A stretch of 64,000 nt of DNA from Hydrogenobacter thermophilus TK-6 (lineage in GTDB: Bacteria > Aquificota > Aquificia > Aquificales > Aquificaceae), in assembly GCF_000010785.1 (NCBI RefSeq), contig NC_013799.1:992001-1056000 (forward strand). Direction: 5' to 3'. Positions within the stretch are counted from its first letter, which is position 1, and each line of letters begins with the position of its first letter. Of the stretch, positions 1 to 64,000 are shown one piece after another. The notes beneath the pieces were generated by a model that worked only from the letters and a program-made list of their open reading frames with translations, made no database searches and had not been told where the DNA came from. The position numbers and the translations under genes were made by a program.

Positions 1-1103
1 AGGAGAATGTAAGCACCATCACGCAAAGCTTGGCACATATCCTGAGAGGATATGAGAACATAAAGATGTTTTCTTCTGAAAGAAAATTCTCCCAGTGGTT
101 TGATGCTTCTAACGAGAGGGTCTTTAGGGCAAGTATGAAGTCTGTTGTGTACTCCACCGCTAACTCCATCTTCAATTACACCTTTGGATACATAATAGTT
201 TCTGCCATAATTTTGTACGGAGGCATAAGGGTGGTGCAGGGTGGGCTAACTCCAGGTGATTTTGTCTCTTACCTGACTGCTCTATTTTTACTTCATCAGC
301 CTTTATCGGAAGTCCAAAAGGGTTTGATGGAAGTAAGAGCCGGCATTCCCATACTGAGTAGGATAAGGGAACTTTTGCACATACCGCAAGAGACATCTGG
401 AAGCATAACTTTTAGGGGTTTGAAGGAAGGTATCAGTGTAAAGAACCTTAAGGTAAATGTGGAGGACCAGCAGATTATAAAGGGTGTGAGTTTGGAAATA
501 AAAAATGGTGAGAAGGTGGGCATTATAGGTCATACAGGCTCTGGAAAGACTACATTTTTGAGGGTTCTTGCAGGGCTTTTGCCTTATGAAGGGAGTATAA
601 GATACGACGGTAAAGAGCTAAAAGACATAGAAAAAGAAAGCTTTAGAAAGATGGTGGGGTTTTTCACACAAGAACCTTTTATTTTTGCCGGCAGTGTAAG
701 GGAAAACCTGCTTATAGCAAAAGAAAATGCCAGCGACGAGGAGCTTTGGAAAGCTCTTGACCTTGCCCTCTGTGATTTTGTAAAAAGCCTTGACCAAGTT
801 ATGGAAGAGGGTGGGAGGAACTTATCCGGGGGTGAGATGCAAAGACTCGCCCTCGCAAGACTCTTTTTAAAAAATCCTGATATAGTCTTTCTTGACGAGG
901 TCACCTCCGCCATGGATGTAAAAACAGAGGAGATGGTTTTAAAAAACATCTTTGAATTTTTTAAGGATAGGACGGTCATATTGGTAGCTCACAGATTTTC
1001 TAATGTGCTTATGTGTGATAGAGTTTTGGCTTTTAAGGAAGGTTATCTGATAGCTCAGGGTGAGCCTGAAGGGGTGATAAGGCTCTTTCTTCAGAGCCCG
1101 TAA
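1..1103 (+). CDS. ABC transporter, fused permease/ATPase, 3' part
   Basis: This is the C-terminal part of an ABC exporter half-transporter; the reading frame is open to the left window edge, so the true start lies outside. About 130 residues of the transmembrane domain are visible, followed by a complete nucleotide-binding domain: Walker A GHTGSGKTT, signature LSGGEMQRLALAR, Walker B IVFLDEVTS and the H-loop AHR. Such proteins dimerise in the inner membrane and export lipids, peptides or drugs. The substrate cannot be read from the sequence. An MsbA-like lipid role would fit the convergent lipid A gene lpxI, whose 3' end overlaps this one by 13 bases, but that is only inference. Confidence 0.85.
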   Translation, partial: ENVSTITQSLAHILRGYENIKMFSSERKFSQWFDASNERVFRASMKSVVYSTANSIFNYTFGYIIVSAIILYGGIRVVQGGLTPGDFVSYLTALFLLHQPLSEVQKGLMEVRAGIPILSRIRELLHIPQETSGSITFRGLKEGISVKNLKVNVEDQQIIKGVSLEIKNGEKVGIIGHTGSGKTTFLRVLAGLLPYEGSIRYDGKELKDIEKESFRKMVGFFTQEPFIFAGSVRENLLIAKENASDEELWKALDLALCDFVKSLDQVMEEGGRNLSGGEMQRLALARLFLKNPDIVFLDEVTSAMDVKTEEMVLKNIFEFFKDRTVILVAHRFSNVLMCDRVLAFKEGYLIAQGEPEGVIRLFLQSP

Positions 1104-1873
1104 AGAGCTATGCCACTCTCTTTTGCAAGACTTATGGTTTTCTCCATATCAAGCATGTATATCTTGCCAGCTTCAAGAAATATGGCATCCCCTTTTATCT
1201 TTTTTACCGCTTGTACCGTTAGGGGTCCTATAGTAGGCACATCTATGCGAAAGTCCTGAGACCTTCTGGCAACCTTTATAACTCTACAGTTCTTTCCGGC
1301 AAGTTTTCCTGCTCTCTCTATAGCCTCCTGCGTTCCCTCCATAGCTTCCACACTCACCACCGATTTGTTCTTCACCACTATAGTTTGGCCTATGTCAAGG
1401 CTGGCTATCTCCTTAGCTATAGAAAAACCCCAAAGGCCATCTTCCATAGCTTCTGGCGAAGGTTCCAAAAAACCTATCTTTCCACTCTTTGCAAGTATGC
1501 TCTCAAGGTAAGGTTTTGGGTCTATAAACTCAAAACCTCTCTTTTCAAGCTCCTGTATGAAGGACGTGATTATTGTCTGCGGTCTTTTGTCTTTTGCCTT
1601 TCTAAGTATGCTAAGGGCAATACTGTCAAAGGTAAAAAAATGCGAAAATATAAGCCTATGTTCAAATTTGCCCAGCATCACTATCTTTTTGATTCCTTCC
1701 CTTTCCAGCAGTTTTATAAGCTTGCCCACATGGCCCAGAGGAAGGTATTCATCAGCAAAAGCGGTAGTTATGCCCTTTACACCTACTGTAAAGACCTCTA
1801 TACCTTTCTTGCTGGCTTCCTTTTGAAAAATTGCAGGAAGCTCACCCCAACCTGCTATTAAACATACCTTCAT
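1091..1873 (-). CDS. lpxI: UDP-2,3-diacylglucosamine pyrophosphatase LpxI
   Basis: Predicted lipid A pathway enzyme that cleaves UDP-2,3-diacylglucosamine to lipid X and UMP, replacing LpxH in many bacteria. The protein is 260 residues, the usual LpxI (formerly DUF1009) length. It opens [13 protein letters not shown], a glycine-containing N-terminal motif of the family, and has the C-terminal segment [14 protein letters not shown] chose the ATG at 1873 because it overlaps the folE stop as ATGA; the frame extends further upstream, but only through folE sequence. It is probably cotranslated with folE. Assignment is by family resemblance of the whole protein. Confidence 0.85.
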
Positions 1874-2430
1874 TCCCTTCCCCTTTTTATGAGCTTTAAA
1901 AACTCCTCCCTTGTTCTTATGTCGCTCAGGAAAATGCCCCTTAAGGCGGAGGTGGTGGTAAGGTGCCCCGGAGATATAACTCCCCTCATGGACATGCACA
2001 GGTGTTCCATCTCCAAAACCACAGCCACACCTTTTGGTTTTAGTTGCTCCATCAAAAAGTCCGCTATCTCGTTGGTGAGCTTTTCCTGAAGCTGAGGTCT
2101 TAGAGCAAAGGCTCTTACAGTCCTTACCAGCTTGGAAAGACCGCAGACTATCCCGTCGGGTATGTAGGCAACATGAGCCTTGCCAAAGAAGGGCAGAAGG
2201 TGATGCTCGCAGATGCTGTATATGTTTATGTCTTTCACAAGAACCATCTCGTTGTAAGAGCCAAACTCTTCAAAGAGCTTAAAGTCAAACTCTCTCATGC
2301 TGTCAAACTCTTCCCACATACGGGCTACCCTGTCGGGTGTCTCTTTCAGACCTTCCCTGTTGGGGTCTTCACCTATGCCTTCCAAGAAAAGCCTCACAGC
2401 TTGCTTTATCTTTTCCCTGTCCACAGCCAT
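1870..2430 (-). CDS. folE: GTP cyclohydrolase I
   Basis: Catalyses GTP to 7,8-dihydroneopterin triphosphate, the first step of folate (and queuosine) synthesis. At 186 residues it has the normal length. The zinc site is visible as Cys-Glu-His-His in [11 protein letters not shown] and the second cysteine in EHLCMSMRG. The GTP-binding region GLSKLVRTV and the C-terminal TTSALRGIF are typical. It is the first gene of a short minus-strand pair with lpxI (4-base overlap). Another folate gene, folK, lies at 61.6 kb, and a queH gene at 21-22 kb would use the queuosine branch. Confidence 0.96.
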
Positions 2431-2472
2431 AGTGGTTTTTAATTATAAGCAGAATGATTTAAAATTAAAGCT

Positions 2473-3342
2473 ATGAACATTGGTGAGTTTTTAAGGGAGT
2501 ACAAGCTTTCCCTTGGGGACAACTTCCGTCTTTTGCTGGAAAGTCTTGGGTTTTACCATGAAAGGTATGTGAGAGATATAGAGAATAGGATAGGTGAGCC
2601 TGCCAAGATGTCCAAGTCTAAGGGCAACACGGTAGACCCTGAGGAAGCTATAAAGACCTACGGAGCGGATACGGTAAGACTTTACATACTCTTTGCAGCA
2701 CCTGTGGAGAAGGATTTTGAATGGACTGATGAAGGCGTGCAGGGGGCTTATAGATTTTTAAAAAGGCTCTGGAACTTCTTCCACCAGCACCTTGAAAAGA
2801 TAAATGTAAATTACAAAAGGGAAGACCTTGCTCATTTGGATGAAACAGCAAGAGAATTAAGAAGAAAAACCCACCTGACCCTGAAAAAGTACCTTGCAGA
2901 CATGGAGGACCTCTCCTTTAACACAGCTATAGCAGGTATTATGGAGCTTTTGAACACTCTTGAGGGCTTTAAGCTTCGGACAGATAGCCACTATAAAGTT
3001 CTCAGGGAAGCTGTGGAGATACTTCTTTTCATGCTTTACCCCATAACACCACACATATGCGAAGAGCTCTGGAGTGCCTTAGGATACGAAAAGTCTATGG
3101 CTTTTTATCCTTTCCCACAGCCTGATGAGGAAGCCCTCAAGACGGAGAGCATTGAGATACCCGTGCAGATAAACGGAAAGCTAAGAGCTGTTATAAAGAT
3201 CCCTGTAGAAGCGGATGAGGAAACGGTAAAGTCCATTGCTCTCTCTGAGGAGAAGGTAAGAAAGTTTTTAAACGGCAAAGAGATCAAAAAAGTCATCTAT
3301 GTGAAAAACAAACTTCTTAATCTGGTGGTCAAGGATGGATGA
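2473..3342 (+). CDS. leuS: Leucyl-tRNA synthetase beta subunit (split LeuRS)
   Basis: C-terminal third of leucyl-tRNA synthetase as a separate 289-residue polypeptide. It contains the catalytic KMSKS loop (AKMSKSKGNTVDP, about residue 45), the anticodon-binding helical domain and the C-terminal tRNA-binding domain. The HIGH motif and editing domain must be on an alpha subunit elsewhere. Aquifex aeolicus LeuRS is known to be an alpha-beta heterodimer with a beta chain of just this size, so this is a natural fission rather than a truncated gene. The ATG at 2473 lies 42 bases from the divergent folE start, without a strong ribosome site. It meets the convergent DUF29 gene 7 bases downstream. Confidence 0.95.
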   Translation: MNIGEFLREYKLSLGDNFRLLLESLGFYHERYVRDIENRIGEPAKMSKSKGNTVDPEEAIKTYGADTVRLYILFAAPVEKDFEWTDEGVQGAYRFLKRLWNFFHQHLEKINVNYKREDLAHLDETARELRRKTHLTLKKYLADMEDLSFNTAIAGIMELLNTLEGFKLRTDSHYKVLREAVEILLFMLYPITPHICEELWSALGYEKSMAFYPFPQPDEEALKTESIEIPVQINGKLRAVIKIPVEADEETVKSIALSEEKVRKFLNGKEIKKVIYVKNKLLNLVVKDG

Positions 3343-3349
3343 GCTTTTT

Positions 3350-3850
3350 CTAAGAGCTTCCTTTTAGCTCCTTTTTTAAATCTCTACTCATGGCTTCTTC
3401 GTAAGTGTAAGGGCATTTTTCAGGAATGTTAAACTTTTCAGGGTCGTAGTCGTTATCTTCAAGCCAATACTCAAGTTCTCGTCTGGCATGCTTCCATGCG
3501 GTAGTCAACTCAAGAGGCAACTTGCTTCTCAAACTGGGATACATATCAAACACCTTTAATATCTCCTTTCTTGCGTTTCTGATGCTCTTTATCCAAGTCG
3601 AGCCTACATCTTCACCACCTGCCAAGTTTTTAAAGTTATCCCACTTGTAAAGGTGCTCCAAAATGACCGCCAAGTAGCTTATGCACGCTTTGAGGTCAGA
3701 CCTCCCCATATCCTCTATCTCCTCTAAGAGGTTCTCCCAGTCTACGAGGTCATAAGCTTTCTCCTTAAGAAGCTGCAGGTTTATCTCAACCCAAAGTGGA
3801 AAGTCCTTATCATACAGCTCCTTTAGCTCTTCCTTACTAAGCGTCCTCAT
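3350..3850 (-). CDS. DUF29 family protein
   Basis: Protein of 166 residues of the DUF29 family, common in cyanobacteria and thermophiles and of unknown function. Family marks are the opening LYDKDFPLWVEINLQLL, the central LLEEIEDMGRSD and the RREL-W motif near the end (HARRELEYW). It is mostly helical, with no signal peptide or membrane segment. The frame runs upstream to 3973, but the family begins at MRTLSKEE, so I place the start at 3850. That leaves 22 bases to the divergent small membrane protein gene. Confidence 0.8.
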   Translation of the reverse strand: MRTLSKEELKELYDKDFPLWVEINLQLLKEKAYDLVDWENLLEEIEDMGRSDLKACISYLAVILEHLYKWDNFKNLAGGEDVGSTWIKSIRNARKEILKVFDMYPSLRSKLPLELTTAWKHARRELEYWLEDNDYDPEKFNIPEKCPYTYEEAMSRDLKKELKGSS

Positions 3851-3872
3851 AGTGTAAAATATATGCAATAAG

Positions 3873-4064
3873 ATGGATAGTATTTTAGCCTGGCTTTTCT
3901 TCTTGGGAAAACTCCTTTTGCTGATGCTGCTGCTAGGTATTCCACTAATTTTGATCATAGTATTCTTAGCCAATGCAGTTTATAAAAGGATCTCTCCCAA
4001 ATACGAGGAATTCAGAGAAAAGAGAATGAAGGAGCTTAAAGATAAAGATCAATCAAAGCCATAG
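3873..4064 (+). CDS. Small single-pass membrane protein
   Basis: A 63-residue protein with one strongly hydrophobic segment (about residues 5-35, rich in Leu and Ile) followed by a charged tail (YKRISPKYEEF, then Lys/Glu/Asp). This predicts one membrane helix and a short soluble tail. The family is not recognised. It is divergent from the DUF29 gene and its last 16 bases overlap the convergent pentapeptide-repeat gene. The clean hydrophobic-then-charged composition suggests a real gene, but the assignment rests on composition only. Confidence 0.55.
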   Translation: MDSILAWLFFLGKLLLLMLLLGIPLILIIVFLANAVYKRISPKYEEFREKRMKELKDKDQSKP

Positions 4065-4627
4065 CTCTCAAACTCATCCCAAGATTTAGATGAGCTTTTT
4101 CCGCTCCAAGGCTTTTTACCGTAGAATATAGAGCCTTCATCTTTAATGTGGTCAAAGGTGGTATTTATAAAGCTCACCTTCCTGAGGTCCGCATGTGATA
4201 CATTAACGCTTTTTAGCAGTGCATCCTCAAATGTGGAGGATTTGACAAAAGACCTTTCAAAGGAGGAGTTGGATATAATGGTTTTCCTGAACTCACCGTC
4301 AGGTATCTGGCAATCGGAGAGGTCGCATCCATCTATAAGGCACTCTTGAAAACGCACCTGCCCCATAAAAGCTCCGAAAAAGGAAGATTTAGTAAGAGTA
4401 CACTTTATAAACTTTGCTCTCTGAAGGTTGGCATGGTTGAAAGTGCATTCTTCAAGTATGCAGTTTTCAAAAACCGCTTCCCCCAGAAAGCTATCTGAGA
4501 AGTTAATGCCTCTTAGGGTACATCCTACAAATTTGGCACAGGTGAGAGTGGAAGCGCAAAAGCTTCCACCTTCCAGAACTAAATCTCTAAACTCTCTGAA
4601 GGAGAGGTCAACGTTCTCGTAGTTCAT
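4049..4627 (-). CDS. Pentapeptide-repeat protein
   Basis: A 192-residue protein built from A(D/N)LXX-like pentapeptides: stretches such as CTFNHANLQRAKF, SHADLRKVSF and CDLSDCQIP repeat with a Leu/Phe every five residues, with many Cys and Ser. These repeats fold into a right-handed quadrilateral beta-helix. Functions range from DNA mimicry (gyrase protection) to unknown structural roles; nothing here points to one. The start overlaps the korB stop by 4 bases (ATGA), so it is probably translated from the korAB message. Confidence 0.85.
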   Translation of the reverse strand: MNYENVDLSFREFRDLVLEGGSFCASTLTCAKFVGCTLRGINFSDSFLGEAVFENCILEECTFNHANLQRAKFIKCTLTKSSFFGAFMGQVRFQECLIDGCDLSDCQIPDGEFRKTIISNSSFERSFVKSSTFEDALLKSVNVSHADLRKVSFINTTFDHIKDEGSIFYGKKPWSGKSSSKSWDEFESYGFD

Positions 4628-5511
4628 AAAGCTTTTGGCTTACACATATCTATGAGTTCTTGCACATCTTCCACCTGTTTGTACCTTCTCTTCACGGACT
4701 GCATCCTGTCTTCGTAGGTTTCCAGCTCAGCTTTGTAAAATACGCCTATAGGTACTGGAGCGTTCGGATCGTGATAGTGGTCAAGGTCATGGAAAGCAAG
4801 TTCAAGAGCCTTTCTGTAATCGGATGGGTCGTGTCCCTGCTCGTTTATGTCCTTCACCTTACCCTTATAGTACTGGAAGGTGTCCACTTTGTTAAAGGTG
4901 GGGCAGGGAGATATCACATTTACAAAGGAAAAGCCTTTATGCTGTATAGCTTGCTTTATCACCTCTGTCATGTGCTTGAGATTGCCCGCATAAGTCTGTG
5001 CAACAAAGGTGGCACCGTAGGAGAGCATGGTGGCTATGGGGTTTACAGGTCTGTCTATGGAGCCGTAAGGTGTTAGGGAGCCGTAAAGTCCTTCCCTTGA
5101 AGTTGGAGAAACTTGATTTTTGGTAAGACCATAAACCTGATTGTCCATACATATGACGGTTATGTCTATGTTTCTGCGTGCTGCGTGTGGGTTGTGTCCC
5201 GCGCCTATGGAGAAGAGGTCTCCGTCGCCCGTTTCCACTATGACGGTAAGGTCCGGCCTTGCCAGCTTTATGCCTACAGCTACTGGGATAGCTCTTCCGT
5301 GCAGTGAATGCACCGAGTAGTTTTTAACAAAGAGGGGAAGCCTTGAGGAACAACCTATACCGGATACGGAAACTATGTTTTCAGGCTTTAATCCAAGCTC
5401 CGAATAAGCTCTAGTTAGAGCCGCCACCACACCAAAATCACCGCATCCCGAACACCAGGTGGGTTCTACATCGCTCTTGTAGTCTGCAGGTTTTAAGTGA
5501 ACTTCTAACAT
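4624..5511 (-). CDS. korB: 2-oxoacid:ferredoxin oxidoreductase beta subunit (KorB)
   Basis: TPP-binding beta subunit of a two-subunit 2-oxoacid:ferredoxin oxidoreductase, 295 residues. It has the first [4Fe-4S] cysteines in WCSGCGDFG, the TPP/Mg motif GDGDLFSIGAGH with VICMDNQVYGLTKNQ, and a later cysteine in SPCPTFN. With KorA it would carboxylate succinyl-CoA to 2-oxoglutarate with reduced ferredoxin in the reverse TCA cycle. H. thermophilus has a characterised korAB of this layout. It follows korA after 13 bases, with a clear AGGAGGTG ribosome site. The 2-oxoglutarate rather than pyruvate specificity is inferred from the neighbouring for cluster and the fused KorA. Confidence 0.9.
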   Translation of the reverse strand: MLEVHLKPADYKSDVEPTWCSGCGDFGVVAALTRAYSELGLKPENIVSVSGIGCSSRLPLFVKNYSVHSLHGRAIPVAVGIKLARPDLTVIVETGDGDLFSIGAGHNPHAARRNIDITVICMDNQVYGLTKNQVSPTSREGLYGSLTPYGSIDRPVNPIATMLSYGATFVAQTYAGNLKHMTEVIKQAIQHKGFSFVNVISPCPTFNKVDTFQYYKGKVKDINEQGHDPSDYRKALELAFHDLDHYHDPNAPVPIGVFYKAELETYEDRMQSVKRRYKQVEDVQELIDMCKPKAL

Positions 5512-5524
5512 ACTTACACCTCCT

Positions 5525-7348
5525 TTAAATTAGTCCGTAAGCCTTTTCGCCGTAAAGGTTTGCAGGTGTAAATTTGCCCTCCTCAATGTAAGAGTTCTCC
5601 AGTACATACTCTATAAACTCCTCTATCTCCCTCGGTATAAAGGGTTCTCCCCTGTATATGCAGTAGCTTATAGGTCTTATACGCGTTTCAGCCCTAAGCA
5701 CAGTTGCAAGCTGACCGCTGTAGTTACTCTCAGGCATGATTATTCTCCTACAGCTTTTTGCAAAGTTTTCCAGTATATCCACCCTGAGTGGCCAGAGGAG
5801 CTTGGGATACAAGGCGTTTATTTTTCTACCTTTGCTCCTTAGTCTCTCAACAGCCTCCTTTGTAGCGGATGCGGTAAGACCCCAGGATATGATACCTATG
5901 TCAGCCTTCTCAAAGGGTGCATCCATCTCGTAAAACTTTTCCGCATCTTCCCTCAGGAGCTTTTCCATCTTCTTAAACCTTTTGTCCATCTGCCATGTTC
6001 TTATGTCAGGTCTGTTTCTTGGGTCTGAGTTTTCTTGACGCTCAAGCCCCGTTATGGCGTGTATGGCGTTGGGGTCTCCGGGTACACCCATAGGCGTTAT
6101 GCCGTCCTCGGTAAAAAGGGCATACCTAAGAAATCTTCCAGCTCTTCTGAACTTACCCTCGGGGTCATCTTCTGCATTATAGACCCATCTGTTTATCACC
6201 TTAATGTCCTTTACCTTTGGAGTAGGGAAGGCTTCCGCTCTCAGAGAAAGGGATGCATCCGTCAGAACTATAACGGGTATCTGATACTTTTCCGCCAGAT
6301 TGAAAGCCTCCACAGTAAGGTAAAAGCTCTCTTCCACATTGGTGGGAGCAAGCACTGCCCTTGGTATCTCACCGTGCCCTGAGTATATGGCGTGGTAGAG
6401 GTCTCCCTGTTCGTGCTTGGTAGGCATACCCGTTGCAGGTCCTACCCTCTGCACATCCACTATCACTATGGGAAGCTCCGTCATACCTGCGTAAGAGATA
6501 AACTCCGTCATAAGGCATAATCCCGGTCCGGAGGTGGCGGTCATAGCTTTTACGCCTGCAAAAGAAGCCCCTAAAGCCATACCGAGGGAGGCTATTTCAT
6601 CCTCAGCTTGATAGAGCCAACCTCCCACCCTTATGAGGTCTTCTACTATGTAGTTTCCTACCGTCGTTGCCGGCGTTATGGGATAAGCTGCATAAAACTT
6701 ACAGCCTGCCACCACCGCACCCTTGGCTATTGCCTGATTGCCCTCCATGATTACCACATCTTTTGGTTCCTTTGCAGGAGGGAAAAGGTATCCATCCAAT
6801 TTCTTTATATTCTCCCTGACATAGTTTATACCCGTCTCCAGAGCCTTATAGTTTAGTTCTATTATCTCCTGTCCCTTTCTTAAAAACTTTGCTTTTATTG
6901 AGTCTTTTATAGACTGCACAGGTATATCAAACAGCCCACAGAGAACACCCAGAGCTATTACATTCTTTGTTATGTAAGCCTTCATTATGTCCTTTGCCAG
7001 ATGGGAGAGGGGAACCGGATACATGACCACACCCTCGTGCTCCTCCGGCTCAAAATCCGAAGAGTCATAAACGAGCACCGTACCCGGCCTTAAATGCTTC
7101 CTGTTAAATTCGTAAGCCTCACCATTAAAACAGCACAGAATGTCAAAGCCATCTCCTGTTGTGTAAAGCTTTTTGTTGGAGACTCTGATGGTGGACTGGG
7201 CATACCCACCCTTTATCTCCGCGGGGAAGCTCTTAAAGTTAACCACATAATAACCAGCCCGTGCTGCAGATTCCGTCAAAAAATCCCCGGCGGATATAAC
7301 ACCTTCACCACCTTCACCACCTATTTTGATGGTCAAATCAAACGCCAT
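5525..7348 (-). CDS. korA: 2-oxoacid:ferredoxin oxidoreductase alpha subunit (KorA)
   Basis: Fused gamma-alpha subunit of the two-subunit enzyme, 607 residues. The N-terminal ~190 residues are the gamma domain (IGGEGGEGVISAGDF and KSFPAEIKGG). The alpha domain follows, with GNQAIAKGAVVAGCKFY, the AYPITPAT signature and TSGPGLCLMTEF. The pair makes 2-oxoglutarate from succinyl-CoA and CO2 with reduced ferredoxin. An AGGAGG ribosome site precedes the ATG, and an extended -10 (TGGTAAAAT) lies about 43 bases upstream. It is transcribed divergently from forDABGE, which encodes a second enzyme of the same predicted activity. Confidence 0.92.
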   Translation of the reverse strand: MAFDLTIKIGGEGGEGVISAGDFLTESAARAGYYVVNFKSFPAEIKGGYAQSTIRVSNKKLYTTGDGFDILCCFNGEAYEFNRKHLRPGTVLVYDSSDFEPEEHEGVVMYPVPLSHLAKDIMKAYITKNVIALGVLCGLFDIPVQSIKDSIKAKFLRKGQEIIELNYKALETGINYVRENIKKLDGYLFPPAKEPKDVVIMEGNQAIAKGAVVAGCKFYAAYPITPATTVGNYIVEDLIRVGGWLYQAEDEIASLGMALGASFAGVKAMTATSGPGLCLMTEFISYAGMTELPIVIVDVQRVGPATGMPTKHEQGDLYHAIYSGHGEIPRAVLAPTNVEESFYLTVEAFNLAEKYQIPVIVLTDASLSLRAEAFPTPKVKDIKVINRWVYNAEDDPEGKFRRAGRFLRYALFTEDGITPMGVPGDPNAIHAITGLERQENSDPRNRPDIRTWQMDKRFKKMEKLLREDAEKFYEMDAPFEKADIGIISWGLTASATKEAVERLRSKGRKINALYPKLLWPLRVDILENFAKSCRRIIMPESNYSGQLATVLRAETRIRPISYCIYRGEPFIPREIEEFIEYVLENSYIEEGKFTPANLYGEKAYGLI

Positions 7349-7390
7349 AAGCTACCTCCTAACAGAAGAATAATTTAAAAAGTAAGCAAT

Positions 7391-7399
7391 ATTTTACCA
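7391..7399 (-). promoter_or_regulatory. Putative extended -10 of korAB
   Basis: On the minus strand this reads TGGTAAAAT, an extended -10 of sigma-70 type, about 43 bases before the korA ATG. No good -35 is visible. Just upstream lies the near-palindrome CGATAAATATCA (7414-7425), which could bind a regulator. Confidence 0.4.
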
Positions 7400-7437
7400 G
7401 ATTTAGATCATTACGATAAATATCATATCTTTTCCAC

Positions 7438-7465
7438 TTGACAGCCTACTGTCTCATGCTAACTT
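7438..7465 (+). promoter_or_regulatory. Putative sigma-70 promoter of forDABGE
   Basis: TTGACA at 7438-7443, a 16-base spacer and TAACTT at 7460-7465, about 30 bases before the forD ATG at 7496, which has a good GGAGGT ribosome site. The -35 is perfect and the -10 only moderate. Confidence 0.5.
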
Positions 7466-7495
7466 TTTGTTAACTCAGAAGCAAGGAGGTAAAGC

Positions 7496-8209
7496 ATGTC
7501 AATGGAAGTAGTTCCGGGACCTGCAGGTTATATACCAACACCACCTGCCTTTGAAGGCGTTGAGCTACCACCTCCGGGTAAGGCTCTTCTTTATGGAAAA
7601 ATAGTGGACGAAGAGACCGCAATGAGGGAGGCAGCAAAGGCTATGCTCACTCGCAGAAATCCCACCATATTCCCGGGACCTTTAGTTCTCTGGGGATGGA
7701 ATGCCAGCGCTATGGAGAAGGCAAAAGCGGTGCTGGAGCTGGCCATGGAGATACCCAACTGCAGGATAATACCCATGCCCGACTACAGACCCAAATATCC
7801 CAAGATAGACCCGGAGGCGGAGATAAACCCTAATCATCCCAACCTCACCATTCTTCACAACAAGATTGAGGCTGCTATATTTGTAGGTATACATTGTCAC
7901 TATGCCAACCTGAGTTTGAGGATGATAAGAGCGGGTACTAACTGCTTTACCATAGCTCTCTGCGCGGAGATGGGACACGAAGATGCCATGGTTTCCCTCA
8001 GGGACCAGCACGCGGAAGAGATAAGAAGGTTCAGAGATGTGCTGGTTCAGGTGAGAGAGGAGCTTGGTATCAAGTGGGAGCCAAAGCTTCCACCTGAAAA
8101 CCCATCGTTGCCACCAGAAAACTACGAAACCCTTTCCGTTGTAGATTACGGTGAATACTCTTACTTGCTCATACCCAGAAGGGGAGAGCATATAACAGAA
8201 AGTGAATAA
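7496..8209 (+). CDS. forD: 2-oxoglutarate:ferredoxin oxidoreductase delta-type subunit (ForD)
   Basis: First gene of a five-gene cluster in the order D-A-B-G-E described for the five-subunit 2-oxoglutarate:ferredoxin oxidoreductase of H. thermophilus. The 237-residue protein has a proline-rich N-terminus (GPAGYIPTPPAFEG) and a core (NPTIFPGPLVLWGW, HNKIEAAIFVGIHCHYAN) resembling accessory subunits fused or linked to pyruvate oxidoreductases and to a CO dehydrogenase-associated domain. There is no cofactor motif. Its exact role in the complex is not clear from the sequence. A GGAGGT site lies 6 bases before the ATG. Confidence 0.85.
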   Translation: MSMEVVPGPAGYIPTPPAFEGVELPPPGKALLYGKIVDEETAMREAAKAMLTRRNPTIFPGPLVLWGWNASAMEKAKAVLELAMEIPNCRIIPMPDYRPKYPKIDPEAEINPNHPNLTILHNKIEAAIFVGIHCHYANLSLRMIRAGTNCFTIALCAEMGHEDAMVSLRDQHAEEIRRFRDVLVQVREELGIKWEPKLPPENPSLPPENYETLSVVDYGEYSYLLIPRRGEHITESE

Positions 8210-8227
8210 AACTTTGGAGGTAGTAGC

Positions 8228-9397
8228 ATGCCCGAGCAAAGAGTTGTAGATGCGGATTATCTTCTCTTAGAAGCACCAAGAGAGAGGAAGTTTATAACAG
8301 GCGCTCAGGCTATGGCGGAGGCTGTAAAGCGCGCCAATGTGGACATAGCCATAGCTTACCCGATTACTCCTCAGTCTGAGGTGATGCACTTAGTAGGTGA
8401 TTTATGGGCTCAGGGATATCTCAAGGACTACTACAGGGCTGAAGAAGAGTACGGTGCCATGTCCGCCATAGCGGGAGCTGTTAGAGGTGGAGCAAGGGCT
8501 TTTTCTGCCACCTCTGGACCAGGGCTTTTGAGGGGTATTGAAGCTATAGCCTCCTGGCCAGGGCACAGAATACCCGCAGTTTTGGGAGTTCTCACCAGAG
8601 TGGTCAACGCACCCCTCTCCATACAGCCCGATAATGTGGAGATAGCTTACCTTCTCAACTGCGGTATGGTGGTGCTTCATGCAGAAAACCAGCAGGATGT
8701 TTTTGACTTTACCTTAGCAAGCTTTGTAATATCCGAGAAGGTGGATGTGTATATACCAGTAGCGGTGTGTACTGAGGGCTTTTTCGTCACCCACGCCAAG
8801 GGCTATGTTAACATGACCCCTGAGGATATGAAGCTACCTCCCAGAGACCCTTACAAGGCACCTGTACCCCCCACAGACTGCGAGATACCACCCGCAAGGA
8901 TACAGAGGGACGCTCCGGTGCAGAAGTCCAACTTCATGAGCTACCTTATACACGCAGTGTGGCAGCAGGAGGTGTGGTCCTCCAACATAAGAGCCATGAA
9001 GTACATATACAAGTATCTGGGTGGACCCATAGAGGTGGTAAACCCCGACGCGGAGGTGTTTGTGGTAGCTTCTGGATGTGCTGCAGCGCAAGGAAGGGAA
9101 GCGGTGCGCTACGCACAGATGGAGGGTCTCAATGTGGGACTCGTGAAAGTAAAGTCCATAAGACCATTCCCAGAGAAGGAGATAAGAGAGGCTCTCTCCA
9201 AGGCTAAAGCGGTCATAGTGCCAGAACACAACATAGTAGGCTGGCTTGCCAGAGAGGTGAAGGCAGTCCTGCCCAACAACGACAGGGTTATAGGCGGACC
9301 CAGAGTCTATGGCGGTATGACCCTGCCGGTGGAGCTTATAATGGAGAAGGTCTACGATGCCTTTGGCATAAAGAAACAAAAGAAGGTTGTAGTATAA
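8228..9397 (+). CDS. forA: 2-oxoglutarate:ferredoxin oxidoreductase alpha subunit (ForA)
   Basis: Alpha subunit, 389 residues: AIAYPITPQSEVMH is the domain I signature, followed by SATSGPGLLRG and a C-terminal transketolase-like domain (VVASGCAAAQGREA, VKVKSIRPFPEKE). It binds the substrate and completes the TPP site of ForB. The neighbours are ForD (18-base gap) and ForB (22-base gap, GGAGGT site). Pyruvate oxidoreductase subunits of this lineage are close paralogues, so the substrate assignment rests on gene order and on korAB next door. Confidence 0.88.
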   Translation: MPEQRVVDADYLLLEAPRERKFITGAQAMAEAVKRANVDIAIAYPITPQSEVMHLVGDLWAQGYLKDYYRAEEEYGAMSAIAGAVRGGARAFSATSGPGLLRGIEAIASWPGHRIPAVLGVLTRVVNAPLSIQPDNVEIAYLLNCGMVVLHAENQQDVFDFTLASFVISEKVDVYIPVAVCTEGFFVTHAKGYVNMTPEDMKLPPRDPYKAPVPPTDCEIPPARIQRDAPVQKSNFMSYLIHAVWQQEVWSSNIRAMKYIYKYLGGPIEVVNPDAEVFVVASGCAAAQGREAVRYAQMEGLNVGLVKVKSIRPFPEKEIREALSKAKAVIVPEHNIVGWLAREVKAVLPNNDRVIGGPRVYGGMTLPVELIMEKVYDAFGIKKQKKVVV

Positions 9398-9419
9398 AAA
9401 CTTTTAAGGAGGTAGAAAG

Positions 9420-10286
9420 ATGGGTTTGGAATATGTAAGGATATCACCGGGCTTTGAGAGATACATGCCCAAAGACTACGTGGACTTGGTCAAGTACGGG
9501 CAGTTTGGCAGGCAGATGGATGTCCAGCAACTGGGTCAGTTCAAAGAGCTGGTGGAAGAGCATCCCATGTGCGCGGGATGCTTCATGGCTTACTTCATAA
9601 GGGTGTTCTACGCAGCTCTTCCCAATCCAGAAGATACAATAGTGATAGGCACAGCAGGCTGTGCCAGACTGGCTCTTTCTCAGGCAGCAGTCCCCTTTAT
9701 ATACGGCAACTACGGAGACACCAATGCGGTGGCCTCCGGACTCAAGAGAGCTCTCACCATACGTTTCCCCGACAAGGTCAAGGATGTGGTGGTAATGGCT
9801 GGCGACGGTGGTCTTATTGACATAGGCTTTGGCATGACCATGCACTCCTGGTTCAGGCGCGAGAAGTTCACCACCATCATGGTAGACAACGAGGTTTACG
9901 GAAACACAGGTGGACAGGAAAGCGGTATGTCTCCTAAGGGAGTCCAGCTCAAGATGGCACCTAAAGGCAAGCAGTTTGACAAGATAAACGCTGTGGAGCT
10001 GGCAAAAGTAGCTGGATGCGTTTATGTGGCAAAGCTCGCTCCTACCAATCCCAAGAGGATAGCCAAGACCATAAGGAGAGCTGTGCTGGCGGCAAGGCAC
10101 TTTGGACCTACCTTTATCCACGCCTACACCTCCTGCAACATAGAGTACTCCATACCCACCGAAAAGGTGCTGGAAGATGCAAGGAAGAGAGAAAAGCAAG
10201 ACTTTGGTTTCTACGAGTGGATGACGGATGAGGTAAAAGAGTACTTTGAAGAGTTAGAAAGGAAGCCAGAGGAGGTAAGAACATGA
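9420..10286 (+). CDS. forB: 2-oxoglutarate:ferredoxin oxidoreductase beta subunit (ForB)
   Basis: TPP- and Fe-S-binding beta subunit, 288 residues. It has CAGCFMAYFIR for two cluster cysteines, the Mg-TPP motif GDGGLIDIGFGMT with MVDNEVYGNTGGQ, and a late cysteine in YTSCNIEYS. Electrons from 2-oxoacid decarboxylation, or the reverse in CO2 fixation, pass through this subunit to ferredoxin. The stop overlaps the forG start (ATGA), indicating translational coupling. Confidence 0.9.
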   Translation: MGLEYVRISPGFERYMPKDYVDLVKYGQFGRQMDVQQLGQFKELVEEHPMCAGCFMAYFIRVFYAALPNPEDTIVIGTAGCARLALSQAAVPFIYGNYGDTNAVASGLKRALTIRFPDKVKDVVVMAGDGGLIDIGFGMTMHSWFRREKFTTIMVDNEVYGNTGGQESGMSPKGVQLKMAPKGKQFDKINAVELAKVAGCVYVAKLAPTNPKRIAKTIRRAVLAARHFGPTFIHAYTSCNIEYSIPTEKVLEDARKREKQDFGFYEWMTDEVKEYFEELERKPEEVRT

Positions 10287-10966
10287 AACGCTATAATATA
10301 AGAATAGCAGGCGTTGGTGGGCAGGGAGTTGTCACCTCTGCCCACATTCTTGGTAATGCCATGTCCGCGGCAGGAAAGTACGCCACTCTTGTCCCCTTTT
10401 TCGGCTCTGAAAAGAGAATGGCACCGGTTGAAGCGTATGTGAGAGTCTCAGACCAGCCCATATACGAGGTGGGTGAGGTGGTCTACCCCAACGTGATAAT
10501 GATATACCACCCCCAAGTTATAACTCACGGCAAGTCTTACACCATGCCCTTTTATTCAGGTCTTAAAGAGAACGGCCTTGTGATAATAAACACGGACGCG
10601 GACATAATACCCGAAGAAGACTGGAAGATACTCAATGACCTAAACACAAGGGTTCATATGTTCCCTGCCACCAAACTGGCACTTGAGATAGCCGGCACCG
10701 AGCTTGCCACCAACATGGCTATGATAGGTCTCTTCTTTGGCATCACAAAGCTTGTGGGCTTTGAACACATAGAGCAGGCTGTAAGAGAGAGATTCCTAGG
10801 TAATACCTTCGTGGCTTCTGGGGGTACCACAGCCCTTGACAGCGCCATAGAGAAGAAGTTCAAAAAGAAGATGGAGCTACTTGAAAAGAACATGCAGGTC
10901 ATAAGAGAAGCCTTTAAGATAGCGGAGGAGCGTGGCTGGGTAGAGGAAGAGGCTTACACTTCTTAA
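10283..10966 (+). CDS. forG: 2-oxoglutarate:ferredoxin oxidoreductase gamma subunit (ForG)
   Basis: Gamma subunit, 227 residues, with the family start IRIAGVGGQGVVTSA and the PFFGSEKRMAPVEAYVR segment. In KorA the same domain is fused to the N-terminus of alpha; here it is separate. The C-terminal third is helical and charged. It lies in the for operon, overlapping forB by 4 bases and followed 16 bases later by forE. Confidence 0.88.
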   Translation: MKRYNIRIAGVGGQGVVTSAHILGNAMSAAGKYATLVPFFGSEKRMAPVEAYVRVSDQPIYEVGEVVYPNVIMIYHPQVITHGKSYTMPFYSGLKENGLVIINTDADIIPEEDWKILNDLNTRVHMFPATKLALEIAGTELATNMAMIGLFFGITKLVGFEHIEQAVRERFLGNTFVASGGTTALDSAIEKKFKKKMELLEKNMQVIREAFKIAEERGWVEEEAYTS

Positions 10967-10982
10967 GGAGGTTGGCTGAGGT

Positions 10983-11207
10983 ATGTACTATGTGGCTGAT
11001 GTAAACGAAACAGACTGCGCCAAATATAACTGCAAGCAGTGCGTGCTTTTCTGTCCTGAGCCTAACACGCTTATGTACCACGACTCCAAGCATGTGGCTT
11101 GGGTCAATTACTCCAGATGTAAAGGCTGTGCCATATGTGTGTATGTGTGTTCTGACCTCCTCAAAAGAAACTGCATACAGATGGTTATGGTGACTGCAGG
11201 AGACTGA
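10983..11207 (+). CDS. forE: Ferredoxin-like subunit (ForE)
   Basis: A 74-residue polypeptide with two cysteine clusters, CAKYNCKQCVLFC and CKGCAICVYVC, of the kind that binds [4Fe-4S] centres; the first is irregular in spacing (C-x4-C-x2-C-x3-C). It is the last gene of the D-A-B-G-E set and probably carries electrons between the TPP/Fe-S core and free ferredoxin. It ends two bases before the following small gene. Confidence 0.85.
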   Translation: MYYVADVNETDCAKYNCKQCVLFCPEPNTLMYHDSKHVAWVNYSRCKGCAICVYVCSDLLKRNCIQMVMVTAGD

Positions 11208-11208
11208 T

Positions 11209-11502
11209 ATGATGGAAGAAAAGTTCAGAGACCTTGCGGAGGAAGTCAAAAAGAGCATGGCTAATCCAGATATTGACATGGAGCTCTGCTTTCCCAGCGA
11301 GGCGGACGAGGGATGCGAGCTCAAAAAGTACCCTTACCTTAGGGTCAGGTACATAGTGGAAGGGCATGATGTGTATGAAAAAGAGATAGACATAGACCCG
11401 GAGTACTGGGAAAAGGACGTAAAAGACCTTGCCAACTTCATAACCTTCCAGATACAGCAGTTCATGGAGGAGATAGACTCGGTAGAGTACGGCGGAGAGT
11501 AG
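11209..11502 (+). CDS. Unknown acidic 97-residue protein
   Basis: A small acidic protein (many Glu and Asp) with a probable alpha/beta fold: YPYLRVRYIVEGHD then EKEIDIDPEYWEKDV. I do not recognise the family. It starts 2 bases after the forE stop and ends 3 bases before the COG0523 GTPase gene. It could be an accessory factor of either the for or the dab group. No cysteine motif, signal peptide or membrane helix is present. Confidence 0.75.
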   Translation: MMEEKFRDLAEEVKKSMANPDIDMELCFPSEADEGCELKKYPYLRVRYIVEGHDVYEKEIDIDPEYWEKDVKDLANFITFQIQQFMEEIDSVEYGGE

Positions 11503-11505
11503 CTC

Positions 11506-12399
11506 ATGCTTTCTGCCTTCGTGATAACGGGCTTTCTGGGAAGCGGCAAGACTACTCTTCTGATGAACTCTGTAAGGGAGCACCTGAAAAACAGAAGGAT
11601 AGCCATAATAGTCAACGAGTTTGGAGAGGTAGGAGTTGATGGGAAAATACTAAAAAACGCTTACTCTCAGGTGCTGGAGCTTCCAGAAGGCTGCATATGT
11701 TGCACCCTTCACGCGGAGTTTGAGAAGGCTCTCTGGGAAATAAGACAGAAGTATGACCCTGAGGTGCTTCTGGTGGAGACTTCCGGTGCAGCCGAACCCT
11801 TCCCTGTGATGCTCAGCCTCCAGAGTCTGGGATGCACCGTAGAAGGTGTAATGTGCCTCATAGATGCCTATAACTTTGAAAAGTATTCACACGAGCCTAC
11901 CACAAGGCACCAGATAGGAAGCTCCAACATGCTGGTTCTTAACAAAACGGACCTGGTGGACGAGGAGAAGCTAAAAAGCGTAGAGCAGGAAGTGGTTCGC
12001 ATATGGCACTCCTACAGGCTCAAAAACCTCTTTACGGGTGAGCCTGTATTCAGAGACTTTAAACTCTACAAAACCAGCTACGGAAAGCTACCTGTGGAAG
12101 TCTTTGAGGGCATCTTTGCGCTAAAAGCGAAGCTGGAAGCTCCCGAAGAAGACTACCACCAGCACCACCTTGAGCATCAGGTCCTTTACTTTGACCAGCC
12201 TTTGGAGTATGAAAAGCTTGTGAGCCTGCTGGAGAGTTTTCCCAAAGAAGTGTTCAGAGCTAAAGGTGTAGTAAGAGTAAAAGAGGTTCCGCAGGCTCTC
12301 GTGGTTAACTACGCCTTTGGTGGTCTGGACCTTAGCCAGACACTTCCCGACTATCAGGGTAAATCCTTCCTGGTGGTAATCAAAAAATCTGACAACTGA
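11506..12399 (+). CDS. COG0523 (CobW/G3E family) GTPase, putative metallochaperone
   Basis: G3E P-loop GTPase of 297 residues: Walker A GFLGSGKTT (residues 8-16), the metal-binding GCICC motif (about 63-67), the guanine motif NKTDLV and the CobW C-terminal domain. A His-rich loop (YHQHHLEHQ, about residue 220) could also hold metal. Such proteins deliver zinc, cobalt or other metals to target enzymes. Directly downstream is dabB-dabA, and DabA has a carbonic-anhydrase-like zinc site, so zinc delivery to DabA is a reasonable inference. Confidence 0.85.
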   Translation: MLSAFVITGFLGSGKTTLLMNSVREHLKNRRIAIIVNEFGEVGVDGKILKNAYSQVLELPEGCICCTLHAEFEKALWEIRQKYDPEVLLVETSGAAEPFPVMLSLQSLGCTVEGVMCLIDAYNFEKYSHEPTTRHQIGSSNMLVLNKTDLVDEEKLKSVEQEVVRIWHSYRLKNLFTGEPVFRDFKLYKTSYGKLPVEVFEGIFALKAKLEAPEEDYHQHHLEHQVLYFDQPLEYEKLVSLLESFPKEVFRAKGVVRVKEVPQALVVNYAFGGLDLSQTLPDYQGKSFLVVIKKSDN

Positions 12400-12411
12400 A
12401 GGAGGAGGCGC

Positions 12412-14673
12412 ATGCTTCTGGAAGCTATAGCTATTTCCCTGCCAGCTCTGTCTGCTATATCTTCCCTTTTTCTGGAGAAAAGGCTCTATGCGAGGCTTAG
12501 CACCATTGCTACAGGCATTTCTTTTCTTCTGAGCCTGCTGATTTTGTTGCTGGGAAGAGGCTCGGCAGATATTCCGCTCCTGAGGTTTGACGGGCTTGGA
12601 AGTCTTCTGGCTTCTTACATACTGCTGGTCAGCCTTGTGATACACAAATATTCAGAAAACTACATGAAGGACGAGCAAGGATACAGAAGGTACTTCTTTC
12701 TCCTTGACATTATGACGCTTAATTTGCTCCTTCTCGTGCTGGCGGACCATATGCTTTTGCTCTTTGCCTGCTGGCACCTTATGGGCGTTTTGCTCTATAT
12801 ACTCCTTACTTTTAACCACAGGAGGCTGGAGGCTTTTGAATACGGGAATTTTGCGCTCTTTACCCACAGGTTTGCGGACGTGCCACTGCTTCTGGCTATT
12901 CTCATGCTCTACAAGGCTTACGGGACTTTTAGCGTAAGCGAGCTGATAAAAGCCACGCTGGCGGAGCCAAAAGGGGAGCTGTGGGTGGTTTCTCTACTGG
13001 TGATTGTCAGTGGTCTTCTCAAGTCCGCTCAGATTCCTTTTCATCTGTGGCTGGTTTACAGTATGGAAGGACCCACTCCTGTCTCTGCTCTCATGCACGC
13101 AGGTATAGTCAACGCGGGTGCTTTTCTTGCCAACAGGTTTGCCTTTCTCTTTCCTTACGACCAGTATGGTCTTAACCTTGCTTTTATGGTAGGTATAATC
13201 ACCGCCATCTTAGGCTCTATGCTCATGCTCATGCAGAACGACATAAAGAAGGCTCTGGGTTATTCCACTGTGGGACAGATGGGATACATGATGATGGAAA
13301 TAGGCGTTGGTGCCTTTGCCCTTGCGGTTTATCACATGATGGCTCACGGCATATTCAAGGCAACTCTATTTCTATCTTCTGGTAGCGTGATACACGAAGC
13401 GAGAAAGGACACCAACATACCCAGGGACGAGGTTTACGATGCTCTCGTCAGGAAGGAAGTTTCCCAGAGGGAGATGCCTGTCGTTCTCTACGGAGTTCTT
13501 ACTCTGCTCGTTCCACTTCTTCTGGTGGTGGGTGCCCACGCGGTGTTTGAATACGAGATTCTGAGATACAAAACCCAGCTGGTTCTTCTCTTCTTTGGAT
13601 GGGCTACCTCCGCTCAGATACTTATAAACCTCTTCAGGCTCGGTAGAGAAAAGCCTCTTCTTACCTCAGTCCTGGGCGTGCTTTCTCTCTTTGTCCTTCT
13701 TAGTGTTTACGTGCTTGCAGGAGAGAGCCTCAAGAACCTCATAATGCCTTATGAGGGTCTTCAGGAACGCATAATGGAGGTGGCATCCTCCAACACCGCT
13801 TTCATCCTTGGAGGTATACTGCTGAGCCTTCTGCTGGTGATGGTAGGCTGGGTGCTGGTGTACTTTGCCAGCAAGGACAAGCCTGTGGAGGTGCATCTGA
13901 GCCTTTATGCTCACCTCTCGCGCGAGCTGTATTTCCCTGACATATACAGACTTGTTGGAAGGTTCTTTAAAAGGCTCTCTTACCTTACCAGTTTTGGCGC
14001 AGTGCCCTTGTATCTGTTTTACTACGATGGGGGTTCTCTCAGGGGTGTTTCTTTTGATGTGCTGCTGCTGACGCTCTTTGTCCCTCTCTTTCCTCTGAGC
14101 CTCATAACATCCTATTTCATCAGGAGGTTCTGGATTTACTCCCTGCCTGCTCTTGTGGGAATTGCTTTCGTGCTTCTGTGGAACCTGCCCCTGCCTTCAG
14201 ACAGGGTCCTTTACTCGCTTGCTGTTTTGACGCTTCTGTTTCACTCTCTTAGAGCCTTTCAGAGCCAGAGCATGGGTGAGCTTCTTGGGGAGCTTTACCC
14301 TGCGCTTTTGAGCCTTGTGTGGCTATCCGGAAAAGAGCACTTTCTTCTGATAGTTCCCGCGCTTTTGCTTCTCTTTCTATCTGGTCTTTACCTTAAGGCA
14401 AGCCTTGGGACTGCAAGCTTTACCTACGCGGGAGGTCTTTTAGAGAAAATGCCCCTCTTTTCCTTCCTCTTTGTGGTTGTCTCTCTTTATGCCTGCATGT
14501 TTCCTCCCATGCCTACTTTTTACTCTCTGTGGGAGGCTCTCTTAAAGACTGATATCTCTCTTGGTGCCCTTCTTCTTGCTGGCTGGTTTCTCCTTGGAAG
14601 TGCGCTGGTGGTCAGTGCCTGCAGGATCCTTTACGGAAAGCCAAAAGAAGACCTCTACTATCCCAACTTTTGA
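12412..14673 (+). CDS. dabB: DabB, NuoL-like membrane subunit of an inorganic carbon transporter
   Basis: Polytopic membrane protein of 753 residues related to NuoL/MrpA. It carries the proton-channel motif SAQIPFHLWLVYSMEGPTPV with LMHAG and later MMAHGIFKATLFL. It is not part of complex I, since the only partner is the DUF2309 protein encoded 12 bases downstream. This pairing defines the DAB (DIC accumulation) complexes of chemolithoautotrophs, thought to use the proton gradient for vectorial CO2 hydration. The ATG follows a GGAGGAGG site. An organism fixing CO2 by the reverse TCA cycle would benefit from such uptake. Confidence 0.88.
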   Translation: MLLEAIAISLPALSAISSLFLEKRLYARLSTIATGISFLLSLLILLLGRGSADIPLLRFDGLGSLLASYILLVSLVIHKYSENYMKDEQGYRRYFFLLDIMTLNLLLLVLADHMLLLFACWHLMGVLLYILLTFNHRRLEAFEYGNFALFTHRFADVPLLLAILMLYKAYGTFSVSELIKATLAEPKGELWVVSLLVIVSGLLKSAQIPFHLWLVYSMEGPTPVSALMHAGIVNAGAFLANRFAFLFPYDQYGLNLAFMVGIITAILGSMLMLMQNDIKKALGYSTVGQMGYMMMEIGVGAFALAVYHMMAHGIFKATLFLSSGSVIHEARKDTNIPRDEVYDALVRKEVSQREMPVVLYGVLTLLVPLLLVVGAHAVFEYEILRYKTQLVLLFFGWATSAQILINLFRLGREKPLLTSVLGVLSLFVLLSVYVLAGESLKNLIMPYEGLQERIMEVASSNTAFILGGILLSLLLVMVGWVLVYFASKDKPVEVHLSLYAHLSRELYFPDIYRLVGRFFKRLSYLTSFGAVPLYLFYYDGGSLRGVSFDVLLLTLFVPLFPLSLITSYFIRRFWIYSLPALVGIAFVLLWNLPLPSDRVLYSLAVLTLLFHSLRAFQSQSMGELLGELYPALLSLVWLSGKEHFLLIVPALLLLFLSGLYLKASLGTASFTYAGGLLEKMPLFSFLFVVVSLYACMFPPMPTFYSLWEALLKTDISLGALLLAGWFLLGSALVVSACRILYGKPKEDLYYPNF

Positions 14674-14684
14674 GGAGGTAAAGC

Positions 14685-17669
14685 ATGGAACTTGGGAAAA
14701 AGCTATACATAAGGTCTCTGGTTAATGTAGCGTCCGAGCCTATAACTTACTACTGGCCCATGAGGACCTTTATAACCAGAAACCCCCTCAGAGAGCTTGA
14801 GGATCTACCCTTCAGAGAAGCTATAAAGGAAGGCGAGCTTCTCTTTGGTGGCAGGGGCTACCTCAGGAGAGAAGACTACAGGCATCTCTACTCTATGGGG
14901 CACATAAAGGAGGAATTCTTAAGAGAGAGCATAAAAGAGTTTCTCTCTTCGCTGGAGCTTTCTGAAAGTCTACCATACGAGGAGCTCGTCTTTGCTCTCC
15001 TCACCCAAAAGATAACAGAGCCCGCTTACAACCTCCTGCACAGAGGAAAAGCCAAAGAGGAGATTCTGGAGGCTCTCTCAGAGTACTTTATGGAAGACCC
15101 TTCGGAAGTGTGCAGGGAGCTCTTTCTGTCCATAGGAGTGAAAAACACCCTGCAGGACCTTATAAAGCTCCTGACGGGCAAAGATCCGGGCAGGCTTATA
15201 GACGAGCTTGTCATAAAGACCGCCTTTGACTTTCTGGACGAAGGTCAGTCCACCATAGACATGCCCGGCAGAGATGCAGGGCTCTACAGAGCCTGGAGAG
15301 AGCTTGCAAGAAGGAATCTGAGATTCCTTCTCTGGACGGGAAGGAGCCTTGTAAGCATGCTAAAAGACCTGGAAGAGCCAGAAGAAGCCATAGAGTATGT
15401 GCTTACCTCTTACGAGCTTCCCCAGCCTGCGTGGGAAGGCTATATAACCCTTGAGCTTGCAAAACTCAAAGGTATAGCGGGTTTCATAAAGTGGCGCTCT
15501 CACAACAAGTACTACTACTGGCAGAAGGTCCACCCGGTGGACATGGTGGACTACGCTGCCATAAGGCTCCTGGTTGCCAAGTCCGTGCTGGATGCAAGCT
15601 CAAAGGACCTTCCCTTCAGACCCACCTATCGCGGAATAGAAGAGTTTTTGAGTAAAGAAAAAGAAAAGGCTTACCTTATGCATGAGTTTAGCTCCAGAAA
15701 CTGCCCGCCACAGGTTGCGGAAGACTACAGGAAGTATCTTAAAAACCCGGCAAAGCACCTTCAGGAGTATATCACCCTCAAGGCTCAGATAAAAGCAAAG
15801 AGCTACTACAGATTTCTTTCCGACTGGCTGAAAGCGGTGGACCTGAGGCTTGAAGACCTGAGCGCTCAGGAGGTGCTGGAACTTCTCAGGCTTTACCATC
15901 TTCTCAAAGAGGAAGAAGGCTACGTATGGCTCAGGGCTTTTGAGGAGACCCACATACAGAAGTTGGTGGAAAGTATAAAACTCCCCGAAAAAAATCAGGA
16001 AAAGCCTTTAGCTCAGGCACTCTTTTGCATAGATGTGAGGTCAGAAAGGTTCAGGAGGAAATTAGAATCCGTTGGCAACTACCAGACCTTTGGGGTTGCT
16101 GGATTTTTTGGTATTCCCGTTGCCATGGTGGACCTGCGCAAGGGACACGAGGAGTTTCTCTGTCCTGTGATAGTAACTCCCAAAAATGTAGTCTTTGAAA
16201 TGCCTTACTCCAGAAAAGGAATTGAAAAAGATAAAGCACTCAGCCAGCTACTACACGGCGTAAAAGACCACATACTGGCACCCTTCGTGGCAGTGGAGAT
16301 GCTGGGCTTTGCTTTTGGATTTGACTTTATAGGCAAAACCTTCCTGCCGGATACCTACGCAAAAGCCAAAGACCTCATGTGGAAAGAGAGCGTAAAGACC
16401 TCCATGATGGTAAACAAGCTCTCCGAAAAGGAGATAGAAGACATAACCACCTATTACTACACTTCCCTCATAAAGAAAGCGCTGGAGGAGATGGGTATCA
16501 AAGATGCGGACCCCTACCTGCTCTTTCAGACGTGCCTTGAGGAGGAGGTTTCCCTTCCAGAAGAGCTAAGAAGCGTGGTTGAAGTCCTCAGGAGCAAATA
16601 CCGCGTAGAGCGTGGTTTTGTAAAGCTCTTTGAAGAAAGGCTCAGAAGTTTGGGCTTTACCAAAGAAGAGCAGGCTTTCCTGGTTTCAACTACTCTAAAG
16701 AGCATAGGTCTGGTCAAAGACTTTGCTCCGATAGTTTTTGTCCTTGGGCACGAGAGCAGGTCTGAGAACAACCCCTACGAGTCGGCTCTTGACTGCGGAG
16801 CCTGCGGTGGTGCGTCGGGTATATACAATGCGCGCATATTCTGCACCATGGCTAACGACCCGGCTGTTAGGCAGATAATGAAGCAAAAGCACGGGCTGAA
16901 CATTCCTGAGGAAACGGTCTTTCTGCCGGGCATTCACAACACCACCACCGACCAAATTGTGCTTTATGACCTTGAGTACCTCCCCGCCAGATATGTACCC
17001 ATGCTGGAGAGAATAAGAAGGGATTTTGAAGAGGCAAGAAGGCTTACTGCGCAGGAGAGAGCTATTGCGCTGGACGCAGGCAGTCCTGAGCAGGTCTACA
17101 GAAAAGCCTACGACTGGTCTGAGGTAAGACCCGAGTGGGGACTTTCTGGCAACTACGCCTTCGTGATAGGAAGGAGGGATATAACAAAGCTTTCAGAGCT
17201 TGAAGGCAGAGTCTTCCTGCACTCCTACGATTATACGGTGGACCCCAAGGGATTTCTACTTGAGAACATACTGGCTGGTCCCGCGGTGGTAGGTCAGTGG
17301 ATAAACATGGAGTACTATTTTTCTACCACGGACAACGAGGTTTACGGTAGCGGTAGTAAGGTTTACCACAACGTAGTGGGAAGGATAGGCGTGATGACAG
17401 GAAACTACAGCGACCTGAGAACGGGACTCCCTGCCCAGACGGTTCTGAAGGAAGGAAAGCCTTTCCATGTGCCCGTCAGATACACCCTCGTGATAGAAGC
17501 TCCTCTGGAACTTTCCCAGAGGGCCATAAGCAGGATAAGGAAGATAAGAGACCTTATGCAGAACGAGTGGATAAATGTTGTGGTTTTTGACCCGCAGAAG
17601 GGTGTCTTTTACAGATACTTAAAAGGTTCGTGGGTAGAATACCAGAAAAAACAGGAGGTGAAAGTATGA
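14685..17669 (+). CDS. dabA: DabA, carbonic-anhydrase-like subunit (DUF2309)
   Basis: Large soluble subunit of 994 residues, DUF2309 family. The expected zinc-site residues of a beta-carbonic-anhydrase-like centre are present: Cys448 and Asp450 in FCIDVRSERF, His689 in LGHESRSENN and Cys704 in LDCGACGG. With DabB it is thought to convert CO2 to trapped bicarbonate, driven by the membrane potential. It is in an operon with the upstream GTPase and dabB. The last codons overlap the upstream leader, but not the start, of the PII-like gene. Confidence 0.92.
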   Translation: MELGKKLYIRSLVNVASEPITYYWPMRTFITRNPLRELEDLPFREAIKEGELLFGGRGYLRREDYRHLYSMGHIKEEFLRESIKEFLSSLELSESLPYEELVFALLTQKITEPAYNLLHRGKAKEEILEALSEYFMEDPSEVCRELFLSIGVKNTLQDLIKLLTGKDPGRLIDELVIKTAFDFLDEGQSTIDMPGRDAGLYRAWRELARRNLRFLLWTGRSLVSMLKDLEEPEEAIEYVLTSYELPQPAWEGYITLELAKLKGIAGFIKWRSHNKYYYWQKVHPVDMVDYAAIRLLVAKSVLDASSKDLPFRPTYRGIEEFLSKEKEKAYLMHEFSSRNCPPQVAEDYRKYLKNPAKHLQEYITLKAQIKAKSYYRFLSDWLKAVDLRLEDLSAQEVLELLRLYHLLKEEEGYVWLRAFEETHIQKLVESIKLPEKNQEKPLAQALFCIDVRSERFRRKLESVGNYQTFGVAGFFGIPVAMVDLRKGHEEFLCPVIVTPKNVVFEMPYSRKGIEKDKALSQLLHGVKDHILAPFVAVEMLGFAFGFDFIGKTFLPDTYAKAKDLMWKESVKTSMMVNKLSEKEIEDITTYYYTSLIKKALEEMGIKDADPYLLFQTCLEEEVSLPEELRSVVEVLRSKYRVERGFVKLFEERLRSLGFTKEEQAFLVSTTLKSIGLVKDFAPIVFVLGHESRSENNPYESALDCGACGGASGIYNARIFCTMANDPAVRQIMKQKHGLNIPEETVFLPGIHNTTTDQIVLYDLEYLPARYVPMLERIRRDFEEARRLTAQERAIALDAGSPEQVYRKAYDWSEVRPEWGLSGNYAFVIGRRDITKLSELEGRVFLHSYDYTVDPKGFLLENILAGPAVVGQWINMEYYFSTTDNEVYGSGSKVYHNVVGRIGVMTGNYSDLRTGLPAQTVLKEGKPFHVPVRYTLVIEAPLELSQRAISRIRKIRDLMQNEWINVVVFDPQKGVFYRYLKGSWVEYQKKQEVKV

Positions 17670-18019
17670 ACAGCGTAAAGCTTCACGAGATGAAAAAGGT
17701 AGAGATAATCGTCAGAGGGGAAGACTTGGAGTTTGTCCTTGACCTGCTGGAGAAGGCAGGAGTGAGCGGATACACCATCTTTCACAACCTTTCGGGCAAG
17801 GGAAGCCACGGCTTTCACGAGGGGCACCTTCTTTTTAACGAGGAGGACACGCTGGTGATGGTGGTGTCGGTGATGCCGGATAAAATAGTGGAGGCTGTGC
17901 TGGAGGGTATAACGCCATTTCTCAACAAGCACTCCGGTGTGGTCTTTGTGAGCAGTGTGATGGTGAGCAGGCTTGCCAAGTTTGGTAAGACGGAAGTGAG
18001 TGCGGGTGGAGGGAGTTGA
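17666..18019 (+). CDS. PII-like signalling protein of the dab operon
   Basis: A 117-residue PII-superfamily protein: a ferredoxin-like fold with KKVEIIVRGEDLEFV at the start, a T-loop region after HNLSGKGSHG, and VVSVMPDKIVEAVLE. PII-like genes commonly accompany dabAB operons and are presumed to gate bicarbonate uptake. I take the ATG at 17666, which has an AGGAGGTG site and overlaps the dabA stop as ATGA. The last six codons run into the tRNA-Leu gene on the opposite strand, so the Gly-rich C-terminus (SAGGGS) is antisense tRNA sequence. Confidence 0.85.
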   Translation: MNSVKLHEMKKVEIIVRGEDLEFVLDLLEKAGVSGYTIFHNLSGKGSHGFHEGHLLFNEEDTLVMVVSVMPDKIVEAVLEGITPFLNKHSGVVFVSSVMVSRLAKFGKTEVSAGGGS

Positions 18020-18084
18020 ACCCTCACGGCCGTAAGGCCACGGGATCCTGAGTCCCGCGCGTCTGCCAGTTCCGCCACACCCGC
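18001..18084 (-). tRNA. tRNA-Leu (anticodon CAG)
   Basis: Read on the minus strand: acceptor GCGGGTG pairing with CACCCGC, D-arm, anticodon loop with CAG (reads CTG leucine), a long variable arm (GTGGCCTTACGGCCGT) and a T-arm GGGTTCAACTCCC. The discriminator base is A, and CCA is not encoded. The long variable arm supports a class II tRNA. The first 19 positions overlap the 3' end of the PII-like gene on the other strand. Confidence 0.95.
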
Positions 18085-18123
18085 TGATTATGAAATTATA
18101 ATATCTTTGCGAGGAGGTGCAAG

Positions 18124-19134
18124 ATGAGAAAGTCAGCCCTTTTGGCTTTACTTCTTGTAAGTGGTGTATATTCAAAAGATGGTTCAGATAAAGACCTTCT
18201 GGAGAAGGCAAGGCAGTTCTTCTCCCCACTACCCAAGAGCTTCCCATCGGAGGAAAACCCCATAACCCCTGAGAAGGTAAAGCTTGGCAGGCTTCTCTTC
18301 TTTGAGAGGAGACTGTCGGTTAATGACATGATAAGCTGCGCCACCTGCCACGCTGTAGAGTACTATTATGCATCCCCTGCACCCAAACAGATGGGTGCGT
18401 TAAAGCTCCAGCCCAGACACGCACCAACAGTGCTCAACTCAGCGGGACAGTTTGTCCAGCACTGGATAGGCAACAGGAAGGATGTGGAAGACCAAGCCCT
18501 CCAATCCCTGACCGGACCACCCGCCTTGGGAAATCCCTCCAGGGAAAGCGCGGAAGAAAAGCTAAAAAGCATCCCTGCGTATGTGGAGCTTTTCAAAAAA
18601 GCATTTCCAAAGGATAAGGAGCCTATAACCGCAGAGAACATAGCAAAAGCTATAGGAGCTTTTGAAAGAACCCTTGTGACTCCTTCAAGGTTTGACGAGT
18701 TTCTCAAAGGCAACACCAAAGCGCTAACGGAAGAGGAAAAGAAGGGTTTGAAAACTTTTATAGAAGTAGGGTGTGTTTCTTGCCACAACGGCACCCTTGT
18801 GGGGGGCACCATGTATCAGAAGTTTGGCATATACGAACCTTACTGGAAGTATACAAAGAGTGAGAGCATAGACGAAGGAAGGTATGCAGTTACTAAAAAG
18901 GAAGAAGATAAGTATGTTTTTAAGGTACCACCCCTTAGAAATGTAGCCATGACACCACCGTATTTTCCTGACGGGTCTGTCACAAGCCTTGAAGAAGCGG
19001 TGTGGATAATGGGAAAGGTCCAGCTGGGCAAAGACCTGAGCAAGCAGCAGGTAAGGTACATAGTTGCTTTTCTCAAAAGTTTAACGGGCAGACTGCCTGA
19101 AGAAGCGCGAAAACCGCCTATCCTCCCACCGTAA
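18124..19134 (+). CDS. Dihaem cytochrome c peroxidase (CcpA/MauG family)
   Basis: Exported protein of 336 residues with an N-terminal signal sequence (MRKSALLALLLVSGVYS) and two haem c attachment motifs, CATCH (about residue 72) and CVSCH (about residue 219). Family segments include KLGRLLFFERRLS, RHAPTVLNSA and PPLRNVAMTPPYFPDG. It reduces periplasmic hydrogen peroxide with electrons from a c-type cytochrome. It is monocistronic, with an AGGAGG site before the ATG, and ends 1 base from the convergent aldo/keto reductase gene. Confidence 0.93.
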   Translation: MRKSALLALLLVSGVYSKDGSDKDLLEKARQFFSPLPKSFPSEENPITPEKVKLGRLLFFERRLSVNDMISCATCHAVEYYYASPAPKQMGALKLQPRHAPTVLNSAGQFVQHWIGNRKDVEDQALQSLTGPPALGNPSRESAEEKLKSIPAYVELFKKAFPKDKEPITAENIAKAIGAFERTLVTPSRFDEFLKGNTKALTEEEKKGLKTFIEVGCVSCHNGTLVGGTMYQKFGIYEPYWKYTKSESIDEGRYAVTKKEEDKYVFKVPPLRNVAMTPPYFPDGSVTSLEEAVWIMGKVQLGKDLSKQQVRYIVAFLKSLTGRLPEEARKPPILPP

Positions 19135-19135
19135 T

Positions 19136-20149
19136 TTATGCTTTAAACAGTGAGCTTTTAAACTCCTCCGGAGATAATCTCGCGACCCTCATTATCTCAA
19201 CATTTTCCCTCAGGTGCTCTACTTTGCTCATGCCAATGAGAGCTGTCCCTACTCCCGGTGTGCTAAGCACAAACTGAAGAGATGCATGCACATCTGAATT
19301 GACTTTTAGTTTTTCCCTTAGGGCTTGTGGCACTCTCCCTATTACTTTTGCTTGATATATGCTAGCGCTGGTGTAAACATAAAGACCTAGCTCTGCACAG
19401 GCTTCTATGGTGGAAAGTTTTTTCCCGTTTACTTCCTGATTTTTTAGTAGGTAAGCCTCTGTCATGCCAAGATTGTAAGGGAGCTGGATAAACCTAAAGT
19501 GATGAGCCTCCCCCCCCACTTTTTGCGCCATTTTTACAAGCTCGTAAAGGTCAAGGTACTGCCTGCTGGCAGGAGAGACTCTAAAACCGCTCCAGGTGGC
19601 AAGCCCGTAATACCTGACTTTGCCTTCCTCCGCTTTTGCCTCTAAATACTCAAAGCACTCTAAAAGTTTTTTGTTAAAGCTATCTCGATCAAAGAAGTTT
19701 AGCTGTTCTTCTGGATTGTGAAGAAAGTATACATCCACATAACTGGTTTGCATATTTTCAAGGCTTTTGCTCAAGCACCAATCTATAAACTTGGCAGAAA
19801 GATAGTGTCCCTGTGGTGTCATCTCCTGAGGGTTTATTATGCCAGTGTTTATAAAGTTCTCGTAAAAGTAATCCTTTGGGTCTTCTCCTGAGTCTACATC
19901 GTAGGGGACATATCCGCCCTTTGTAGAGATAATAAACTTCTCCCTTCCAAGTTCTTTCAAGACTGCCCCTATATCCCTTTCGCTCTTCATGTATCTGTAA
20001 ACTATTGCAGTATCCACCACATTGATGTGGTGTGAGGTTATGGCTTCTTTTATCACCTGCCTGTAGCCCTCTGAAGTTCTCTCGTCCAGCTCGCCCAGGT
20101 AGGTTCCAACGCCTATTTCGGAGAGATTTAGGTCTAAGAAAGTCTTCAT
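19136..20149 (-). CDS. Aldo/keto reductase
   Basis: NAD(P)H-dependent oxidoreductase of the AKR family, 337 residues. The catalytic tetrad is visible: Asp in VDTAIVYRY, the Tyr of the same motif, Lys in STKGGYVP and His in VYFLHNPEE. The C-terminal cofactor loop reads TALIGMSKVEHL. Substrates are aldehydes or ketones; the specific one is unknown. It is the last gene of a long minus-strand series, 10 bases after the SdhB/FrdB-type gene. Confidence 0.85.
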   Translation of the reverse strand: MKTFLDLNLSEIGVGTYLGELDERTSEGYRQVIKEAITSHHINVVDTAIVYRYMKSERDIGAVLKELGREKFIISTKGGYVPYDVDSGEDPKDYFYENFINTGIINPQEMTPQGHYLSAKFIDWCLSKSLENMQTSYVDVYFLHNPEEQLNFFDRDSFNKKLLECFEYLEAKAEEGKVRYYGLATWSGFRVSPASRQYLDLYELVKMAQKVGGEAHHFRFIQLPYNLGMTEAYLLKNQEVNGKKLSTIEACAELGLYVYTSASIYQAKVIGRVPQALREKLKVNSDVHASLQFVLSTPGVGTALIGMSKVEHLRENVEIMRVARLSPEEFKSSLFKA

Positions 20150-20159
20150 TTTCTACCCC

Positions 20160-20873
20160 CTAAAAACTCAAAAATTCAAAACCACCCTCTGATTTTTGCA
20201 AAATCCCCCTTTGATAAAGCAGGTTTTCTTCTTCCTTTATGAGAGCTTCCGGCATGAGTTTTTTGGGGCAGGCAAAGGAGCAGTTCATGCAGTGAGTACA
20301 GAGTTGAGGGTTTAGACTCTTAAGAGTTTGTAGCTTTTCGTCTCTTTCCGCGTTCCTCGGGTCAAAAACCAGCTTTTGGTATCTTGTAAGAAGGAGAGGT
20401 CCGCCAAAGTCCTGACTTGTGGTAAACACAGGGCAGACACTGTCGCAAACACCACACAAAATACATTCATGACTTTTTTCCACCTTTCTTAGAGTCTCCT
20501 GATGGAATCTTATATTTTCCTCAAAAGATGTCATCCACACCTTCCATAACCTGAGCTTGGAGTAAATACCTTCATGATCCACCACCAAGTCCTTTATTAC
20601 CGAGAACTGGTCTATTGGCTCTATTGTAAGCTCCTCTCCAAAAATAGAAACCTTTGTGGAGCAAGCCAGAACAGGCTTTCCATTAACCTTTATGGCGCAT
20701 GTTCCACACACCCCCGCCCTACACATGCTTCTAAAGGAGAGGCTCTGATCCATATCTTCTTTTATCTTTATCAGCATGTCCAAAAGGGTTGCGTTTTCTG
20801 GCAGGTGAAGGGAAAAGGGTATATAACCAACAAAGTCCGGTCTTGTGAGTTTTATGCTGGCTTTTACCTGCAT
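20160..20873 (-). CDS. Succinate dehydrogenase/fumarate reductase iron-sulfur subunit
   Basis: Iron-sulfur subunit of a complex II type enzyme, 237 residues. The N-terminal [2Fe-2S] domain has CRAGVCGTCAIKVNGKP and a following cysteine; the C-terminal domain has CILCGVCDSVCP and CTHCMNCSFACP for the [4Fe-4S] and [3Fe-4S] (or second [4Fe-4S]) centres. In reverse-TCA bacteria this would serve fumarate reduction to succinate. No flavoprotein or membrane subunit gene is adjacent, so the partners are encoded elsewhere. It follows queH after 10 bases. Confidence 0.88.
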   Translation of the reverse strand: MQVKASIKLTRPDFVGYIPFSLHLPENATLLDMLIKIKEDMDQSLSFRSMCRAGVCGTCAIKVNGKPVLACSTKVSIFGEELTIEPIDQFSVIKDLVVDHEGIYSKLRLWKVWMTSFEENIRFHQETLRKVEKSHECILCGVCDSVCPVFTTSQDFGGPLLLTRYQKLVFDPRNAERDEKLQTLKSLNPQLCTHCMNCSFACPKKLMPEALIKEEENLLYQRGILQKSEGGFEFLSF

Positions 20874-20883
20874 ATTTATAAAG

Positions 20884-22125
20884 TTAGCCCTTTAGCTGAC
20901 AAAATACGTTTTTTGTGATCCTTCCAGTGCGCTCAGTAAAGTAATTGCTACCAGCTCTCCCCAGAGATTCCGCACCGCATACCACCAGAGCTACTTCTCC
21001 TCTTATTATCTTAGATAGATTATCCGTTATGAACTTTTTGACGCTTTCAAAGCTTACTCCTTTCCCATCCTGCAATGTATCCGCAGGCACGCTAAAAAGA
21101 TTTTTTGCCTGCAAGCTACCCACCAAAAGCACCGAAGAACTATCCGTTGAAAACTCCGTCTGAAGCTCCGCCCTTATGCGATTTTGTAAAAGAAGGTCTT
21201 TGTATCTTACGGGAACTTTGAAGGTTGGGTCTGTGATGCCTTTAAAGCTCTCCACTGGCTCATCTGAAAGTTCATCTGACAGCACCACTTTTAACCCACC
21301 CTTGTTGTAATAAAGAGTGTTTCCCACCACCTCCTCCAGATCCGCCTTGAGAACGCCTTTTATGGACTGCGAGAAAGGAACAACCAGCGAGGGAATAGTT
21401 TTATCACTCACCTGCAACCTTCCATAAAGAAGCTTCCAGTTTAAGAAGCTAAACTCCCACTCCTTGCAGGATATACCCTCGCTTTCTGCAAAAAGCCTTA
21501 CAGACTTTATAAAGAGAGCCTCTTCTTTACTGCCTGGTCTCCTACCTGCAAAGGACACAAGGTCCCACACAGCGTTTTGACCCTTCTGTTTGAAAAGCCC
21601 GTAAATGCATCCGCAGTAGTCCTGATGGTAAAGCTCCAGCTGCTTTGATAGCTTAAACATCTCCTGAGTTCCTCCTCCCTTCCTGTAGTCAAGAGGCAAA
21701 AACTCAAGCCCGTATGCTTTACATATCCGCTCTCCCACCTCCTTTAGCATGAGAAAGTCCTTTTTGGGACTCATCAGCAATGTGGTGGTAAGATGCGTAG
21801 CCCCTACCTTTTTGGCAAACTCTGCGGACTTTTCCAATCTGTAGTCAAAGCATATCTTACATCTATTGCCTCTTTCTGGCTCATCCTCATATCCCTTTAC
21901 AGAGATCATCCAGTTTTCTAAATCGTACTCACCTTCGTAAAGCTCTATGCCTAAGGTTTTACAGGCTCTTTCCGTCTCTATCAGCCTCAGCTTGTACTCT
22001 TCGTAGGGATGTATGTTAGGGTCGTAGAAAAAGCCAACTATACTTGAGTTTGGGTAATCCTCTCTGAGCCTTTTTAAGAAGTACACAGCATCAGGTGCAC
22101 AGCATATATGTACTAGTGTCTTCAT
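20884..22125 (-). CDS. queH: Epoxyqueuosine reductase QueH with C-terminal extension
   Basis: The N-terminal ~200 residues match QueH, which makes queuosine from epoxyqueuosine in tRNA: VHICCAPDAVYFL, RCKICFDYRLEK, TTTLLMSPKKD and YHQDYCGCIYG give the conserved cysteines. The usual CCAPC here ends in Asp. The protein is 413 residues, about twice the normal length. The extra ~210 C-terminal residues have no domain I recognise (KVPVRYKDLLLQNRIR is one notable piece). I place the start at 22125, where ATGA overlaps the cobA stop and the family motif begins. Confidence 0.8.
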   Translation of the reverse strand: MKTLVHICCAPDAVYFLKRLREDYPNSSIVGFFYDPNIHPYEEYKLRLIETERACKTLGIELYEGEYDLENWMISVKGYEDEPERGNRCKICFDYRLEKSAEFAKKVGATHLTTTLLMSPKKDFLMLKEVGERICKAYGLEFLPLDYRKGGGTQEMFKLSKQLELYHQDYCGCIYGLFKQKGQNAVWDLVSFAGRRPGSKEEALFIKSVRLFAESEGISCKEWEFSFLNWKLLYGRLQVSDKTIPSLVVPFSQSIKGVLKADLEEVVGNTLYYNKGGLKVVLSDELSDEPVESFKGITDPTFKVPVRYKDLLLQNRIRAELQTEFSTDSSSVLLVGSLQAKNLFSVPADTLQDGKGVSFESVKKFITDNLSKIIRGEVALVVCGAESLGRAGSNYFTERTGRITKNVFCQLKG

Positions 22126-22889
22126 AGGACACATGATACAACCTTAGATGCACCTTTGTTTATGACTTGTGTCAGATATTTTTTAAGCTTCACCACCCAA
22201 CCCACTACCATAACAGCAGGAGGATTTACCTCAGGTGGGTAGTTGGCAAGCTCATAAAGGTCTGTTATCACCACCCTCTGCTCCCTGGTGGTGCCTCTCT
22301 CTATAAACGCCACAGGCTCCTTTGGGTCCCTACCCACCTCTATGAGCCTCCTGGCTATCTCCTTCCTGTTGGAAACTGCCATCAGAAAGACTAAGGTATT
22401 TATACCTTTCAGGCTCTCCCAATCTATGCTCGTTCTTTCCTTCTTTGGGTCTTCGTGCCCTGTGATGACTGCAAAGGAAGAAGATAATCCTCTAAAGGTT
22501 ATGGGTATGCCCGCATACGCAGGCACCCCTGTGGCTGAGCTTATACCTGGCACAACCTCAACCTCCACCCCGTGCTCTGCCAAAAAGAGAGCCTCCTCAC
22601 CACCCCTTCCAAAGACAAAGGGGTCTCCACCCTTTAGCCTTACCACAACCTCTTTTGTGTGAGCATAGTGGAGCAAAAGCTCGTTAATCTTCTCCTGCTC
22701 TAGGGTGTGCTTTCCCTCCTCTTTTCCCACATAGATGAGTTGGCATTCTGGTTTAGCCAGTAGAAGGATCTCTGGATTTACCAGTCTGTCGTAAAGCACT
22801 ACATCTGCAGACTTTATGAGTCTGTAAGCTTTTAGGGTTAAAAGCTCCAGCTCTCCAGGTCCTGCGCCCACCAAGTACACCTTACCCAT
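22122..22889 (-). CDS. cobA: Uroporphyrinogen-III C-methyltransferase
   Basis: SAM-dependent SUMT, 255 residues, converting uroporphyrinogen III to precorrin-2 for sirohaem. Motifs: VYLVGAGPGELELLTLKA at the start, VVRLKGGDPFVFGRGGEE, VPGISSATGVPAYAGIP, and the late NPPAVMVVGWVV. Its place between hemD and the nitrate reductase gene fits sirohaem supply to the nitrite reductase at 28.8 kb. It overlaps both neighbours by a few bases. Confidence 0.93.
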   Translation of the reverse strand: MGKVYLVGAGPGELELLTLKAYRLIKSADVVLYDRLVNPEILLLAKPECQLIYVGKEEGKHTLEQEKINELLLHYAHTKEVVVRLKGGDPFVFGRGGEEALFLAEHGVEVEVVPGISSATGVPAYAGIPITFRGLSSSFAVITGHEDPKKERTSIDWESLKGINTLVFLMAVSNRKEIARRLIEVGRDPKEPVAFIERGTTREQRVVITDLYELANYPPEVNPPAVMVVGWVVKLKKYLTQVINKGASKVVSCVL

Positions 22890-23664
22890 CTTTAAAAGCT
22901 ATCTCCAGCTCTTTCAGAGCGTAAGTGAGTCTCTCCTTTTCTGGATAGTAAACCCTCAGAACCCCGTTCTCAAAAAGCTTACCCGCCGTCTTTCTTCCTA
23001 CAGCAACGGTGAATACCTTATTGTTTAGAGAGCTTGAGAGATTTTTACCTAAATTCTTTTCTTTAGCTCTCTTAAAGATATAATCCACTTGATAGGCTGA
23101 GGTGAAAAGCACAGCGTGATAAAAGCCTTCCAAAAGCTTTATTATAAAAGCATCAAGCCTTTCTGTATCCGTCTCGTATCTGTAAAGCCAGAGCTTTAGC
23201 ATTTTTGCCCCCTTATTGTTTAAAAACTCTTCAAGTTCATGCATCTCCTCCCCGTACATCTGCACAAGTATCTTAGTGTTTAGTATTTCTATGTCTTTTA
23301 ACATATTCATAAAAGCCCTAGTACTTTCTACGCTTTGAAAATTTTTAAAACCATAGTTTATCAGTCTTGCCCTCACCTTATAACCCCTAGCAAAAACTTT
23401 GCCTTTTAATAGAGGTTCGTAGAGTCCTATTTCTCTGGATTTTTTTAGAAGTACGTCTGTACCTTCACCGGTTGTAAAGTAAAAAATCTCCGGCGCTTCA
23501 AATACTGCGTTTTTTATATTTTCCTTTATTACTTCATCTGGCAACGCCACTATTCTGACCACATCTTCTACATACGGCTTTCCACCGAGTTTTACTATAC
23601 TTTCTATAGCCTCTTCCACTCTTCGTGTAATACATAGAGCTATCCTTTTACCCTTCAACTTCAT
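22882..23664 (-). CDS. hemD: Uroporphyrinogen-III synthase
   Basis: HemD family, 260 residues, cyclising hydroxymethylbilane to uroporphyrinogen III. The family is very divergent; supporting pieces are the start KGKRIALCITRRVEEAIES, YFTTGEGTDVLL, FARGYKVRARL, VLFTSAYQVDYIF and VAVGRKTAGKLFENG. The gene sits between nitrate reductase (17-base overlap) and cobA (8-base overlap), the usual arrangement for a sirohaem supply unit in nitrate assimilation operons. Confidence 0.85.
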   Translation of the reverse strand: MKLKGKRIALCITRRVEEAIESIVKLGGKPYVEDVVRIVALPDEVIKENIKNAVFEAPEIFYFTTGEGTDVLLKKSREIGLYEPLLKGKVFARGYKVRARLINYGFKNFQSVESTRAFMNMLKDIEILNTKILVQMYGEEMHELEEFLNNKGAKMLKLWLYRYETDTERLDAFIIKLLEGFYHAVLFTSAYQVDYIFKRAKEKNLGKNLSSSLNNKVFTVAVGRKTAGKLFENGVLRVYYPEKERLTYALKELEIAFKDG

Positions 23665-25666
23665 AGAGACTTAATCTCCTATCTCTCACCCTAAGGTTTA
23701 CGCTCGTGAATTTCAGCTCAGGTTGCTTTGATACGGGGTCACATACATCCTTGGTCAGAGCATTCACCACGGCATCGTAGGCAAGTCCATAACCGAATGG
23801 GGCAAAAAGGTGCTTTCTCTTTACTTGTCCCAGTCTTACCTTTAGCTTGAGACTCACATCACTTACAATGACTTCTACAAAATCTCCTTCAAGTACTCCC
23901 AAATTGCGTCCATCCTCCTCGTTCATAAGGAGATAAGGCTCTTCTTCGCCTTTTAAAAGTTCTTCGCTTTTTCCTGTCCTTGTCATGGTATGCCACTGGT
24001 TCTTAGTTCTACCGGTAATCAGAATAAAGTCTGCGTCTTTGTGCTCATAGGGTGTTGGGAACATCTTGGCTTTACCACTATCCGTAGGGAAGCTGAGTTC
24101 TTCGTAAAGCCACCTCTTGCCCCGTCTCCTGGGAAGTTGTTGGTAATTAAACCCGGAAATATCGCACAGTTTCCCCTTTGTAGAGAGTTTTAACTCTTCA
24201 AACACATCCTCCGACCTCTTATAAGAGAAGTATTTTTCGTACCCAAGATACTCTGCAAGCTCTTTGAATATGACCCAATCTGGTTTTGCCTCCTCAGGTG
24301 GCTCTGAAAACTTTTTACATAATGTTAAAGTCCTGTCTGAAGCAGTCATAACCCCTTCCTTCTCTCCCATCTGAGCAGCTGGCAAAATTAGGTTTGCAAA
24401 TGTACATGTATCATTCCAGTAGGCATCTTGAACTACCAGAAAAACTTTCTCTAACGCCTCCCAAACCTTCCTAAGATTTGGTAAGGTTACTGCAGGATTT
24501 GTACATACAACCCATAAGAATTTTATTTCTCCCTTAAGGATTAAGTCTATAGCTTCTGTTATTGTGGGTCCGGGTTGTGGCTTTATGCTACCCCTTTCTA
24601 TACCCCAAAAGTCTTCCATAAAGGTCCTGTCTTCTTCTCTTCTTACATCTCTATAACCTGGAAGGCCGTTTGAAAGATACCCCATCTCCCTTCCCCCCAT
24701 AGCATTTGGCTGTCCAGTAAGCGAAAAGGGACAACCTCTCTCGTTAAGCCTACCAGTAGCAAGGTGAAGGTTTATTAAGGAAAGGTTTTTATTCACTCCC
24801 TGTGAGGACTGATTTAGCCCCTGACACCAGAGGGATATGAGTTTTTTGCTAAAGGCGTAAAGCTCGGCAAGCTTGTAAATCTGTTCTTCTTCTATCTGGC
24901 ATATGCGTGAGGCGACAGTGGGTGGATATTTTAAGCACTCTTCTATAGTCTCTTCAAAGCCCTCCACATAATTACCTATAAACTCCTTATTAACCCACCC
25001 CTTATCATACAGAATATATAGTATGGAGTTAAAAAGTGCTGTATCTGTACCTGCCCTTAACTGTACATGCATATCTGCTCTCTTGGCAGTTTCTGTCCTG
25101 ATGGGGTCTATAACTACTATTTTTACATCTTCCTTCTCCAGCTTTCTTTTTAATATCCTCTTAAATATTACAGGGTGTGTCCAAAGGGCATTTGAGCCTG
25201 CAAAAACAAAGCAATCTGCATCATCAAGATCTTCATAACTACAAGGTGGACCATCAGAACCAAAGGCTAACTTGTAAGCGGATACGGCCGTAGCCATACA
25301 CAACCTTGAGTTTGCATCTATATTGTTTGTTTTCAAAAAACCTTTCACCAGCTTGTTAGCTACATATATATCTTCGGTCATAAGCTGACCAGAAAGATAG
25401 AAGTAGAGCTCTTCTCCATGAAGGTTTTCTATCTTTTGTTTCAATACTTTATAAGCAGTCTGCCAGTCCACTTCTCTAAATGGTTGATTCTTCTTCTCTC
25501 TGTACAGTGGTTTTAAGAGCCTTCCTTTTTTCATAACCTTCGGATAATAGACAGGCTTTTTACAAAGGTCACCCTTTGTTGCAGGGTGATTTTTATCCCC
25601 CCTCACCCTCTCCTCCCAAAGTAAACCACACCCTACACCGCAATAGGGACACTGGAAGGGCACCAT
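23648..25666 (-). CDS. Assimilatory nitrate reductase, molybdopterin catalytic subunit
   Basis: Molybdenum-bis-MGD oxidoreductase of 672 residues of the NasA/NarB/NapA type, reducing nitrate to nitrite. The [4Fe-4S] site is at the N-terminus (CPYCGVGCGLL with a fourth Cys in GDLCKKP), and the likely Mo-ligand Cys is in NSRLCMATAV. Later marks are GQPNAMGGREMGYL and the C-terminal MGD domain (LITGRTKNQWHT). There is no Tat signal, so it is cytoplasmic, and it is short, like NarB. It is cotranscribed with the transporter gene 1 base upstream. The electron donor is probably ferredoxin. Confidence 0.9.
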   Translation of the reverse strand: MVPFQCPYCGVGCGLLWEERVRGDKNHPATKGDLCKKPVYYPKVMKKGRLLKPLYREKKNQPFREVDWQTAYKVLKQKIENLHGEELYFYLSGQLMTEDIYVANKLVKGFLKTNNIDANSRLCMATAVSAYKLAFGSDGPPCSYEDLDDADCFVFAGSNALWTHPVIFKRILKRKLEKEDVKIVVIDPIRTETAKRADMHVQLRAGTDTALFNSILYILYDKGWVNKEFIGNYVEGFEETIEECLKYPPTVASRICQIEEEQIYKLAELYAFSKKLISLWCQGLNQSSQGVNKNLSLINLHLATGRLNERGCPFSLTGQPNAMGGREMGYLSNGLPGYRDVRREEDRTFMEDFWGIERGSIKPQPGPTITEAIDLILKGEIKFLWVVCTNPAVTLPNLRKVWEALEKVFLVVQDAYWNDTCTFANLILPAAQMGEKEGVMTASDRTLTLCKKFSEPPEEAKPDWVIFKELAEYLGYEKYFSYKRSEDVFEELKLSTKGKLCDISGFNYQQLPRRRGKRWLYEELSFPTDSGKAKMFPTPYEHKDADFILITGRTKNQWHTMTRTGKSEELLKGEEEPYLLMNEEDGRNLGVLEGDFVEVIVSDVSLKLKVRLGQVKRKHLFAPFGYGLAYDAVVNALTKDVCDPVSKQPELKFTSVNLRVRDRRLSLYEVEG

Positions 25667-25667
25667 C

Positions 25668-27089
25668 TCAATCCTCCTTATAAAGGAGTTCCATAACCAC
25701 CCTACCGTTCTTAGCTATGCCGGTAAGCATCTCTCTTTCGTAATCGTATCTAACATATGCCCATTCCATCCACTGGTTGTGTAGGAGTTTAAGTATGACT
25801 AAAGCTACTAAACTCACTACGCCAAACAGAAAAAATCCAGAGCTGTAAGAACCAGTTGCTTCCTTTACCGTACCTAATACAGTAGGTAGATAAAAACCAC
25901 CAAAACCTCCTGCTGCACCTATTATCCCTGTCATAAGACCTCTTACCTTTGGCCACCTTTGAGGAACAAGTTGGAAGGTAGCGCCATTCCCAAGGCCAAA
26001 GAAGGCAAATATTACAAGCAAGGATAAAGCACCTAAAAGAGGTGGGAGTTTCAGAAATGATAAAACTAAATACATGGCAGATATACCAAAAAGTATAAAA
26101 AGCAAGGCTGTAGCACCGCTTATCCTATCAGCTATGTATCCACCAAAGGGTCTTATAAAAGCTCCGGTGAAAGCGAAGGCAGACATTAAAGCTCCGGCTG
26201 TTAGCTTATCAAGTGCGTACTGGTCTATAAGATAGAGGCTTACATAAGAGGACATACCCACAAAGCCACCAAAGGTTATACTGTAAATAAGTATCATTAC
26301 CCAAGTGTCCCTTTCCAGAAAGACTCTCCTGTACTTGTTGGGGAGAAAGGCAAGAACAAAAGAGCTTCCAATTAAAGGCAGAAGTAGTAAAGCTTCCTTA
26401 CCTTTTATCCACAGCCATCCATTGTAGAGAGCAGGCACTACAAAAAGCATGAAAAACACGGTTGTAACAAAAACAGTTATAGGGTAGTATTTGTTTCCTT
26501 CTTTCTCTCCCTTATCCTTTGCCCAAAGAAGTACCACAAGGAAGGTGATTACTAGTAAAATGCCTGCAATAGCCATGGTTTCTCTCCAACCAAAAACCTT
26601 AGCCAGAGGCGGAAATAGGATGCCGTCAAGGACAGCACCTATATTACCAGCAGCTGCAAGTCCAAGTACAAGTCCCTGAACCTCCTTCGGGTAGTTGCTT
26701 CCAGCCATAGGAAGAGCAACAGCAAAACTTGCACCCCCAAGACCGAGAAGAACACCGAGAAGAAGTAAGGTAGTATAGTCCAACGAATTTGGAAAAAGTA
26801 GGGCATAGATAGAGGGAATAGATGATAACAAAATACCCACAAGAGCAATCTTTTTACCATCCAACGACTGATACATGTGTCCGAAGTTAAGCCTAAAAAC
26901 GGCTGCTGAAAGCACAGGGACAGCTACCAAAAAACCCTTTTGAGCAGGTGAAAGGTTCATCTCCTGAGTTATAAACGGTGCCAAGGCACCCAAGAGAAGC
27001 CATATACTAAAACCTGTGTCAAAGTATAGGAAGGAGGCAAAAAGAGCTTTGGGATTTCCCATCTTTAAAGCATCTAACAGGTGCTTCAT
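25668..27089 (-). CDS. Nitrate/nitrite MFS transporter (NarK/NasA family)
   Basis: Major facilitator of 473 residues with about 12 membrane helices. Nitrate/nitrite porter marks are FDTGFSIWLLLGALAPF in helix 1, a glycine-rich stretch (LLGLGGASFAVALPM) and GLGNGATFQLVPQRWP followed by GIIGAAGGFGGFYLP in the second half. It lies directly before the nitrate reductase gene and after cyanase, so nitrate uptake for assimilation is the best reading. An AGGTAAAG site precedes the ATG. Confidence 0.9.
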   Translation of the reverse strand: MKHLLDALKMGNPKALFASFLYFDTGFSIWLLLGALAPFITQEMNLSPAQKGFLVAVPVLSAAVFRLNFGHMYQSLDGKKIALVGILLSSIPSIYALLFPNSLDYTTLLLLGVLLGLGGASFAVALPMAGSNYPKEVQGLVLGLAAAGNIGAVLDGILFPPLAKVFGWRETMAIAGILLVITFLVVLLWAKDKGEKEGNKYYPITVFVTTVFFMLFVVPALYNGWLWIKGKEALLLLPLIGSSFVLAFLPNKYRRVFLERDTWVMILIYSITFGGFVGMSSYVSLYLIDQYALDKLTAGALMSAFAFTGAFIRPFGGYIADRISGATALLFILFGISAMYLVLSFLKLPPLLGALSLLVIFAFFGLGNGATFQLVPQRWPKVRGLMTGIIGAAGGFGGFYLPTVLGTVKEATGSYSSGFFLFGVVSLVALVILKLLHNQWMEWAYVRYDYEREMLTGIAKNGRVVMELLYKED

Positions 27090-27106
27090 AACTTTACCTC
27101 CCAGTT

Positions 27107-27550
27107 CTAAAATTTTCTGTAGCTAAGCCACTTACCGTTAAAGCTGATAAGCATCCTTGTTCCCGATGGATCTTCTACTTTTTTAAGGTCTATGGACATA
27201 TCTATGGCGCTCATAATGCCATCCCCAAAAAGTTCGTGTGCCACATCCTTTATAGCAGGCATGTAAAGAAGTACTATTTCGTAAAACCTATAAACAAAAG
27301 GATCCGTTGGTGGCCATGGCTGTGAAGGAGTTCTGTAGGCTGCTCTCATTAAGGCTTTTATTGCATCCTCTGGCAATTCAAGTATGCTGGTCAGGGTTTT
27401 TGCTTCTTCCTCAGTAGCCTGCCCGTATCCATAAAGGAGCATTGCAGTATATATGGGACTTTTTCCTATAGCTTTACCGAGTTCTTCCCAGGTCAAACCT
27501 TTTTCATCTTTCCTTCTAAGTGAAAGGTCTCTTACCTCTTCTCTCGTCAT
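27107..27550 (-). CDS. cynS: Cyanate hydratase (cyanase)
   Basis: Cyanase, 147 residues, decomposing cyanate with bicarbonate to ammonia and CO2. The N-terminal DNA-binding-like helical domain (LTWEELGKAIGKSPIYTAM) and the catalytic domain are present. The active-site Arg and Glu lie in TDPFVYRFYE and the Ser in FGDGIMSAI. It sits inside the nitrate assimilation series between PII genes and the transporter, so cyanate is treated as another nitrogen source. The upstream PII gene ends 1 base before it. Confidence 0.95.
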   Translation of the reverse strand: MTREEVRDLSLRRKDEKGLTWEELGKAIGKSPIYTAMLLYGYGQATEEEAKTLTSILELPEDAIKALMRAAYRTPSQPWPPTDPFVYRFYEIVLLYMPAIKDVAHELFGDGIMSAIDMSIDLKKVEDPSGTRMLISFNGKWLSYRKF

Positions 27551-27551
27551 G

Positions 27552-27878
27552 CTAAGCCACTCCTAACTCCTTCTTCTTTGTCCTTATTGTCCAGACTTCA
27601 TCAAGCTGGCACACAAAGACCTTTCCATCTCCAAACATCCCTGTGTTTGCATACTTGGTAATTATTTCTACAACTTTGCCCACTTGCTTATCTTCAACGG
27701 CTATCATTATTAAGGTCTTTGCAAGCTCATCGTAGCTTTTATCACCTACCTGTATGCCCCCTTCCTTACCTCTTCCTACCACATCCATAACCGTTATACC
27801 CTTGAAACCATCCTTTTCTAAAGCCTTCATGACATCGTAAAGCTTCTCCGGTCTTATAACAGCTTTTACCAACTTCAT
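27552..27878 (-). CDS. PII signalling protein, NifI1-like
   Basis: A 108-residue PII protein beginning MKLVKAVIRPEKLYDVMKAL, with the T-loop region VGRGKEGGIQVGDKSYDEL and the C-terminal GDGKVFVCQLDEVWTIRT. The T-loop lacks the uridylylated Tyr of GlnB. It is very like the NifI1 protein at 33.1 kb in start and end motifs. It overlaps the start of its partner's stop by 4 bases, forming a pair within the nitrate/cyanate operon. It probably senses 2-oxoglutarate and ATP/ADP and controls a target in this operon. Confidence 0.88.
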   Translation of the reverse strand: MKLVKAVIRPEKLYDVMKALEKDGFKGITVMDVVGRGKEGGIQVGDKSYDELAKTLIMIAVEDKQVGKVVEIITKYANTGMFGDGKVFVCQLDEVWTIRTKKKELGVA

Positions 27879-28165
27879 GACAAACCTCCTAAGGCAAAGA
27901 TTTTCCCATCTCCATAAAAACCCGTGTGTGCCACTTCCATAACCTTTTCAATAACTTCTTCGTAAAGCGCCTCTTCTACCCATGTGATGATCAAACTCTT
28001 TGGGAGCAAAGACATAATTACTCCCCTATTAGTTTTGTATCCTAAGCCTCCCTCCTTACCTCTTCCTTTTACCGTCTTAGACACATAAGGAAGACACATA
28101 TTTGAAAGGAGGCTTTTTACTTCCTTCGCTTTTTCTCTTCTGACTATGATGATCAACTCCTTCAC
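27875..28165 (-). CDS. PII signalling protein, NifI2-like
   Basis: A 96-residue PII-family protein: MKELIIIVRREKAKEVKSLL, GRGKEGGLGYKTNRGV, SLIITWVEEALYEEV and a shortened end GFYGDGKIFALGGLS that lacks the usual TIRTG tail. The RREK start is the same as in NifI2 at 33.4 kb, whereas the neighbour at 27.6 kb has IRPEK like NifI1. So this is an I2-like partner of an I1/I2 pair, without the long T-loop insertion of true NifI2. It follows the globin gene after 12 bases with an AGGAGG site. Confidence 0.83.
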   Translation of the reverse strand: MKELIIIVRREKAKEVKSLLSNMCLPYVSKTVKGRGKEGGLGYKTNRGVIMSLLPKSLIITWVEEALYEEVIEKVMEVAHTGFYGDGKIFALGGLS

Positions 28166-28177
28166 AGTTAAACCTCC

Positions 28178-28594
28178 TTATGAACTTGTAGCCAAACAGG
28201 TGTAAAGCTTTTCTTCCTTCTTTATAAGAAGTTCAGCGAGGAAGTAGTAAGCTTCTTTCCAGGCTTCTATGATTTCATTGCTTATGCCAAACTCGGTCAT
28301 AGCTTTATAGAGAGCATCCCACACTTTCTCGTAATGCTCGGGTTTTACGCCAGCTTCTACATGAGACAATGCCATCTTATTCAATGCAGGCTCTAACACA
28401 TTCAGTCTCTCCAAGTTCTGCGCAAAAGCAAGCAAAGCACCGGCAAGTTTTGTCGAGTCATCACTTTCAAACATACTCTTAAGCTCCGGGTTTCCTTCAA
28501 AGAGTATTTCATACATGCGGGATGTTAGTCTCTCACCGTATGATTGCAGAAAAGGTATACTCTTAATAATGTTCAACCTTGCCTCTGGACTCAT
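28178..28594 (-). CDS. Single-domain globin
   Basis: A 138-residue bacterial haemoglobin without a reductase domain. The helical start RLNIIKSIPFLQSYGERLTS and the proximal histidine in LSHVEAGVKPEHYEKVW are typical; a thermostable globin is known in Aquificales. It may bind oxygen or detoxify nitric oxide formed during nitrate and nitrite reduction. I chose the ATG at 28594, preceded by AGGAGGTGTAAG, rather than the upstream start of the open frame. It is the first gene of the long minus-strand operon and follows a sigma-54 promoter. Confidence 0.87.
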   Translation of the reverse strand: MSPEARLNIIKSIPFLQSYGERLTSRMYEILFEGNPELKSMFESDDSTKLAGALLAFAQNLERLNVLEPALNKMALSHVEAGVKPEHYEKVWDALYKAMTEFGISNEIIEAWKEAYYFLAELLIKKEEKLYTCLATSS

Positions 28595-28617
28595 CTTACA
28601 CCTCCTGTCATTGTTTA

Positions 28618-28633
28618 TGCAAATTCTGTGCCA
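28618..28633 (-). promoter_or_regulatory. Sigma-54 promoter of the globin-PII-cynS-nitrate operon
   Basis: On the minus strand: TGGCACA, 4 bases, TTGCA, matching the -24/-12 consensus with GG and GC correctly spaced. It lies 24 bases before the globin ATG, so transcription would begin just before the ribosome site. Confidence 0.88.
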
Positions 28634-28717
28634 CACATAAACAGTTAGCAAAAGCTTATCCATTAATGTTTTTTTTACTGGACACCTTTTTCTTTTTTAT
28701 CAATTTGTTAACAAAAG

Positions 28718-28733
28718 TGTAAATATGTAAACA
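28718..28733. promoter_or_regulatory. Putative NifA-type upstream site (TGT-N10-ACA)
   Basis: TGTAAATATGTAAACA fits TGT-N10-ACA. It lies between two divergent sigma-54 promoters, about 85 bases from the minus-strand one and 61 from the plus-strand one, so one site could serve both. It fits the nif-region consensus less well than the sites at 33.0 and 41.6 kb. Confidence 0.5.
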
Positions 28734-28793
28734 TGCCTTTATCCATACCGTCATCAACGCCTTATCCTTTAAAGCACAGAAGGACTAACGGTG

Positions 28794-28809
28794 TGGCACG
28801 CTTGTTGCA
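28794..28809 (+). promoter_or_regulatory. Sigma-54 promoter of the nitrite reductase gene
   Basis: TGGCACG, 4 bases, TTGCA: a perfect -24/-12 element. The nitrite reductase ATG at 28833 is 24 bases downstream, with its ribosome site GGAGGT at 28821. Confidence 0.9.
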
Positions 28810-28832
28810 AAGAGAATAGTGGAGGTATAAGG

Positions 28833-31652
28833 ATGAAGGTTGTGATAGTAGGTACAGGAATGGCAGGAAGCGCTCTTGTGGATGAGCTTTTAAAAACTGA
28901 CCCTTCTCTTGAGCTTCACCTCTTTGGAGAGGAAAAGAGCCCACCTTACAACAGAATATACTTAACGGATGTGTTGTCTGGTAAAAAGCTTCCGAGCCAG
29001 CTACTTTTTAAGAGCTATCAAAGATTTGAAGAGGAAGGTGTTAGGCTTCACCTGGGACAGCGCGTAGAAAGGATATTTCCTGAATCAAAAAAGTTTATAA
29101 CTTCACAGGGTAAAATGTATTCTTACGACAGGCTTGTTATAGCTACAGGTAGCTTACCAAATGTACCACCTATAGATGGTTTGAACAAAAGAGGCGTTTT
29201 CTTCTTCAGAAATCTTGAGGATGTTTTCTGTATATTAGAAATGGCAAGGGTTTCAAAGAAGGCGTTGGTTATAGGTGGGGGACTTCTTGGTATAGAATGT
29301 GCTAAAGCTCTTAGAGATGCAGGTTTGGAGGTTTATTTAGTGCACATATTTGACACGCTTATGGAGCAGTGGCTGGACCAAACAGCAAGCAACATGTTAA
29401 AGAAAAGACTTGAGGATTTTGGGATAAAAGTCTTTTTAAGGAAACAAACTCAGGCAGTCCTTGGTGGTAGAAAAGCGGAAGGTGTGAGATTTTTGGATGG
29501 AGAGGTTTTAGAGAGCGATTTTGTGGTTATAGCTACTGGTGTAAAACCAAATATCAAGCTTGCTTTGGACAGCAACATTAAGGTAAATAGAGGTATATTG
29601 GTGAACGACTTTCTTGAAACATCAGTTCCCAATGTGTATGCGGTAGGTGAGTGTATAGAGCATAAAGGTAAAACTTATGGACTCTTTACTCCTATAATTG
29701 AGCAAGTAAGGGTTTGTGCAAAAAATATAGTTTATGGTAATGTAGAAAGATACAAAGGCTCTTTAACATACAGCATTCTAAAAGTTGCCGGTGTTAGGCT
29801 AATGTCCGCAGGATATGTTCATGAAAGAGAAGGAGATGAGGTACTTCTGTACAAAGACAGAGAAAATTACAGAAAGGCGGTTTTAGAGAAAGATAGTATA
29901 AAAGGCTTTATACTTTACGGAAACTTAGCTGGTAGTGAAAGATTACTCAAACTTTTAAAAACCGGTCAGAAGATAGACGAACCAACTCTCTTGATAAAAG
30001 ACCTCGTGATAGAAGAAAAAAGAGAACTAAAAGAAAAGGATGTGATTTGTAATTGCAATGCGGTTAGCTATGGTGAAATTTTAAGGGCTATTAAAGAAGG
30101 TGCCAAAAGCCTTGAAGATATACAAAGGATGACAAAAGCCTCCACTTCCTGCGGTAGCTGTGCCACATTGATAGAAGCTATACTCAAAGAGCATGTAAAG
30201 ATAAAACCTCCAAGAGTGAACAAGGTGGAAGAGTATAAAAGGGAGAAACATCCTTTTGAAAGGGACCTACTCAGGAAGCTTAAAGAATGGAAAGATTGGC
30301 AGGAAATACCAGAGATAGATAGGGATATGGGACTTAAGTGGTACGGTATATTCTATAGGAAAGCGACACCTGGCTACTTCATGGTAAGGATAAGAATAAC
30401 TCATGGAAAACTTACCTCTGAGCAAGCAAGGATAATAGCCCACCTATCAAAAAAGTACGGGCGGAACGAGATAGACCTTACCTCAAGACAGCAGATACAG
30501 CTAAGATGGATAGACCTGAAAGACCTTCCGGAAGTCTTAGAAGCTGTAGAGAGAGTGGGTTTAACAACCCTGCAAACAGGTATGGACAACATAAGGAACA
30601 TCACGGGAGACCCCCTATCAGGACTTGTGGAAGATAGTATCATAGATACTATACCCATAGCAAAGAGGATCACTGAAGTATTTTTAGGGAAAAAGCAGTA
30701 CGCAGACTTACCAAGAAAGCTCAATTTAGCCCTTCTTGGTTCAAAGGTGGATGCCATAAATTGCAAATACAATGACTTGTGCTTTTACCTTGCAAAAAAA
30801 GAAGGTACAGCAGGTTTTAATGTGTGCGTGGGTGGTAAGATGGGTTCGGGTGGACCTACTCCTGCCTTTGACTTAAATGTATTTGTGAGACCTTACGAAG
30901 CTGTGGACATAGCCAAAGCGGTATTTGAGCTCTACTCGGATATGGGAGACAGGGAAGATAGAAACAAAAACAGGATCTACTTTTTGGTTAAAGAGTTAGG
31001 CGTAGAAGGTTTTAGAAGGGAGCTTGAAAGAAGAGTTTTAAAAAACTTATGGAGTAAGGGAGAGGAGCTTGTAGAGAAAGTGGGCGAACGCTTAGGGATA
31101 ATAGAGCAAAGAAATGGACTTTATGCAGTTAGCCTTGTGGTACCTGCAGGAATGTTTACGGGAGAAGATCTAGAAAGAATTGCATTCCTTGCAAAAAGAT
31201 ACGGCAGTGGTGAGATAAGGCTTTCCGTTTACCAAAACCTTTATATAATTAATGTACCAGAAGAAAACCTTTCCCAACTTCTCTCTGACGATATATTTGA
31301 AAAATACAGTGTAGCAGACACACCTTACTTTCAAGGTCTTATTGCATGTCAAGGCAGTAAAACCTGCGCCTTTGGAGTTATAGAAAACAAGCCTGACGCC
31401 ATAAGGCTTGCAAATTACCTTTCTAAAAACCTGCCAAGATATGAACCTATTAGAATGCATTGGTCTGGTTGCGCCAAAGGTTGTGGTCAACACGGTGCTG
31501 GAGATATTGGTTTTGTGGGGACGAAGATAAAGGTAAACGGAGAAGTAAAGCTTGCTGTGGATGTATTTTTAAGGGGTGAAAAGATAGATACGGTGCCTCT
31601 GGATAACTTACATCTTTATATGGAAAGGCTTTTAAGAACTGGGAGGGTATAG
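28833..31652 (+). CDS. Nitrite reductase, NirB-like flavoprotein fused to NirA-like sirohaem module
   Basis: A 939-residue assimilatory nitrite reductase (nitrite to ammonia). Domains in order: an FAD/NAD(P)H oxidoreductase (VVIVGTGMAGSALV, then VIGGGLLGIECAKAL, about 1-400); a BFD-like [2Fe-2S] domain (CNCNAVSYGE ... TSCGSC, about 405-450); then a full two-repeat sulfite/nitrite reductase module with DLTSRQQIQLRW, the sirohaem-Fe4S4 cysteines CQGSKTC (C-x5-C) and GCAKGC (C-x3-C). E. coli NirB is shorter, about 850 residues, so the extra half-repeat is NirA-like. The ATG at 28833 follows a GGAGGT site; the open frame runs 14 codons further upstream, across the promoter. Confidence 0.9.
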   Translation: MKVVIVGTGMAGSALVDELLKTDPSLELHLFGEEKSPPYNRIYLTDVLSGKKLPSQLLFKSYQRFEEEGVRLHLGQRVERIFPESKKFITSQGKMYSYDRLVIATGSLPNVPPIDGLNKRGVFFFRNLEDVFCILEMARVSKKALVIGGGLLGIECAKALRDAGLEVYLVHIFDTLMEQWLDQTASNMLKKRLEDFGIKVFLRKQTQAVLGGRKAEGVRFLDGEVLESDFVVIATGVKPNIKLALDSNIKVNRGILVNDFLETSVPNVYAVGECIEHKGKTYGLFTPIIEQVRVCAKNIVYGNVERYKGSLTYSILKVAGVRLMSAGYVHEREGDEVLLYKDRENYRKAVLEKDSIKGFILYGNLAGSERLLKLLKTGQKIDEPTLLIKDLVIEEKRELKEKDVICNCNAVSYGEILRAIKEGAKSLEDIQRMTKASTSCGSCATLIEAILKEHVKIKPPRVNKVEEYKREKHPFERDLLRKLKEWKDWQEIPEIDRDMGLKWYGIFYRKATPGYFMVRIRITHGKLTSEQARIIAHLSKKYGRNEIDLTSRQQIQLRWIDLKDLPEVLEAVERVGLTTLQTGMDNIRNITGDPLSGLVEDSIIDTIPIAKRITEVFLGKKQYADLPRKLNLALLGSKVDAINCKYNDLCFYLAKKEGTAGFNVCVGGKMGSGGPTPAFDLNVFVRPYEAVDIAKAVFELYSDMGDREDRNKNRIYFLVKELGVEGFRRELERRVLKNLWSKGEELVEKVGERLGIIEQRNGLYAVSLVVPAGMFTGEDLERIAFLAKRYGSGEIRLSVYQNLYIINVPEENLSQLLSDDIFEKYSVADTPYFQGLIACQGSKTCAFGVIENKPDAIRLANYLSKNLPRYEPIRMHWSGCAKGCGQHGAGDIGFVGTKIKVNGEVKLAVDVFLRGEKIDTVPLDNLHLYMERLLRTGRV

Positions 31653-31682
31653 AAAGTAATAAAAAAAAGTTAACATCTCCGA

Positions 31683-31694
31683 TGATCTTTATCA
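31683..31694. promoter_or_regulatory. Possible Crp/Fnr-type box
   Basis: TGATCTTTATCA, an inverted repeat of the Fnr/Dnr kind (TTGAT-N4-ATCAA) with four of five bases matching in each arm, about 40 bases before the exported-protein gene at 31732. No biochemical support; a weak call. Confidence 0.3.
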
Positions 31695-31731
31695 TAAACT
31701 TAAATATTGCTGGTCTTTATATTATCATATC

Positions 31732-32583
31732 ATGAATAATAATATTAAAAAGTGTTGTAAGGTGCTTGTCATGGTGAATATAATAATAGGAATAATTCTA
31801 TTTTTTATCTGCACAAAGGTAGTTTTTTCACAGGATGTTTCTAAAGAAGAGCTTGATAAGTTAATATCCACCTTTGTTAAAGAGAGATCGCAGAAGGGTT
31901 CCTTTTTTATAAAAGACCCGAGAAGTGGCAAGGATATAGAACTCATTTTCATAGGACCTCGTGAGATCTTTAGACATATACGCAATTATGGATACTTCGT
32001 TGATGTTTACTTTCATGAAAAAGAAGACCACAATAAAAAGTGGGATATAGACTTCTGGATAAGGAATGAGGGTGGTAAGCTGGTAATAAAGGATGTGCAA
32101 GTACACAAGGTACCTGAAAAAGTTGGCGGTGAGTGGTTTATGGTTACCGTAGAACCATTACCTTGGTGGTGGCAACAATCTTCTGGTGAACATGGAGGGG
32201 AACCTATTGCGAGGGGTGACTGGAAGGCATGGGCTGTAAAAGCCGCAATTCACGAATACATAGCTGATAAAGTAAGTAAAGATAAAGCTTTTATAATTAA
32301 GGATCCAACAACAGGCGAGGATGTAAAGCTTGAACTCGTTGCTATACACGATCCTGTCAGAAAATTTCCAAAGAAGGGTTTGTACTTTGCCTGTGCTGAT
32401 TTTCGTCCAGTAGATGGTCCCGGAGATAAACTTTATGATATAGATATCTTTTTGAAAAATGAAGGTGGTAAGTTGAGCGTTGCGGATGTAAAAGTTCATA
32501 AAGTACCTGTCTTTCAGGATGGAAGATGGGTAAAAAAGGCACTCTTTTACTATAAAGATGAAGATATAGTGGAGCTTCCATGA
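31732..32583 (+). CDS. Exported protein with two copies of an unknown ~90-residue domain
   Basis: A 283-residue protein with a long hydrophobic N-terminal segment (about residues 12-33), a signal peptide or anchor. The rest is a tandem duplication: FFIKDPRSGKDIEL ... FWIRNEGGKLVIKDVQVHKVP in the first copy, and FIIKDPTTGEDVKL ... IFLKNEGGKLSVADVKVHKVP in the second. The repeats are alpha/beta with conserved Asp and Lys. I do not recognise the family. The stop overlaps the next gene's start by 4 bases, so the two exported proteins probably act together. Confidence 0.82.
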   Translation: MNNNIKKCCKVLVMVNIIIGIILFFICTKVVFSQDVSKEELDKLISTFVKERSQKGSFFIKDPRSGKDIELIFIGPREIFRHIRNYGYFVDVYFHEKEDHNKKWDIDFWIRNEGGKLVIKDVQVHKVPEKVGGEWFMVTVEPLPWWWQQSSGEHGGEPIARGDWKAWAVKAAIHEYIADKVSKDKAFIIKDPTTGEDVKLELVAIHDPVRKFPKKGLYFACADFRPVDGPGDKLYDIDIFLKNEGGKLSVADVKVHKVPVFQDGRWVKKALFYYKDEDIVELP

Positions 32584-32891
32584 ATAAGGTGATCATTGGT
32601 ATACTATTTATGGTAGGATTTTCCATTGCGGATAAACTTTACTTTCTTGATGTTTACGGCACTGACTGTGAAATGTGTCCTGTAGCTGTCAGAAAGGGTC
32701 TTTTGAGGTTGAGAGGGATAAAAGATGTAAAGGCAAGCGATATAGATTTTGAAAAGAATATAACTAAATTCATCACACTTTCTGACGATGGGCTCAGACC
32801 AGATGATATACTTGAGAGCGTAAAAGAAACCGGTAAAATTGTAGGTAAACCATACAGAGGAAAGATCACTGGCGTAAAGGATATCAAATGA
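32580..32891 (+). CDS. Exported heavy-metal-associated-like domain protein
   Basis: A 103-residue protein with a signal peptide (MNKVIIGILFMVGFSIA) followed by a ferredoxin-like fold. Its first loop holds a Cys-x2-Cys pair (TDCEMCPVAVRKGLLRL), as in HMA/CopZ and MerP metal carriers. It would bind Cu, Hg or similar ions in the periplasm, or carry out a redox role there. It is translationally coupled to the duplicated-domain protein. Target metal unknown. Confidence 0.72.
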   Translation: MNKVIIGILFMVGFSIADKLYFLDVYGTDCEMCPVAVRKGLLRLRGIKDVKASDIDFEKNITKFITLSDDGLRPDDILESVKETGKIVGKPYRGKITGVKDIK

Positions 32892-32933
32892 AGCTTCGCA
32901 ACTTTAAGAGCTTCAAGAAAGTCATTATTCAAA

Positions 32934-33011
32934 ATGAAGATAAAGGTAAACGGAAAAGTAAAGCTTGTTTATATGGAAGGGCTTTTGAGAACTAGGCAAA
33001 CTAATGTTTAA
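32934..33011 (+). pseudogene. Decayed partial copy of the nitrite reductase 3' end
   Basis: Bases 32936-32967 match 31523-31554 with one mismatch, and 32968-32993 match 31615-31640 with two mismatches. Both source pieces are at the 3' end of the nitrite reductase gene; the 60 bases between them are missing here, an in-frame deletion. A 25-codon open frame from the ATG at 32934 survives in the same reading frame as the parent but has no ribosome site. It is a remnant of a local duplication. Confidence 0.75.
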
Positions 33012-33035
33012 TTTACTACAGTGTGTGTACTCTTT

Positions 33036-33051
33036 TGTAATATTTCTTACA
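33036..33051. promoter_or_regulatory. NifA-type upstream site (TGT-N10-ACA)
   Basis: TGTAATATTTCTTACA, TGT-N10-ACA, 30 bases upstream of the sigma-54 -24 element of nifI1. Its inner bases are nearly the same as at 41665 and 37260, giving a local consensus TTTGTnnTnTTTCTTACA. Confidence 0.7.
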
Positions 33052-33081
33052 CTTTTCCCCCAAAATTCTTTACACCTATGC

Positions 33082-33097
33082 TGGCATCTTTTTTGCA
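33082..33097 (+). promoter_or_regulatory. Sigma-54 promoter of the nifI1-nifB operon
   Basis: TGGCATC, 4 bases, TTGCA. The nifI1 ATG is at 33126, with GGAGG at 33114. The expected start of transcription is just before that ribosome site. Confidence 0.88.
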
Positions 33098-33125
33098 ATA
33101 AAGAATGTTAGAAGGAGGTAAGAAA

Positions 33126-33443
33126 ATGAAGTTGGTTAGAGCCTTTATAAGACCGGAAAAGGAACAGGATATAGTCCTCGCTCTTGAGGGTGCCGGTTTT
33201 CCAGCTCTTACAAAGATGTCTGCTATGGGTAGGGGTAAACAGAAGGGGCTGAAGATAGGAAATGTTGTGTATGAGGAACTTCCTAAAACTCTGCTGTTGA
33301 TAGCGGTGAAGGATGAGGAGGTTGATGAAGTTGTAAATATTATACTGGACAGAGCAAGGACAGGAAACATAGGAGATGGGAAGATATTCGTAAGCCACAT
33401 TGAAAGAGCTATAACCGTAAGAACTGGAGAGGTGGAGACATGA
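33126..33443 (+). CDS. nifI1: Nitrogen-fixation PII protein NifI1
   Basis: A 105-residue PII protein (MKLVRAFIRPEKEQDIVLAL; GRGKQKGLKIGNVVYEEL; GDGKIFVSHIERAITVRTG). NifI1 with NifI2 binds 2-oxoglutarate and reversibly inhibits nitrogenase in archaea and some bacteria. The T-loop has the short NifI form without the uridylylation Tyr. In archaea the pair lies between nifH and nifD; here it opens the nifB operon instead. I chose the ATG at 33126 after AGGAGGTAAG. Its stop overlaps the nifI2 start. Confidence 0.92.
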   Translation: MKLVRAFIRPEKEQDIVLALEGAGFPALTKMSAMGRGKQKGLKIGNVVYEELPKTLLLIAVKDEEVDEVVNIILDRARTGNIGDGKIFVSHIERAITVRTGEVET

Positions 33444-33847
33444 AGGAGATCTGGGCTATTATCAGAAGAGAAAAGTATGCAGAGACAAAAAGGGCTTTAG
33501 ATACCATAGGATGCGGGGCCATGAGTATACATTCTGTGTGGGGCAGAGGTAAACAAAAAGGTTTCGTTATGTCTGACATAGAAGGTGAGATAGCAACTTA
33601 CGCAACCAACGCACCAAAACTCGTACCTACCCCCTCTAGTTTTGCTACAGAGGGCGCTACTCTTACAAAACCAGTAGTTTATATTCCCAAAAGATTGTTG
33701 GTGATGATCGTTCCGGACGAAAAGGTTGAAGAAGTTGTAGAAACCATAGTGAGGGTCAACAGGACAGGAAATATAGGAGATGGAAAGATATTTGTGATGC
33801 CTGTAGAGGAAGCAATAACTGTCAGAACGGGGAAGAGAGAACTTTAG
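33440..33847 (+). CDS. nifI2: Nitrogen-fixation PII protein NifI2
   Basis: A 135-residue PII protein with the RREK start (MKEIWAIIRREKYAETKRAL) and a T-loop enlarged by about 25 residues (GFVMSDIEGEIATYATNAPK and beyond), as is typical of NifI2, which contacts nitrogenase. It ends IGDGKIFVMPVEEAITVRTG. It overlaps nifI1 by 4 bases (ATGA). It probably forms a complex with NifI1 that turns nitrogenase off when ammonium is present. Confidence 0.92.
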   Translation: MKEIWAIIRREKYAETKRALDTIGCGAMSIHSVWGRGKQKGFVMSDIEGEIATYATNAPKLVPTPSSFATEGATLTKPVVYIPKRLLVMIVPDEKVEEVVETIVRVNRTGNIGDGKIFVMPVEEAITVRTGKREL

Positions 33848-33857
33848 GAGGTGAGTG

Positions 33858-34070
33858 ATGAAAGCTATTTTTAGAAAGAATAGCAATGGGACGCTTGAGG
33901 TTTACATACCCAAAAAGGATGTTGAAGCATTGGTTTTAGAAGAAATTGAAAAAGAGGGCGTGTGGGGTGGTACATTTAAGCTCTCTAATGGATGGGTGAT
34001 AAAGGTAGCACCTTTTGACATTGAGCCGAGGTTCCCCATAACCTTAGAAGTTAAAAAAGTAGACCAGTAA
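33858..34070 (+). CDS. nifT: Nitrogen fixation protein NifT
   Basis: A 70-residue NifT/FixU family protein: MKAIFRKNSNGTLEVYIPKKD, GVWGGTFKLSNGWVIKV and PRFPITLEVKKV match the family from end to end. NifT is linked to nif operons but its role is not settled. The ATG at 33858 follows AGGAGGTGAGTG; a GTG one codon upstream is less likely. Confidence 0.9.
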   Translation: MKAIFRKNSNGTLEVYIPKKDVEALVLEEIEKEGVWGGTFKLSNGWVIKVAPFDIEPRFPITLEVKKVDQ

Positions 34071-34082
34071 GGAGGTGTTATC

Positions 34083-35478
34083 ATGAGCGGATGTCACTCA
34101 AAGCAATGTGGAGTTGGAAGTGATGAGTTATCTTTTTTACCAGAATCAGTGAGGAAAAAAGTGGAAAATCACCCATGTTATTCTCAAGAGGCACACTACT
34201 TTTATGCTAGAATGCATGTCGCAGTGGCTCCTGCATGTAATATACAATGTAACTATTGCAATAGAAAGTACGATTGCGCTAATGAATCAAGGCCAGGTGT
34301 TGTGAGCGAACTTTTGACCCCAGAAGAAGCTGCAAAGAAAGTTTTGGCAGTAGCCATGGAAATACCACAGATGACCGTTGTAGGTATCGCCGGACCTGGC
34401 GATCCTTTAGCAAATCCTGATAAAACATTTAAAACTTTTGAACTTATAAAAGAAAAGGCGCCGGATATAAAGTTGTGCCTTTCAACAAACGGTCTTAACC
34501 TACTTGACTATGTGGACAGGATAAAGGAATTGAATGTAGATCATGTAACTATAACTATAAACGCAATAAGCCCTGAAACTGCTTCCAAAATATACCCTTG
34601 GATTTTTTACAACCACAAAAGGTATAAAGGTATTGATGCTGCAAAAATACTTCTTGAGCGCCAGTATGAAGGGTTAAAAGCCTGTGTGGAAAGGAATATC
34701 CTCGTAAAGATAAACACCGTTTTTGTTCCCGAGATAAACGGAGAAGATATAGAAGAGTTATCCAAAAAAGTTAAAAATATGAGTGCCTTTCTTCACAACA
34801 TAATGCCCTATGTGGAAGGTGACGGAACCGCTTTTCAAAAGATGGGGATAAAACCTCCAACACCTTACCAGCTTAAAGAAATTCAGGAGAAGATCGAGAA
34901 CTATATGTCTCTTATGAGACACTGTAGGCAGTGCAGGGCGGACGCAGTAGGCCTTTTGGGTGAAGACAGAGGGCAGGAATTTACAAAGGATAAGATAAGT
35001 AAGTTTGAGATAAGATACGATCCAGAATTCAGGAAGGCTATACACGGGGAGATAGAAAAAGAGAGGGAAAAGGTGAGAAAGGCGAGGGAGATGCTCCGCT
35101 TTCAGGAAGAAGGCGATAAAAAAGTGCTCGTGGCAGTTGCAAGCAAGGGCAACATGCTGGTGAATGAACACTTTGGAACTGCGAAGGAATTTCTGATTTA
35201 CGACAAAAGGTATAAAGTTTATACATCACAGGAAAGTTACACCTTACTGTCACGGTTCTATATCCTGCCTTGATGGGGAGAATATACTTGAGGATACCAT
35301 ATCCAAAATTTCCGACTGTAAGGCAATAATTGCTGCCAAGATAGGGTTTGAGCCTAAGGATATCTTAGAACCAAGGGGTATACAATGTATCGATGAATTC
35401 GCATACTTACCCATACCGGAAGCTCTGGCAAGATATTACGAAAAGTACATAATGAAGAAGGAAGTAGTGGAGGCTTAA
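34083..35478 (+). pseudogene. nifB: nifB, FeMo-cofactor radical SAM synthase, interrupted by a frameshift
   Basis: NifB builds the NifB-co [8Fe-9S-C] precursor of FeMo-co. The radical SAM part is intact (CNIQCNYCNRKYDC, GIAGPGDPLANP). The C-terminal NifX-like domain starts normally (VNEHFGTAKEFLIYDKRY), but the frame then hits a stop at 35271-35273. Shifting by one base after 35220 restores HHRKVTPYCHG ... ISDCKAIIAAKIGFEP ... EALARYYEKY, ending at 35478, just before fdxN. The best repair adds a TA at the TATA run 35220-35223, giving YKVYIHHRKV. The truncated product would keep the SAM domain. NifB without the NifX-like domain is functional in some organisms, so activity could survive. Confidence 0.88.
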
Positions 35479-35479
35479 A

Positions 35480-35698
35480 ATGGCTATGCAAATAGACAAG
35501 GAAAAATGCATATCCTGCTATGCCTGTGAGCAGGAATGTCCTACGAAAGCAATAAGTTACGACGAGGACGGAAAATTTGAGATAGACCCTTATACATGCG
35601 TAGAGTGCGAAGGCTTTTACGAAGAACCCCAGTGTGTTGCGGTATGCCCTGTAGACGGATGTATAACAAGGCTGGAGGAGAACAAATGGGCATTTTAG
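35480..35698 (+). CDS. fdxN: NifB-linked ferredoxin FdxN
   Basis: A 72-residue ferredoxin with two [4Fe-4S] sites: CISCYACEQECP, and a second with the insert typical of FdxN (CVECEGFYEEPQCVAVCPVDGC). FdxN supplies electrons or clusters for NifB-co synthesis. It lies 1 base after the restored nifB frame and overlaps nifW by 13 bases. Confidence 0.92.
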   Translation: MAMQIDKEKCISCYACEQECPTKAISYDEDGKFEIDPYTCVECEGFYEEPQCVAVCPVDGCITRLEENKWAF

Positions 35699-35991
35699 AA
35701 GAACTACAAAGGCTAAAAGATGCTGAGGACTTTTTTGACTATTTTGGTATAGACTACGACGAACGGGTGGTTAAGCCTTACAGACTTCACATACTTAAGA
35801 AGTTCAGCCTATATGTTAAGGAGATTTTTGAATCTCAAAAGGAGCTGGACGACGAAAAGCTTCGCATAATGTTAAAAGAGGGTCTTAAAAAAGCCTACGA
35901 AACCTTTTTAACTTCAAACCCCATAAAGGAGAGAGTCTTCAAAGTTCACAAAGATACCATGCCTTTAAGAGATGATGGAAAGAAAGTTTAA
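35686..35991 (+). CDS. nifW: Nitrogenase-protective protein NifW
   Basis: A 101-residue NifW family protein: LKDAEDFFDYFGIDYDERVV and PYRLHILKKFSLYV are diagnostic. NifW stabilises MoFe protein and protects it against oxygen. The ATG at 35686 follows GGAGGAG; earlier codons of the open frame lie within fdxN and are not NifW-like. It overlaps nifZ by 20 bases. Confidence 0.88.
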   Translation: MGILEELQRLKDAEDFFDYFGIDYDERVVKPYRLHILKKFSLYVKEIFESQKELDDEKLRIMLKEGLKKAYETFLTSNPIKERVFKVHKDTMPLRDDGKKV

Positions 35992-36226
35992 TGTGGGAGA
36001 TATTGTAAAAACAAGGAAAAGGATAAAAAATGATGGTACTTTCCCGGGACTACCGTGGGATGCTAAGATACTTGATAAAGGGGAGGAAGGTGTTATTGTA
36101 GATGTAGGCTTATTTTTGTTAACTAAAACTATCTACACAGTCTATTTTCCAAGATTAGGGATTTTTGTAGGATGCCTTGAACACGAACTGGAGACAGTAA
36201 ATGAACAGGAAGCAGGTAATGTTTAA
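35972..36226 (+). CDS. nifZ: Nitrogen fixation protein NifZ
   Basis: An 84-residue NifZ domain protein: FNVGDIVKTRKRIKNDGTFPG, GEEGVIVDVGLFL and FVGCLEHELE follow the family pattern. NifZ assists P-cluster maturation in MoFe protein. There are two possible adjacent ATGs (35972 and 35975). The end overlaps the mop-like gene by 26 bases. Confidence 0.87.
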   Translation: MMERKFNVGDIVKTRKRIKNDGTFPGLPWDAKILDKGEEGVIVDVGLFLLTKTIYTVYFPRLGIFVGCLEHELETVNEQEAGNV

Positions 36227-36404
36227 AGGAACAATTGTAGAGCTTGATGTGGGGGAGTTCTTTGCGGATGTTGCGGTAAAATTTCGGAACATGGAGGTCA
36301 GAATGATCATCCCGAGAACTACCGTTGACGAATGGGGTTTAAAAATGGGCGATAAGGTTTATGTGTTAATAGAAAAGGGCAACGCATATCTGTTTAAAAG
36401 ATAG
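36201..36404 (+). CDS. Molbindin-like TOBE/Mop domain protein
   Basis: A 67-residue single Mop/TOBE domain (FKGTIVELDVGEFFADVAVKF, IPRTTVDEWGLKMGDKVYVLI), which forms oligomers that bind molybdate or tungstate. As the last gene of the nifB operon it probably buffers molybdate for FeMo-co synthesis. It could equally serve the tungsten enzyme at 39-41 kb. It ends 7 bases from the convergent ferredoxin gene. An alternative ATG is at 36219. Confidence 0.8.
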   Translation: MNRKQVMFKGTIVELDVGEFFADVAVKFRNMEVRMIIPRTTVDEWGLKMGDKVYVLIEKGNAYLFKR

Positions 36405-36411
36405 GGCTTTC

Positions 36412-36609
36412 TTACTCTTCTACCACTATGGAACTGCTGGGGCATGCTTCAACAGCTTTTAAGACTACTTCCCTGTGAGTTTCATCAGGACTGCTGTTTA
36501 AAACCACCGCGATTCCCTTCTTTATAATGAAAATATCAGGAGCTAACTCAGTACAGAGTTTCAAGACCTCGCAGCCTGTACATGTATCCTTATCCACAAA
36601 CATCTTCAT
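36412..36609 (-). CDS. Small ferredoxin with unusual cysteine spacing
   Basis: A 65-residue ferredoxin-like protein of the single-cluster type: [18 protein letters not shown] near the start and [12 protein letters not shown] at the end. The usual CxxCxxC is altered: the expected third Cys is Leu, and a Cys stands three residues later (C-x2-C-x5-C). Cluster type therefore unclear ([4Fe-4S] or [3Fe-4S]). The start at 36609 overlaps the fdxB stop as ATGA. Confidence 0.8.
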
Positions 36610-36869
36610 GCCTGAACCTCCATATGCGTAAAGCACTTTTTGGGACACACCCTTGAACATGCTTCACAACCTATGCAGTTATCCGGGTTGGCTATATCCA
36701 TGTAAGGCTTTATGTCCTCATCGTTGTCTTCATCCTGTTCAACCAAAGAGAGAACATCTCTACCACAAACCTTATAACATCTCCCACAGCCTATGCAGTT
36801 ATCTTTATCTATGCTAAATACATATCTCGGTATCCACTCCTTACCGCCCCTTGTTGTAAATACCCTCAT
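36606..36869 (-). CDS. fdxB: nif-specific ferredoxin III (FdxB)
   Basis: An 87-residue ferredoxin with two clusters, [18 protein letters not shown] and [18 protein letters not shown], separated by an acidic linker ([12 protein letters not shown]). This exact arrangement defines ferredoxin III of nif clusters. The role is electron transfer in nitrogenase assembly or supply. It overlaps both neighbours by 4 bases. Confidence 0.92.
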
Positions 36870-37180
36870 GTCTTGCTCCTCTCTTCAAGTATTTTTTTAG
36901 CTTTGTGATAAAGCCTGTGGACTTCGTAAACATCCTGAGCAACCTTGGGTATTTCCTCCCATCTGTGGGGTAGTCCTTCCTCCGCAAGGTCGTGGAGCGT
37001 GGTAGCGGACTTTACCGCAAGCATTCTCAGTTTCTTCACCTCTTCCTTCAGCTCCTCTAAGCTCATGGATCTAAGCCTTTCCTCTTCAGGGTGGCATATA
37101 GACATCTGAATGCTCACATCCGCACCTTCCTTGCAAGCTCCTGCACAACTCTTTTCCATCAGTATCCTTTGGTCGCACAT
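36866..37180 (-). CDS. nif-associated DUF683 protein with Cys-rich N-terminal extension
   Basis: A 104-residue protein. The C-terminal two thirds is the CCE_0567/DUF683 helical hairpin found in nif clusters ([39 protein letters not shown]). The N-terminal ~35 residues are an addition with Cys residues ([19 protein letters not shown] and ICHPEEE) that could bind metal. I take the ATG at 37180, after AGGAGGTTAAAC. It is the first gene of a three-gene unit behind its own sigma-54 promoter. Confidence 0.83.
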
Positions 37181-37203
37181 GTTTAACCTCCTTTTCATCT
37201 TTA

Positions 37204-37219
37204 TGCAATATTTATGCCA
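37204..37219 (-). promoter_or_regulatory. Sigma-54 promoter of DUF683-fdxB-ferredoxin
   Basis: Minus strand TGGCATA, 4 bases, TTGCA: consensus -24/-12. It lies 24 bases before the DUF683 ATG. Confidence 0.86.
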
Positions 37220-37259
37220 AAAGTTTTTAAGTATTTTTAGTATTGTTTATTACAGTCTT

Positions 37260-37275
37260 TGTGCTATTTCTTACA
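37260..37275. promoter_or_regulatory. NifA-type upstream site (TGT-N10-ACA)
   Basis: TGTGCTATTTCTTACA, TGT-N10-ACA, with the inner TATTTCTT shared with the site at 33036. It lies about 41 bases upstream of the DUF683 -24 element and overlaps the last codons of nifV. Confidence 0.65.
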
Positions 37276-38241
37276 GAGTTTGTTAGCCTTTTCCGAATAA
37301 AGACCAAAAGCTAAGGCAGCTTTTGAACCTACAACCTCAGGGTCAAAGGGTAGGTAAGTCCTTTTTGATTTTGTAAGACCATCTATATGTATGCTTGACT
37401 TGTTTGTGAAGGCATTCTTGCCTATCAGCGGTTTATTGGGTGCCAGATGGATGTTTGTCATGTCTATAAAATAGTTCACAATTTCGTACAATCTTTTTAC
37501 ATTTATGCCAGTGTGAACTCCTTGTATTAGCTGAAGGTAAAAGACTACTTCCTCAAGCGGGGTTATACCACACCTTTCACCCAAACCGAGCAAGGACGCG
37601 TTTATGTACTTAGCCCCCGAAAGGAAGGCGGTAATGGAGTTTGCCGTTGCCATACCAAAATCGTTGTGAAAGTGTACCTCCACGTCCAAAAAGGAGGAAG
37701 CGGTCTTTACTAGTTCGTTGGTCTGTAATGGGTTTAACACACCCACTGTGTCCGAAAGTCTTACTCTATCAGCACCTTCTTCTCTTATGCATTCAAGGAG
37801 CTTTATAACGAATTCTCTATCAGCACGAGAGACATCCTCAAAACCTACGGAAAGATAGAGTTTTTTGGACTTTACATAGGGAATTATTTCCTTTAGAAGC
37901 CTTACAATGTAGTCCCTGTCCTTATTTAGCTTTTCCTTTATCATGAAATCTGAAACAGGAATGGCAATCTCCAGTTTTTTAACGCTGCACTCTAAGGACG
38001 CTTCCACATCCCTTATGTTAGCCCTGTTCCAAACGATCACCTTATCACCATGCTGGCTTCTGGCAAGGTATTTTATATAATCCCTCTCTTCTTCGCTGTG
38101 AGCAGGAACGCCCACTTCCAGCTCGTGGATACCCGTTGAAGACAGTAAGAAGAAAAGCTCCTTTCTTTTTTCGTAGGTGAGTTCTAGCGAAGCTGACTGC
38201 ATACCTTTTCTTAGAGTAGTATCTGTGATAAAGACTCTCAT
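37264..38241 (-). CDS. nifV: Homocitrate synthase-like protein NifV, altered metal site
   Basis: DRE-TIM metallolyase of 325 residues related to NifV, which condenses acetyl-CoA and 2-oxoglutarate to homocitrate for FeMo-co. Supporting pieces are HELEVGVPAHSEEE, RLSDTVGVLNP, the metal-binding EVHFHNDFGMATANS and LGLGERCGITPLEEV. The N-terminal motif, normally DTTLRDGEQ, reads DTTLRKGMQ: the metal-ligand acid after the catalytic Arg is Lys, and Glu is Met. Activity is therefore doubtful unless the site has been rebuilt. It is also shorter than usual (about 380). It overlaps the nifS-like gene by 4 bases. Confidence 0.82.
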   Translation of the reverse strand: MRVFITDTTLRKGMQSASLELTYEKRKELFFLLSSTGIHELEVGVPAHSEEERDYIKYLARSQHGDKVIVWNRANIRDVEASLECSVKKLEIAIPVSDFMIKEKLNKDRDYIVRLLKEIIPYVKSKKLYLSVGFEDVSRADREFVIKLLECIREEGADRVRLSDTVGVLNPLQTNELVKTASSFLDVEVHFHNDFGMATANSITAFLSGAKYINASLLGLGERCGITPLEEVVFYLQLIQGVHTGINVKRLYEIVNYFIDMTNIHLAPNKPLIGKNAFTNKSSIHIDGLTKSKRTYLPFDPEVVGSKAALAFGLYSEKANKLCKK

Positions 38242-39332
38242 AGCGCACTCTCCACACTTGCAAGAATACTTTTCACAGCCCCTATAAAGGTTTTTATCTC
38301 CTTCAAAGAGGTAAAAGGTTGTATCCTAAAGGAAAGGATATCGTCAAAGCCCGTTTTGTGCTTTAGCCTGTCTTTTATCCTGTTTGCAATACAGGGGGAA
38401 GAATAGCCTAAGAAAAAGCCCTTCTTTTCCATAAAGGACATGATCATCTCCGCCTCAAGTCCATTAAGACCGAAGGAAAATAAACCTGGTGCCTTCCACC
38501 CCTTCTTAAAAATAGGTTGTGGAAAGATCATGCCTTCTACATAACCATCACAGGCAGTGATGTTTTCCTCTATAGCCCTCCGCCATTCGGAGAGGATTTT
38601 TATCGATTGGGACATGGCATATATTCCAAAGAGGTTTTCTTCCCCTGCCCTCAGTCCCCTCTCTTGGGTTCCACCCTCTATGATAGGCTTTAGCCTTATG
38701 CCTTTTTTAAGATAAAGGATCCCTACTCCCTGAGGTCCAAGGAGGGACGGTCCGTCAAAGCTTGCCATATCAAGAAGTTCTACATCTACCACCATATCTG
38801 GATAGTAAAGTCCCCAAAAGTCAAAGTGACAGAGTGTTTTTGGATTGGTTTCTTTTACTACCTTTACTATCCCTACTATGTCCCTGAGAGCTGCAGTTTC
38901 TCTGCACACTGCTCCCATAGTAACCATCAATGTATCTTCTTTCACATGCTCTCTTATCAGTTCTGGATCTATCCAGCCATATCTGTCAGTGGTAAGGTAT
39001 AGAACATTCAGGCCTTCCTTTTCTAAAGTTTTTAGGGGGTGAGTTATAGAGGGATGTTCGAAGTCGGTTGTTATTACGCTTCCCCTCTTACTGGAAAGAT
39101 ACCCTTTTATAGCAAGGTTGTTACTTTCTGTAGAGCTTGATGTAAACAAAACCTCCGAACTATTAATCCCCAGGAACTCCGCAACTGCTCCCCTCGATCT
39201 GACGAGTAATTCCTTTGATTTTGTTGAAAGTGCGTTTAAGCCCGAGGGGTTTACAAAAAAGTATAACAGAAACTGGGATAATTCCTCCATCACCTGGGGA
39301 AAGGGTTTTGAAGAATTGGGATCAAACATCAT
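38238..39332 (-). CDS. NifS-like protein lacking the PLP lysine
   Basis: A 364-residue class V aminotransferase-fold protein by overall match to NifS/IscS: SSTESNNLAIKG, TDFEHPSITHPLKTLEKEG and IIEGGTQERGLRAG. The lysine that binds PLP in cysteine desulfurases (SFSGHKIYGPKG in IscS) is absent: here SFDGPSLLGPQG, with His to Pro and Lys to Ser. The mobile-loop Cys is possibly kept (YSSPC). Sulfur-donor activity is thus unlikely by the normal mechanism. The N-terminus is also unlike IscS. The start at 39332 overlaps the end of the AOR gene. Confidence 0.82.
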   Translation of the reverse strand: MMFDPNSSKPFPQVMEELSQFLLYFFVNPSGLNALSTKSKELLVRSRGAVAEFLGINSSEVLFTSSSTESNNLAIKGYLSSKRGSVITTDFEHPSITHPLKTLEKEGLNVLYLTTDRYGWIDPELIREHVKEDTLMVTMGAVCRETAALRDIVGIVKVVKETNPKTLCHFDFWGLYYPDMVVDVELLDMASFDGPSLLGPQGVGILYLKKGIRLKPIIEGGTQERGLRAGEENLFGIYAMSQSIKILSEWRRAIEENITACDGYVEGMIFPQPIFKKGWKAPGLFSFGLNGLEAEMIMSFMEKKGFFLGYSSPCIANRIKDRLKHKTGFDDILSFRIQPFTSLKEIKTFIGAVKSILASVESAL

Positions 39333-41118
39333 AGACCAGCTCCCCCATAGAAAGTTTGATAAGTGTTTCTTTTTTTTGTTTACCATCTTTGTCCCAGCCA
39401 AAGGCTTCGTAAAATTCGTCAAGCATCTCATTCAGCTCTTCCTGGGTGGTTATGTATCCTCTTTCCGAAGCTTCCTTCTTTATTCTATTCGGTAGCGCAT
39501 CCTTCTCTCTGGTGAAGCCCTCCCTTACATTGAAAAGTCTTTCAAGTGTGTAGATTCTTTCTCCTATTCTGTATAGATCTTCCATCTGCAGTTCCCAATC
39601 CATGACTGCGTTTACCATTTCTAAAATCTTTTCATTGAGCTTTAGTCCTACGACCCTCTCTGCGCTAAGGCAGTATATTATGCTGTTTACCACACTCGTC
39701 CAAACGGCAAGGTCTTTGCTAATCTTCCCTTTATCCTTCGGGTTTGCAAACGGTATTATGTTGTTTTCTTCGATGCCAGGTCTTATATCGCAGTGAACGG
39801 GACCACGGTTAGAAACAGCATAACCCAAAGCCTGCGTTTTTACAGCCCTCGGCGAGTGTCCAGCTATCTCCATGCCCTTTACTGTCATAAGAAAGTCCCC
39901 ACCTACACCGAGTATTTGGCTAGCCCTTTCAGAACCCTCCGCTAGTATGTTTCCTATCCCCTCCCTAAAAGCTATCTTTTTGAGCAATCTTTTTACGTCA
40001 CGAGTGTTTCCAAAGCGAAGGTCAAGGCCGTCAAAGTCTTCCCTGTTTAAAATTCCCCTTTCATAACACTCCATAGCCCAAGCCACAACACCACCTGTCT
40101 GAATCTGTCCGAGTCCTAACTCGTCTGTTAACCTATCCAAGCTTATAAGTTCGTTCAAGTTTCCGTTTCCTATTAGAGTCCCCATAGCAAATATGCCCTC
40201 GTATTCAGGTCCAACAGTAAAAGTATCTTTACTTACAGAGTACTTGCCGCAGGGAACTATACATCCAAAGCAAGACACATCCTTTACCACCTTTTCTCTT
40301 AAAGCTTCGCCACTAATGTTTTTTGCAGGATCAAAGGTTTCCTTCTGCCAGTTATAAGATGGCAAAGCGCCGAGATATTGAAGATGCATAACACCCGCTG
40401 CTGTTCCAAACTTGATAAGGTTTTTGACGCCAGGATGTTCGTAAACCGACTTTTCAAAGGCTTTAACGAAGTTTATAAGTCTTTCCGGATTGAGAGGTCT
40501 TACCACTTTACTACCTCTGATGGTTATAGCCTTGACCTTCTTTGATCCAAGAACAGCCCCCATGCCTCCTGTGCCTACAGCTCTCAAATCTGATATAATA
40601 CAAGCATACCTGACAAGATTTTCACCCGCTGGACCTATAACAAGGGTTTTTATGTCTTCACCGAGCTTCTCTTTGAGTTTTTGTTGTGTTACACTCGTCA
40701 AAGATCCTCTTAAGTTTTCAGCATTTAATAAGTAAACCTTGTCATTTTCTATATGGATGTGTATCCACTCTTGAGAAGAGCCAACTATTATAAGCCCATC
40801 CCATCCTGCGAACTTTAGTTCCTGTCCAAACTCTCCACCACAAAATCCTTTTGTAAAACCATCTGTTTGAGGTGATTTAGAAACAACGCAGAATTTGGAA
40901 GCCATAGGGACGAGGGTACCATTTGCAGGACCCGTATTTATAATTAAGGGGTTCTCTCCGGATAGTGGGTCAACACTTTCTTTGCACAATTTATACAAAA
41001 GATAAGCACCTATACCGTTTCCCCCCAAGTATTTTCTTACAATGTCCTCGTTTACATGATAAGCATCCCATTTCCTCTCCGTAAGGTTTATAAAAAGGTA
41101 CTTTCCCCACCAACTCAT
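39322..41118 (-). CDS. Aldehyde:ferredoxin oxidoreductase (tungsten AOR family)
   Basis: A 598-residue AOR with its N-terminal pterin-binding domain (LFINLTERKWD, NPLIINTGPANGT, KGFCGGEFGQELKFAGWD). The [4Fe-4S] cysteines are CFGCIVPC (C-x2-C-x3-C) and the distant Cys in IIYCLSAE. It oxidises aldehydes to acids and reduces ferredoxin, or the reverse, with a tungsten-bis-pterin. It lies in an operon of moaD-like, ferredoxin, AOR, nifS-like and nifV genes with a sigma-54 promoter, so it seems to be made under nitrogen-fixing conditions. Ferredoxin reduction for nitrogenase is an attractive inference. Confidence 0.92.
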   Translation of the reverse strand: MSWWGKYLFINLTERKWDAYHVNEDIVRKYLGGNGIGAYLLYKLCKESVDPLSGENPLIINTGPANGTLVPMASKFCVVSKSPQTDGFTKGFCGGEFGQELKFAGWDGLIIVGSSQEWIHIHIENDKVYLLNAENLRGSLTSVTQQKLKEKLGEDIKTLVIGPAGENLVRYACIISDLRAVGTGGMGAVLGSKKVKAITIRGSKVVRPLNPERLINFVKAFEKSVYEHPGVKNLIKFGTAAGVMHLQYLGALPSYNWQKETFDPAKNISGEALREKVVKDVSCFGCIVPCGKYSVSKDTFTVGPEYEGIFAMGTLIGNGNLNELISLDRLTDELGLGQIQTGGVVAWAMECYERGILNREDFDGLDLRFGNTRDVKRLLKKIAFREGIGNILAEGSERASQILGVGGDFLMTVKGMEIAGHSPRAVKTQALGYAVSNRGPVHCDIRPGIEENNIIPFANPKDKGKISKDLAVWTSVVNSIIYCLSAERVVGLKLNEKILEMVNAVMDWELQMEDLYRIGERIYTLERLFNVREGFTREKDALPNRIKKEASERGYITTQEELNEMLDEFYEAFGWDKDGKQKKETLIKLSMGELVYDV

Positions 41119-41336
41119 GATGAAACCTCCAGCGCACTTAACTTACAAAAATCAAGGCAGTAAAAATCCGTACAGGTCATGCAAAACCTTGATCTGTAAG
41201 CTACTGGTTTATTACCTATATCCGTTACAATCTCTATTGAAGAATATCTGGGGTTAAAACCTCCCGTTTTGTAGAAAGAACATGCTAACATGCACCTTTT
41301 ACAACCAGAACATAGATTGAGGTTTACTTTTATCAT
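41115..41336 (-). CDS. AOR-associated polyferredoxin-like protein
   Basis: A 73-residue protein with CSGCKRCMLACSF near the N-terminus and CMTCTDFYCLDFC near the C-terminus, for two Fe-S clusters as in small AOR-partner ferredoxins. It probably transfers electrons from AOR. I take the ATG at 41336, behind GGGGAGTGAAC; a GTG at 41342 is possible. It overlaps the AOR start by 4 bases. Confidence 0.8.
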   Translation of the reverse strand: MIKVNLNLCSGCKRCMLACSFYKTGGFNPRYSSIEIVTDIGNKPVAYRSRFCMTCTDFYCLDFCKLSALEVSS

Positions 41337-41338
41337 GT

Positions 41339-41593
41339 TCACTCCCCTGCTGTGGGAAAGGTTATAACCAGTTCGTCATCCTCACTGACAGGTTCCTCTA
41401 AATTTTGAATTACTCTTCCGTTCAGTATGAAAAGTATACCTTCCCATATCCCGTCTCCGCTGTAGAGTGGATTACCAATACCTTTACGCTTTGCAACTTC
41501 ATTCAGAACTTCTCTAACAGAAGTTACCTCACCGATCTTTACAATCTGCTCTCCGGCTATATACCCTAAGTAACCCAACAGCCTTACCATCAT
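41339..41593 (-). CDS. MoaD/ThiS-like protein without terminal Gly-Gly
   Basis: An 84-residue beta-grasp protein of the MoaD type (VRLLGYLGYIAGEQIV, ILFILNGRVIQNLEEPVSEDDELVI). MoaD-like genes often precede AOR genes and are taken to donate sulfur to the pterin. Here the chain ends FPTAGE rather than AGG, so the diglycine that is adenylated and thiolated is missing its last residue. It is the first gene of the operon, just after a sigma-54-like promoter. Confidence 0.78.
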   Translation of the reverse strand: MMVRLLGYLGYIAGEQIVKIGEVTSVREVLNEVAKRKGIGNPLYSGDGIWEGILFILNGRVIQNLEEPVSEDDELVITFPTAGE

Positions 41594-41608
41594 AGCAATT
41601 TATAATTA

Positions 41609-41624
41609 CGCAATTTTTATGCCT
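41609..41624 (-). promoter_or_regulatory. Sigma-54-like promoter of the moaD-AOR-nifV operon
   Basis: Minus strand AGGCATA, 4 bases, TTGCG. GG and GC are at the correct distance; the first and last bases deviate. It lies 15 bases before the MoaD-like ATG and faces the nifA promoter across two TGT-N10-ACA sites. Confidence 0.65.
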
Positions 41625-41643
41625 AATCTTTTGATACTCAATT

Positions 41644-41659
41644 TGTAATCTTTGTGACA
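41644..41659. promoter_or_regulatory. NifA-type upstream site 1
   Basis: TGTAATCTTTGTGACA, TGT-N10-ACA, between the divergent moaD-AOR and nifA promoters. It is 21 bases (two turns) from the second site. Confidence 0.6.
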
Positions 41660-41664
41660 AAAAT

Positions 41665-41680
41665 TGTAATTATTCTTACA
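41665..41680. promoter_or_regulatory. NifA-type upstream site 2
   Basis: TGTAATTATTCTTACA, TGT-N10-ACA, with flanking TT and AA that extend the dyad. It lies 19 bases before the nifA -24 element and suggests autoregulation. Confidence 0.65.
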
Positions 41681-41699
41681 AAAGCGGAGGGACCCTTAT

Positions 41700-41715
41700 A
41701 GGCACAAAAGTTGCA
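41700..41715 (+). promoter_or_regulatory. Sigma-54 promoter of nifA
   Basis: AGGCACA, 4 bases, TTGCA. The -24 GG and -12 GC are correct. The nifA ATG is at 41756, without a good ribosome site. Confidence 0.78.
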
Positions 41716-41755
41716 TATATTATTACTGTAATGAATACAAGCGAAGGTTATTACA

Positions 41756-43321
41756 ATGAGTACAGATGAAACCCTAAAAAAATTTATGAGGACCGAAATC
41801 AATCTTCTTTACAACTTATCTAAAAGATTCGTTAGAGTAGAGACACATCCCGAACAGCTTATACTTGATGTGGTGCGTATGCTAAGCGACATAGAAGGTA
41901 TAGAAAGAATAGCTTTCTATGTTGCCGAAAGTGACCAATCAAAGATATCCTTGGTCTCCAGCGTAGGCGTAGAGGAAAAAAGCATAAGACTTAGCAAAAG
42001 GGAAGGTGTGGTGGGTTTTATCTTCAAACAAGGATATCCGGTTGTAATCAAAAACTTAGCTGAAGAACCATTGTTTCTTAACAAAATTAAAAGAGCGGAT
42101 TTAAGTGATGTGAACTTTATAGGTGTTCCTATAAAATACGAGGATAGAGCTGTAGGAGTTATAACTGTAGATGTGAATAAAGGTTTTGTTGCCACAGCGA
42201 ATCTAGTTGACCTTTTGGTTATGGTATCAAACCTTATTGGAAGTTATATATACACCTACATAAGGCTAAAAGAAAGGGAGGATGTTTTCAAAGAGGAGAT
42301 AGCCGCCCTTAGAAGCGAATTGATGAAAAAATTCAAACTTGAAGGGTTTGTGGGCGTAAGTAAAGCCTATTACAGCATCATAAAGCAAGTTTTGAAGATA
42401 GCGGAGCTTGATGTAACTGTGATGATAAGGGGAGAATCCGGAACTGGGAAAACTACTTTAGCAAAGGTCATACACTACCTTTCACCTAGAAAAAACAAAC
42501 CATTTATAGAAATTAATTGTTCAGCGATACCTACTGAACTTCTTGAAGCGGAGCTTTTTGGTTACGAAAAGGGAGCTTTTACTGGTGCTTACACCACCAA
42601 AATGGGTAAAGTGGAGATAGCAAATGGTGGGACGCTCTTCTTTGATGAGATAGGAGATCTAAATTTGACGCTTCAGGCAAAGCTTTTAAGATTTATGCAG
42701 ACAAAGGAGTTTGAAAGGTTAGGAAGTAACAGGACTATCAAGTCTGATGTAAGAATAATAGTCGCTACTAACAAAAACCTTGAGGATATGGTAACTAATG
42801 GTGAGTTTAGAGAAGACCTTTACTACAGAATAGCCGTCTACCCCATATACATACCTCCCTTGAGAGAAAGGAAAGAGGACATTCCCATGCTGGTTGAATA
42901 CTGCATAAAACAGATAGGCAGTATGATGGGAAAGAAGTTAAGAATAAATAAGGATGCCTTAGGAATACTGACTTCTTGCGATTTTCCTGGAAATGTAAGA
43001 GAACTTATCAGCTGTCTTACAAGAGCTGCTATATCCTCAAGTACGGGTATTATACAGCCTGATGACATATCCTGCATAGGCTCAGGCGTATGCTTTTCCC
43101 ATCTGATAAAGTATAGTTATGCTGACAAAGATAATCATGTAGTAGAGGAAAAAACGAAGCATGAAGAGAAAGAGATTCCAAAAGACGAAAAGACCAAAAT
43201 AATAGAGGTCCTTGAAAGAGTTGGATATGTTCAGGCAAAAGCTGCAAGACTGCTCGGTATGACTGTAAGACAGCTCAATTACAGGATAAAGAAATACGGC
43301 ATAGAAATAAAGAAAATATAA
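41756..43321 (+). CDS. nifA: NifA, sigma-54 activator with oxygen-sensing cysteines
   Basis: A 521-residue enhancer-binding protein. The N-terminal GAF domain is at about 20-170; the AAA+ domain carries Walker A GESGTGKT, the sigma-54 loop GAFTGA, Walker B GGTLFFDEIG and PLRERKEDIP; a Fis-type HTH closes the protein (AKAARLLGMTVRQLNYRIKK). At the AAA+/linker boundary are Cys408, Cys420, Cys440 and Cys446, spaced C-x11-C-x19-C-x5-C, almost the x11-x19-x4 motif of oxygen-sensitive NifA. It probably activates all sigma-54 promoters in this window. Its own promoter suggests autoactivation. Confidence 0.93.
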   Translation: MSTDETLKKFMRTEINLLYNLSKRFVRVETHPEQLILDVVRMLSDIEGIERIAFYVAESDQSKISLVSSVGVEEKSIRLSKREGVVGFIFKQGYPVVIKNLAEEPLFLNKIKRADLSDVNFIGVPIKYEDRAVGVITVDVNKGFVATANLVDLLVMVSNLIGSYIYTYIRLKEREDVFKEEIAALRSELMKKFKLEGFVGVSKAYYSIIKQVLKIAELDVTVMIRGESGTGKTTLAKVIHYLSPRKNKPFIEINCSAIPTELLEAELFGYEKGAFTGAYTTKMGKVEIANGGTLFFDEIGDLNLTLQAKLLRFMQTKEFERLGSNRTIKSDVRIIVATNKNLEDMVTNGEFREDLYYRIAVYPIYIPPLRERKEDIPMLVEYCIKQIGSMMGKKLRINKDALGILTSCDFPGNVRELISCLTRAAISSSTGIIQPDDISCIGSGVCFSHLIKYSYADKDNHVVEEKTKHEEKEIPKDEKTKIIEVLERVGYVQAKAARLLGMTVRQLNYRIKKYGIEIKKI

Positions 43322-43344
43322 CACAGCAAAATCTGCTATCTTTG

Positions 43345-43360
43345 TTACAAAGCTTTGTAA
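43345..43360. repeat. 16-base palindrome upstream of nifH
   Basis: TTACAAAGCTTTGTAA is a perfect palindrome 79 bases upstream of the nifH -24 element. It contains ACA-N6-TGT, the reverse of the NifA site order, so it may be a different operator. Confidence 0.6.
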
Positions 43361-43380
43361 GGTTTGAATCAAAGATTACA
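43356..43380. promoter_or_regulatory. Long inverted repeat upstream of nifH, possible variant NifA site
   Basis: TGTAA and TTACA at the ends of a 25-base imperfect inverted repeat (inner arms TTTGA and TCAAA). The TGT and ACA are 19 bases apart, about one helical turn more than a standard NifA site. It sits 58 bases before the -24 element. Standard TGT-N10-ACA is not seen here. Confidence 0.4.
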
Positions 43381-43438
43381 AAACCAAAAAAGAAAGTAAA
43401 GCCTTGATGGATCTGCATTTTATTGAAAGTCCCTTCTT

Positions 43439-43454
43439 TGGCACGGTTTTTGCA
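43439..43454 (+). promoter_or_regulatory. Sigma-54 promoter of nifHDK
   Basis: TGGCACG, 4 bases, TTGCA: a perfect -24/-12 element, 37 bases before the nifH ATG, which has a GGAGG site at 43480. Confidence 0.92.
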
Positions 43455-43467
43455 GAAAATAGGTTAG

Positions 43468-44331
<864 letters not shown>

Positions 44332-44342
44332 GGAGGTTTATC

Positions 44343-45786
44343 ATGGGTATAGTTGTAGACAAGGAGACAGCCTTAAAGTTAGTGGAAGAGATACTCAGTC
44401 ATTATCCAGCAAAGGCAAGGAAAGATAGAGCAAAACACATTGCTGTGGCTGATCCCGGAGAGGAAGGGTGTGTTCCTAAGTCCAACGTAAAGACAAGACC
44501 TGGGGTGATGACTATAAGAGGATGCGCTTATGCAGGCTCCAAGGGTGTTGTTTGGGGTCCTGTGAAGGACATGATACACATATCCCACGGTCCCGTTGGC
44601 TGCGGATATTACTCAAGAGCTGGAAGGAGAAACTACTACATAGGAACCACGGGAGTTGATACCTTTGTAACTCCCCACTTTACTACTGACTTTCAGGAGA
44701 GAGATATAGTCTTTGGCGGTGACAAAAAACTTGAGAAAGCTATATACGAGCTAAATCAGCTCTTCCCTCTAAACAAGGGCATAACGATACAATCCGAATG
44801 TCCCATAGGTTTGATAGGGGATGACATTGAGGCAGTTGCAAGAAAGACATCGAAGGAGATAGGTAAGGTAGTTGTACCAGTGAGATGTGAAGGCTTCAGA
44901 GGGGTTTCTCAGTCTCTTGGTCACCACATAGCTAATGACTCTATGAGAGACTGGATTTACGAAAAGGGTGTAAAAGGGAAGGATATAGAACCAAGTCCAT
45001 ACGATGTCGCCATATGGGGAGATTATAACATAGGTGGCGATGCGTGGGCTTCAAGGAAAATCTTAGAAGCTATGGGACTTAGGGTTGTTACTCAGTGGTC
45101 GGGGGATGGAACGCTTAGCGAGGTGGCAAATGCCGTGAGAGCTAAGTACATACTGGTTCACTGCTACAGGTCTTCTAATTACTTGGCAAGATACTTTGAA
45201 GAAAAGTTTGGTATTCCTTGGATAGAATATAACTTCTTCGGACCCACACATTGCATCTATGAGAAAGATAGCCAAGCTCTTTGATGAGAGAGTGCAGGAA
45301 AGGACAGAAGAGCTCATAGAGAAAGTTTACAAACCGAGACTGGACAAAGTTATAGAAAAGTACAGGCCGAGGCTTGAGGGCAAAACGGTGCTTCTTTATG
45401 TAGGCGGTTTAAGACCGAGGCATATAATTACCGCCTTTGAGGACCTGGGCATGAACGTGGTAGCTACAGGATACGAGTTTGCCCACCAAGATGACTATCA
45501 GAGGACACTTCACTACATAGACAGAAACACTACCATAATAGTAGACGATGCTACCGCTTACGAGATAGAAGAGCTTACCAGAAAGCTAAGACCCGATCTG
45601 GTAGCCTCGGGTATAAAGGAAAAGTATCAAGCACAGAAGATGGGTGTACCCTTCAGGCAGATGCACAGTTGGGATTACAGCGGACCATATCATGGCATAG
45701 AGGGTTTTGAAATATTCGCAAGGGATGTGGATATGGCGATAAATGGTAACGTGTGGAAGTTTTTAAAGGCTCCTTGGGAACAGTAA
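44343..45786 (+). pseudogene. nifD: nifD, MoFe protein alpha chain, interrupted by a 2-base frameshift
   Basis: NifD holds half the P-cluster and FeMo-co. The first frame (313 codons, to 45284) has the P-cluster cysteines in [15 protein letters not shown] and [11 protein letters not shown] and the FeMo-co Cys in [12 protein letters not shown]. After EYNFFGPT the frame goes wrong. From 45247 the +1 frame gives [14 protein letters not shown], continuing to the FeMo-co His in [14 protein letters not shown] and the end at 45786. Adding one AC to the ACACA run at 45246-45250 restores [12 protein letters not shown], as in other NifD proteins. Without repair, no FeMo-co binding MoFe protein is possible. 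The second part has no ribosome site of its own. Confidence 0.93.
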
Positions 45787-45802
45787 AAAGGAGGTAAAAG
45801 CT

Positions 45803-46555
45803 ATGGGTATACATCATGAGCTGAACATAAAGGATCATCTTGAGTGCTTCAGGAATGATGAATTTAAGGAAATGATACAGAATAAAAGGAAAAACTTCGA
45901 GAACTGGGTAGGTGAAGAGAAGGTCAGAGAGGTAGCAGAATGGACAAAAAGCTGGGAATATAGGGAGCTGAACTTCAAGAGGGAAGCTATATCTATAAAT
46001 CCCGCTAAGGCATGTCAGCCTCTTGGGGCACTCCTCTGTGCCCTTGGCTTTGAAAAAACCTTGCCCTTTTCTCATGGTTCACAGGGATGTGTGGCATACT
46101 TCAGGACACATATGGCGAGACACTTTAAGGAACCCATACCTATGGTATCCACATCTATGACGGAGGATGCTGCTGTGTTTGGAGGTCAGAACAACCTGCA
46201 TGAAGGACTTCAGAATGCCATAGCCCTGTACAAACCAAAGATGATAGCAGTAAACACAACCTGTATGGCTGAGGTGATAGGGGATGATCTAAACAGCTTT
46301 ATAAATAATGCAAAAGAGAAAGGGTTAATACCTGTGGACTTTCCTATACCTTTTGCCCATACACCTTCCTTCGTTGGTTCTCATATTACCGGGTATGACA
46401 ACCAGATGAAGGGCATTCTTCAGTACATGACTGAGTACTTTGAGAAGTATGGCGTAGACAATGTAGATAAGTATGACCCAGATGAGGGTGAGTTTTACGA
46501 GCAAGGCGGGCTTTTAACATGGCTTAAACAGAACAGTTCAAAAGGAGGTGAGTAA
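45803..46555 (+). CDS. nifK: NifK N-terminal half (MoFe protein beta chain, split gene)
   Basis: First 250 residues of the beta chain: the P-cluster cysteines are in [22 protein letters not shown] and [12 protein letters not shown], followed by [15 protein letters not shown]. Standard NifK then runs straight into its second domain. Here there is instead a ~30-residue acidic tail ([12 protein letters not shown] and on) ending KGGE-stop. The frame of the second half starts 1 base later. AGGAGG before the ATG at 45803 is normal. The pair is either a true gene fission or a frameshift in a linker. Confidence 0.88.
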
Positions 46556-46556
46556 A

Positions 46557-47444
46557 ATGGGTGTCTTGAACTTTATATTGGGTTTTCATACATACCTGGA
46601 TGACTATAAAGAAGTCAAAAGGATAGTGAGCGAGTTTGGAGAAGACTGCATTATTCTCTCCGACCCATCAGAAAATCTTGACTCTGGGCTAAAAGGAGAA
46701 TACAACCTTTACAACGGTGGTACTTCACTAAAGGATATATACAAAGCCAAATTGTCCCTTGCTACTATTGCCTTCCAAAAGTATTCTACAGAAAAAACGA
46801 GAGAGTATATAGAAAAGGTTTGGAAACACCCCACCTATGTAGTTAGACCTTACGGAGTACAAGGAACGGACGAGTTTTTACAGCTTATCTCAAACCTAAC
46901 AGAGAAACCTATACCAGAAAGTCTAATTAAAGAAAGACAAAAGCTCCTTGATGCCATGGCAGACTCTTACTACTGGATACACGGTAAAAGGTTCGCTCTA
47001 TGGGGAGATCCGGACTTTGTTTACGGAATAACATCCTTCTTGCTAGAGCTTGGAGCGGAACCAGCTCACATTCTCTGCACCAACGGAAACGAAGAATGGG
47101 CAGAAGAGATAAAAGAATTATGTTCTAAGTTTGACAACGGAAAGTATGCTCAGATTTTTCCCGGTAAAGACCTTTGGCATATGAGAAGCCTTCTCTTTAC
47201 TGAACCAGTGGACTACATGATAGGCACCTCTTATGGAAAGTTTCTTTGGAGAGATACAGGAACACCTCTCATAAGGATAGGATATCCAATATTTGACCGA
47301 CACCATCTTCACAGGTATGGAATACTCTTTTACAGAGGAGCCTTAAACTTATTAGTGTGGATAGTTAACACCATCTTAGATGAGATAGATAGAAAAACCA
47401 TACATATAGCAGAAACTGACTATAGCTTTGATCTTATAAGGTGA
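46557..47444 (+). CDS. nifK: NifK C-terminal half (split gene)
   Basis: A 295-residue second part of the beta chain: FILGFHTYLDDYKEVKR, ALWGDPDFVYGITSFLLELG, HILCTNGNEEW, IGTSYGKFLWRD and IGYPIFDRHHLHRYG. It begins precisely at the NifK domain boundary (usual GKINIIPGF). An ideal ribosome site AGGAGGTGAG lies 6 bases before the ATG, overlapping the end of the first half (TAA-A-ATG). That arrangement is like the other gene junctions here and suggests independent translation. Confidence 0.87.
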   Translation: MGVLNFILGFHTYLDDYKEVKRIVSEFGEDCIILSDPSENLDSGLKGEYNLYNGGTSLKDIYKAKLSLATIAFQKYSTEKTREYIEKVWKHPTYVVRPYGVQGTDEFLQLISNLTEKPIPESLIKERQKLLDAMADSYYWIHGKRFALWGDPDFVYGITSFLLELGAEPAHILCTNGNEEWAEEIKELCSKFDNGKYAQIFPGKDLWHMRSLLFTEPVDYMIGTSYGKFLWRDTGTPLIRIGYPIFDRHHLHRYGILFYRGALNLLVWIVNTILDEIDRKTIHIAETDYSFDLIR

Positions 47445-47448
47445 TGTC

Positions 47449-48026
47449 ATGGATGCCTTGGAGAAGCTAAGAAGGTATCTACCTGCAGGTTATGTAGAGG
47501 AACGCAAGTATAGTGCAAAAGAAAATATACTACCAAGTAAGTTTTGCGGGGAGGGCCTTTGCATAATCTCTAATGGAGTTGCGGAACTTTGCATAAAAAG
47601 TAAAGTTTCTAAGAGAACCCTTGATATTATGCTTCCGGGCGATATCTTTGGCTTTATGTCTGATATCAGCCTTATGAAAAATTTTACAGTCATTGCTCTC
47701 ACAAGCGTTAGCTTGTTTTATGTTAATATGGACAACTTAAAAGGCTCGGAAACGAAAATCCTATCCTCGTTCTTGACATCTTTTCTTTAGCTCTATCAAA
47801 ACAGGCTTACCTATATGAGGTTTTGGCAACTTTACGTAAACCCAAAGCTAAAGACAGGATAAGGAGTTTTCTGAGTTTGTTAGCGAAGATTGTCGAAGAG
47901 AAGAAAACAAATCTCATAATAAAGAGGAAACAAATAGCAGGTATAACGGGGCTTAGCTACGAGAATGTAGTAAGGACAATGAGTAGGATACAAAAACAAG
48001 AAAGCAGGAGGGTCAGGCTATGGTAG
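47449..48026 (+). pseudogene. Crp/Fnr-family regulator, frameshifted
   Basis: The first frame (47449-47790) is a cyclic-nucleotide-type sensor domain (SNGVAELCIKSK, LPGDIFGFMSDIS) without the cAMP-binding arginine motif or Fnr cysteines at its start. It stops at 47788. The frame shifted by one base continues as LALSKQAYLYEVLATLRKPKAKDRI and an HTH (KQIAGITGLSYENVVRTMSRI), ending at 48026 without the usual wing. One T added to the TTTT run 47781-47784 joins them. It lies inside the nif operon; the target is unknown. The last 7 bases overlap the DUF269 gene. Confidence 0.8.
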
Positions 48027-48478
48027 TTGATGAAAGGACAGCAGAAGAGTTTATGAAGGAAGTGGTAAATCAAGTAAGAGCTTACGACACATACGGCACT
48101 TGGGAAAAAAGGGGCGACGAGGACCTGCTCAAGGAGTTCTTGAAGGGGGAAACGAACAAGCCTGCATCTTTTAACTTCGGCGGGCACTGTGCAGTTGACC
48201 CAAAGGCGATGCTAAAGATATATGCCTACTTCAAGGCTTTAGGGGTTGTTATAGAAAGACGTTCTAACATCCTGACCTCTACGGTCATAAACATGGACGA
48301 TGAGGGAAACGGCAATGTTATAGTCTACTCGGGAAGGCTTGTCCTTGTAAATAAGACCATAAGAGATGCAAATAGGTTTGGCTTTAAGTCCCTTGAGGAT
48401 ATGGCAAAGCAGGGGTTGAAGATGATAGAAAAGGCTACGCAGCTGCTTGAAAAGTACGAAGAGGTAGCAAGGCTATGA
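48020..48478 (+). CDS. NifX-associated protein (DUF269)
   Basis: A 152-residue DUF269 protein: LVNQVRAYD-type start (EVVNQVRAYDTYGTWEKR), the acidic middle, and GRLVLVNKTIRDANRFGFKS with LEDMAKQGLKMIEKA. DUF269 proteins accompany nifX/nifN in many diazotrophs and are thought to help move FeMo-co precursors. It overlaps the DegT-like gene by 4 bases. An AGGAGGGTCAGGCT site precedes its ATG. Confidence 0.88.
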   Translation: MVVDERTAEEFMKEVVNQVRAYDTYGTWEKRGDEDLLKEFLKGETNKPASFNFGGHCAVDPKAMLKIYAYFKALGVVIERRSNILTSTVINMDDEGNGNVIVYSGRLVLVNKTIRDANRFGFKSLEDMAKQGLKMIEKATQLLEKYEEVARL

Positions 48479-49536
48479 TGATCCCTTTTAAACCTTATGG
48501 ATATTCTAAGGAAGAGATGGCATCCGCTGTGGAGGCTATGAGCCATCCATACTTCTTTTCTGGACTTATAAGGCGTGAGCTTGAGGACTTTTTCTGTCAA
48601 AAAACTGGTAGAAGATACGCTTTAGCGGTAAAAGAGTTTATAACGCCCTTGCTAGAAGTGCTTGACTATATAGGGATAGGTAAGGGTTCAAAGGTCGTGC
48701 TTTCTCCTCTTTCTTACTTTAAACATTTCTCACCATACCTCAGGATTGCTGGATATGAACCTACTTACGCTGATGTAGAAAGATGGTTTCTCAATTTGGA
48801 TGTAAAAAGGATGCCACAAGTACTGACTGAGGATATGAAGGTTCTTATCGTAAACAACTCTTTGGGCATTCCGGCCGATTGGGATGCAATAATGAAGCTT
48901 ATAAAAGATAGAATCTTAATAGAGGATTCAAGGGAAACCATTTTCACAGAGTACAAGGGGAAACCAGCAGGCTCCTTTGGATACATATCTTTACTCGGCT
49001 TTTCTGATAGCTCAATAATAACCGGACATGGAGGAATTATCCTGACTGATGATAAACTTCTTTACCACAGGTTAAGAGAAAATGTGGAGCTTATGGACGA
49101 TATAACATCTGCGTTAATCTTATCGCAGACTAAACACTTAGATGAAAAATTAAAAATAAGGAGCGAATTAGCAGGTTTGTATTCTCAACTCCTCATAAAT
49201 ATAGAAGGTCTTAAGCCACAGTTCCATCCCAAGTATGTCTCAAAAATGTGTTGGTCCTACTTTTGTATCCATCTTGGGAAAAGATATGCTGACAATGCAA
49301 GAGAGTTAATAAGAGAACTTCTCGCTGACGATGGAATAGAGGTTAGAGAGTATCCCATATCTCAGGACATAATAGAAGGTAGAAAAATTTCTTATCTCCA
49401 CATAGCTCACGAAGTTGGAACGCGTGCTCTCCTTCTGCCTATTCATGAAGATATTACGGACGAAGATGTTTACTTTGTGTGTGAGAGATTAAAGGAGCAT
49501 GTCGTACAAGTTGGTGCCGGTAGTATAGACCATTAG
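48475..49536 (+). CDS. DegT/DnrJ-type aminotransferase-fold protein without the PLP lysine
   Basis: A 353-residue protein with the fold I layout of sugar aminotransferases: IPFKPYGYSKEEM, GSKVVLSPLSYF, IPADWDAIMKLIKDRILIEDS and YKGKPAGSFGYIS. The usual Schiff-base segment (SF..TK..TTGEGG) reads FSDSSIITGHGGII, so the lysine is Ser and the Glu is His. Transamination is therefore unlikely. It lies between DUF269 and nifE in the nif operon, so it may bind a cofactor or act as a scaffold in FeMo-co work; this is inference. Confidence 0.8.
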   Translation: MMIPFKPYGYSKEEMASAVEAMSHPYFFSGLIRRELEDFFCQKTGRRYALAVKEFITPLLEVLDYIGIGKGSKVVLSPLSYFKHFSPYLRIAGYEPTYADVERWFLNLDVKRMPQVLTEDMKVLIVNNSLGIPADWDAIMKLIKDRILIEDSRETIFTEYKGKPAGSFGYISLLGFSDSSIITGHGGIILTDDKLLYHRLRENVELMDDITSALILSQTKHLDEKLKIRSELAGLYSQLLINIEGLKPQFHPKYVSKMCWSYFCIHLGKRYADNARELIRELLADDGIEVREYPISQDIIEGRKISYLHIAHEVGTRALLLPIHEDITDEDVYFVCERLKEHVVQVGAGSIDH

Positions 49537-49546
49537 GAGGTAAAAC

Positions 49547-50902
49547 ATGAGAAACTTAGAAGATTTTTTCTTGGAGCCTGGGTGTAGCCACAACGGAGAG
49601 AAGACAGAGAAGGAGAGAAAGAAAGGTTGCTCTAAACCTCAACCTGGAAGCGCTTCCGGTGGCTGTGCTTTTGATGGTGCACAAATAACATTGCTCCCTA
49701 TAGCGGATGCTGTCCATATAGTTCACGGTCCCATTGCGTGCGCTGGAAATTCTTGGGACAACAGAGGTACGCGCTCTTCATCATCCGATTATTATAGGAT
49801 GGGTTTTACAACAGATCTAAATGAAATTAACGTTATATATGGAGGTGAAGAAAAGCTGCTGGATGCTATAAAAGAAGCTGCAGATAAGTATAAACCGCCT
49901 GCCGTGTTTGTGTATCAGACCTGTGTTCCCGCCATGATAGGGGATGACATAGTAAGCGTATGTAAAAGGGCCTCGGAAGAACTTGGATTACCTGTTATTC
50001 CTGTGGATTCACCGGGCTTTGCAGGAAGTAAAAATTTGGGCAACAAGTTGGCTGGTGATGCTCTATTTAGATATGTTATAGGCACAAGAGAGCCAAAGTA
50101 CACTACACCTTATGATATTAATCTCTTAGGTGAGTATAACATAGCAGGGGAATTGTGGCAGATTATGCCCTTGTTCCAAGAACTCGGCATTAGGGTGCTT
50201 GCCTGTATAAGTGGGGATGCTAAGTATGAGGATGTGGCAGCTGCACACAGAGCTAAGGTAAATATGGTTGTATGTTCAAAAGCTCTTCTTAGCCTTGCGA
50301 GGAAAATGGAAGAAAAATATGGCATACCTTACTTTGAAGGTTCTTTTTATGGAATAAAGAATACTAGCGAGGCGCTAAGAAACTTTGCAAAACTCTTAGG
50401 CAGCGAAGAATTAATAGAAAAAACTGAGAAATTAATAGCAAAGAAGGAAGAGGAGACAAGACAGAAACTTAAACCTTATATAGAAAAACTCAAAGGCAAG
50501 AAGGTTCTCATAAATACGGGTGGTGTAAAGAGTTGGTCTATGGTTTCTCAGGTGCAAGAACTTGGGATGGTAGTTGTTGGAACAAGTTCTAAAAAAAGCA
50601 CTAAAGAAGACAAAGAAAGAATGTTTAAGTTGTTAGGGGATGATGGGAAACTAATAGATGATCCTAACCCAAAGGAGCTTGTTAAACTTTGCAGAGAGCA
50701 TAAGGTAGATGTGCTTATGGCAGGTGGTAGGAGTAAATTTGTTGCTATTAAAGAAGGTATTCCTTTCCTTGATACAAATCAAGAGAGGATAAAACCTTAT
50801 GCAGGATATGATGGTATGATTGTTTTGGCTCAAGAACTTGTTAGAACCATATACAGCCCTGTATTTGATCTGTACAAGGAGCCTCCACCATGGCAGTATT
50901 AA
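49547..50902 (+). CDS. nifE: FeMo-cofactor scaffold protein NifE
   Basis: A 451-residue NifE: GCAFDGAQITLLPIADAVHI, GPIACAGNSWDNRGTRSS, YQTCVPAMIGDDI and INTGGVKSWSMVSQ. NifEN is a NifDK-like scaffold on which NifB-co matures into FeMo-co. The Cys residues for its permanent clusters are present, and the frame is complete. An AGGAGGTAAAAC site precedes the ATG. The end overlaps nifN by 13 bases. Confidence 0.95.
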   Translation: MRNLEDFFLEPGCSHNGEKTEKERKKGCSKPQPGSASGGCAFDGAQITLLPIADAVHIVHGPIACAGNSWDNRGTRSSSSDYYRMGFTTDLNEINVIYGGEEKLLDAIKEAADKYKPPAVFVYQTCVPAMIGDDIVSVCKRASEELGLPVIPVDSPGFAGSKNLGNKLAGDALFRYVIGTREPKYTTPYDINLLGEYNIAGELWQIMPLFQELGIRVLACISGDAKYEDVAAAHRAKVNMVVCSKALLSLARKMEEKYGIPYFEGSFYGIKNTSEALRNFAKLLGSEELIEKTEKLIAKKEEETRQKLKPYIEKLKGKKVLINTGGVKSWSMVSQVQELGMVVVGTSSKKSTKEDKERMFKLLGDDGKLIDDPNPKELVKLCREHKVDVLMAGGRSKFVAIKEGIPFLDTNQERIKPYAGYDGMIVLAQELVRTIYSPVFDLYKEPPPWQY

Positions 50903-52233
50903 GGAAATCAAACAAAGCGTGCTCGGTCTATCCTTTAAAGCTCAGCCAACCACTTGGTGCTGTTTACTTTTTCTTAGGTATTAAGGGCTCTATACCCTTA
51001 ATGCATGGTTCACAAGGATGCGCAGCTTTTGCAAAGACCTTTCTCACAAGAAATTTTTCAGAAAACATCCCTATGCAAACAACTGCCCTATCCGAAATAG
51101 CAACTGTCATGGGAGGAGATGACAATTTGCATATAGCCCTTAAAAACATAATAGAAAGATACAATCCTGAACTTATTGGTATAGTATCAACTGGAGTGAG
51201 TGAAACAAAAGGGGATGACGTAGAAGGTTCAATAAAGAGATTTAAGGAACTTTATCCAGATTATGTTTACAAAAAGCTTATTTATGTTTCCACACCGGAT
51301 TACGAGGGTTCTTTTCATGATGGATACAAAAAGGCTATACTATCTACAGTAAAAACCCTCGTAAGAAGAGCGTACAGCAAAAAAACTAAACGGATAAATG
51401 TGCTTTTAAGTTACTCTCTTACAGCAAAGGATGTGGATACAATAAAGGAAGTCATAGAAAGCTTTGGGTTAAAACCCATTATACTTCCAAATTTTTCCTC
51501 TTCCTTAGATGGAGGTTCTAAAGGCTTTTCCAGTATAACAGCTGGTGGGACGGATGTTGAAGAAATAGAGTTTATGTCCGCATCAGCAATCACTATAACT
51601 GTAGGAGAAAGTACAAAAGAAGCTGGAGAGTACTTAGAAAGTAAATTTATGATTCCCGCATTTTACTTTGAAAGCCTATACGGTCTTAAGAACTTTGATA
51701 GATTTATAAGGCTTTTGATGAATCTAAGTGGGGAAGAACCTGACGAAAAGCTAAAAAAATGGAGAAGCAGACTGCTTGATGCTATGCTGGACTCTCATTT
51801 TTACCTAACTGGCAAGAAGATAGCAATTGCCGCAGAACCTGACACTTTGTACGGAATTTCTGATTTTTTAGTAAGAGAGATTGGTATGGAGGTTTCGTTA
51901 GCCGTTGCATCAACATATGCGGAGTATTTAAAACAACTACCTTTTGATGAGATCATTATAGGTGACCTTGAAGATATGCTTTTATTAAAAGAGGGAAAGT
52001 GTGTGGATATAGCAATAGGCAACACTAATATGAGGCATATAGCAAAAAAACTTAAAGTACCTCATTACAGAATGGGCATCCCTGTGTTTGATAGGTTAGG
52101 GCACTTTTTAAAAGGCTTTGTAGGATACGAAGGAAGCATTAATTTGGTGTTTGATCTTGCAAACTTACTTATGGGAAGGGATGAGGAAGAGTCTTACAAA
52201 ATTCCAGAGCATATAACAAGGAGGTCAACATGA
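50890..52233 (+). CDS. nifN: FeMo-cofactor scaffold protein NifN
   Basis: A 447-residue NifN: CSVYPLKLSQPLGAVYFFLG, LMHGSQGCAAFAKTF, GIVSTGVSETKGDD, IAAEPDTLYGISDFL and GIPVFDRLGHFLKGFVGYEG. It partners NifE in the scaffold. It is complete, and starts inside nifE at an ATG near GGAGCCTCC. The fusion form with NifB seen in some organisms is not present. It overlaps nifX by 4 bases. Confidence 0.94.
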   Translation: MAVLRKSNKACSVYPLKLSQPLGAVYFFLGIKGSIPLMHGSQGCAAFAKTFLTRNFSENIPMQTTALSEIATVMGGDDNLHIALKNIIERYNPELIGIVSTGVSETKGDDVEGSIKRFKELYPDYVYKKLIYVSTPDYEGSFHDGYKKAILSTVKTLVRRAYSKKTKRINVLLSYSLTAKDVDTIKEVIESFGLKPIILPNFSSSLDGGSKGFSSITAGGTDVEEIEFMSASAITITVGESTKEAGEYLESKFMIPAFYFESLYGLKNFDRFIRLLMNLSGEEPDEKLKKWRSRLLDAMLDSHFYLTGKKIAIAAEPDTLYGISDFLVREIGMEVSLAVASTYAEYLKQLPFDEIIIGDLEDMLLLKEGKCVDIAIGNTNMRHIAKKLKVPHYRMGIPVFDRLGHFLKGFVGYEGSINLVFDLANLLMGRDEEESYKIPEHITRRST

Positions 52234-52604
52234 AGGTGGCTTTTGCTACAAAGAGTCTTGATAAAATTGACGATCACTTTGGGCATGCAAAAACTATGGC
52301 TATTTACGAGGTAGATGAAACGGGTTACAAATTCATAGAATACAGACACTTTGAAGATATCCCTGATGAGGAATATGATAAAATAGCTTACAAGGTTGAA
52401 GGGATAAAAGACTGTACTATTGTATATGTAATCGCCATAGGTGCCACAGCAGCTGCAAGAATAGTAAAGGCAAGAATACATCCCGTAAAAGTAAATGAAC
52501 CAACACCTATAGAAGAAATGCTTGAGAAGTTGGTGGATACACTAAACACAAATCCACCACCGTGGCTAAGGAAGGCTCTTACAGATAGTAAAGAGAAGAT
52601 CTAA
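52230..52604 (+). CDS. nifX: FeMo-cofactor carrier NifX
   Basis: A 124-residue NifX: KVAFATKSLDKIDDHFGHAK and the IEYRHFED segment, then AIGATAAARIVKARIHPVKV. It carries NifB-co or VK-cluster between NifB and NifEN. It overlaps nifN by 4 bases and the convergent LolA-like gene by 4 bases. It is the last gene of the nifH operon. Confidence 0.92.
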   Translation: MKVAFATKSLDKIDDHFGHAKTMAIYEVDETGYKFIEYRHFEDIPDEEYDKIAYKVEGIKDCTIVYVIAIGATAAARIVKARIHPVKVNEPTPIEEMLEKLVDTLNTNPPPWLRKALTDSKEKI

Positions 52605-53209
52605 CGAAGTATAAAGATATCTTTTGAAAAACCTGTATTTATTAAAATGTCTTCAAAGAACACCTCCTCTATAAGTTGCCCCTCCCTGTTGTAAGATGCC
52701 GCGTAGCGGGGAAAGAGTGACTCTTTATCTAAAAGAAGGGTAAACCTCGTTATAACTTTCCTCACCGCGACACCACCTCTCCCCCTTACATCAATATAGT
52801 ATGAGGATCCTCTGTCCTCTGTAAGCATCTTCCCATTACCTTCTAACTCTTTTACAGTCCTGAGTAAAGTTAACACATCCGATTCATCCATACGATGACC
52901 CTTAGAGCTTTTAACTATAGGATTGTCTGGGGAAAGCTCTAGGATCAGATTTTTCATACTTTTAAAGGGGCGTACAAAAACTTTATCCATATTGGGGTCA
53001 TACACTAGCGTAACGCCTTTATAAGGTTCTATTATGTCCATTCTCACATACCCAGGAGTTGCATAGTAATACCTAAGTACCATACCATCGTTCACCTTCA
53101 TAACATACGAGTAAGACCTGTACTCCTTTTCAAATTTTTGTATGGCGTCATCAAGAGGGTTTGCAAAGGAGATATAACTTATAAAGAGAAGCAAAAGAAA
53201 GCACCTCAC
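52601..53209 (-). CDS. LolA-like exported lipoprotein-carrier family protein
   Basis: A 202-residue exported protein with a signal peptide (RCFLLLLFISYISFANP) and a LolA/LolB-like beta-rich fold: PGYVRMDIIEPYKGVTLVYD, VFVRPFKSMKNLIL and the late FEDILINTGF. It may carry lipoproteins or other lipids in the periplasm. I place the start at the GTG 53209, overlapping the previous stop (GTGA). It is paired with the cupredoxin-like gene. No clear link to nitrogen fixation. Confidence 0.72.
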   Translation of the reverse strand: MRCFLLLLFISYISFANPLDDAIQKFEKEYRSYSYVMKVNDGMVLRYYYATPGYVRMDIIEPYKGVTLVYDPNMDKVFVRPFKSMKNLILELSPDNPIVKSSKGHRMDESDVLTLLRTVKELEGNGKMLTEDRGSSYYIDVRGRGGVAVRKVITRFTLLLDKESLFPRYAASYNREGQLIEEVFFEDILINTGFSKDIFILR

Positions 53210-53574
53210 TTGACAACCTCTATTATTCCCCACATACCTTCATCTCTATGGCTCGGGAGAAAAGGAAGCTTCTTATCACAGTAAAATTCAAACTTGCCTA
53301 TTTGCATTGGCGTAAAGCTTATTTTCGTACCCTCTTTCTTAATCTCCTCTTTAATGTGGGTGCCGTTAATTTCAAGGACAAAGTTATGTGGTATAATACC
53401 ACCTTCCTTAACTATATTAAGTTCAACAGGGGTATTCACCTTAACCACTATGTAATTGGGATCAAAATAGTAGGAACCCGCCTTTATGTTAACTCGCTGG
53501 ATTCCATCTGGATCTATATGAGCAGAGTATCTCTTCTCAACACGCTCCTTCTGGATGGCTAATACTGTACTCAC
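53206..53574 (-). CDS. Cupredoxin-like protein
   Basis: A 122-residue cupredoxin-fold protein: SYYFDPNYIVVKVNTPVELNI, HNFVLEINGTHIK and GKFEFYCDKKLPFLPSHRDEGM. A His, a Cys and a second His in the right order could make a type 1 or other copper site. The N-terminus is uncertain. Upstream of the likely GTG start the frame encodes a hydrophobic stretch (YHFIFIFVSTVLA) that looks like a signal peptide but has no normal start codon. It probably functions in the periplasm, next to the LolA-like protein. Confidence 0.7.
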   Translation of the reverse strand: MSTVLAIQKERVEKRYSAHIDPDGIQRVNIKAGSYYFDPNYIVVKVNTPVELNIVKEGGIIPHNFVLEINGTHIKEEIKKEGTKISFTPMQIGKFEFYCDKKLPFLPSHRDEGMWGIIEVVK

Positions 53575-53722
53575 AAATATGAAAATAAAATGATATATAA
53601 TCCCCTTTTCCCCATAACTGGGCTTAATTTAATGACTGACTGCAATAAAATTATGATGTTAATCACACTCCAATGTAAGCTACTACTTAACCTTATGAGG
53701 GTGCAATCATCAGCCGTAAGGT

Positions 53723-53971
53723 ATGCATACAATAGTAAAGACTAAAACTGTAAAAGAATACAGGAAAATGGCTTACGAGATAGTAAGAAACCCCAACAGG
53801 GTGTATGTGAAGAGAAACGCCGCAGGGACATACTACATGTTTTTCAAAGTGGACTTGATGGTAACCACCTCAGATGATAATTTATCTATACTGAGCTTTT
53901 ACAGAATCGAGGACGAATGGATAAAGAGAAGAGTCCAAACCCTCAGTTCAGCGATATTGAGGATCTTATAG
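53723..53971 (+). CDS. Small hypothetical protein
   Basis: An 82-residue basic protein (KTKTVKEYRKMAYEIVRNP, RVYVKRNAAGTYYMF, SILSFYRIEDEWIKRR). I do not recognise the family. It is soluble, with no metal motif. It overlaps the next gene by 55 bases. The 148 bases before it, back to the cupredoxin-like start, hold no clear feature. Confidence 0.55.
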   Translation: MHTIVKTKTVKEYRKMAYEIVRNPNRVYVKRNAAGTYYMFFKVDLMVTTSDDNLSILSFYRIEDEWIKRRVQTLSSAILRIL

Positions 53972-54270
53972 AAGAGTACGATGCTCTGCTTTCCTACCCC
54001 AATACAAAATACCCCTATGTATTCGTCTACGGTGGCTGGATGTTTTATGACCTTAGGGACCAGATACATGAGCTTGGGCTTGACGACCACCCTGAGGTTA
54101 AAAAGTTAGATAGGCAGTTTTTAAAAAAAGTCCTTGAGTGGGTACCTCCCGACGATTACAAGGCAGAAAAAAAGTATCCCAACATGTGGTGGCACAATCT
54201 TCAGGAGATAAAGCAAGGAACCTACCCTAAGGAAAAACTCCCCGAGCATCTTAGAGATTTGCTAAAATAG
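53917..54270 (+). CDS. Hypothetical 117-residue protein
   Basis: An acidic/aromatic soluble protein: FSDIEDLIEEYDALLSY, YVFVYGGWMFYDLRDQIHEL and PNMWWHNLQEIKQGTYPKE. Family not recognised. It starts inside the previous gene in another frame, and ends 25 bases before the next gene's ATG. The even amino-acid content supports it as coding. Confidence 0.68.
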   Translation: MDKEKSPNPQFSDIEDLIEEYDALLSYPNTKYPYVFVYGGWMFYDLRDQIHELGLDDHPEVKKLDRQFLKKVLEWVPPDDYKAEKKYPNMWWHNLQEIKQGTYPKEKLPEHLRDLLK

Positions 54271-54295
54271 TTTGAAACCTCAGGAGGTAGCAAAT

Positions 54296-54544
54296 ATGAA
54301 AAACCAGCAGGTTAGTGATAAAATTCTCCCAAACCTTAGCCTGAGCGTGGTGGAAACTCATGTGGTAAGGAGAGGCAAGGCGTACAGATGCTTACAGCTC
54401 AAAGGCTACCTGACAAAAGACGGAAAGCTGAAAAGCAAGACATTAAAAAGCTGGAAGCCCGAAGATGCCCCGGAGCTAAGAACACTGGTAAAACTCTACA
54501 GAGCGGTAAAGCACCTCAGCAAGGCTCTTGATCGCCTCTACTAA
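54296..54544 (+). CDS. Hypothetical 82-residue protein, possibly a truncated longer one
   Basis: A small basic protein (LSLSVVETHVVRRGKAYRCL, TLKSWKPEDAPELRTLVKLY). The ATG at 54296 follows AGGAGGTAGCAAAT. After the TAA at 54542-54544 the same frame stays open for about 60 more codons, beginning EHFGKKGEEGIFTRSKGKEL. This reads like the continuation of a longer protein cut by one stop codon, though it later runs antisense into the next gene. Function unknown. Confidence 0.6.
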   Translation: MKNQQVSDKILPNLSLSVVETHVVRRGKAYRCLQLKGYLTKDGKLKSKTLKSWKPEDAPELRTLVKLYRAVKHLSKALDRLY

Positions 54545-54646
54545 GAACACTTTGGAAAGAAAGGAGAAGAGGGAATCTTTACGAGGAGCAAAGGGAAGGA
54601 ACTTGTGGCAAGGCATACGCTTTGGGAGTTTTTAAACTACTGCCCC

Positions 54647-56080
54647 TCAATATTCTATTTCATGAACAGCATCCCAAACCCTTTTGAGAAAATCCTGCGG
54701 AAGATAGAAAGTAAATACAAGAAGTGTTATTAACATAGTGGCTGGGACAAGCAACATGAGAGGATGCAGATTCTTTTCCTTCTCTTTGCTTTCTTCGCCA
54801 AACAGCATGGGAAGCATTTGATAAAAGAGCCCTGCAAAAGCTAAGGATATGGATAAGAGCATCACCACACCCAACAGCGGACTTTTTTGCACAGTGCCTA
54901 CTATAGTGTACATCTTGCTTAAAAAGGTAGAAAAAGGAGGGAAACCCGATATACTAGCCAAACCGAAAGTGAGAATAAAGGCAGACCTTTTCATGCCTTT
55001 AAACAAGGCTTTCACCTCATTTATCTTTCTTTTGTGCAAAACGGAAAGTATATTTCCTGCAGCCATAAAAAGTACTCCCTTACTTAGAGCATGAAAAAGT
55101 ATATGAATCAAAGCACCGAAGGTAGCAAGACCACCCATACTTAAACCCAAAGATATCACACCCATGTTCTCCATGGATGAGTAAGCAAATAGCCTTTTGT
55201 ACTCACTTTGTTTCAGCATGAGGAGGCTTGCAAGGAATAAAGTAAGTGTGCCGAAAAATAGTAAAAATTTACCTGCATAAACAATGCCTGCTTTCTGGTT
55301 TATCTGGTAGAATCTTATTACACCAAGCAGTGCCGTATTTAGTAAAACGCCTGAAAGTAAAGCACTTATAGGACTTGGCGCTTGCGAATGAGCATCGGGG
55401 AGCCAGTTATGCATGGGAACAAAGCCTGCCTTTGTACCAAAACCCACAAGGGCTAATATGAAGGATAAAAACAACAATTTTTTATCAAGACTATTGGCAA
55501 CTGATATTATATTCACAAAAGAAAGGGAGCTAAGGCTTTCTCCATATAATTTAGCAGTAGCGTAGTACAAAAGAACCACTGCAAAGAGACCGAGGGTTAT
55601 ACCGATGGAGCACATCATCACATACTTCCAAGAAGCCTCGTAAGATTCTTTACTTCTATAAAAAGCTATAAGGAAGGCTGTTGCCAATGTAGTAGCTTCA
55701 AGCCCTACCCAATAAACACCGAGATTGTTTGAGAGTATGGACACGAACATGCTGAGTATAAAGGCATTTTTCCAAAAGTAATAGTATCTAAACCGCCTTT
55801 TTGGCACTCCTTGTGCTGTCTCCGTCCTTATATAACCGAAAGAGTATAAAGATACAAAAAGCTCAAGGAAAGAGACAGTTAACAGCATTAGACAGTTTAT
55901 TGGATCCGTGAAAAATATACCGTACATATAGGTTAAGTAACCATCCTGAAGGAATATATATATACCGGAGACGAATATCCCTACAGACAAAAGTATTTGA
56001 AGGTACGACATCTTGAAAACATCAAAGGAGAGTGAGAGTATTATTCCTAAACCCGATAACAGAAAAGGCATGTACATCAT
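54647..56080 (-). CDS. HyfF-type antiporter-like membrane subunit
   Basis: A 477-residue polytopic protein of the NuoN/MrpD/HyfF class: FGTKAGFVPMHNWLPDAHSQ with SPISALLSGVLLNTAL and HALSKGVLFMAAG are the proton-path motifs. It is the third antiporter-type gene of a group 4 hydrogenase-like complex encoded at 54.6-61.5 kb. It probably moves protons or sodium when electrons pass through the complex. It overlaps the HyfE-like gene by 4 bases. Confidence 0.87.
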   Translation of the reverse strand: MMYMPFLLSGLGIILSLSFDVFKMSYLQILLSVGIFVSGIYIFLQDGYLTYMYGIFFTDPINCLMLLTVSFLELFVSLYSFGYIRTETAQGVPKRRFRYYYFWKNAFILSMFVSILSNNLGVYWVGLEATTLATAFLIAFYRSKESYEASWKYVMMCSIGITLGLFAVVLLYYATAKLYGESLSSLSFVNIISVANSLDKKLLFLSFILALVGFGTKAGFVPMHNWLPDAHSQAPSPISALLSGVLLNTALLGVIRFYQINQKAGIVYAGKFLLFFGTLTLFLASLLMLKQSEYKRLFAYSSMENMGVISLGLSMGGLATFGALIHILFHALSKGVLFMAAGNILSVLHKRKINEVKALFKGMKRSAFILTFGLASISGFPPFSTFLSKMYTIVGTVQKSPLLGVVMLLSISLAFAGLFYQMLPMLFGEESKEKEKNLHPLMLLVPATMLITLLVFTFYLPQDFLKRVWDAVHEIEY

Positions 56081-56721
56081 TCCTTTAACACCTCTAAGGA
56101 TTCAACCTGTATGTCTTCAAAGCTTCTCCTTATACGAAGCAGAAGAACGGAGGATATCAACACACTTATGAGTATATCAAAAAGTACACCTAATTCCACA
56201 ATAAGGGGCATACCGGTTGCTGCACTGTTTGCCGCAAGGAAGATGGCATTTTCCATTATTAAAAGTCCAAGTATCTGGGAGAAAAGTATTTTCCTAATAA
56301 CCAAAAGCATTCCACCTATAAGTAGCGTTGACAGAGATGATACAAAGACAAACCTTCCAAAGAGGAACTCAAGCCCTGTTAGTTTTGTAGATAATATTGA
56401 TGATACTAACACAAACATGCCCGACATCACAATGGCTGACGGTATACTTACAACCATGTCTATTTCCCTCTCCTTACCTATCCTTCTTAAGACCCTAAAA
56501 AGCAGTATAGGTACAATCAGCCCCTTAAAAACCAGCGTAGCAAAAAAGGAAAGGTAAAGGTGAAAAACACCTGAATTGATAGCTACTAAAAGTATGTACA
56601 ATGAAAGCATCCAGGATTGAAGCATATTTAAATTTACAGCAAACTTTAGAAAAGGGGAAGCTACATTCAGTATGGATAGTACAAGTACCATAAGGGCAAA
56701 GAAACTGGCTAACTGTTCCAC
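56077..56721 (-). CDS. HyfE-type membrane subunit
   Basis: A 214-residue membrane protein with six or so helices, HyfE-like (MEQLASFFALMVLVLSIL, LIVPILLFRVLRRIG, GLLIMENAIFLAANSAATGMP with the NuoK-like glutamate). It is part of the membrane arm of the complex. It starts 1 base after the HyfC-like stop and overlaps the HyfF-like gene. Confidence 0.85.
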   Translation of the reverse strand: MEQLASFFALMVLVLSILNVASPFLKFAVNLNMLQSWMLSLYILLVAINSGVFHLYLSFFATLVFKGLIVPILLFRVLRRIGKEREIDMVVSIPSAIVMSGMFVLVSSILSTKLTGLEFLFGRFVFVSSLSTLLIGGMLLVIRKILFSQILGLLIMENAIFLAANSAATGMPLIVELGVLFDILISVLISSVLLLRIRRSFEDIQVESLEVLKE

Positions 56722-56722
56722 A

Positions 56723-57664
56723 TCACACCCCCATAGAAAGAATTAAGGTCAGAAGAGATAGCACAAAGGCAACCGACAGTATATTAGGTAATCTGAAAAG
56801 CCTCATCTTAGCATTTATAGATTCAACAAAAGCTAATACAGAACCTAAAAGGAGCATTTTTAGAAAGTAAAGAGCAAAGGCAAGCAAAAAGTAAAAAGGC
56901 TCTTGTGCTATGTAGGGAAATATTAATATGGAAATTAAACTCAAGAATACAGTAAGCCTTAAGTGAGATGCATACTCAAAAAGTAAAAGATGCCTGCCAC
57001 TTGCCTCAAGTATATTTGCTTCGTGTATCATAGTAAGCTCCAGATGCGTTTCTGGATTGTCAAAGGGTATACGAGCATTCTCTGCAAGCATTAGTACAAA
57101 AAGGCTAATTATAAGAAGGAATGGAATGCTTACAGAAAAGTGTTGTGTGTAACCTAATATCAGCGATTGAACCTCTTGCCCCAGCTTTAAAAAGGCGATG
57201 CTGAGGTCCCACTCTTTGGAGTACAGGCACACGGAAAAAAGCAGTAAGAGAAAAGCAGGTTCTGACAAACTGCTAAGGAACCATTCTCTACTTGAACCCA
57301 GCCCACCAAAAGAACTTGCCTGATCAAGGGCATAAAGGGTCAAAAAAAATACAGCCAGCGCCATTAGGTAAGTGATCAGTATAGGATTGGTGGGAGCCAA
57401 AAGAGGCTTGCCGTAAAAGAAAGGCATCATAAAACCGAGAAGTATATGAGGCAAAAGATACATAAAAGGGGCGAGATAAGAGACTAATGTTGCATCCTTT
57501 GAAAGTACTGTCTCCTTCTTAAGTAGCTTATATAGATTTCTGTAGTACTGGAAGGGGCTTACACCTTTCTGACCTCTTGCTCTCTGCTTTAGTCTGTGAA
57601 CAAAACCAGCAAAAAAAGGAGCCAAAATAAGCACCATAAGCCCCTGCAATATACCAAAAGCTAA
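56723..57664 (-). CDS. HyfC/HycD-type (NuoH-like) membrane subunit
   Basis: A 313-residue membrane protein of the NuoH/HycD family, which anchors the hydrophilic arm: MLILAPFFAGFVHRLKQRARG at the N-terminus, AENARIPFDNPETHLELTMIH in the middle. The conserved Glu/Asp loop typical of the family is intact. I take a start near MNLAFGIL (57670) or just after, because the longer frame runs into the upstream gene; the boundary is uncertain by a few residues. Confidence 0.82.
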   Translation of the reverse strand, partial: LAFGILQGLMVLILAPFFAGFVHRLKQRARGQKGVSPFQYYRNLYKLLKKETVLSKDATLVSYLAPFMYLLPHILLGFMMPFFYGKPLLAPTNPILITYLMALAVFFLTLYALDQASSFGGLGSSREWFLSSLSEPAFLLLLFSVCLYSKEWDLSIAFLKLGQEVQSLILGYTQHFSVSIPFLLIISLFVLMLAENARIPFDNPETHLELTMIHEANILEASGRHLLLFEYASHLRLTVFLSLISILIFPYIAQEPFYFLLAFALYFLKMLLLGSVLAFVESINAKMRLFRLPNILSVAFVLSLLTLILSMGV

Positions 57665-57666
57665 GT

Positions 57667-59520
57667 TCATGGTCTCACTCCGATAAAAAGTATGTAAAAC
57701 AGAAAGCAAAGAGCTAAAGTCAAAAATATGTAACTTATGTAAAGGTTTATGTTACCCGTCTGAAGGAACTTTCTTACATAGTTTGAAGCTTCTATCACAG
57801 AATAGACTAATGGTTTGTACACCCTGTCTTCAAAAACATCTTTAAGCTCTTCTTTATAGAGTACACTTCTCCTGAAATACTTTTTAACATCTTCATCAAA
57901 GCTCACCTCTGATAATGAGGAGTAAAACATAGAAAATAGTCTCCTTATGCTGTAAGTTTGAGACATGACAGTTGCCTGTGCCGAAGGATTTTCCTCATCT
58001 AAGCCGCACATCCATGTCTCATATACTCTAATATTCTTAGTTCTAAGGAAATAGAAAGCAATTAGGAGAGTTAGAAACAGGATTAAGGAAAAAGAAAGGG
58101 GTGTGTAAGACAAATCTTTTAGATAAAGTGGATAATTGTATGGGTATAATCTGGACAGAAAGTAGGGATATGTACCCACGAGGATGGAAAATACAACAGG
58201 AATGCTTATACTCAACAGTTCAAGAGGGTTTGGCTTGTCTGTTGCTTTTGTACCTCTGGATTTCCCCAAGAACACAAGCCCAAGAAACTTGACAAAAGTA
58301 GCTCCTATAAAAACGCCAGAAAGGGCAAGGACTGCAATAAGGAGAACAAAAGCATGACTCATCATATCTCCCTTCACTTGAAGTGCTGAGAAGAGAGCTT
58401 TGTAGAGAAGAAGCTCACTGAGGAACATGTTAGAGGGTGGTAGGGCTGACATATAAAGAGAGGCTACAAGAATAAGAAGAAAAAGTCCAGGACTTACTTT
58501 ATATAAGCCACCGAGTTTATTCATACTATACTCATGTGTCATCTTTACCACAATGCCCGCACCCATAAAAAGGGAACTTTTTAAAAGAGAATGATTCAAA
58601 AGATGCAAAAGCACAAAGGATACAGCCAAAGAGTATATAGGTTGAAGCTGTTTCTGCAAAGCAAAATAGGCCACACCCATGCCTATGGTAATGGCGCCCA
58701 CATTCTCTATGCTTGAATAGGCAAGGAATCTTTTAATATCCTTATCGATAAAGGCGTAAAGAGCACCATAAAAAAGAGAGAGGCTTCCTAAGAAGATGAG
58801 TAAGAAGCTTATGAATGCATACTGTTGGGATGAGAAATCAAAGAGAAATTTAAACATACCATAAATAGCCACATTTAGCATAACACCCGACATAAGAGCG
58901 GACACATTAGAAGGTGCTATAGGATGAGCGTGAGGAAGCCACACATGAAAGGGAACTATACCCGCCTTCACAAAAAAACCTGTAAGGGCGAGGAAAAGTG
59001 TAAGCGCATCTGCCATCCCCTTAAAACTATCAAAGCTAAAAGATGCAGTTTTTGCATAAAGCAAGAAAAAGGCAAGGATTATAAAAGCTGTTCCCAAATG
59101 AGTCATAAAAAGGTAAAGAAAGCCAGCCTTTAGAACTTCTTCTTTCTCTTCACTGATAACTAACAGGAAGGAAGATAGAGACATAAGCTCCCAAAAAAAC
59201 AGAAAGCTTATAACATCGTTACTGAAGATGGTAAAAAACATGGATAGCATGAACACGGAAAGAAATAAGAAAAAGTGAGGTTTATCTTGGAACGCCTTCC
59301 CATAAGACAGCGTGTATAAAGAGATGTAAAAGGATACAAAAAGAAGTATGCAGGAAAAGTAAAGAGGGATGCTTTCAAGCCTGAAGGAGAAGGATAAAAA
59401 GCCAAGAGGTACTGTAAAGTAATTGGGGAGGGTAAGTATGAAAAGCAGCATAAGCAGTGAGGTAAATAAAGGGCTATAAATAAGAACAGACAATATCTTC
59501 TTAGGTAAGCTTTCTTCCAT
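57667..59520 (-). CDS. HyfB/HycC-type antiporter-like membrane subunit
   Basis: A 617-residue polytopic protein of the NuoL/HyfB class: FVKAGIVPFHVWLPHAHPIAP, SNVSALMSGVMLNVAIYG, KRFLAYSSIENVG and LNHSLLKSSLFMGAG. First gene of the minus-strand half of the complex. I chose the ATG at 59520 (MEESLPKK), six codons inside the open frame. A divergent extended -10 lies just ahead, so the message may be nearly leaderless. Confidence 0.85.
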   Translation of the reverse strand: MEESLPKKILSVLIYSPLFTSLLMLLFILTLPNYFTVPLGFLSFSFRLESIPLYFSCILLFVSFYISLYTLSYGKAFQDKPHFFLFLSVFMLSMFFTIFSNDVISFLFFWELMSLSSFLLVISEEKEEVLKAGFLYLFMTHLGTAFIILAFFLLYAKTASFSFDSFKGMADALTLFLALTGFFVKAGIVPFHVWLPHAHPIAPSNVSALMSGVMLNVAIYGMFKFLFDFSSQQYAFISFLLIFLGSLSLFYGALYAFIDKDIKRFLAYSSIENVGAITIGMGVAYFALQKQLQPIYSLAVSFVLLHLLNHSLLKSSLFMGAGIVVKMTHEYSMNKLGGLYKVSPGLFLLILVASLYMSALPPSNMFLSELLLYKALFSALQVKGDMMSHAFVLLIAVLALSGVFIGATFVKFLGLVFLGKSRGTKATDKPNPLELLSISIPVVFSILVGTYPYFLSRLYPYNYPLYLKDLSYTPLSFSLILFLTLLIAFYFLRTKNIRVYETWMCGLDEENPSAQATVMSQTYSIRRLFSMFYSSLSEVSFDEDVKKYFRRSVLYKEELKDVFEDRVYKPLVYSVIEASNYVRKFLQTGNINLYISYIFLTLALCFLFYILFIGVRP

Positions 59521-59528
59521 TTTTTTAT

Positions 59529-59554
59529 ATTGTACCACAAAATCGTGCTAAAAT
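59529..59554. promoter_or_regulatory. Overlapping divergent promoters between the two halves of the complex
   Basis: On the plus strand TGCTAAAAT (59546-59554), on the minus strand TGGTACAAT (59529-59537): two extended -10 elements facing apart within 26 bases. Each lies 8-12 bases from its start codon, which implies leaderless or very short 5' ends. There is no clear -35. Confidence 0.5.
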
Positions 59555-59565
59555 AGTTTTGAAAA

Positions 59566-61050
59566 ATGTATCTGGAGGAAGAGATATCCGAGACGGAAAT
59601 TTATGGCAAGGTTGAAAGCATTATAAAAAAAGGTGGATATCTGCTTAGCATAGTTTGTAGCGACGAGAGGGCTTTAGGAGAAGATTTTGTTATAAGATAC
59701 TTCTTCAGGGAGGAGGGAATTAAGGTTTTGAAACTTTGCGTAGGAACTAAATTTCCATCCATAACTTCTTTATGCCCAGCTGCTAAAAACTACGAGAGGG
59801 AAATAAGGGATATGTTTGGATTGGTGCCAGAAGGACATCCTGACAGTAGGAGTCTTATGCTATATCCAGAGAACTGGGACCCCTCCATACACCCTCTACG
59901 GAAGGATTACGATGGTAAAAAACCTGAGTTTAAGAAATACGGCATATATAGATATAAAGAGGTTTTTGGTGAAGGCATTAACAAAGTTCTCGTAGGTCCT
60001 ATACATGCAGGTATCATCGAGCCAGGACACTTTAGATTTTCCCTCGCTGGCGAAGCCATACTACAGCTGGAGATAAGACACTTTTGGAAACACAGAGGTG
60101 TAGAAAAGGTATGTGAGGGGAAAAATCCAGAAGAGGCCCTTAGGATAGTCAGCCGTATATCTGGGGACAACGCGGTCAATATATCCCTCGCATACTTGAA
60201 TGCGGTGGAAACCCTTTTGGGTATAAAGCTTTCCCAAAGAGTGAGTTATCTAAGATGTGTCCTTGCAGAGCTTGAAAGAATCTGGAACCATGTTAGGGAT
60301 TTAGGTTGGCTATTTATGGACATAGGCTTTCCTCTACCAGCCCAGCACTTATTTTCCATTCAAGAACAGCTTATGAGATTGAACAAGGTAATTACTGGAC
60401 ACAGGTTTATGTTTGACGCCTTCTCTATAGGTGGTGTGAATGTAAAAATAGAAGATGAAGAGAAGAGATTGATAGATAAAATGCTTACACTGGTGGAGAA
60501 AGAAACAAAAGAGGTTGAAAGGTTTGCCATAGAAACACCATCGGTTAGAGATAGATTTGAAACAACCGGTAGGATTTTCAGAAAAACGGCGATGGAATTA
60601 TCTTTGTGTGGAGTTTGTGCCAGAGCATCAGGCTTAAAAAGGGACACAAGAGTGGAGTTACCCTATTTAGCGTACAAAGATTTTGATGTAAATGTACCTA
60701 TAAGCGAGCAAGGTGATGTTATGGCAAGGTTTATGATAAGGGTTGAGGAAATTTACCAATCGGTAAATCTTATAAGAGGCTTTTTAGAAAATCTTCCCAA
60801 TGATAATGCAGAGAAGCAAAACTTACTTTTTCCTTACTCATGGAGTGTGGGCAACGCTGAAACCCCAAGAGGTAATGCCTTTTTCTTTGTGATGCTTGAT
60901 GAGAAAGGTAATATATACAGGTTAAAGTACACAGACCCATCTTTTAGAAATTGGCCTGCTATACAGTATGCAGTTCTTGGGGATATAATAGCAGACTTTC
61001 CTCTTGTAAATAAAAGTATGAACCTCTCTTATTCGGGGAACGATCTTTAA
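59566..61050 (+). CDS. Large subunit of an energy-converting hydrogenase-related complex (NuoCD-like)
   Basis: A 494-residue HycE/HyfG-like fused protein: an N-terminal NuoC-like part (AAKNYEREIRDMFGLVPEGHP, the HPLRKDY motif) and a NuoD/hydrogenase-large-type part (GPIHAGIIEPGHF, LRCVLAELERIWNHVRDLG). The nickel ligands are gone: the first CxxC of HycE is replaced (SRISGDNAVN) and the C-terminal DPCxxC reads NLSYSGND. So it cannot carry a NiFe centre. It resembles the Ehr complexes, of unknown electron donor. The ATG at 59566 lacks a ribosome site. Start and promoter nearly coincide. Confidence 0.88.
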   Translation: MYLEEEISETEIYGKVESIIKKGGYLLSIVCSDERALGEDFVIRYFFREEGIKVLKLCVGTKFPSITSLCPAAKNYEREIRDMFGLVPEGHPDSRSLMLYPENWDPSIHPLRKDYDGKKPEFKKYGIYRYKEVFGEGINKVLVGPIHAGIIEPGHFRFSLAGEAILQLEIRHFWKHRGVEKVCEGKNPEEALRIVSRISGDNAVNISLAYLNAVETLLGIKLSQRVSYLRCVLAELERIWNHVRDLGWLFMDIGFPLPAQHLFSIQEQLMRLNKVITGHRFMFDAFSIGGVNVKIEDEEKRLIDKMLTLVEKETKEVERFAIETPSVRDRFETTGRIFRKTAMELSLCGVCARASGLKRDTRVELPYLAYKDFDVNVPISEQGDVMARFMIRVEEIYQSVNLIRGFLENLPNDNAEKQNLLFPYSWSVGNAETPRGNAFFFVMLDEKGNIYRLKYTDPSFRNWPAIQYAVLGDIIADFPLVNKSMNLSYSGNDL

Positions 61051-61061
61051 GGAGGTGAAGC

Positions 61062-61529
61062 GTGTTTTTTCTTTTGAAAAGATCCTTCCGGGTGAAGACA
61101 GAAGATTTAAAGGTGAAACATAAAAAGGTCATTAGTCTATTTATAAGAGAAGTGGATACAGGTTCGTGTAATGCTTGCGAGATTGAAGTAGCAAATCTTA
61201 ACAACCCATACTACGATGTAGAAAGATTTGGCATAAAGTTTGTCGCCTCACCCAAACATGCCGATGTTTTGCTCATAACAGGATGCGTTACAAGAAACAT
61301 GTTGATACCTATGATAAAAGCTTATGAAAATGCTCCCGCTCCGAAGTTTGTATTGACCGTTGGGGACTGCACCGCTGAATGCCCCTACTTCAAAGATTCT
61401 TACGCAGTAGAGGGTCCTGTATCAAAACACTTGCCTGTACATGTACATGTACCAGGCTGTCCTCCTGAACCAGCACAGGTAATAGAAGGTCTTTTAAAGC
61501 TGAGTCATTTTGCAGATAAAGACTTATAA
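61062..61529 (+). CDS. HyfI/NuoB-type small subunit
   Basis: A 155-residue NuoB/HycG-like protein with the N2-type cluster cysteines: GSCNACEIEV, TGCVTRN, VGDCTAECP and VPGCPPEPAQ. It connects the electron chain with the large subunit. Starts at a GTG after GGAGGTGAAGC. It ends 3 bases before the tRNA-Val. No flavin or [4Fe-4S] polyferredoxin subunit (HyfA/HycB) gene is present nearby. Confidence 0.85.
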   Translation: MFFLLKRSFRVKTEDLKVKHKKVISLFIREVDTGSCNACEIEVANLNNPYYDVERFGIKFVASPKHADVLLITGCVTRNMLIPMIKAYENAPAPKFVLTVGDCTAECPYFKDSYAVEGPVSKHLPVHVHVPGCPPEPAQVIEGLLKLSHFADKDL

Positions 61530-61531
61530 AA

Positions 61532-61603
61532 TGGGCGATGGAGGACTTGAACCTCCGACCTCCATCGTGTGAGGATGGCGCTCTACCTCTGAGCTAATCG
61601 CCC
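61532..61603 (-). tRNA. tRNA-Val (anticodon CAC)
   Basis: Minus strand: acceptor GGGCGAT pairing with ATCGCCC, D-arm TAGCTCAGAGGTAGAGC, anticodon loop CTCACAC with CAC in the anticodon (valine GTG), T-arm GGAGGTTCAAGTCCTCC. Discriminator A; CCA is not encoded. Confidence 0.95.
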
Positions 61604-61641
61604 TCAATGGTATTATTATACAAAAGGTGAGGGAAAAGTGT

Positions 61642-62160
61642 ATGCCTGTTTGCTACATTTCCTTTGGAAGCAATTGGGGAGATAGAGTGCAGAACATACT
61701 AAAAGCTATCTCTTTAGTGGCAAATTTGGGAAATCTGGAGGCTGTATCCACTGTATATGAGAGTCTGCCATGGGGTATAGAAAACCAGCCACCTTTCTTA
61801 AATGGCGTTCTAAAGTTAAATACCAACCTTGGGCCTATAAGACTTCTGAAGGAGCTAAAGGAGATAGAAAGGTACATAGGAAGAAAGGAACGCTACAGAT
61901 GGGGTCCCAGAGAGATTGATTTGGATATTTTACTTTACGATGGCTATATTTTAATGCTCAGTTTTTTAAGGATACCCCATCCGTATATGCTGGAGAGGGA
62001 CTTTGTACTTTTCCCTCTCCTTGAGCTGGACGAAAACCTCATTCACCCCACTTTAGGACAGCCCATAAAGCTCTTTGCCCAAAGTCTTAAAAACAACCTC
62101 AAACCCTACGCCTGTATCACTTCTTACTTTTTACATACTGCTCCCAATTCTCGGGTGTAA
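61642..62160 (+). CDS. folK: Hydroxymethyldihydropterin pyrophosphokinase
   Basis: FolK transfers pyrophosphate from ATP to 6-hydroxymethyl-7,8-dihydropterin in folate synthesis. It is 172 residues from the ATG at 61642 (a GTG at 61627 would add five). Marks: CYISFGSNWGDRVQNILKAI, VYESLPWG, PPFLNGVLKL, ERYRWGPREIDLDILLYDG and RIPHPYMLERDFVLFPLLEL. The 3' end overlaps the nifS-like gene on the other strand by 44 bases. Confidence 0.94.
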   Translation: MPVCYISFGSNWGDRVQNILKAISLVANLGNLEAVSTVYESLPWGIENQPPFLNGVLKLNTNLGPIRLLKELKEIERYIGRKERYRWGPREIDLDILLYDGYILMLSFLRIPHPYMLERDFVLFPLLELDENLIHPTLGQPIKLFAQSLKNNLKPYACITSYFLHTAPNSRV

Positions 62161-63337
62161 AGGGTGAGATCTGTCTAAGAAGCTTTATAATCTTGGGAAA
62201 TTCTTCTATTACATAGTCCACATCCTCTTCCGTATTGTCCCTGCCAAAGCTAAAAACCAGCGATCCGTTGGCTACCTCCTTTGGCACACCTACTGCAAAA
62301 AGTACATGCGATTGCTTGAGTGCCAAAGAGACGCAAGCGGAACCTGAAGCGGTTTCTATACCCATAAGGTCAAGTCTTAAAAGCATAGCCTCGCCTTCAA
62401 TCAAATGCACTATCAGAGATAGGTGATGTGGAAGCCTTTGAGTTGGATGTCCCGTAAATTCAATGTAATCAAGCCTTTCTTCAAGAGCTTTTCTTAACTT
62501 ATCCCTGTAATGGGAAAGTCTTGTCATCCTATCCTGGAGTTCCTTCATGGTTAGCTCTGCGGCGGCACCAAAGCCTACTATACCTGGTACGTTTTCCGTA
62601 CCGGCCCTTACACCTCTTTCCTGCGTACCACCTTCTATTAAGGGTCTTATTTTCACTCCCTTTCTTGTCCACAGAGCACCCACGCCCTTGGGTCCATACA
62701 TGAGGTGTGCGGTAAAAGATGCAGCATCCACACCCCAGTCCTTTACATCTACAGGATAATGTCCGAGCGTTGGTGCGGCATCCGTATGGAATATAACTTT
62801 GGGATTCTTAGACTTTGCTGCCTGAACAAGACTCTTTATATCCTGAACAGTGCCTATCTCTCTGTTGGAGTGGCCTATACTCACAAGGACTGTGTCTGTC
62901 CTTACTGCCTCGCTTACCTGATCCGGATGTATGAGACCGTATCTATCTGGCTTTAGGTAGGTAACTTCCCAGCCCTTTCTCTCTAAGGTTTTTAGAGGGT
63001 GCAAAACTGAGTGGTGCTCTATCTCGGTGGATACTATGTGTCTGCCCTTCTTTTCGTAAGCTTCCGCTATTCCCTTTATTGCCAAGTTGTTGGCTTCTAT
63101 ACCACCCGAGGTGAAAACTATTTCTTCAGGGCTATTGGCATTTATGAGCGTTGCTATCTTTTCCCTCGCAGAGTTTATAGCTTTTTTGGTGACCTGACCA
63201 AAGCTGTGAAGGGATGTGGGATTTCCAAAATGCTCTCTAAAGTAAGGAAGCATAGCCTCCAGAACTTCCTGTGCAACAGGTGTGGTAGCAATGTGGTCAA
63301 GATAAACTACCCTCTGACCTACCTTTTTTATAAACAT
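62117..63337 (-). CDS. NifS/IscS-like protein lacking the PLP lysine
   Basis: A 406-residue cysteine-desulfurase homologue: VVYLDHIATTPVAQEV, SGGIEANNLAIKGIA, IEHHSVLHPLKTLERKG and the C-terminal GSACVSLAL with the reactive-loop Cys. The PLP lysine is absent: where IscS has SFSGHKIYGPKG, this has SFTAHLMYGPKG, with Lys to Leu; HVDATQ reads HTDAAP. So the normal reaction seems ruled out, although the Cys and the substrate-binding parts (IEGGTQERGVRAGTEN) are intact. The gene next to it encodes an Mrp Fe-S carrier, which supports a role in Fe-S work, such as sulfur binding or a cluster scaffold. Confidence 0.85.
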   Translation of the reverse strand: MFIKKVGQRVVYLDHIATTPVAQEVLEAMLPYFREHFGNPTSLHSFGQVTKKAINSAREKIATLINANSPEEIVFTSGGIEANNLAIKGIAEAYEKKGRHIVSTEIEHHSVLHPLKTLERKGWEVTYLKPDRYGLIHPDQVSEAVRTDTVLVSIGHSNREIGTVQDIKSLVQAAKSKNPKVIFHTDAAPTLGHYPVDVKDWGVDAASFTAHLMYGPKGVGALWTRKGVKIRPLIEGGTQERGVRAGTENVPGIVGFGAAAELTMKELQDRMTRLSHYRDKLRKALEERLDYIEFTGHPTQRLPHHLSLIVHLIEGEAMLLRLDLMGIETASGSACVSLALKQSHVLFAVGVPKEVANGSLVFSFGRDNTEEDVDYVIEEFPKIIKLLRQISPFTPENWEQYVKSKK

Positions 63338-63340
63338 GCT

Positions 63341-64000
63341 TTACCTCCTTAAAATTCTCTCTGAAACAAGCTTTGCTATGGCATAAAAAGCTTTGGAAAC
63401 TTCTGACTCAGGATTGGTAAGAGTAATAGGCATACCTGTATCGGATGTTTCTGCCACCTGTGGGTCCATGGGTATAGAGCCAAGAACCTGCAGCTGGTAC
63501 GCTCTGACAAACTCCAAAACCTTACCCTTACCAAAAACATAGTATTTGTTGCCGCTTTCTGGACAGATAAAGTAAGCCATGTTTTCTATAACACCAAGCA
63601 CCGGCACATTTACCTCCTTAAACATGGCTGTTGCCTTTTTCACATCAGCCAGAGCTACATCCTGAGGTGTGGTAACTACTATGGCTCCCGTCATATCCAC
63701 ATTCTGGGCAAGCGTCAATTGTACATCTCCTGTTCCCGGAGGAAGGTCAAGAACAAGATAGTCAAGGTTTCCCCAGTTTACATCAAAGAGAAATTGCGTA
63801 AGAGCTTTCATGAGCATGGGACCTCTCCAGATAACGGGCGTGTCTTCCGAAGGCAATAGAAAGCCTATGGAGAGTATCTTTATACCGTATTTTTCTATGG
63901 GTATTAGCCTGTTTCTTTCATCTACATGTACTCTCTCACCTTTTACACCAAAGAGGGTGGGGATGCTGGGACCGTATATATCCGCATCCAGAAGACCAAC
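63341..64000 (-). CDS. Mrp/ApbC-type Fe-S cluster carrier ATPase, 5' end outside the window
   Basis: The C-terminal 219 residues of an Mrp/NBP35 P-loop ATPase: LLDADIYGPSIPTLFG, DTPVIWRGPMLMKALTQFL, DYLVLDLPPGTGDVQLTL, NMAYFICPESGNKYYVFG and GSIPMDPQVAE. The frame is open to the right edge; the Walker A loop lies outside. Such proteins carry and deliver Fe-S clusters. An internal Met at 63856 is not the start. It lies 3 bases before the nifS-like start and is probably in the same operon. Confidence 0.9.
   Translation of the reverse strand, partial: VGLLDADIYGPSIPTLFGVKGERVHVDERNRLIPIEKYGIKILSIGFLLPSEDTPVIWRGPMLMKALTQFLFDVNWGNLDYLVLDLPPGTGDVQLTLAQNVDMTGAIVVTTPQDVALADVKKATAMFKEVNVPVLGVIENMAYFICPESGNKYYVFGKGKVLEFVRAYQLQVLGSIPMDPQVAETSDTGMPITLTNPESEVSKAFYAIAKLVSERILRR

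Follow-up and report, generated by a model that had tools for sequence, protein, structure and literature searches.

Enzymes of the DegT family carry PLP on a Schiff-base lysine located in an FxxxK loop, while the serine of their FSF motif lies at the PLP phosphate and the aspartate of their ED motif contacts the pyridine nitrogen. ColD-type dehydratases depart from this scheme: PMP is held non-covalently and a histidine is used instead of the lysine, and ColD keeps its PMP. Two enzymes of this fold, GDP-perosamine synthase (PerA; PDB 3bn1 and 3dr4) and ArnB (1mdo), resemble the protein described here over almost its whole length, and share with it the ED motif and the glycine pattern of the active-site loop. 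It differs from them in that identity is 24-27%, that the lysine, the phosphate-site serine and an Asn/Lys residue of the phosphate loop are lost, and that a C-terminal GAG tail has been added. ColD itself (GDP-4-keto-6-deoxymannose-3-dehydratase; 3b8x and 2gms, whose titles name H188) is similar in having a DegT fold without an active-site lysine; however, it has a histidine according to these titles, whereas our protein family has no conserved residue at this place and a changed phosphate site.

The list of proteins that build nitrogenase is still open, a question that matters for the transfer of nitrogen fixation to new hosts. NifZ, NifW, NafY/NifX and NifT are nif-linked, non-universal proteins that are presumed or shown to help maturation. 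The protein described here resembles them in being nif-linked and not universal, and to our knowledge none of them has a DegT fold. Among the literature matches listed, the accessible portions hold no discussion of a nif-linked DegT protein or of its missing lysine, the only trace being the table entry 'DegT aminotransferase' for BRADO5411 of Bradyrhizobium ORS278, in the nitrogen-fixation part (PMC3899966). According to the accessible part of that source, BRADO5411 belongs to the nitrogen-fixation genes of Nod-independent Bradyrhizobium and lies between a 2Fe-2S ferredoxin gene and a NifZ-domain gene, and its neighbours BRADO5414, 5416, 5418 and 5424 form an operon common to Azorhizobium and absent in B. 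japonicum USDA110 (PMC3899966). This gene order resembles that of the Pseudomonadota loci presented below, a likeness of listings and not of sequences (PMC3899966).

We analysed a stretch of 64,000 bases (the window) of the 1,743,135-base genome of Hydrogenobacter thermophilus TK-6, and describe a gene, termed nif-DegT, that lies in its nif operon. With a probability of roughly two in three, we consider its product to be a DegT-fold pseudoenzyme whose binding of a ligand or partner aids nitrogenase maturation. If so, it would be an overlooked maturation factor common to hot-spring Aquificota and to free-living and nodule Pseudomonadota. A nif-locked, conserved and dead-looking aminotransferase fold is in any case a concrete and easily testable candidate, and it puts in doubt the 'aminotransferase' annotation that conceals nif-DegT in nif clusters.

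The gene, its operon and its fold

The nif-DegT gene (48475-49536, + strand) is an intact ORF of 353 codons with an ATG start. Its first 4 bases overlap the end of the gene for a DUF269 / NifX-associated protein (48020-48478, +), and nifE (49547-50902, +; TIGR01283, 646 bits) follows it after a gap of 10 bases, so that the position of nif-DegT between DUF269 and nifE, as given in the first-pass annotation, agrees with both the ORF coordinates and the family matches of the neighbours. Further genes of the same consecutive, single-strand series, which runs from nifH (43474) to nifX (52604), are nifD (44343-45786, +; two reading frames in the window sequence), nifK (45803-47444, +; two overlapping ORFs), nifN (50890-52233, +) and nifX (52230-52604, +). 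The first gene of this apparent operon, nifH (43474-44331, +), was named by its own sequence and not by a family search. An exact match to the sigma54 -24/-12 pattern (43439-43454, +) stops 19 bases short of the nifH ORF as listed. When up to one mismatch is allowed, this consensus pattern matches the window 11 times, where 2.03 matches would be expected, and 4 of the 11 are exact. Most likely, nif-DegT is co-expressed with the nitrogenase genes. The other exact matches are a divergent pair (28618-28633, -, and 28794-28809, +), lying by eye between globin-like and nitrite-reductase-like genes, and a match at 37204-37219 (-), which precedes a Rop-like gene of the nif cluster.

The only Pfam family recognized in the protein is DegT_DnrJ_EryC1 (PF01041; 130.9 bits, E 8.8e-38, above the gathering score of 19.8). 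Neither the window protein (best score 107.6 of the 423.5 bits required) nor its Methylococcus relative (best 221.7 of 423.5 bits) reaches an NCBIfam cut-off for the sugar transaminases of the PseC, ArnB, LegC type, WecE or DesI families, and our Pfam and NCBIfam searches returned no named family that separates the nif-DegT clade from DegT transaminases. An AlphaFold2 model built with 13 members as input (pLDDT 90.5, pTM 0.89; weaker in the tail, with a mean pLDDT of 79 for residues 341-350 and below 50 for residues 351-353) is closest in Foldseek to the metagenomic sugar transaminase 7b0m and to GDP-perosamine synthase, with ArnB nearby (TM 0.85-0.89). Ranking by Z places GDP-perosamine synthase 3dr4 on top (41.2, rmsd 2.0, 341 residues), and ArnB 1mdo scores 39.8, with an rmsd of 2.0-2.2 over 340-341 residues in the two comparisons. 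The DegT-type aminotransferase fold proposed from the initial reading is thus supported by the PF01041 match, and the predicted structure and its PDB matches agree with fold type I and DegT topology.

An active site with lost PLP anchors and new fixed residues

Most of the canonical DegT proteins examined have an active-site loop of the form F-x-P-x-K-H-I-T-T-G-E-G-G. The HMMER alignment to GDP-perosamine synthase places Ser180 of the window protein (codon 49012-49014, +; FSDSSIITGHGG) in the lysine column, as first noticed from the sequence. The loop, F176-S-D-S-S180-I-I-T-G, is one residue shorter than the canonical one, a feature common to the window protein and the three nearest Aquificota members; its register is therefore uncertain by one residue, and both options, Ser179 and Ser180, leave the window protein without a Schiff-base lysine. 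We rejected an alignment slip as the cause, as several alignments agree and only the residues of genomes G028 and G050 shift with the gap: G028 shows a lysine in one alignment, at the first of two candidate places, and a serine in the others, while G050 shows Asn or Ser depending on the alignment. In one member, from G030, the column itself is occupied by a lysine (FDFNKVLTTG).

We compared the site in 16 nif-linked members and 49 other DegT homologues (27 from Aquificota and 22 from Pseudomonadota), the latter being non-nif matches with returned loci, of which three (L064, L116 and L117) had their surroundings inspected. The lysine is present in 1/16 nif-linked members versus 49/49 of the others, a loss that is not due to chance. 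When all 27 members that cover the site are read (5 Aquificota and 22 Pseudomonadota, including locus L158, which is cut by a contig end), the lysine is clearly absent in 25, and the column holds S in 11, G in 8, A in 3, K in 2, and N, L and Q in one each; the two K are those of G030 and of the gap-dependent G028, and the N is that of G050, likewise gap-dependent. No residue is conserved there, so none has replaced the lysine; histidine, the ColD-type solution, occurs in 0/27.

The losses extend to the residues that anchor the phosphate. The phosphate-site serine of the FSF motif is found in none of the 16 nif-linked members and in all 49 others; 12 of the 16 have Asp, and the window protein has Gly. 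The same opposition (0/16 versus 49/49) holds for the Asn/Lys of the phosphate loop, whose column is a gap in four nif-linked members. The SGT motif is better preserved, with its serine in 10/16 nif-linked members against 45/49 others and its threonine in 9/16 against 48/49, so that the phosphate site is not fully erased in Pseudomonadota members.

Other positions are kept, or have been gained. The ED aspartate (D151), the residue facing the pyridine nitrogen, is present in 16/16 nif-linked members and 49/49 others, and E154 is fixed among the nif-linked proteins. Seven residues (W104, N128, W136, H266, R270, G347 and A348) occur in all 16 nif-linked members and in none of the 49 others, and four more (R46, E244, K247 and G349) are nearly nif-specific, with frequencies of 2-8% elsewhere (2% for G349). 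Of the 27 members, 25 have Trp at position 104 and the other two have Tyr. The C-terminal GAG motif (Gly347-Ala348-Gly349; codons 49513-49521, +, in the window) is found in all 26 members that reach that far, each of its residues being present in 0-2% of the 49 other DegTs. The window protein shows every mark of the clade: a place in a nif cluster, W104, N128, W136, H266, R270 and GAG.

Distribution, ancestry and possible role

The genomes sampled for this survey presumably belong to Aquificota and Pseudomonadota, the latter label being taken from the Pelagibacter locus L010. At E <= 1e-25, nif-DegT is found in 5 of 136 Aquificota genomes. Each of the five has its copy in a nif cluster and belongs to the 8 genomes with nifE at E <= 1e-100, of which 7 pass the cut-off. 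The gene adjoins nifE in 5/5 carriers, with DUF269 directly on its other side in three; an unmatched 157-aa ORF lies between DUF269 and nif-DegT in G035, and DUF269 is elsewhere in the cluster in G030. Three Aquificota genomes (G077, G123 and G126) have nifE and no nif-DegT at E <= 1e-25 genome-wide, nor any DegT match in the stretches around nifE (on one side only in G126, where the contig ends). Among 397 evenly drawn Pseudomonadota genomes, 8 carry the gene at E < 1e-100, the next best match being at 1.5e-63, and all 8 belong to the 45 with nifE over the cut-off. Co-occurrence with nifE has a P value of 1.6e-7 in Aquificota and a hypergeometric P value of 1.5e-8 in Pseudomonadota, both computed on the simplifying, incorrect assumption that the genomes are independent.

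All 8 Pseudomonadota copies lie inside nif clusters, with nifZ and nifB on the upstream side; six have nifT just upstream and a SIR2_2 gene downstream, while in L109 and L112 nifT and SIR2_2 are found beyond nifB. The usual neighbours in Pseudomonadota are nifZ, nifT, NifS, SIR2_2 and a 2Fe-2S protein, and not nifEN. A class-wide draw gave 14/377 genomes at E <= 1e-75, three of them already seen, and the 11 new members all have nifT within 1.5 kb. Using the G030 protein as query, we matched 864 plasmid records, and each of the four examined (from Paraburkholderia aromaticivorans, P. sprentiae, Methylococcus sp. EFPC2 and Bradyrhizobium sp. BWA-3-5) has its copy in a nif cluster; that of BWA-3-5 is frame-broken, with Leu at the lysine place. 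A contig scan with the window protein alone matched only two Pelagibacter DegTs, at 26%. Altogether, the 27 members read at the site and the frame-broken 28th are either part of a nif cluster or no more than 1.5 kb away from nif genes. This supports the proposed link to nif, and the check suggested in the first-pass annotation, to look for the gene in nif clusters of other bacteria, found it there in both groups sampled, Aquificota and Pseudomonadota. Since 5/8 Aquificota and 8/45 Pseudomonadota nifE genomes carry it, nif-DegT is no general requirement and is better seen as accessory.

The 8 Pseudomonadota carriers also all have a nif-type SIR2_2 gene (E <= 1e-60) and LRV. Among the 45 nifE genomes, SIR2_2 is present in 15 (E <= 1e-60), including 7 non-carriers, and LRV in 13 (E <= 1e-15), including 5 non-carriers. 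This is a nested pattern, and no proof of a functional pair. The SIR2_2-domain protein itself (PF13289; L067 16773-17615 and relatives) has no NCBIfam match and is found inside several of the nif clusters examined.

In a tree built from the 16 nif members together with 36 of the 49 other DegTs, a branch with support 100/99 sets the nif members apart from the rest, and within them Aquificota (99/98) and Pseudomonadota (100/98) form separate groups; a tree restricted to Aquificota, with 5 nif rows and 27 others, is consistent with this. The lysine-bearing G030 protein forms a long branch and has an odd composition. As its lysine is nested within the clade, two losses elsewhere, or one loss followed by a re-gain, are equally short histories. 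The phosphate-site Asp, common to G030 and most Pseudomonadota members, is probably older, as is the C-terminal GAG, common to all members. The dN/dS of nif-DegT is 0.11 between two Paraburkholderia, and rises to 0.16 and 0.20 in two more divergent Pseudomonadota pairs (the pair of the window and G028, saturated at dS 3, was left out); for the same Paraburkholderia pair, nifB gives 0.095, nifV 0.093 and nifH 0.037. These values support the conservation of nif-DegT under selection.

Taken together, the nif link, the loss of the PLP apparatus and the action of selection are best read as a shift from catalysis to binding. The absence of the Schiff-base lysine would in itself be compatible with PLP binding; as the phosphate anchors (the phosphate-site Ser and the Asn/Lys of the loop) are also lost, the protein is unlikely to bind PLP and, judging from these residues, would not carry out transamination. 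Selection would have retained the pocket floor (E150-D151, E154 and N128) and the family-specific R46, W104, W136, K247, H266, R270 and GAG tail; the strict conservation of this floor and of the new residues suggests that the site still binds or contacts something. Acting as an accessory maturation factor, nif-DegT may bind a ligand or client through its rebuilt pocket or a putative dimer surface, its tail docking on a Nif partner while the MoFe protein or its cofactor is assembled. The first-pass annotation had proposed a binding or scaffold role in FeMo-co assembly. The change from catalysis to binding is the part that our data favour; the FeMo-co step is not. The adjacency to nifE in Aquificota does suggest work on FeMo-co, but the proximity to nifZ and nifT in Pseudomonadota suggests work on MoFe or the P-cluster, and since the usual neighbours there are not nifEN, P-cluster or general MoFe maturation fits as well as FeMo-co. 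A more specific version, which we consider doubtful, is that the emptied PLP pocket binds a nitrogenase-specific ligand or precursor (e.g. an organic acid or a metal-organic intermediate), that the GAG tail hands this client over to NifEN or NifDK, and that its annotation as an aminotransferase let this factor be overlooked.

The pseudoenzyme reading has to be weighed against several alternatives, beginning with a PLP or PMP enzyme that works without the lysine, as ColD-type dehydratases do. The invariant pocket Asp, which a pure scaffold does not need, counts in its favour and against ours: the ring-nitrogen Asp is kept in 16/16 members, E154 does not vary, and Pseudomonadota members retain parts of the SGT motif. 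The fold can also hold the cofactor without lysine, as the PDB entries for ColD His188 variants and for PLP-bound K-to-A mutants (4oca, 3nys) indicate by their titles. We nonetheless regard such an enzyme as unlikely, because the lysine place has no conserved residue, the phosphate-site Ser is never retained and has become Asp in 12/16, and the phosphate-loop Asn/Lys is missing from all 16, its column being gapped in four. A PLP-binding member of the clade may exist in G030, although this protein, too, lacks the phosphate-site Ser. Lysine-bearing homologues outside nif clusters, which the earlier annotation had named as evidence against its proposal, are trivially supplied by the outgroup DegTs, whereas the lysine-bearing G030 protein sits in a nif cluster. 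Pairing with an active enzyme as its silent subunit, for instance in a regulatory role beside NifS or another DegT protein, has a precedent in a hetero-oligomeric DegT-fold enzyme (8y96, by its title), and a NifS-like gene does occur a few genes upstream in 5/8 Pseudomonadota clusters and in two plasmid records. Literature matches listed for such a hetero-oligomeric precedent offered nothing of use. However, each of the 8 Pseudomonadota stretches has just one DegT match, L110 and L112 have no NifS match in the stretch examined, and the NifS-like protein of the Aquificota cluster itself has no lysine; such a partnership therefore appears quite improbable.

A sugar-biosynthesis enzyme found in nif clusters by accident, for example one making a surface polysaccharide for diazotrophic growth, would account for the fact that the nearest named models are sugar transaminases. 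But every NCBIfam cut-off is far out of reach, the cofactor residues are lost, the four plasmid stretches have no annotated sugar-pathway gene and nifE is present in 13/13 carriers of the Aquificota and Pseudomonadota samples, which leaves very little room for this explanation. Decay of a functionless gene in a broken nif cluster is scarcely credible: nifD, the nifB 3' end and a Crp-like gene are indeed in pieces in the window and whole in the relatives examined, the BWA-3-5 relative is frame-broken and L158 is truncated at the edge of its contig, but the nif-DegT ORF is intact, is also found in four other Aquificota and 22 Pseudomonadota, and has a dN/dS of 0.11-0.20 in pairs with unsaturated dS. 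Decay limited to the window is ruled out by the intact relatives and the low dN/dS. We thus retain a DegT-fold pseudoenzyme as the preferred reading.

Other PLP-fold proteins and broken genes of the window

Two more PLP-fold proteins without the lysine had been noticed in the window, and both hold up. One is NifS-like (38238-39431, -), the second such protein of the nif cluster, and has no lysine in 5/5 Aquificota carriers, whereas the lysine is retained in three NifS-like proteins from nif clusters of Pseudomonadota. The other is IscS-like (62117-63337, -), with Leu at the PLP lysine place (SFTAHLMYGPKG) and the GSAC cysteine kept. Its letters were matched in 29 of the 30 loci L159-L188, all of family f1; in six further IscS loci, one of f1 has the same letters, four of f2 read GHYFYAPKG and L192 has no pattern match. 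An IscS without the lysine thus seems common in families f1 and f2.

Several genes of the nif region are interrupted. In the window, nifD (44343-45786) changes frame near 45260, and the nifB 3' end (34083-35273) and the Crp-like gene (47449-48026) are broken; all three are whole in the relatives examined, and their state reflects either strain decay or an assembly error. The accessible parts of two reports state that TK-6 does not use N2 (PMC6307999, PMC3111988), which fits the broken nifD and nifB. The accessible part of one of them also gives counts of MoFe-type genes that differ between the strain's two assemblies (4 versus 2; PMC3111988), so that an assembly error is possible. The nifK gene is divided between two overlapping ORFs in G000, G028, G035 and G050, with the break at a similar position in each, and is a single ORF in G030, G077 and G123; as the split position recurs across relatives, this is apparently a real gene fission. 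The nifE of G077 (L031 10181-11544) is also in two ORFs, of 107 and 322 aa. Finally, an aldehyde ferredoxin oxidoreductase gene (39322-41118, -) lies near nifV and the NifS-like gene, and G028, G035, G050, G030 and G077 have homologues in their own nif clusters.

Follow-up and report, generated by a model that had tools for sequence, protein, structure and literature searches.

The hyf locus of Hydrogenobacter thermophilus TK-6 encodes a nickel-free complex that descends from a group 4 hydrogenase of six subunits (HyfB-C-E-F-G-I) and almost certainly belongs to a known class, the Ehr-type complexes. In the encoded complex the proton-translocation module is intact, the HyfG pocket that once held the NiFe site is remodelled yet strictly conserved, and HyfI has predicted ligands for a single [4Fe-4S] cluster. 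Since cofactors vanish in a nested order across related loci while the proton path and the pocket stay invariant, the conserved function of Ehr complexes is probably to translocate ions without requiring a full electron chain. Ehr complexes are widespread, and the nested cofactor loss, together with natural forms without cluster ligands, provides a direct test of electron movement by them. If they move no electrons, they would set ion pumping apart from redox chemistry within the complex I superfamily, which bears on a mechanistic question of long standing.

Results

The window, a 64,000-nucleotide stretch of the TK-6 chromosome, was analyzed for its gene content. The features of the locus are as follows:

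54647..56080, minus strand, HyfF-type antiporter-like subunit, 477 aa (Pfam PF00361, 1e-52)
56077..56721, minus strand, HyfE-type subunit, 214 aa (NCBIfam hydrogenase 4 membrane subunit, 1.7e-16, below cut-off)
56723..57709, minus strand, HyfC / NuoH-type subunit, open reading frame from TTG 57709 (PF00146, 3.5e-25)
57667..59538, minus strand, HyfB-type antiporter-like subunit, 623 aa (PF00361, 5.4e-49)
59539..59565, no strand, 27-bp gap separating the called start codons of both divergent units
59566..61050, plus strand, HyfG, fused NuoC-NuoD-like large subunit without nickel ligands, 494 aa (PF00329 and PF00346)
60160..60171, plus strand, SGDN (HyfG codons 199-202), replacing the Ni-binding CxxC1
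61027..61038, plus strand, SYSG (HyfG codons 488-491), replacing the Ni-binding CxxC2
61062..61529, plus strand, HyfI small subunit, 155 aa, four [4Fe-4S] ligands (PF01058, 4.7e-26)
61167..61178, plus strand, CNAC (HyfI codons 36-39), two cluster ligands in hydrogenase-type spacing

All six hyf frames were open, and every subunit named in the sequence-only reading was recovered within positions 54647-61529 with the Pfam and NCBIfam names expected for it. HyfB and HyfF matched NCBIfam hydrogenase 4 subunits B and F at 2.9e-130 and 1.6e-103, respectively, both below cut-off. The genes form two divergent transcription units, with hyfF, hyfE, hyfC and hyfB on the minus strand and hyfG and hyfI on the plus strand; promoter and terminator scans gave about the number of matches expected by chance. 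The hyfI gene has a strong ribosome site (AAGGAGGTGA). Judged from the reading frames, HyfC probably starts at ATG 57670, not TTG 57709, which would leave a 4-base overlap with the HyfB stop. As had been noted earlier, the TK-6 locus has no gene for a polyferredoxin or flavin subunit next to it.

The proton-path motifs, previously described as intact, proved to be so: the Glu, Lys and His residues of HyfB, HyfF and HyfC were essentially invariant in 69 to 81 relatives. HyfB E117, K191, H205, K269, E278, H312, H316, K320 and E375 and HyfC E150, E210, E224, E235, E296, R141 and R303 were invariant, HyfF E128, K152, K217, K295, H330 and K334 were retained at 98-100% in 81 relatives, and HyfE K66, E157 and D182 were conserved.

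We found that HyfG, which carries a fused NuoC domain (a correction to the earlier description) and ends at residue 494 without a C-terminal extension, has indeed lost both CxxC pairs. SRISGDN and NLSYSGND align with RVCGICG (CxxC1) and CYSC (CxxC2) of E. coli HycE/HyfG, and the former Cys positions are occupied by S199, N202, S488 and G491. In 78 Ni-less relatives, the replacement motif was nearly fixed (S199, G200 and G491 in 77/78 each; S488 and D493 in 78/78 each), and it spans many phyla. Because these residues are so conserved and dN against the closest relative is far below a near-saturated dS, the loss of the nickel ligands reflects neither chance nor decay. The AlphaFold2 model of HyfG (mean pLDDT 90.6) matched E. 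coli HycE best (7z0s_E, Z 47.9, 489 residues, 1.9 A). Gly200 occupies the position of the NuoD quinone-site Tyr; the two NuoCD proteins of the TK-6 genome retain RMDY.

The cluster ligands of HyfI, C36, C39, C103 and C133, were invariant in the Aquificota HyfI set. They had been called NuoB-type cysteines, a description that needs correction: NuoB has an adjacent Cys-Cys, and HyfI has a hydrogenase-type CxxC with C103 and C133. HyfI is also devoid of the N-terminal ferredoxin-like 4Fe-4S domain found in Ni-containing relatives.

Assignment to the Ehr class, as the sequence-only reading had proposed, was borne out by phylogeny. In the HyfG tree, the TK-6 sequence grouped with those of N. moscoviensis, Nitrosotalea and Patescibacteria, and the branch uniting these Ni-less sequences was moderately supported (87). 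Nitrospira, ammonia-oxidising archaea and Patescibacteria are lineages with described Ehr (PMC12342949, PMC10432482, PMC7304191). The locus combines antiporter-like and NuoH-like membrane subunits and a NuoB-like subunit with a large subunit that is homologous to that of group 4 hydrogenase/NuoD and is devoid of the two Ni-binding CxxC pairs of group 4 [NiFe] hydrogenases.

Wherever a gene set is reported, the published hyfBCEFGI loci from Nitrospira, ammonia-oxidising archaea, Acidithiobacillus and Cupriavidus (PMC5596200, PMC10284858, PMC12342949, PMC10432482, PMC7735108, PMC2864759) encode these six subunits, and wherever the large subunit was examined, it lacks both CxxC pairs. The TK-6 copy differs from them in its arrangement as two divergent units, which its nearest relative (locus L050) shares, and in belonging to a small thermophile clade. 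Ni-containing relatives in Bacillota and Planctomycetota, which are probably group 4f of the literature, share with TK-6 the six-gene set, the HAGIIEPGHF motif, the NKSxxLxYxxxD ending and the absence of a C-terminal extension, but retain CGxC and CYxC and usually have a HyfI with the N-terminal ferredoxin-like domain.

Along the whole of TK-6 HyfG, NuoC domain included, the closest solved fold is that of E. coli formate hydrogenlyase / hydrogenase 4 (HycE, HyfG; 7z0s). The TK-6 complex differs from this enzyme by the absence of HyfA/HycB, HyfH/HycF, a formate dehydrogenase, the maturation tail and the Ni ligands, and no partner recurred at the other Ehr loci. Like respiratory complex I, the locus has homologues of NuoH, NuoL/M/N, NuoB, NuoC and NuoD, but it has no NuoE, F, G or I, no quinone-site Tyr and, in HyfI, CNAC instead of the tandem Cys-Cys. 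No NuoI-like gene of the Mbx-type docking kind was recognised beside the locus (the Mbx sequences themselves aligned only in part), and no Zn-binding CO2-hydration subunit, as in DAB or CO2-uptake NDH-1, was recognised among the few neighbours scanned.

In the genome collection, 579 stretches encoded relatives of the HyfG large subunit, Ni-containing forms included, and about 90 related loci were compared. Across the loci, the Ni site was lost before the ferredoxin-like domain of HyfI, and this domain before the remaining HyfI cluster ligands. Nickel, domain and cluster were all present in 13 loci, domain and cluster without nickel in 14, the cluster alone in 39 (TK-6 and all other Aquificota copies having HyfI among them) and none of the three in 13; no cluster-less locus among those classified still had nickel or the domain. 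The cluster was lost twice (2 changes on the HyfG tree; single clade rejected, AU p 1.7e-7), in Patescibacteria and in a group with methanogens, Dehalococcoidales and one Micrarchaeota genome. All 13 cluster-less loci kept the pocket residues H147, E152, H176, S199, G200, D201, D384, R388, E432, R435, S488, Y489 and D493 and fully retained the HyfB, HyfF and HyfC proton residues listed above. The fold of a cluster-less HyfI was preserved in its model (pLDDT 88.7), which matched MbhJ and NuoB. Full-text searches, with subscription journals outside their reach, returned no published cluster-less Ehr; the accessible part of the Patescibacteria Ehr paper describes missing metal-binding cysteines only (PMC7304191).

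Discussion

We tentatively favor, from these sequence comparisons, a mechanism in which HyfB, HyfF, HyfC and HyfE would translocate ions (H+ or Na+), gated at the HyfG pocket by protonation, ligand binding or conformational change with no steady electron flow. The single TK-6 cluster would then act as a local redox sensor/gate or one-electron site and would not form one step of an extended electron chain. Against such an ion translocator, all Aquificota HyfI copies and the majority of other Ehr retain the four HyfI ligands, an argument for the importance of the cluster in them; the cluster-less lineages are distant from the TK-6 protein, and function may have changed in them; and without energy input the flow must be downhill or driven by a separate reaction, none of which was found. 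For the TK-6 copy itself, a redox-driven proton pump supplied with electrons by a soluble carrier is nearly as probable. The carrier, ferredoxin being the obvious candidate, would dock on HyfI, and electrons would pass from the HyfI cluster to a substrate in the HyfG pocket (quinone, sulfur compound or other) and drive proton translocation, or the reverse. The invariant HyfI cysteines, the intact HyfC coupling residues and the homology with two redox pumps, complex I and formate hydrogenlyase, argue for this. Yet Gly200 replaces the NuoD quinone Tyr, the ferredoxin-like domain is missing, relatives without any cluster retain the pocket and channel, and no dedicated electron donor or partner oxidoreductase recurred in neighbour clustering around about 90 Ehr loci, where the biggest groups were of general kinds, namely sensor-kinase-like proteins and ABC transporter ATPases. 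Of the earlier proposal that the complex links ferredoxin or quinones to the proton gradient, the ferredoxin part is possible, though without a dedicated docking domain, and NuoD-type quinone chemistry is weak because of Gly200.

Ion flow might instead be coupled to a non-redox reaction in the pocket, such as CO2 hydration. On the model of the DAB transporters and of cyanobacterial complex I in its CO2-uptake forms, the conserved pocket Glu, Asp, Ser, Tyr and Arg and the new Asp201, all present in cluster-less forms, could serve such a reaction, and many Ehr carriers are autotrophs; it is nevertheless improbable, as no metal-binding motif or carbonic-anhydrase-like subunit was shown and the carriers include fermenters (Patescibacteria) and methanogens. 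Reverse electron flow yielding low-potential ferredoxin for nitrogenase or the reverse TCA cycle, as the sequence-only reading had suggested, is very unlikely. The nif cluster does lie 2-13 kb from the locus, and CO2 fixation in the phylum is ferredoxin-dependent (PMC5441870 and general knowledge). However, the nifD gene next to the locus carries a frameshift, TK-6 is no N2 fixer (PMC6307999), neither of the two closest Ehr loci adjoins nif, and Ehr and nifD occurred together in 3/121 Aquificota genomes (Fisher p 0.08, or 0.24 without the TK-6 genome), 6/9 nifD-positive genomes being without Ehr and 12/15 Ehr-positive genomes without nifD. We therefore rejected the nif link; the TK-6 complex is best seen as accessory, patchily inherited and without part in nitrogen fixation. 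Supply of the reverse TCA cycle is also weak, because only about 15/121 sampled Aquificota genomes carry Ehr (about 88% do not). That a separate Ni-containing large subunit joins the Hyf proteins to make a hydrogenase after all is scarcely credible: the genome has five PF00374 Ni large subunits, but all five have a PF01058 small subunit of their own at a distance of about 3 kb or less, which leaves no unpaired candidate, and the remaining two PF01058 proteins are NuoB and HyfI. A functionless relic of a decaying hydrogenase would fit the lost ligands and patchy presence, but the open frames, the dN/dS pattern and the fixed motif led us to reject a pseudogene, and such a relic is extremely improbable.

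Beyond the gated ion translocation favored for TK-6, it is possible, if doubtful, that Ehr complexes as a class are non-oxidoreductase ion translocators derived from a hydrogenase by orderly loss of redox centres, at least two lineages being redox-free. The TK-6 complex would then represent an intermediate stage, its one cluster being either left over or regulatory, and redox-free machines of the complex I superfamily would adjoin ATP synthase genes in some Patescibacteria. In support of ion translocation, the mechanism favored above, Ehr was the only complex-I-like complex in most Patescibacteria among the ligand-less relatives. In the cluster-less Patescibacteria-type genomes checked, the Ehr pair were the only PF00361 proteins in 8/9, an F-type ATP synthase was present in 9/9, and most of those searched had no intact PF01058 protein besides the Ehr HyfI. 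Of all the compared loci, only those of Patescibacteria type had recognised ATP synthase genes as neighbours, and in three of them Ehr lies directly downstream of the F1 genes.

The six-gene locus encodes a nickel-free complex

The sequence-only reading proposed a Hyf-type complex at 54647-61529 of the window, which comes from a single chromosome of 1,743,135 bases (positions 992001-1056000). All six subunits are present, and their names are consistent with Pfam and NCBIfam.

Within 54647-61529, minus strand: HyfF, HyfE, HyfC (probably starting at 57670) and HyfB
Within 54647-61529, plus strand, divergent from HyfF-E-C-B: HyfG (large subunit) and HyfI (small subunit)

The large subunit of E. 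coli formate hydrogenlyase, HycE, aligns along the whole length of HyfG, which includes a NuoC domain, and complex I NuoD aligns with its NuoD part. HycE was also the top structural match of the HyfG model (mean pLDDT 90.6; Z 47.9, 489 residues, 1.9 A). The reported loss of both Ni-binding CxxC pairs was confirmed: residues 199-202 are SGDN at the first pair, and residues 488-491 are SYSG at the second, with the C terminus three residues on. On the other hand, the NuoB-type cysteines ascribed to HyfI were not found, since HyfI has CNAC, a hydrogenase-type spacing, rather than the Cys-Cys of NuoB.

The two divergent units start just 27 bases apart (59520-59570). Each strand has a -10-like A/T-rich sequence and lacks a clear ribosome site, so the transcripts may be near-leaderless.

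A genome search for a spare Ni-containing large subunit able to join the Ehr proteins found none. Pairing of a separate Ni subunit with the window HyfI was rejected because the genome encodes a PF01058 small subunit no more than about 3 kb from each of its five Ni-type large subunits; beyond these, PF01058 matched just NuoB and Ehr HyfI. The same genome has a second complex I operon (L064, 405000-424900) with its own NuoCD and seemingly without NuoB; the single NuoB found by PF01058 adjoins the other NuoCD.

Loss of nickel ligands in the HyfG family

Using an alignment of Aquificota HyfG as the query in one scan of bacterial and archaeal genomes, we confirmed at least 579 relatives and analyzed the best 80, so the sample is biased towards the query. 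Many of the compared loci are in metagenome bins, and ligand states were read off alignments and motifs. In this biased sample, the four Ni ligands were intact in 14 of 92 scored HyfG proteins (one partial sequence and one intermediate excluded) and not in the other 78. The Ni-less forms carry fixed replacements: S199 (77/78), G200 (77/78), D201 (72/78), S488 (78/78) and G491 (77/78). Compared with the Ni forms, D201 replaces Ala or Val, and N486 replaces Glu. The HyfG of a Desulfosporosinus locus (L091, 4376-5827) has half of the ligands, one Cys per pair (SGIC, SYAC), and from its sequence is a possible intermediate. With this form scored as a separate state and the root not fixed, the tree needed three changes of Ni state, so nickel loss may have happened repeatedly.

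Nested loss of cofactors in HyfI

Unexpectedly, the HyfI and Ni states across the loci formed nested classes, with the ferredoxin-like domain called from CxxCxxC motifs and confirmed by Pfam (Fer4 families) in the one Ni-type HyfI tested (L087).

Classes of loci by cofactor sites
(a) Ni site, N-terminal ferredoxin-like HyfI domain and cluster ligands present: 13 loci
(b) Ni absent; ferredoxin-like domain and cluster ligands present: 14 loci
(c) Ni and ferredoxin-like domain absent; cluster ligands present: 39 loci, including the window
(d) Ni, ferredoxin-like domain and cluster ligands all absent: 13 loci

The ferredoxin-like domain was not seen in one further Ni locus, and a Rokubacteria HyfI (L097, GSPNCCE) was ambiguous in class. 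In class (d) HyfI, Cys36, Cys103 and Cys133 are exchanged, mostly for Asp, Thr or Asn, and the protein is strongly conserved outside these positions. One such HyfI gave a well-folded model (pLDDT 88.7) that matched MbhJ of membrane-bound hydrogenase and Aquifex aeolicus NuoB. Class (d) includes Patescibacteria-type bins, Methanosarcina, Methanoregula, a Dehalococcoidales bin and a Micrarchaeota bin. Two events of cluster loss were needed on the tree, and a single class (d) clade was rejected (AU p 1.7e-7). We found no published report of HyfI cluster loss in the openly accessible literature.

The HyfG pocket (H147, E152, H176, S199, G200, D201, D384, R388, E432, R435, S488, Y489 and D493) was unchanged in 13/13 class (d) loci, and all listed proton-path residues of HyfB, HyfF and HyfC were retained in the alignable ones. 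Among nine Patescibacteria-type genomes searched, eight had the two Ehr proteins as their only PF00361 proteins, and all nine had an F-type ATP synthase. Ehr HyfI was the sole intact PF01058 protein in most of the genomes searched for that family. F1 ATP synthase genes lie immediately upstream of the Ehr genes in L092, L096 and L106, and the complex is near atpC in L093; since these loci are related, the adjacency does not represent independent events. The bin of L112 is labelled Thermoleophilia, and its Ehr contig, which carries a Patescibacteria-type cluster-less Ehr, is probably Patescibacteria contamination.

Possible function of the complex

The window complex is Ni-free. Its pocket and ion path are conserved, and it has ligands for a single cluster. 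We infer that the selected function would be ion translocation under the control of the HyfG pocket. Such translocation would not need a continuous electron chain, since relatives do entirely without the cluster. The window copy has retained its cluster, and it is almost equally likely that a soluble carrier feeds this copy, which would then work as a redox pump. A NuoD-like quinone site in HyfG is unlikely, because the quinone Tyr of NuoD is Gly200 in HyfG.

The six Ehr genes or the Ni-less large subunit are known from Nitrospira, comammox, ammonia-oxidising archaea, Acidithiobacillus, Cupriavidus and Patescibacteria (PMC5596200, PMC10284858, PMC12342949, PMC10432482, PMC7735108, PMC2864759, PMC7304191). 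These papers offer at most a guess at the function. Hydrogen is cited in PMC12342949 as not having increased Ehr expression in N. moscoviensis, and Geobacter proteomes contained Ehr subunits (PMC8691401).

The neighbouring nif cluster

The nif cluster beside Ehr comprises nifA, nifH, nifD, a split nifK, nifE, nifN and nifX. The interval between the nif and Ehr genes (52601-53574) encodes a cupredoxin-like protein as well as a 210-aa protein that matches nothing in Pfam or NCBIfam. nifD (44343-45786) is frameshifted near 45252, and an intact NifD of 482-485 aa is present in the genomes G039, G013 and G009. The frameshift agrees with the absence of N2 fixation published for TK-6, but may be a sequencing error. 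The FixK/CRP-like regulator gene in the cluster (47449-48023) likewise has a frameshift, near 47735, that three relatives lack. Two adjacent genes, for proteins of 250 and 298 aa, together encode NifK (45803-47444); they match nifK positions 5-212 and 220-516, and the second gene has a ribosome site of its own. Since this split also occurs in G013 and G009, it is a conserved trait, not damage.

The suggestion that the complex serves nitrogenase was not supported. nifD is frameshifted, and TK-6 is reported not to fix N2, in contrast to related isolates (PMC6307999). Among 121 Aquificota genomes, nine have nifD and only three have nifD together with Ehr (Fisher p 0.08; 0.24 without the window genome); in G013, contig coordinates place the two some 900 kb from each other.

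Distribution in Aquificota

A homologue was found in about 15 of the 121 Aquificota genomes (14 clear, one spread over two contigs) and was absent from all four sampled genomes of the window's genus. The complete loci have the identical six-gene set and no other gene common to all, and their gene order and surroundings differ. In the G011 copy, neither HyfB nor HyfC was recognised.

In the HyfG tree, built by a quick method and with a weakly supported backbone, the Aquificota copies fell into three separate clades. The window copy grouped with those of G007 and G013, with a Myxococcota metagenome bin as sister; the second clade held Hydrogenothermaceae-like copies and a second Aquificaceae group; and G011 was placed among Nitrospirota. 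Horizontal transfer is the simplest reading of how Ehr is distributed in Aquificota.
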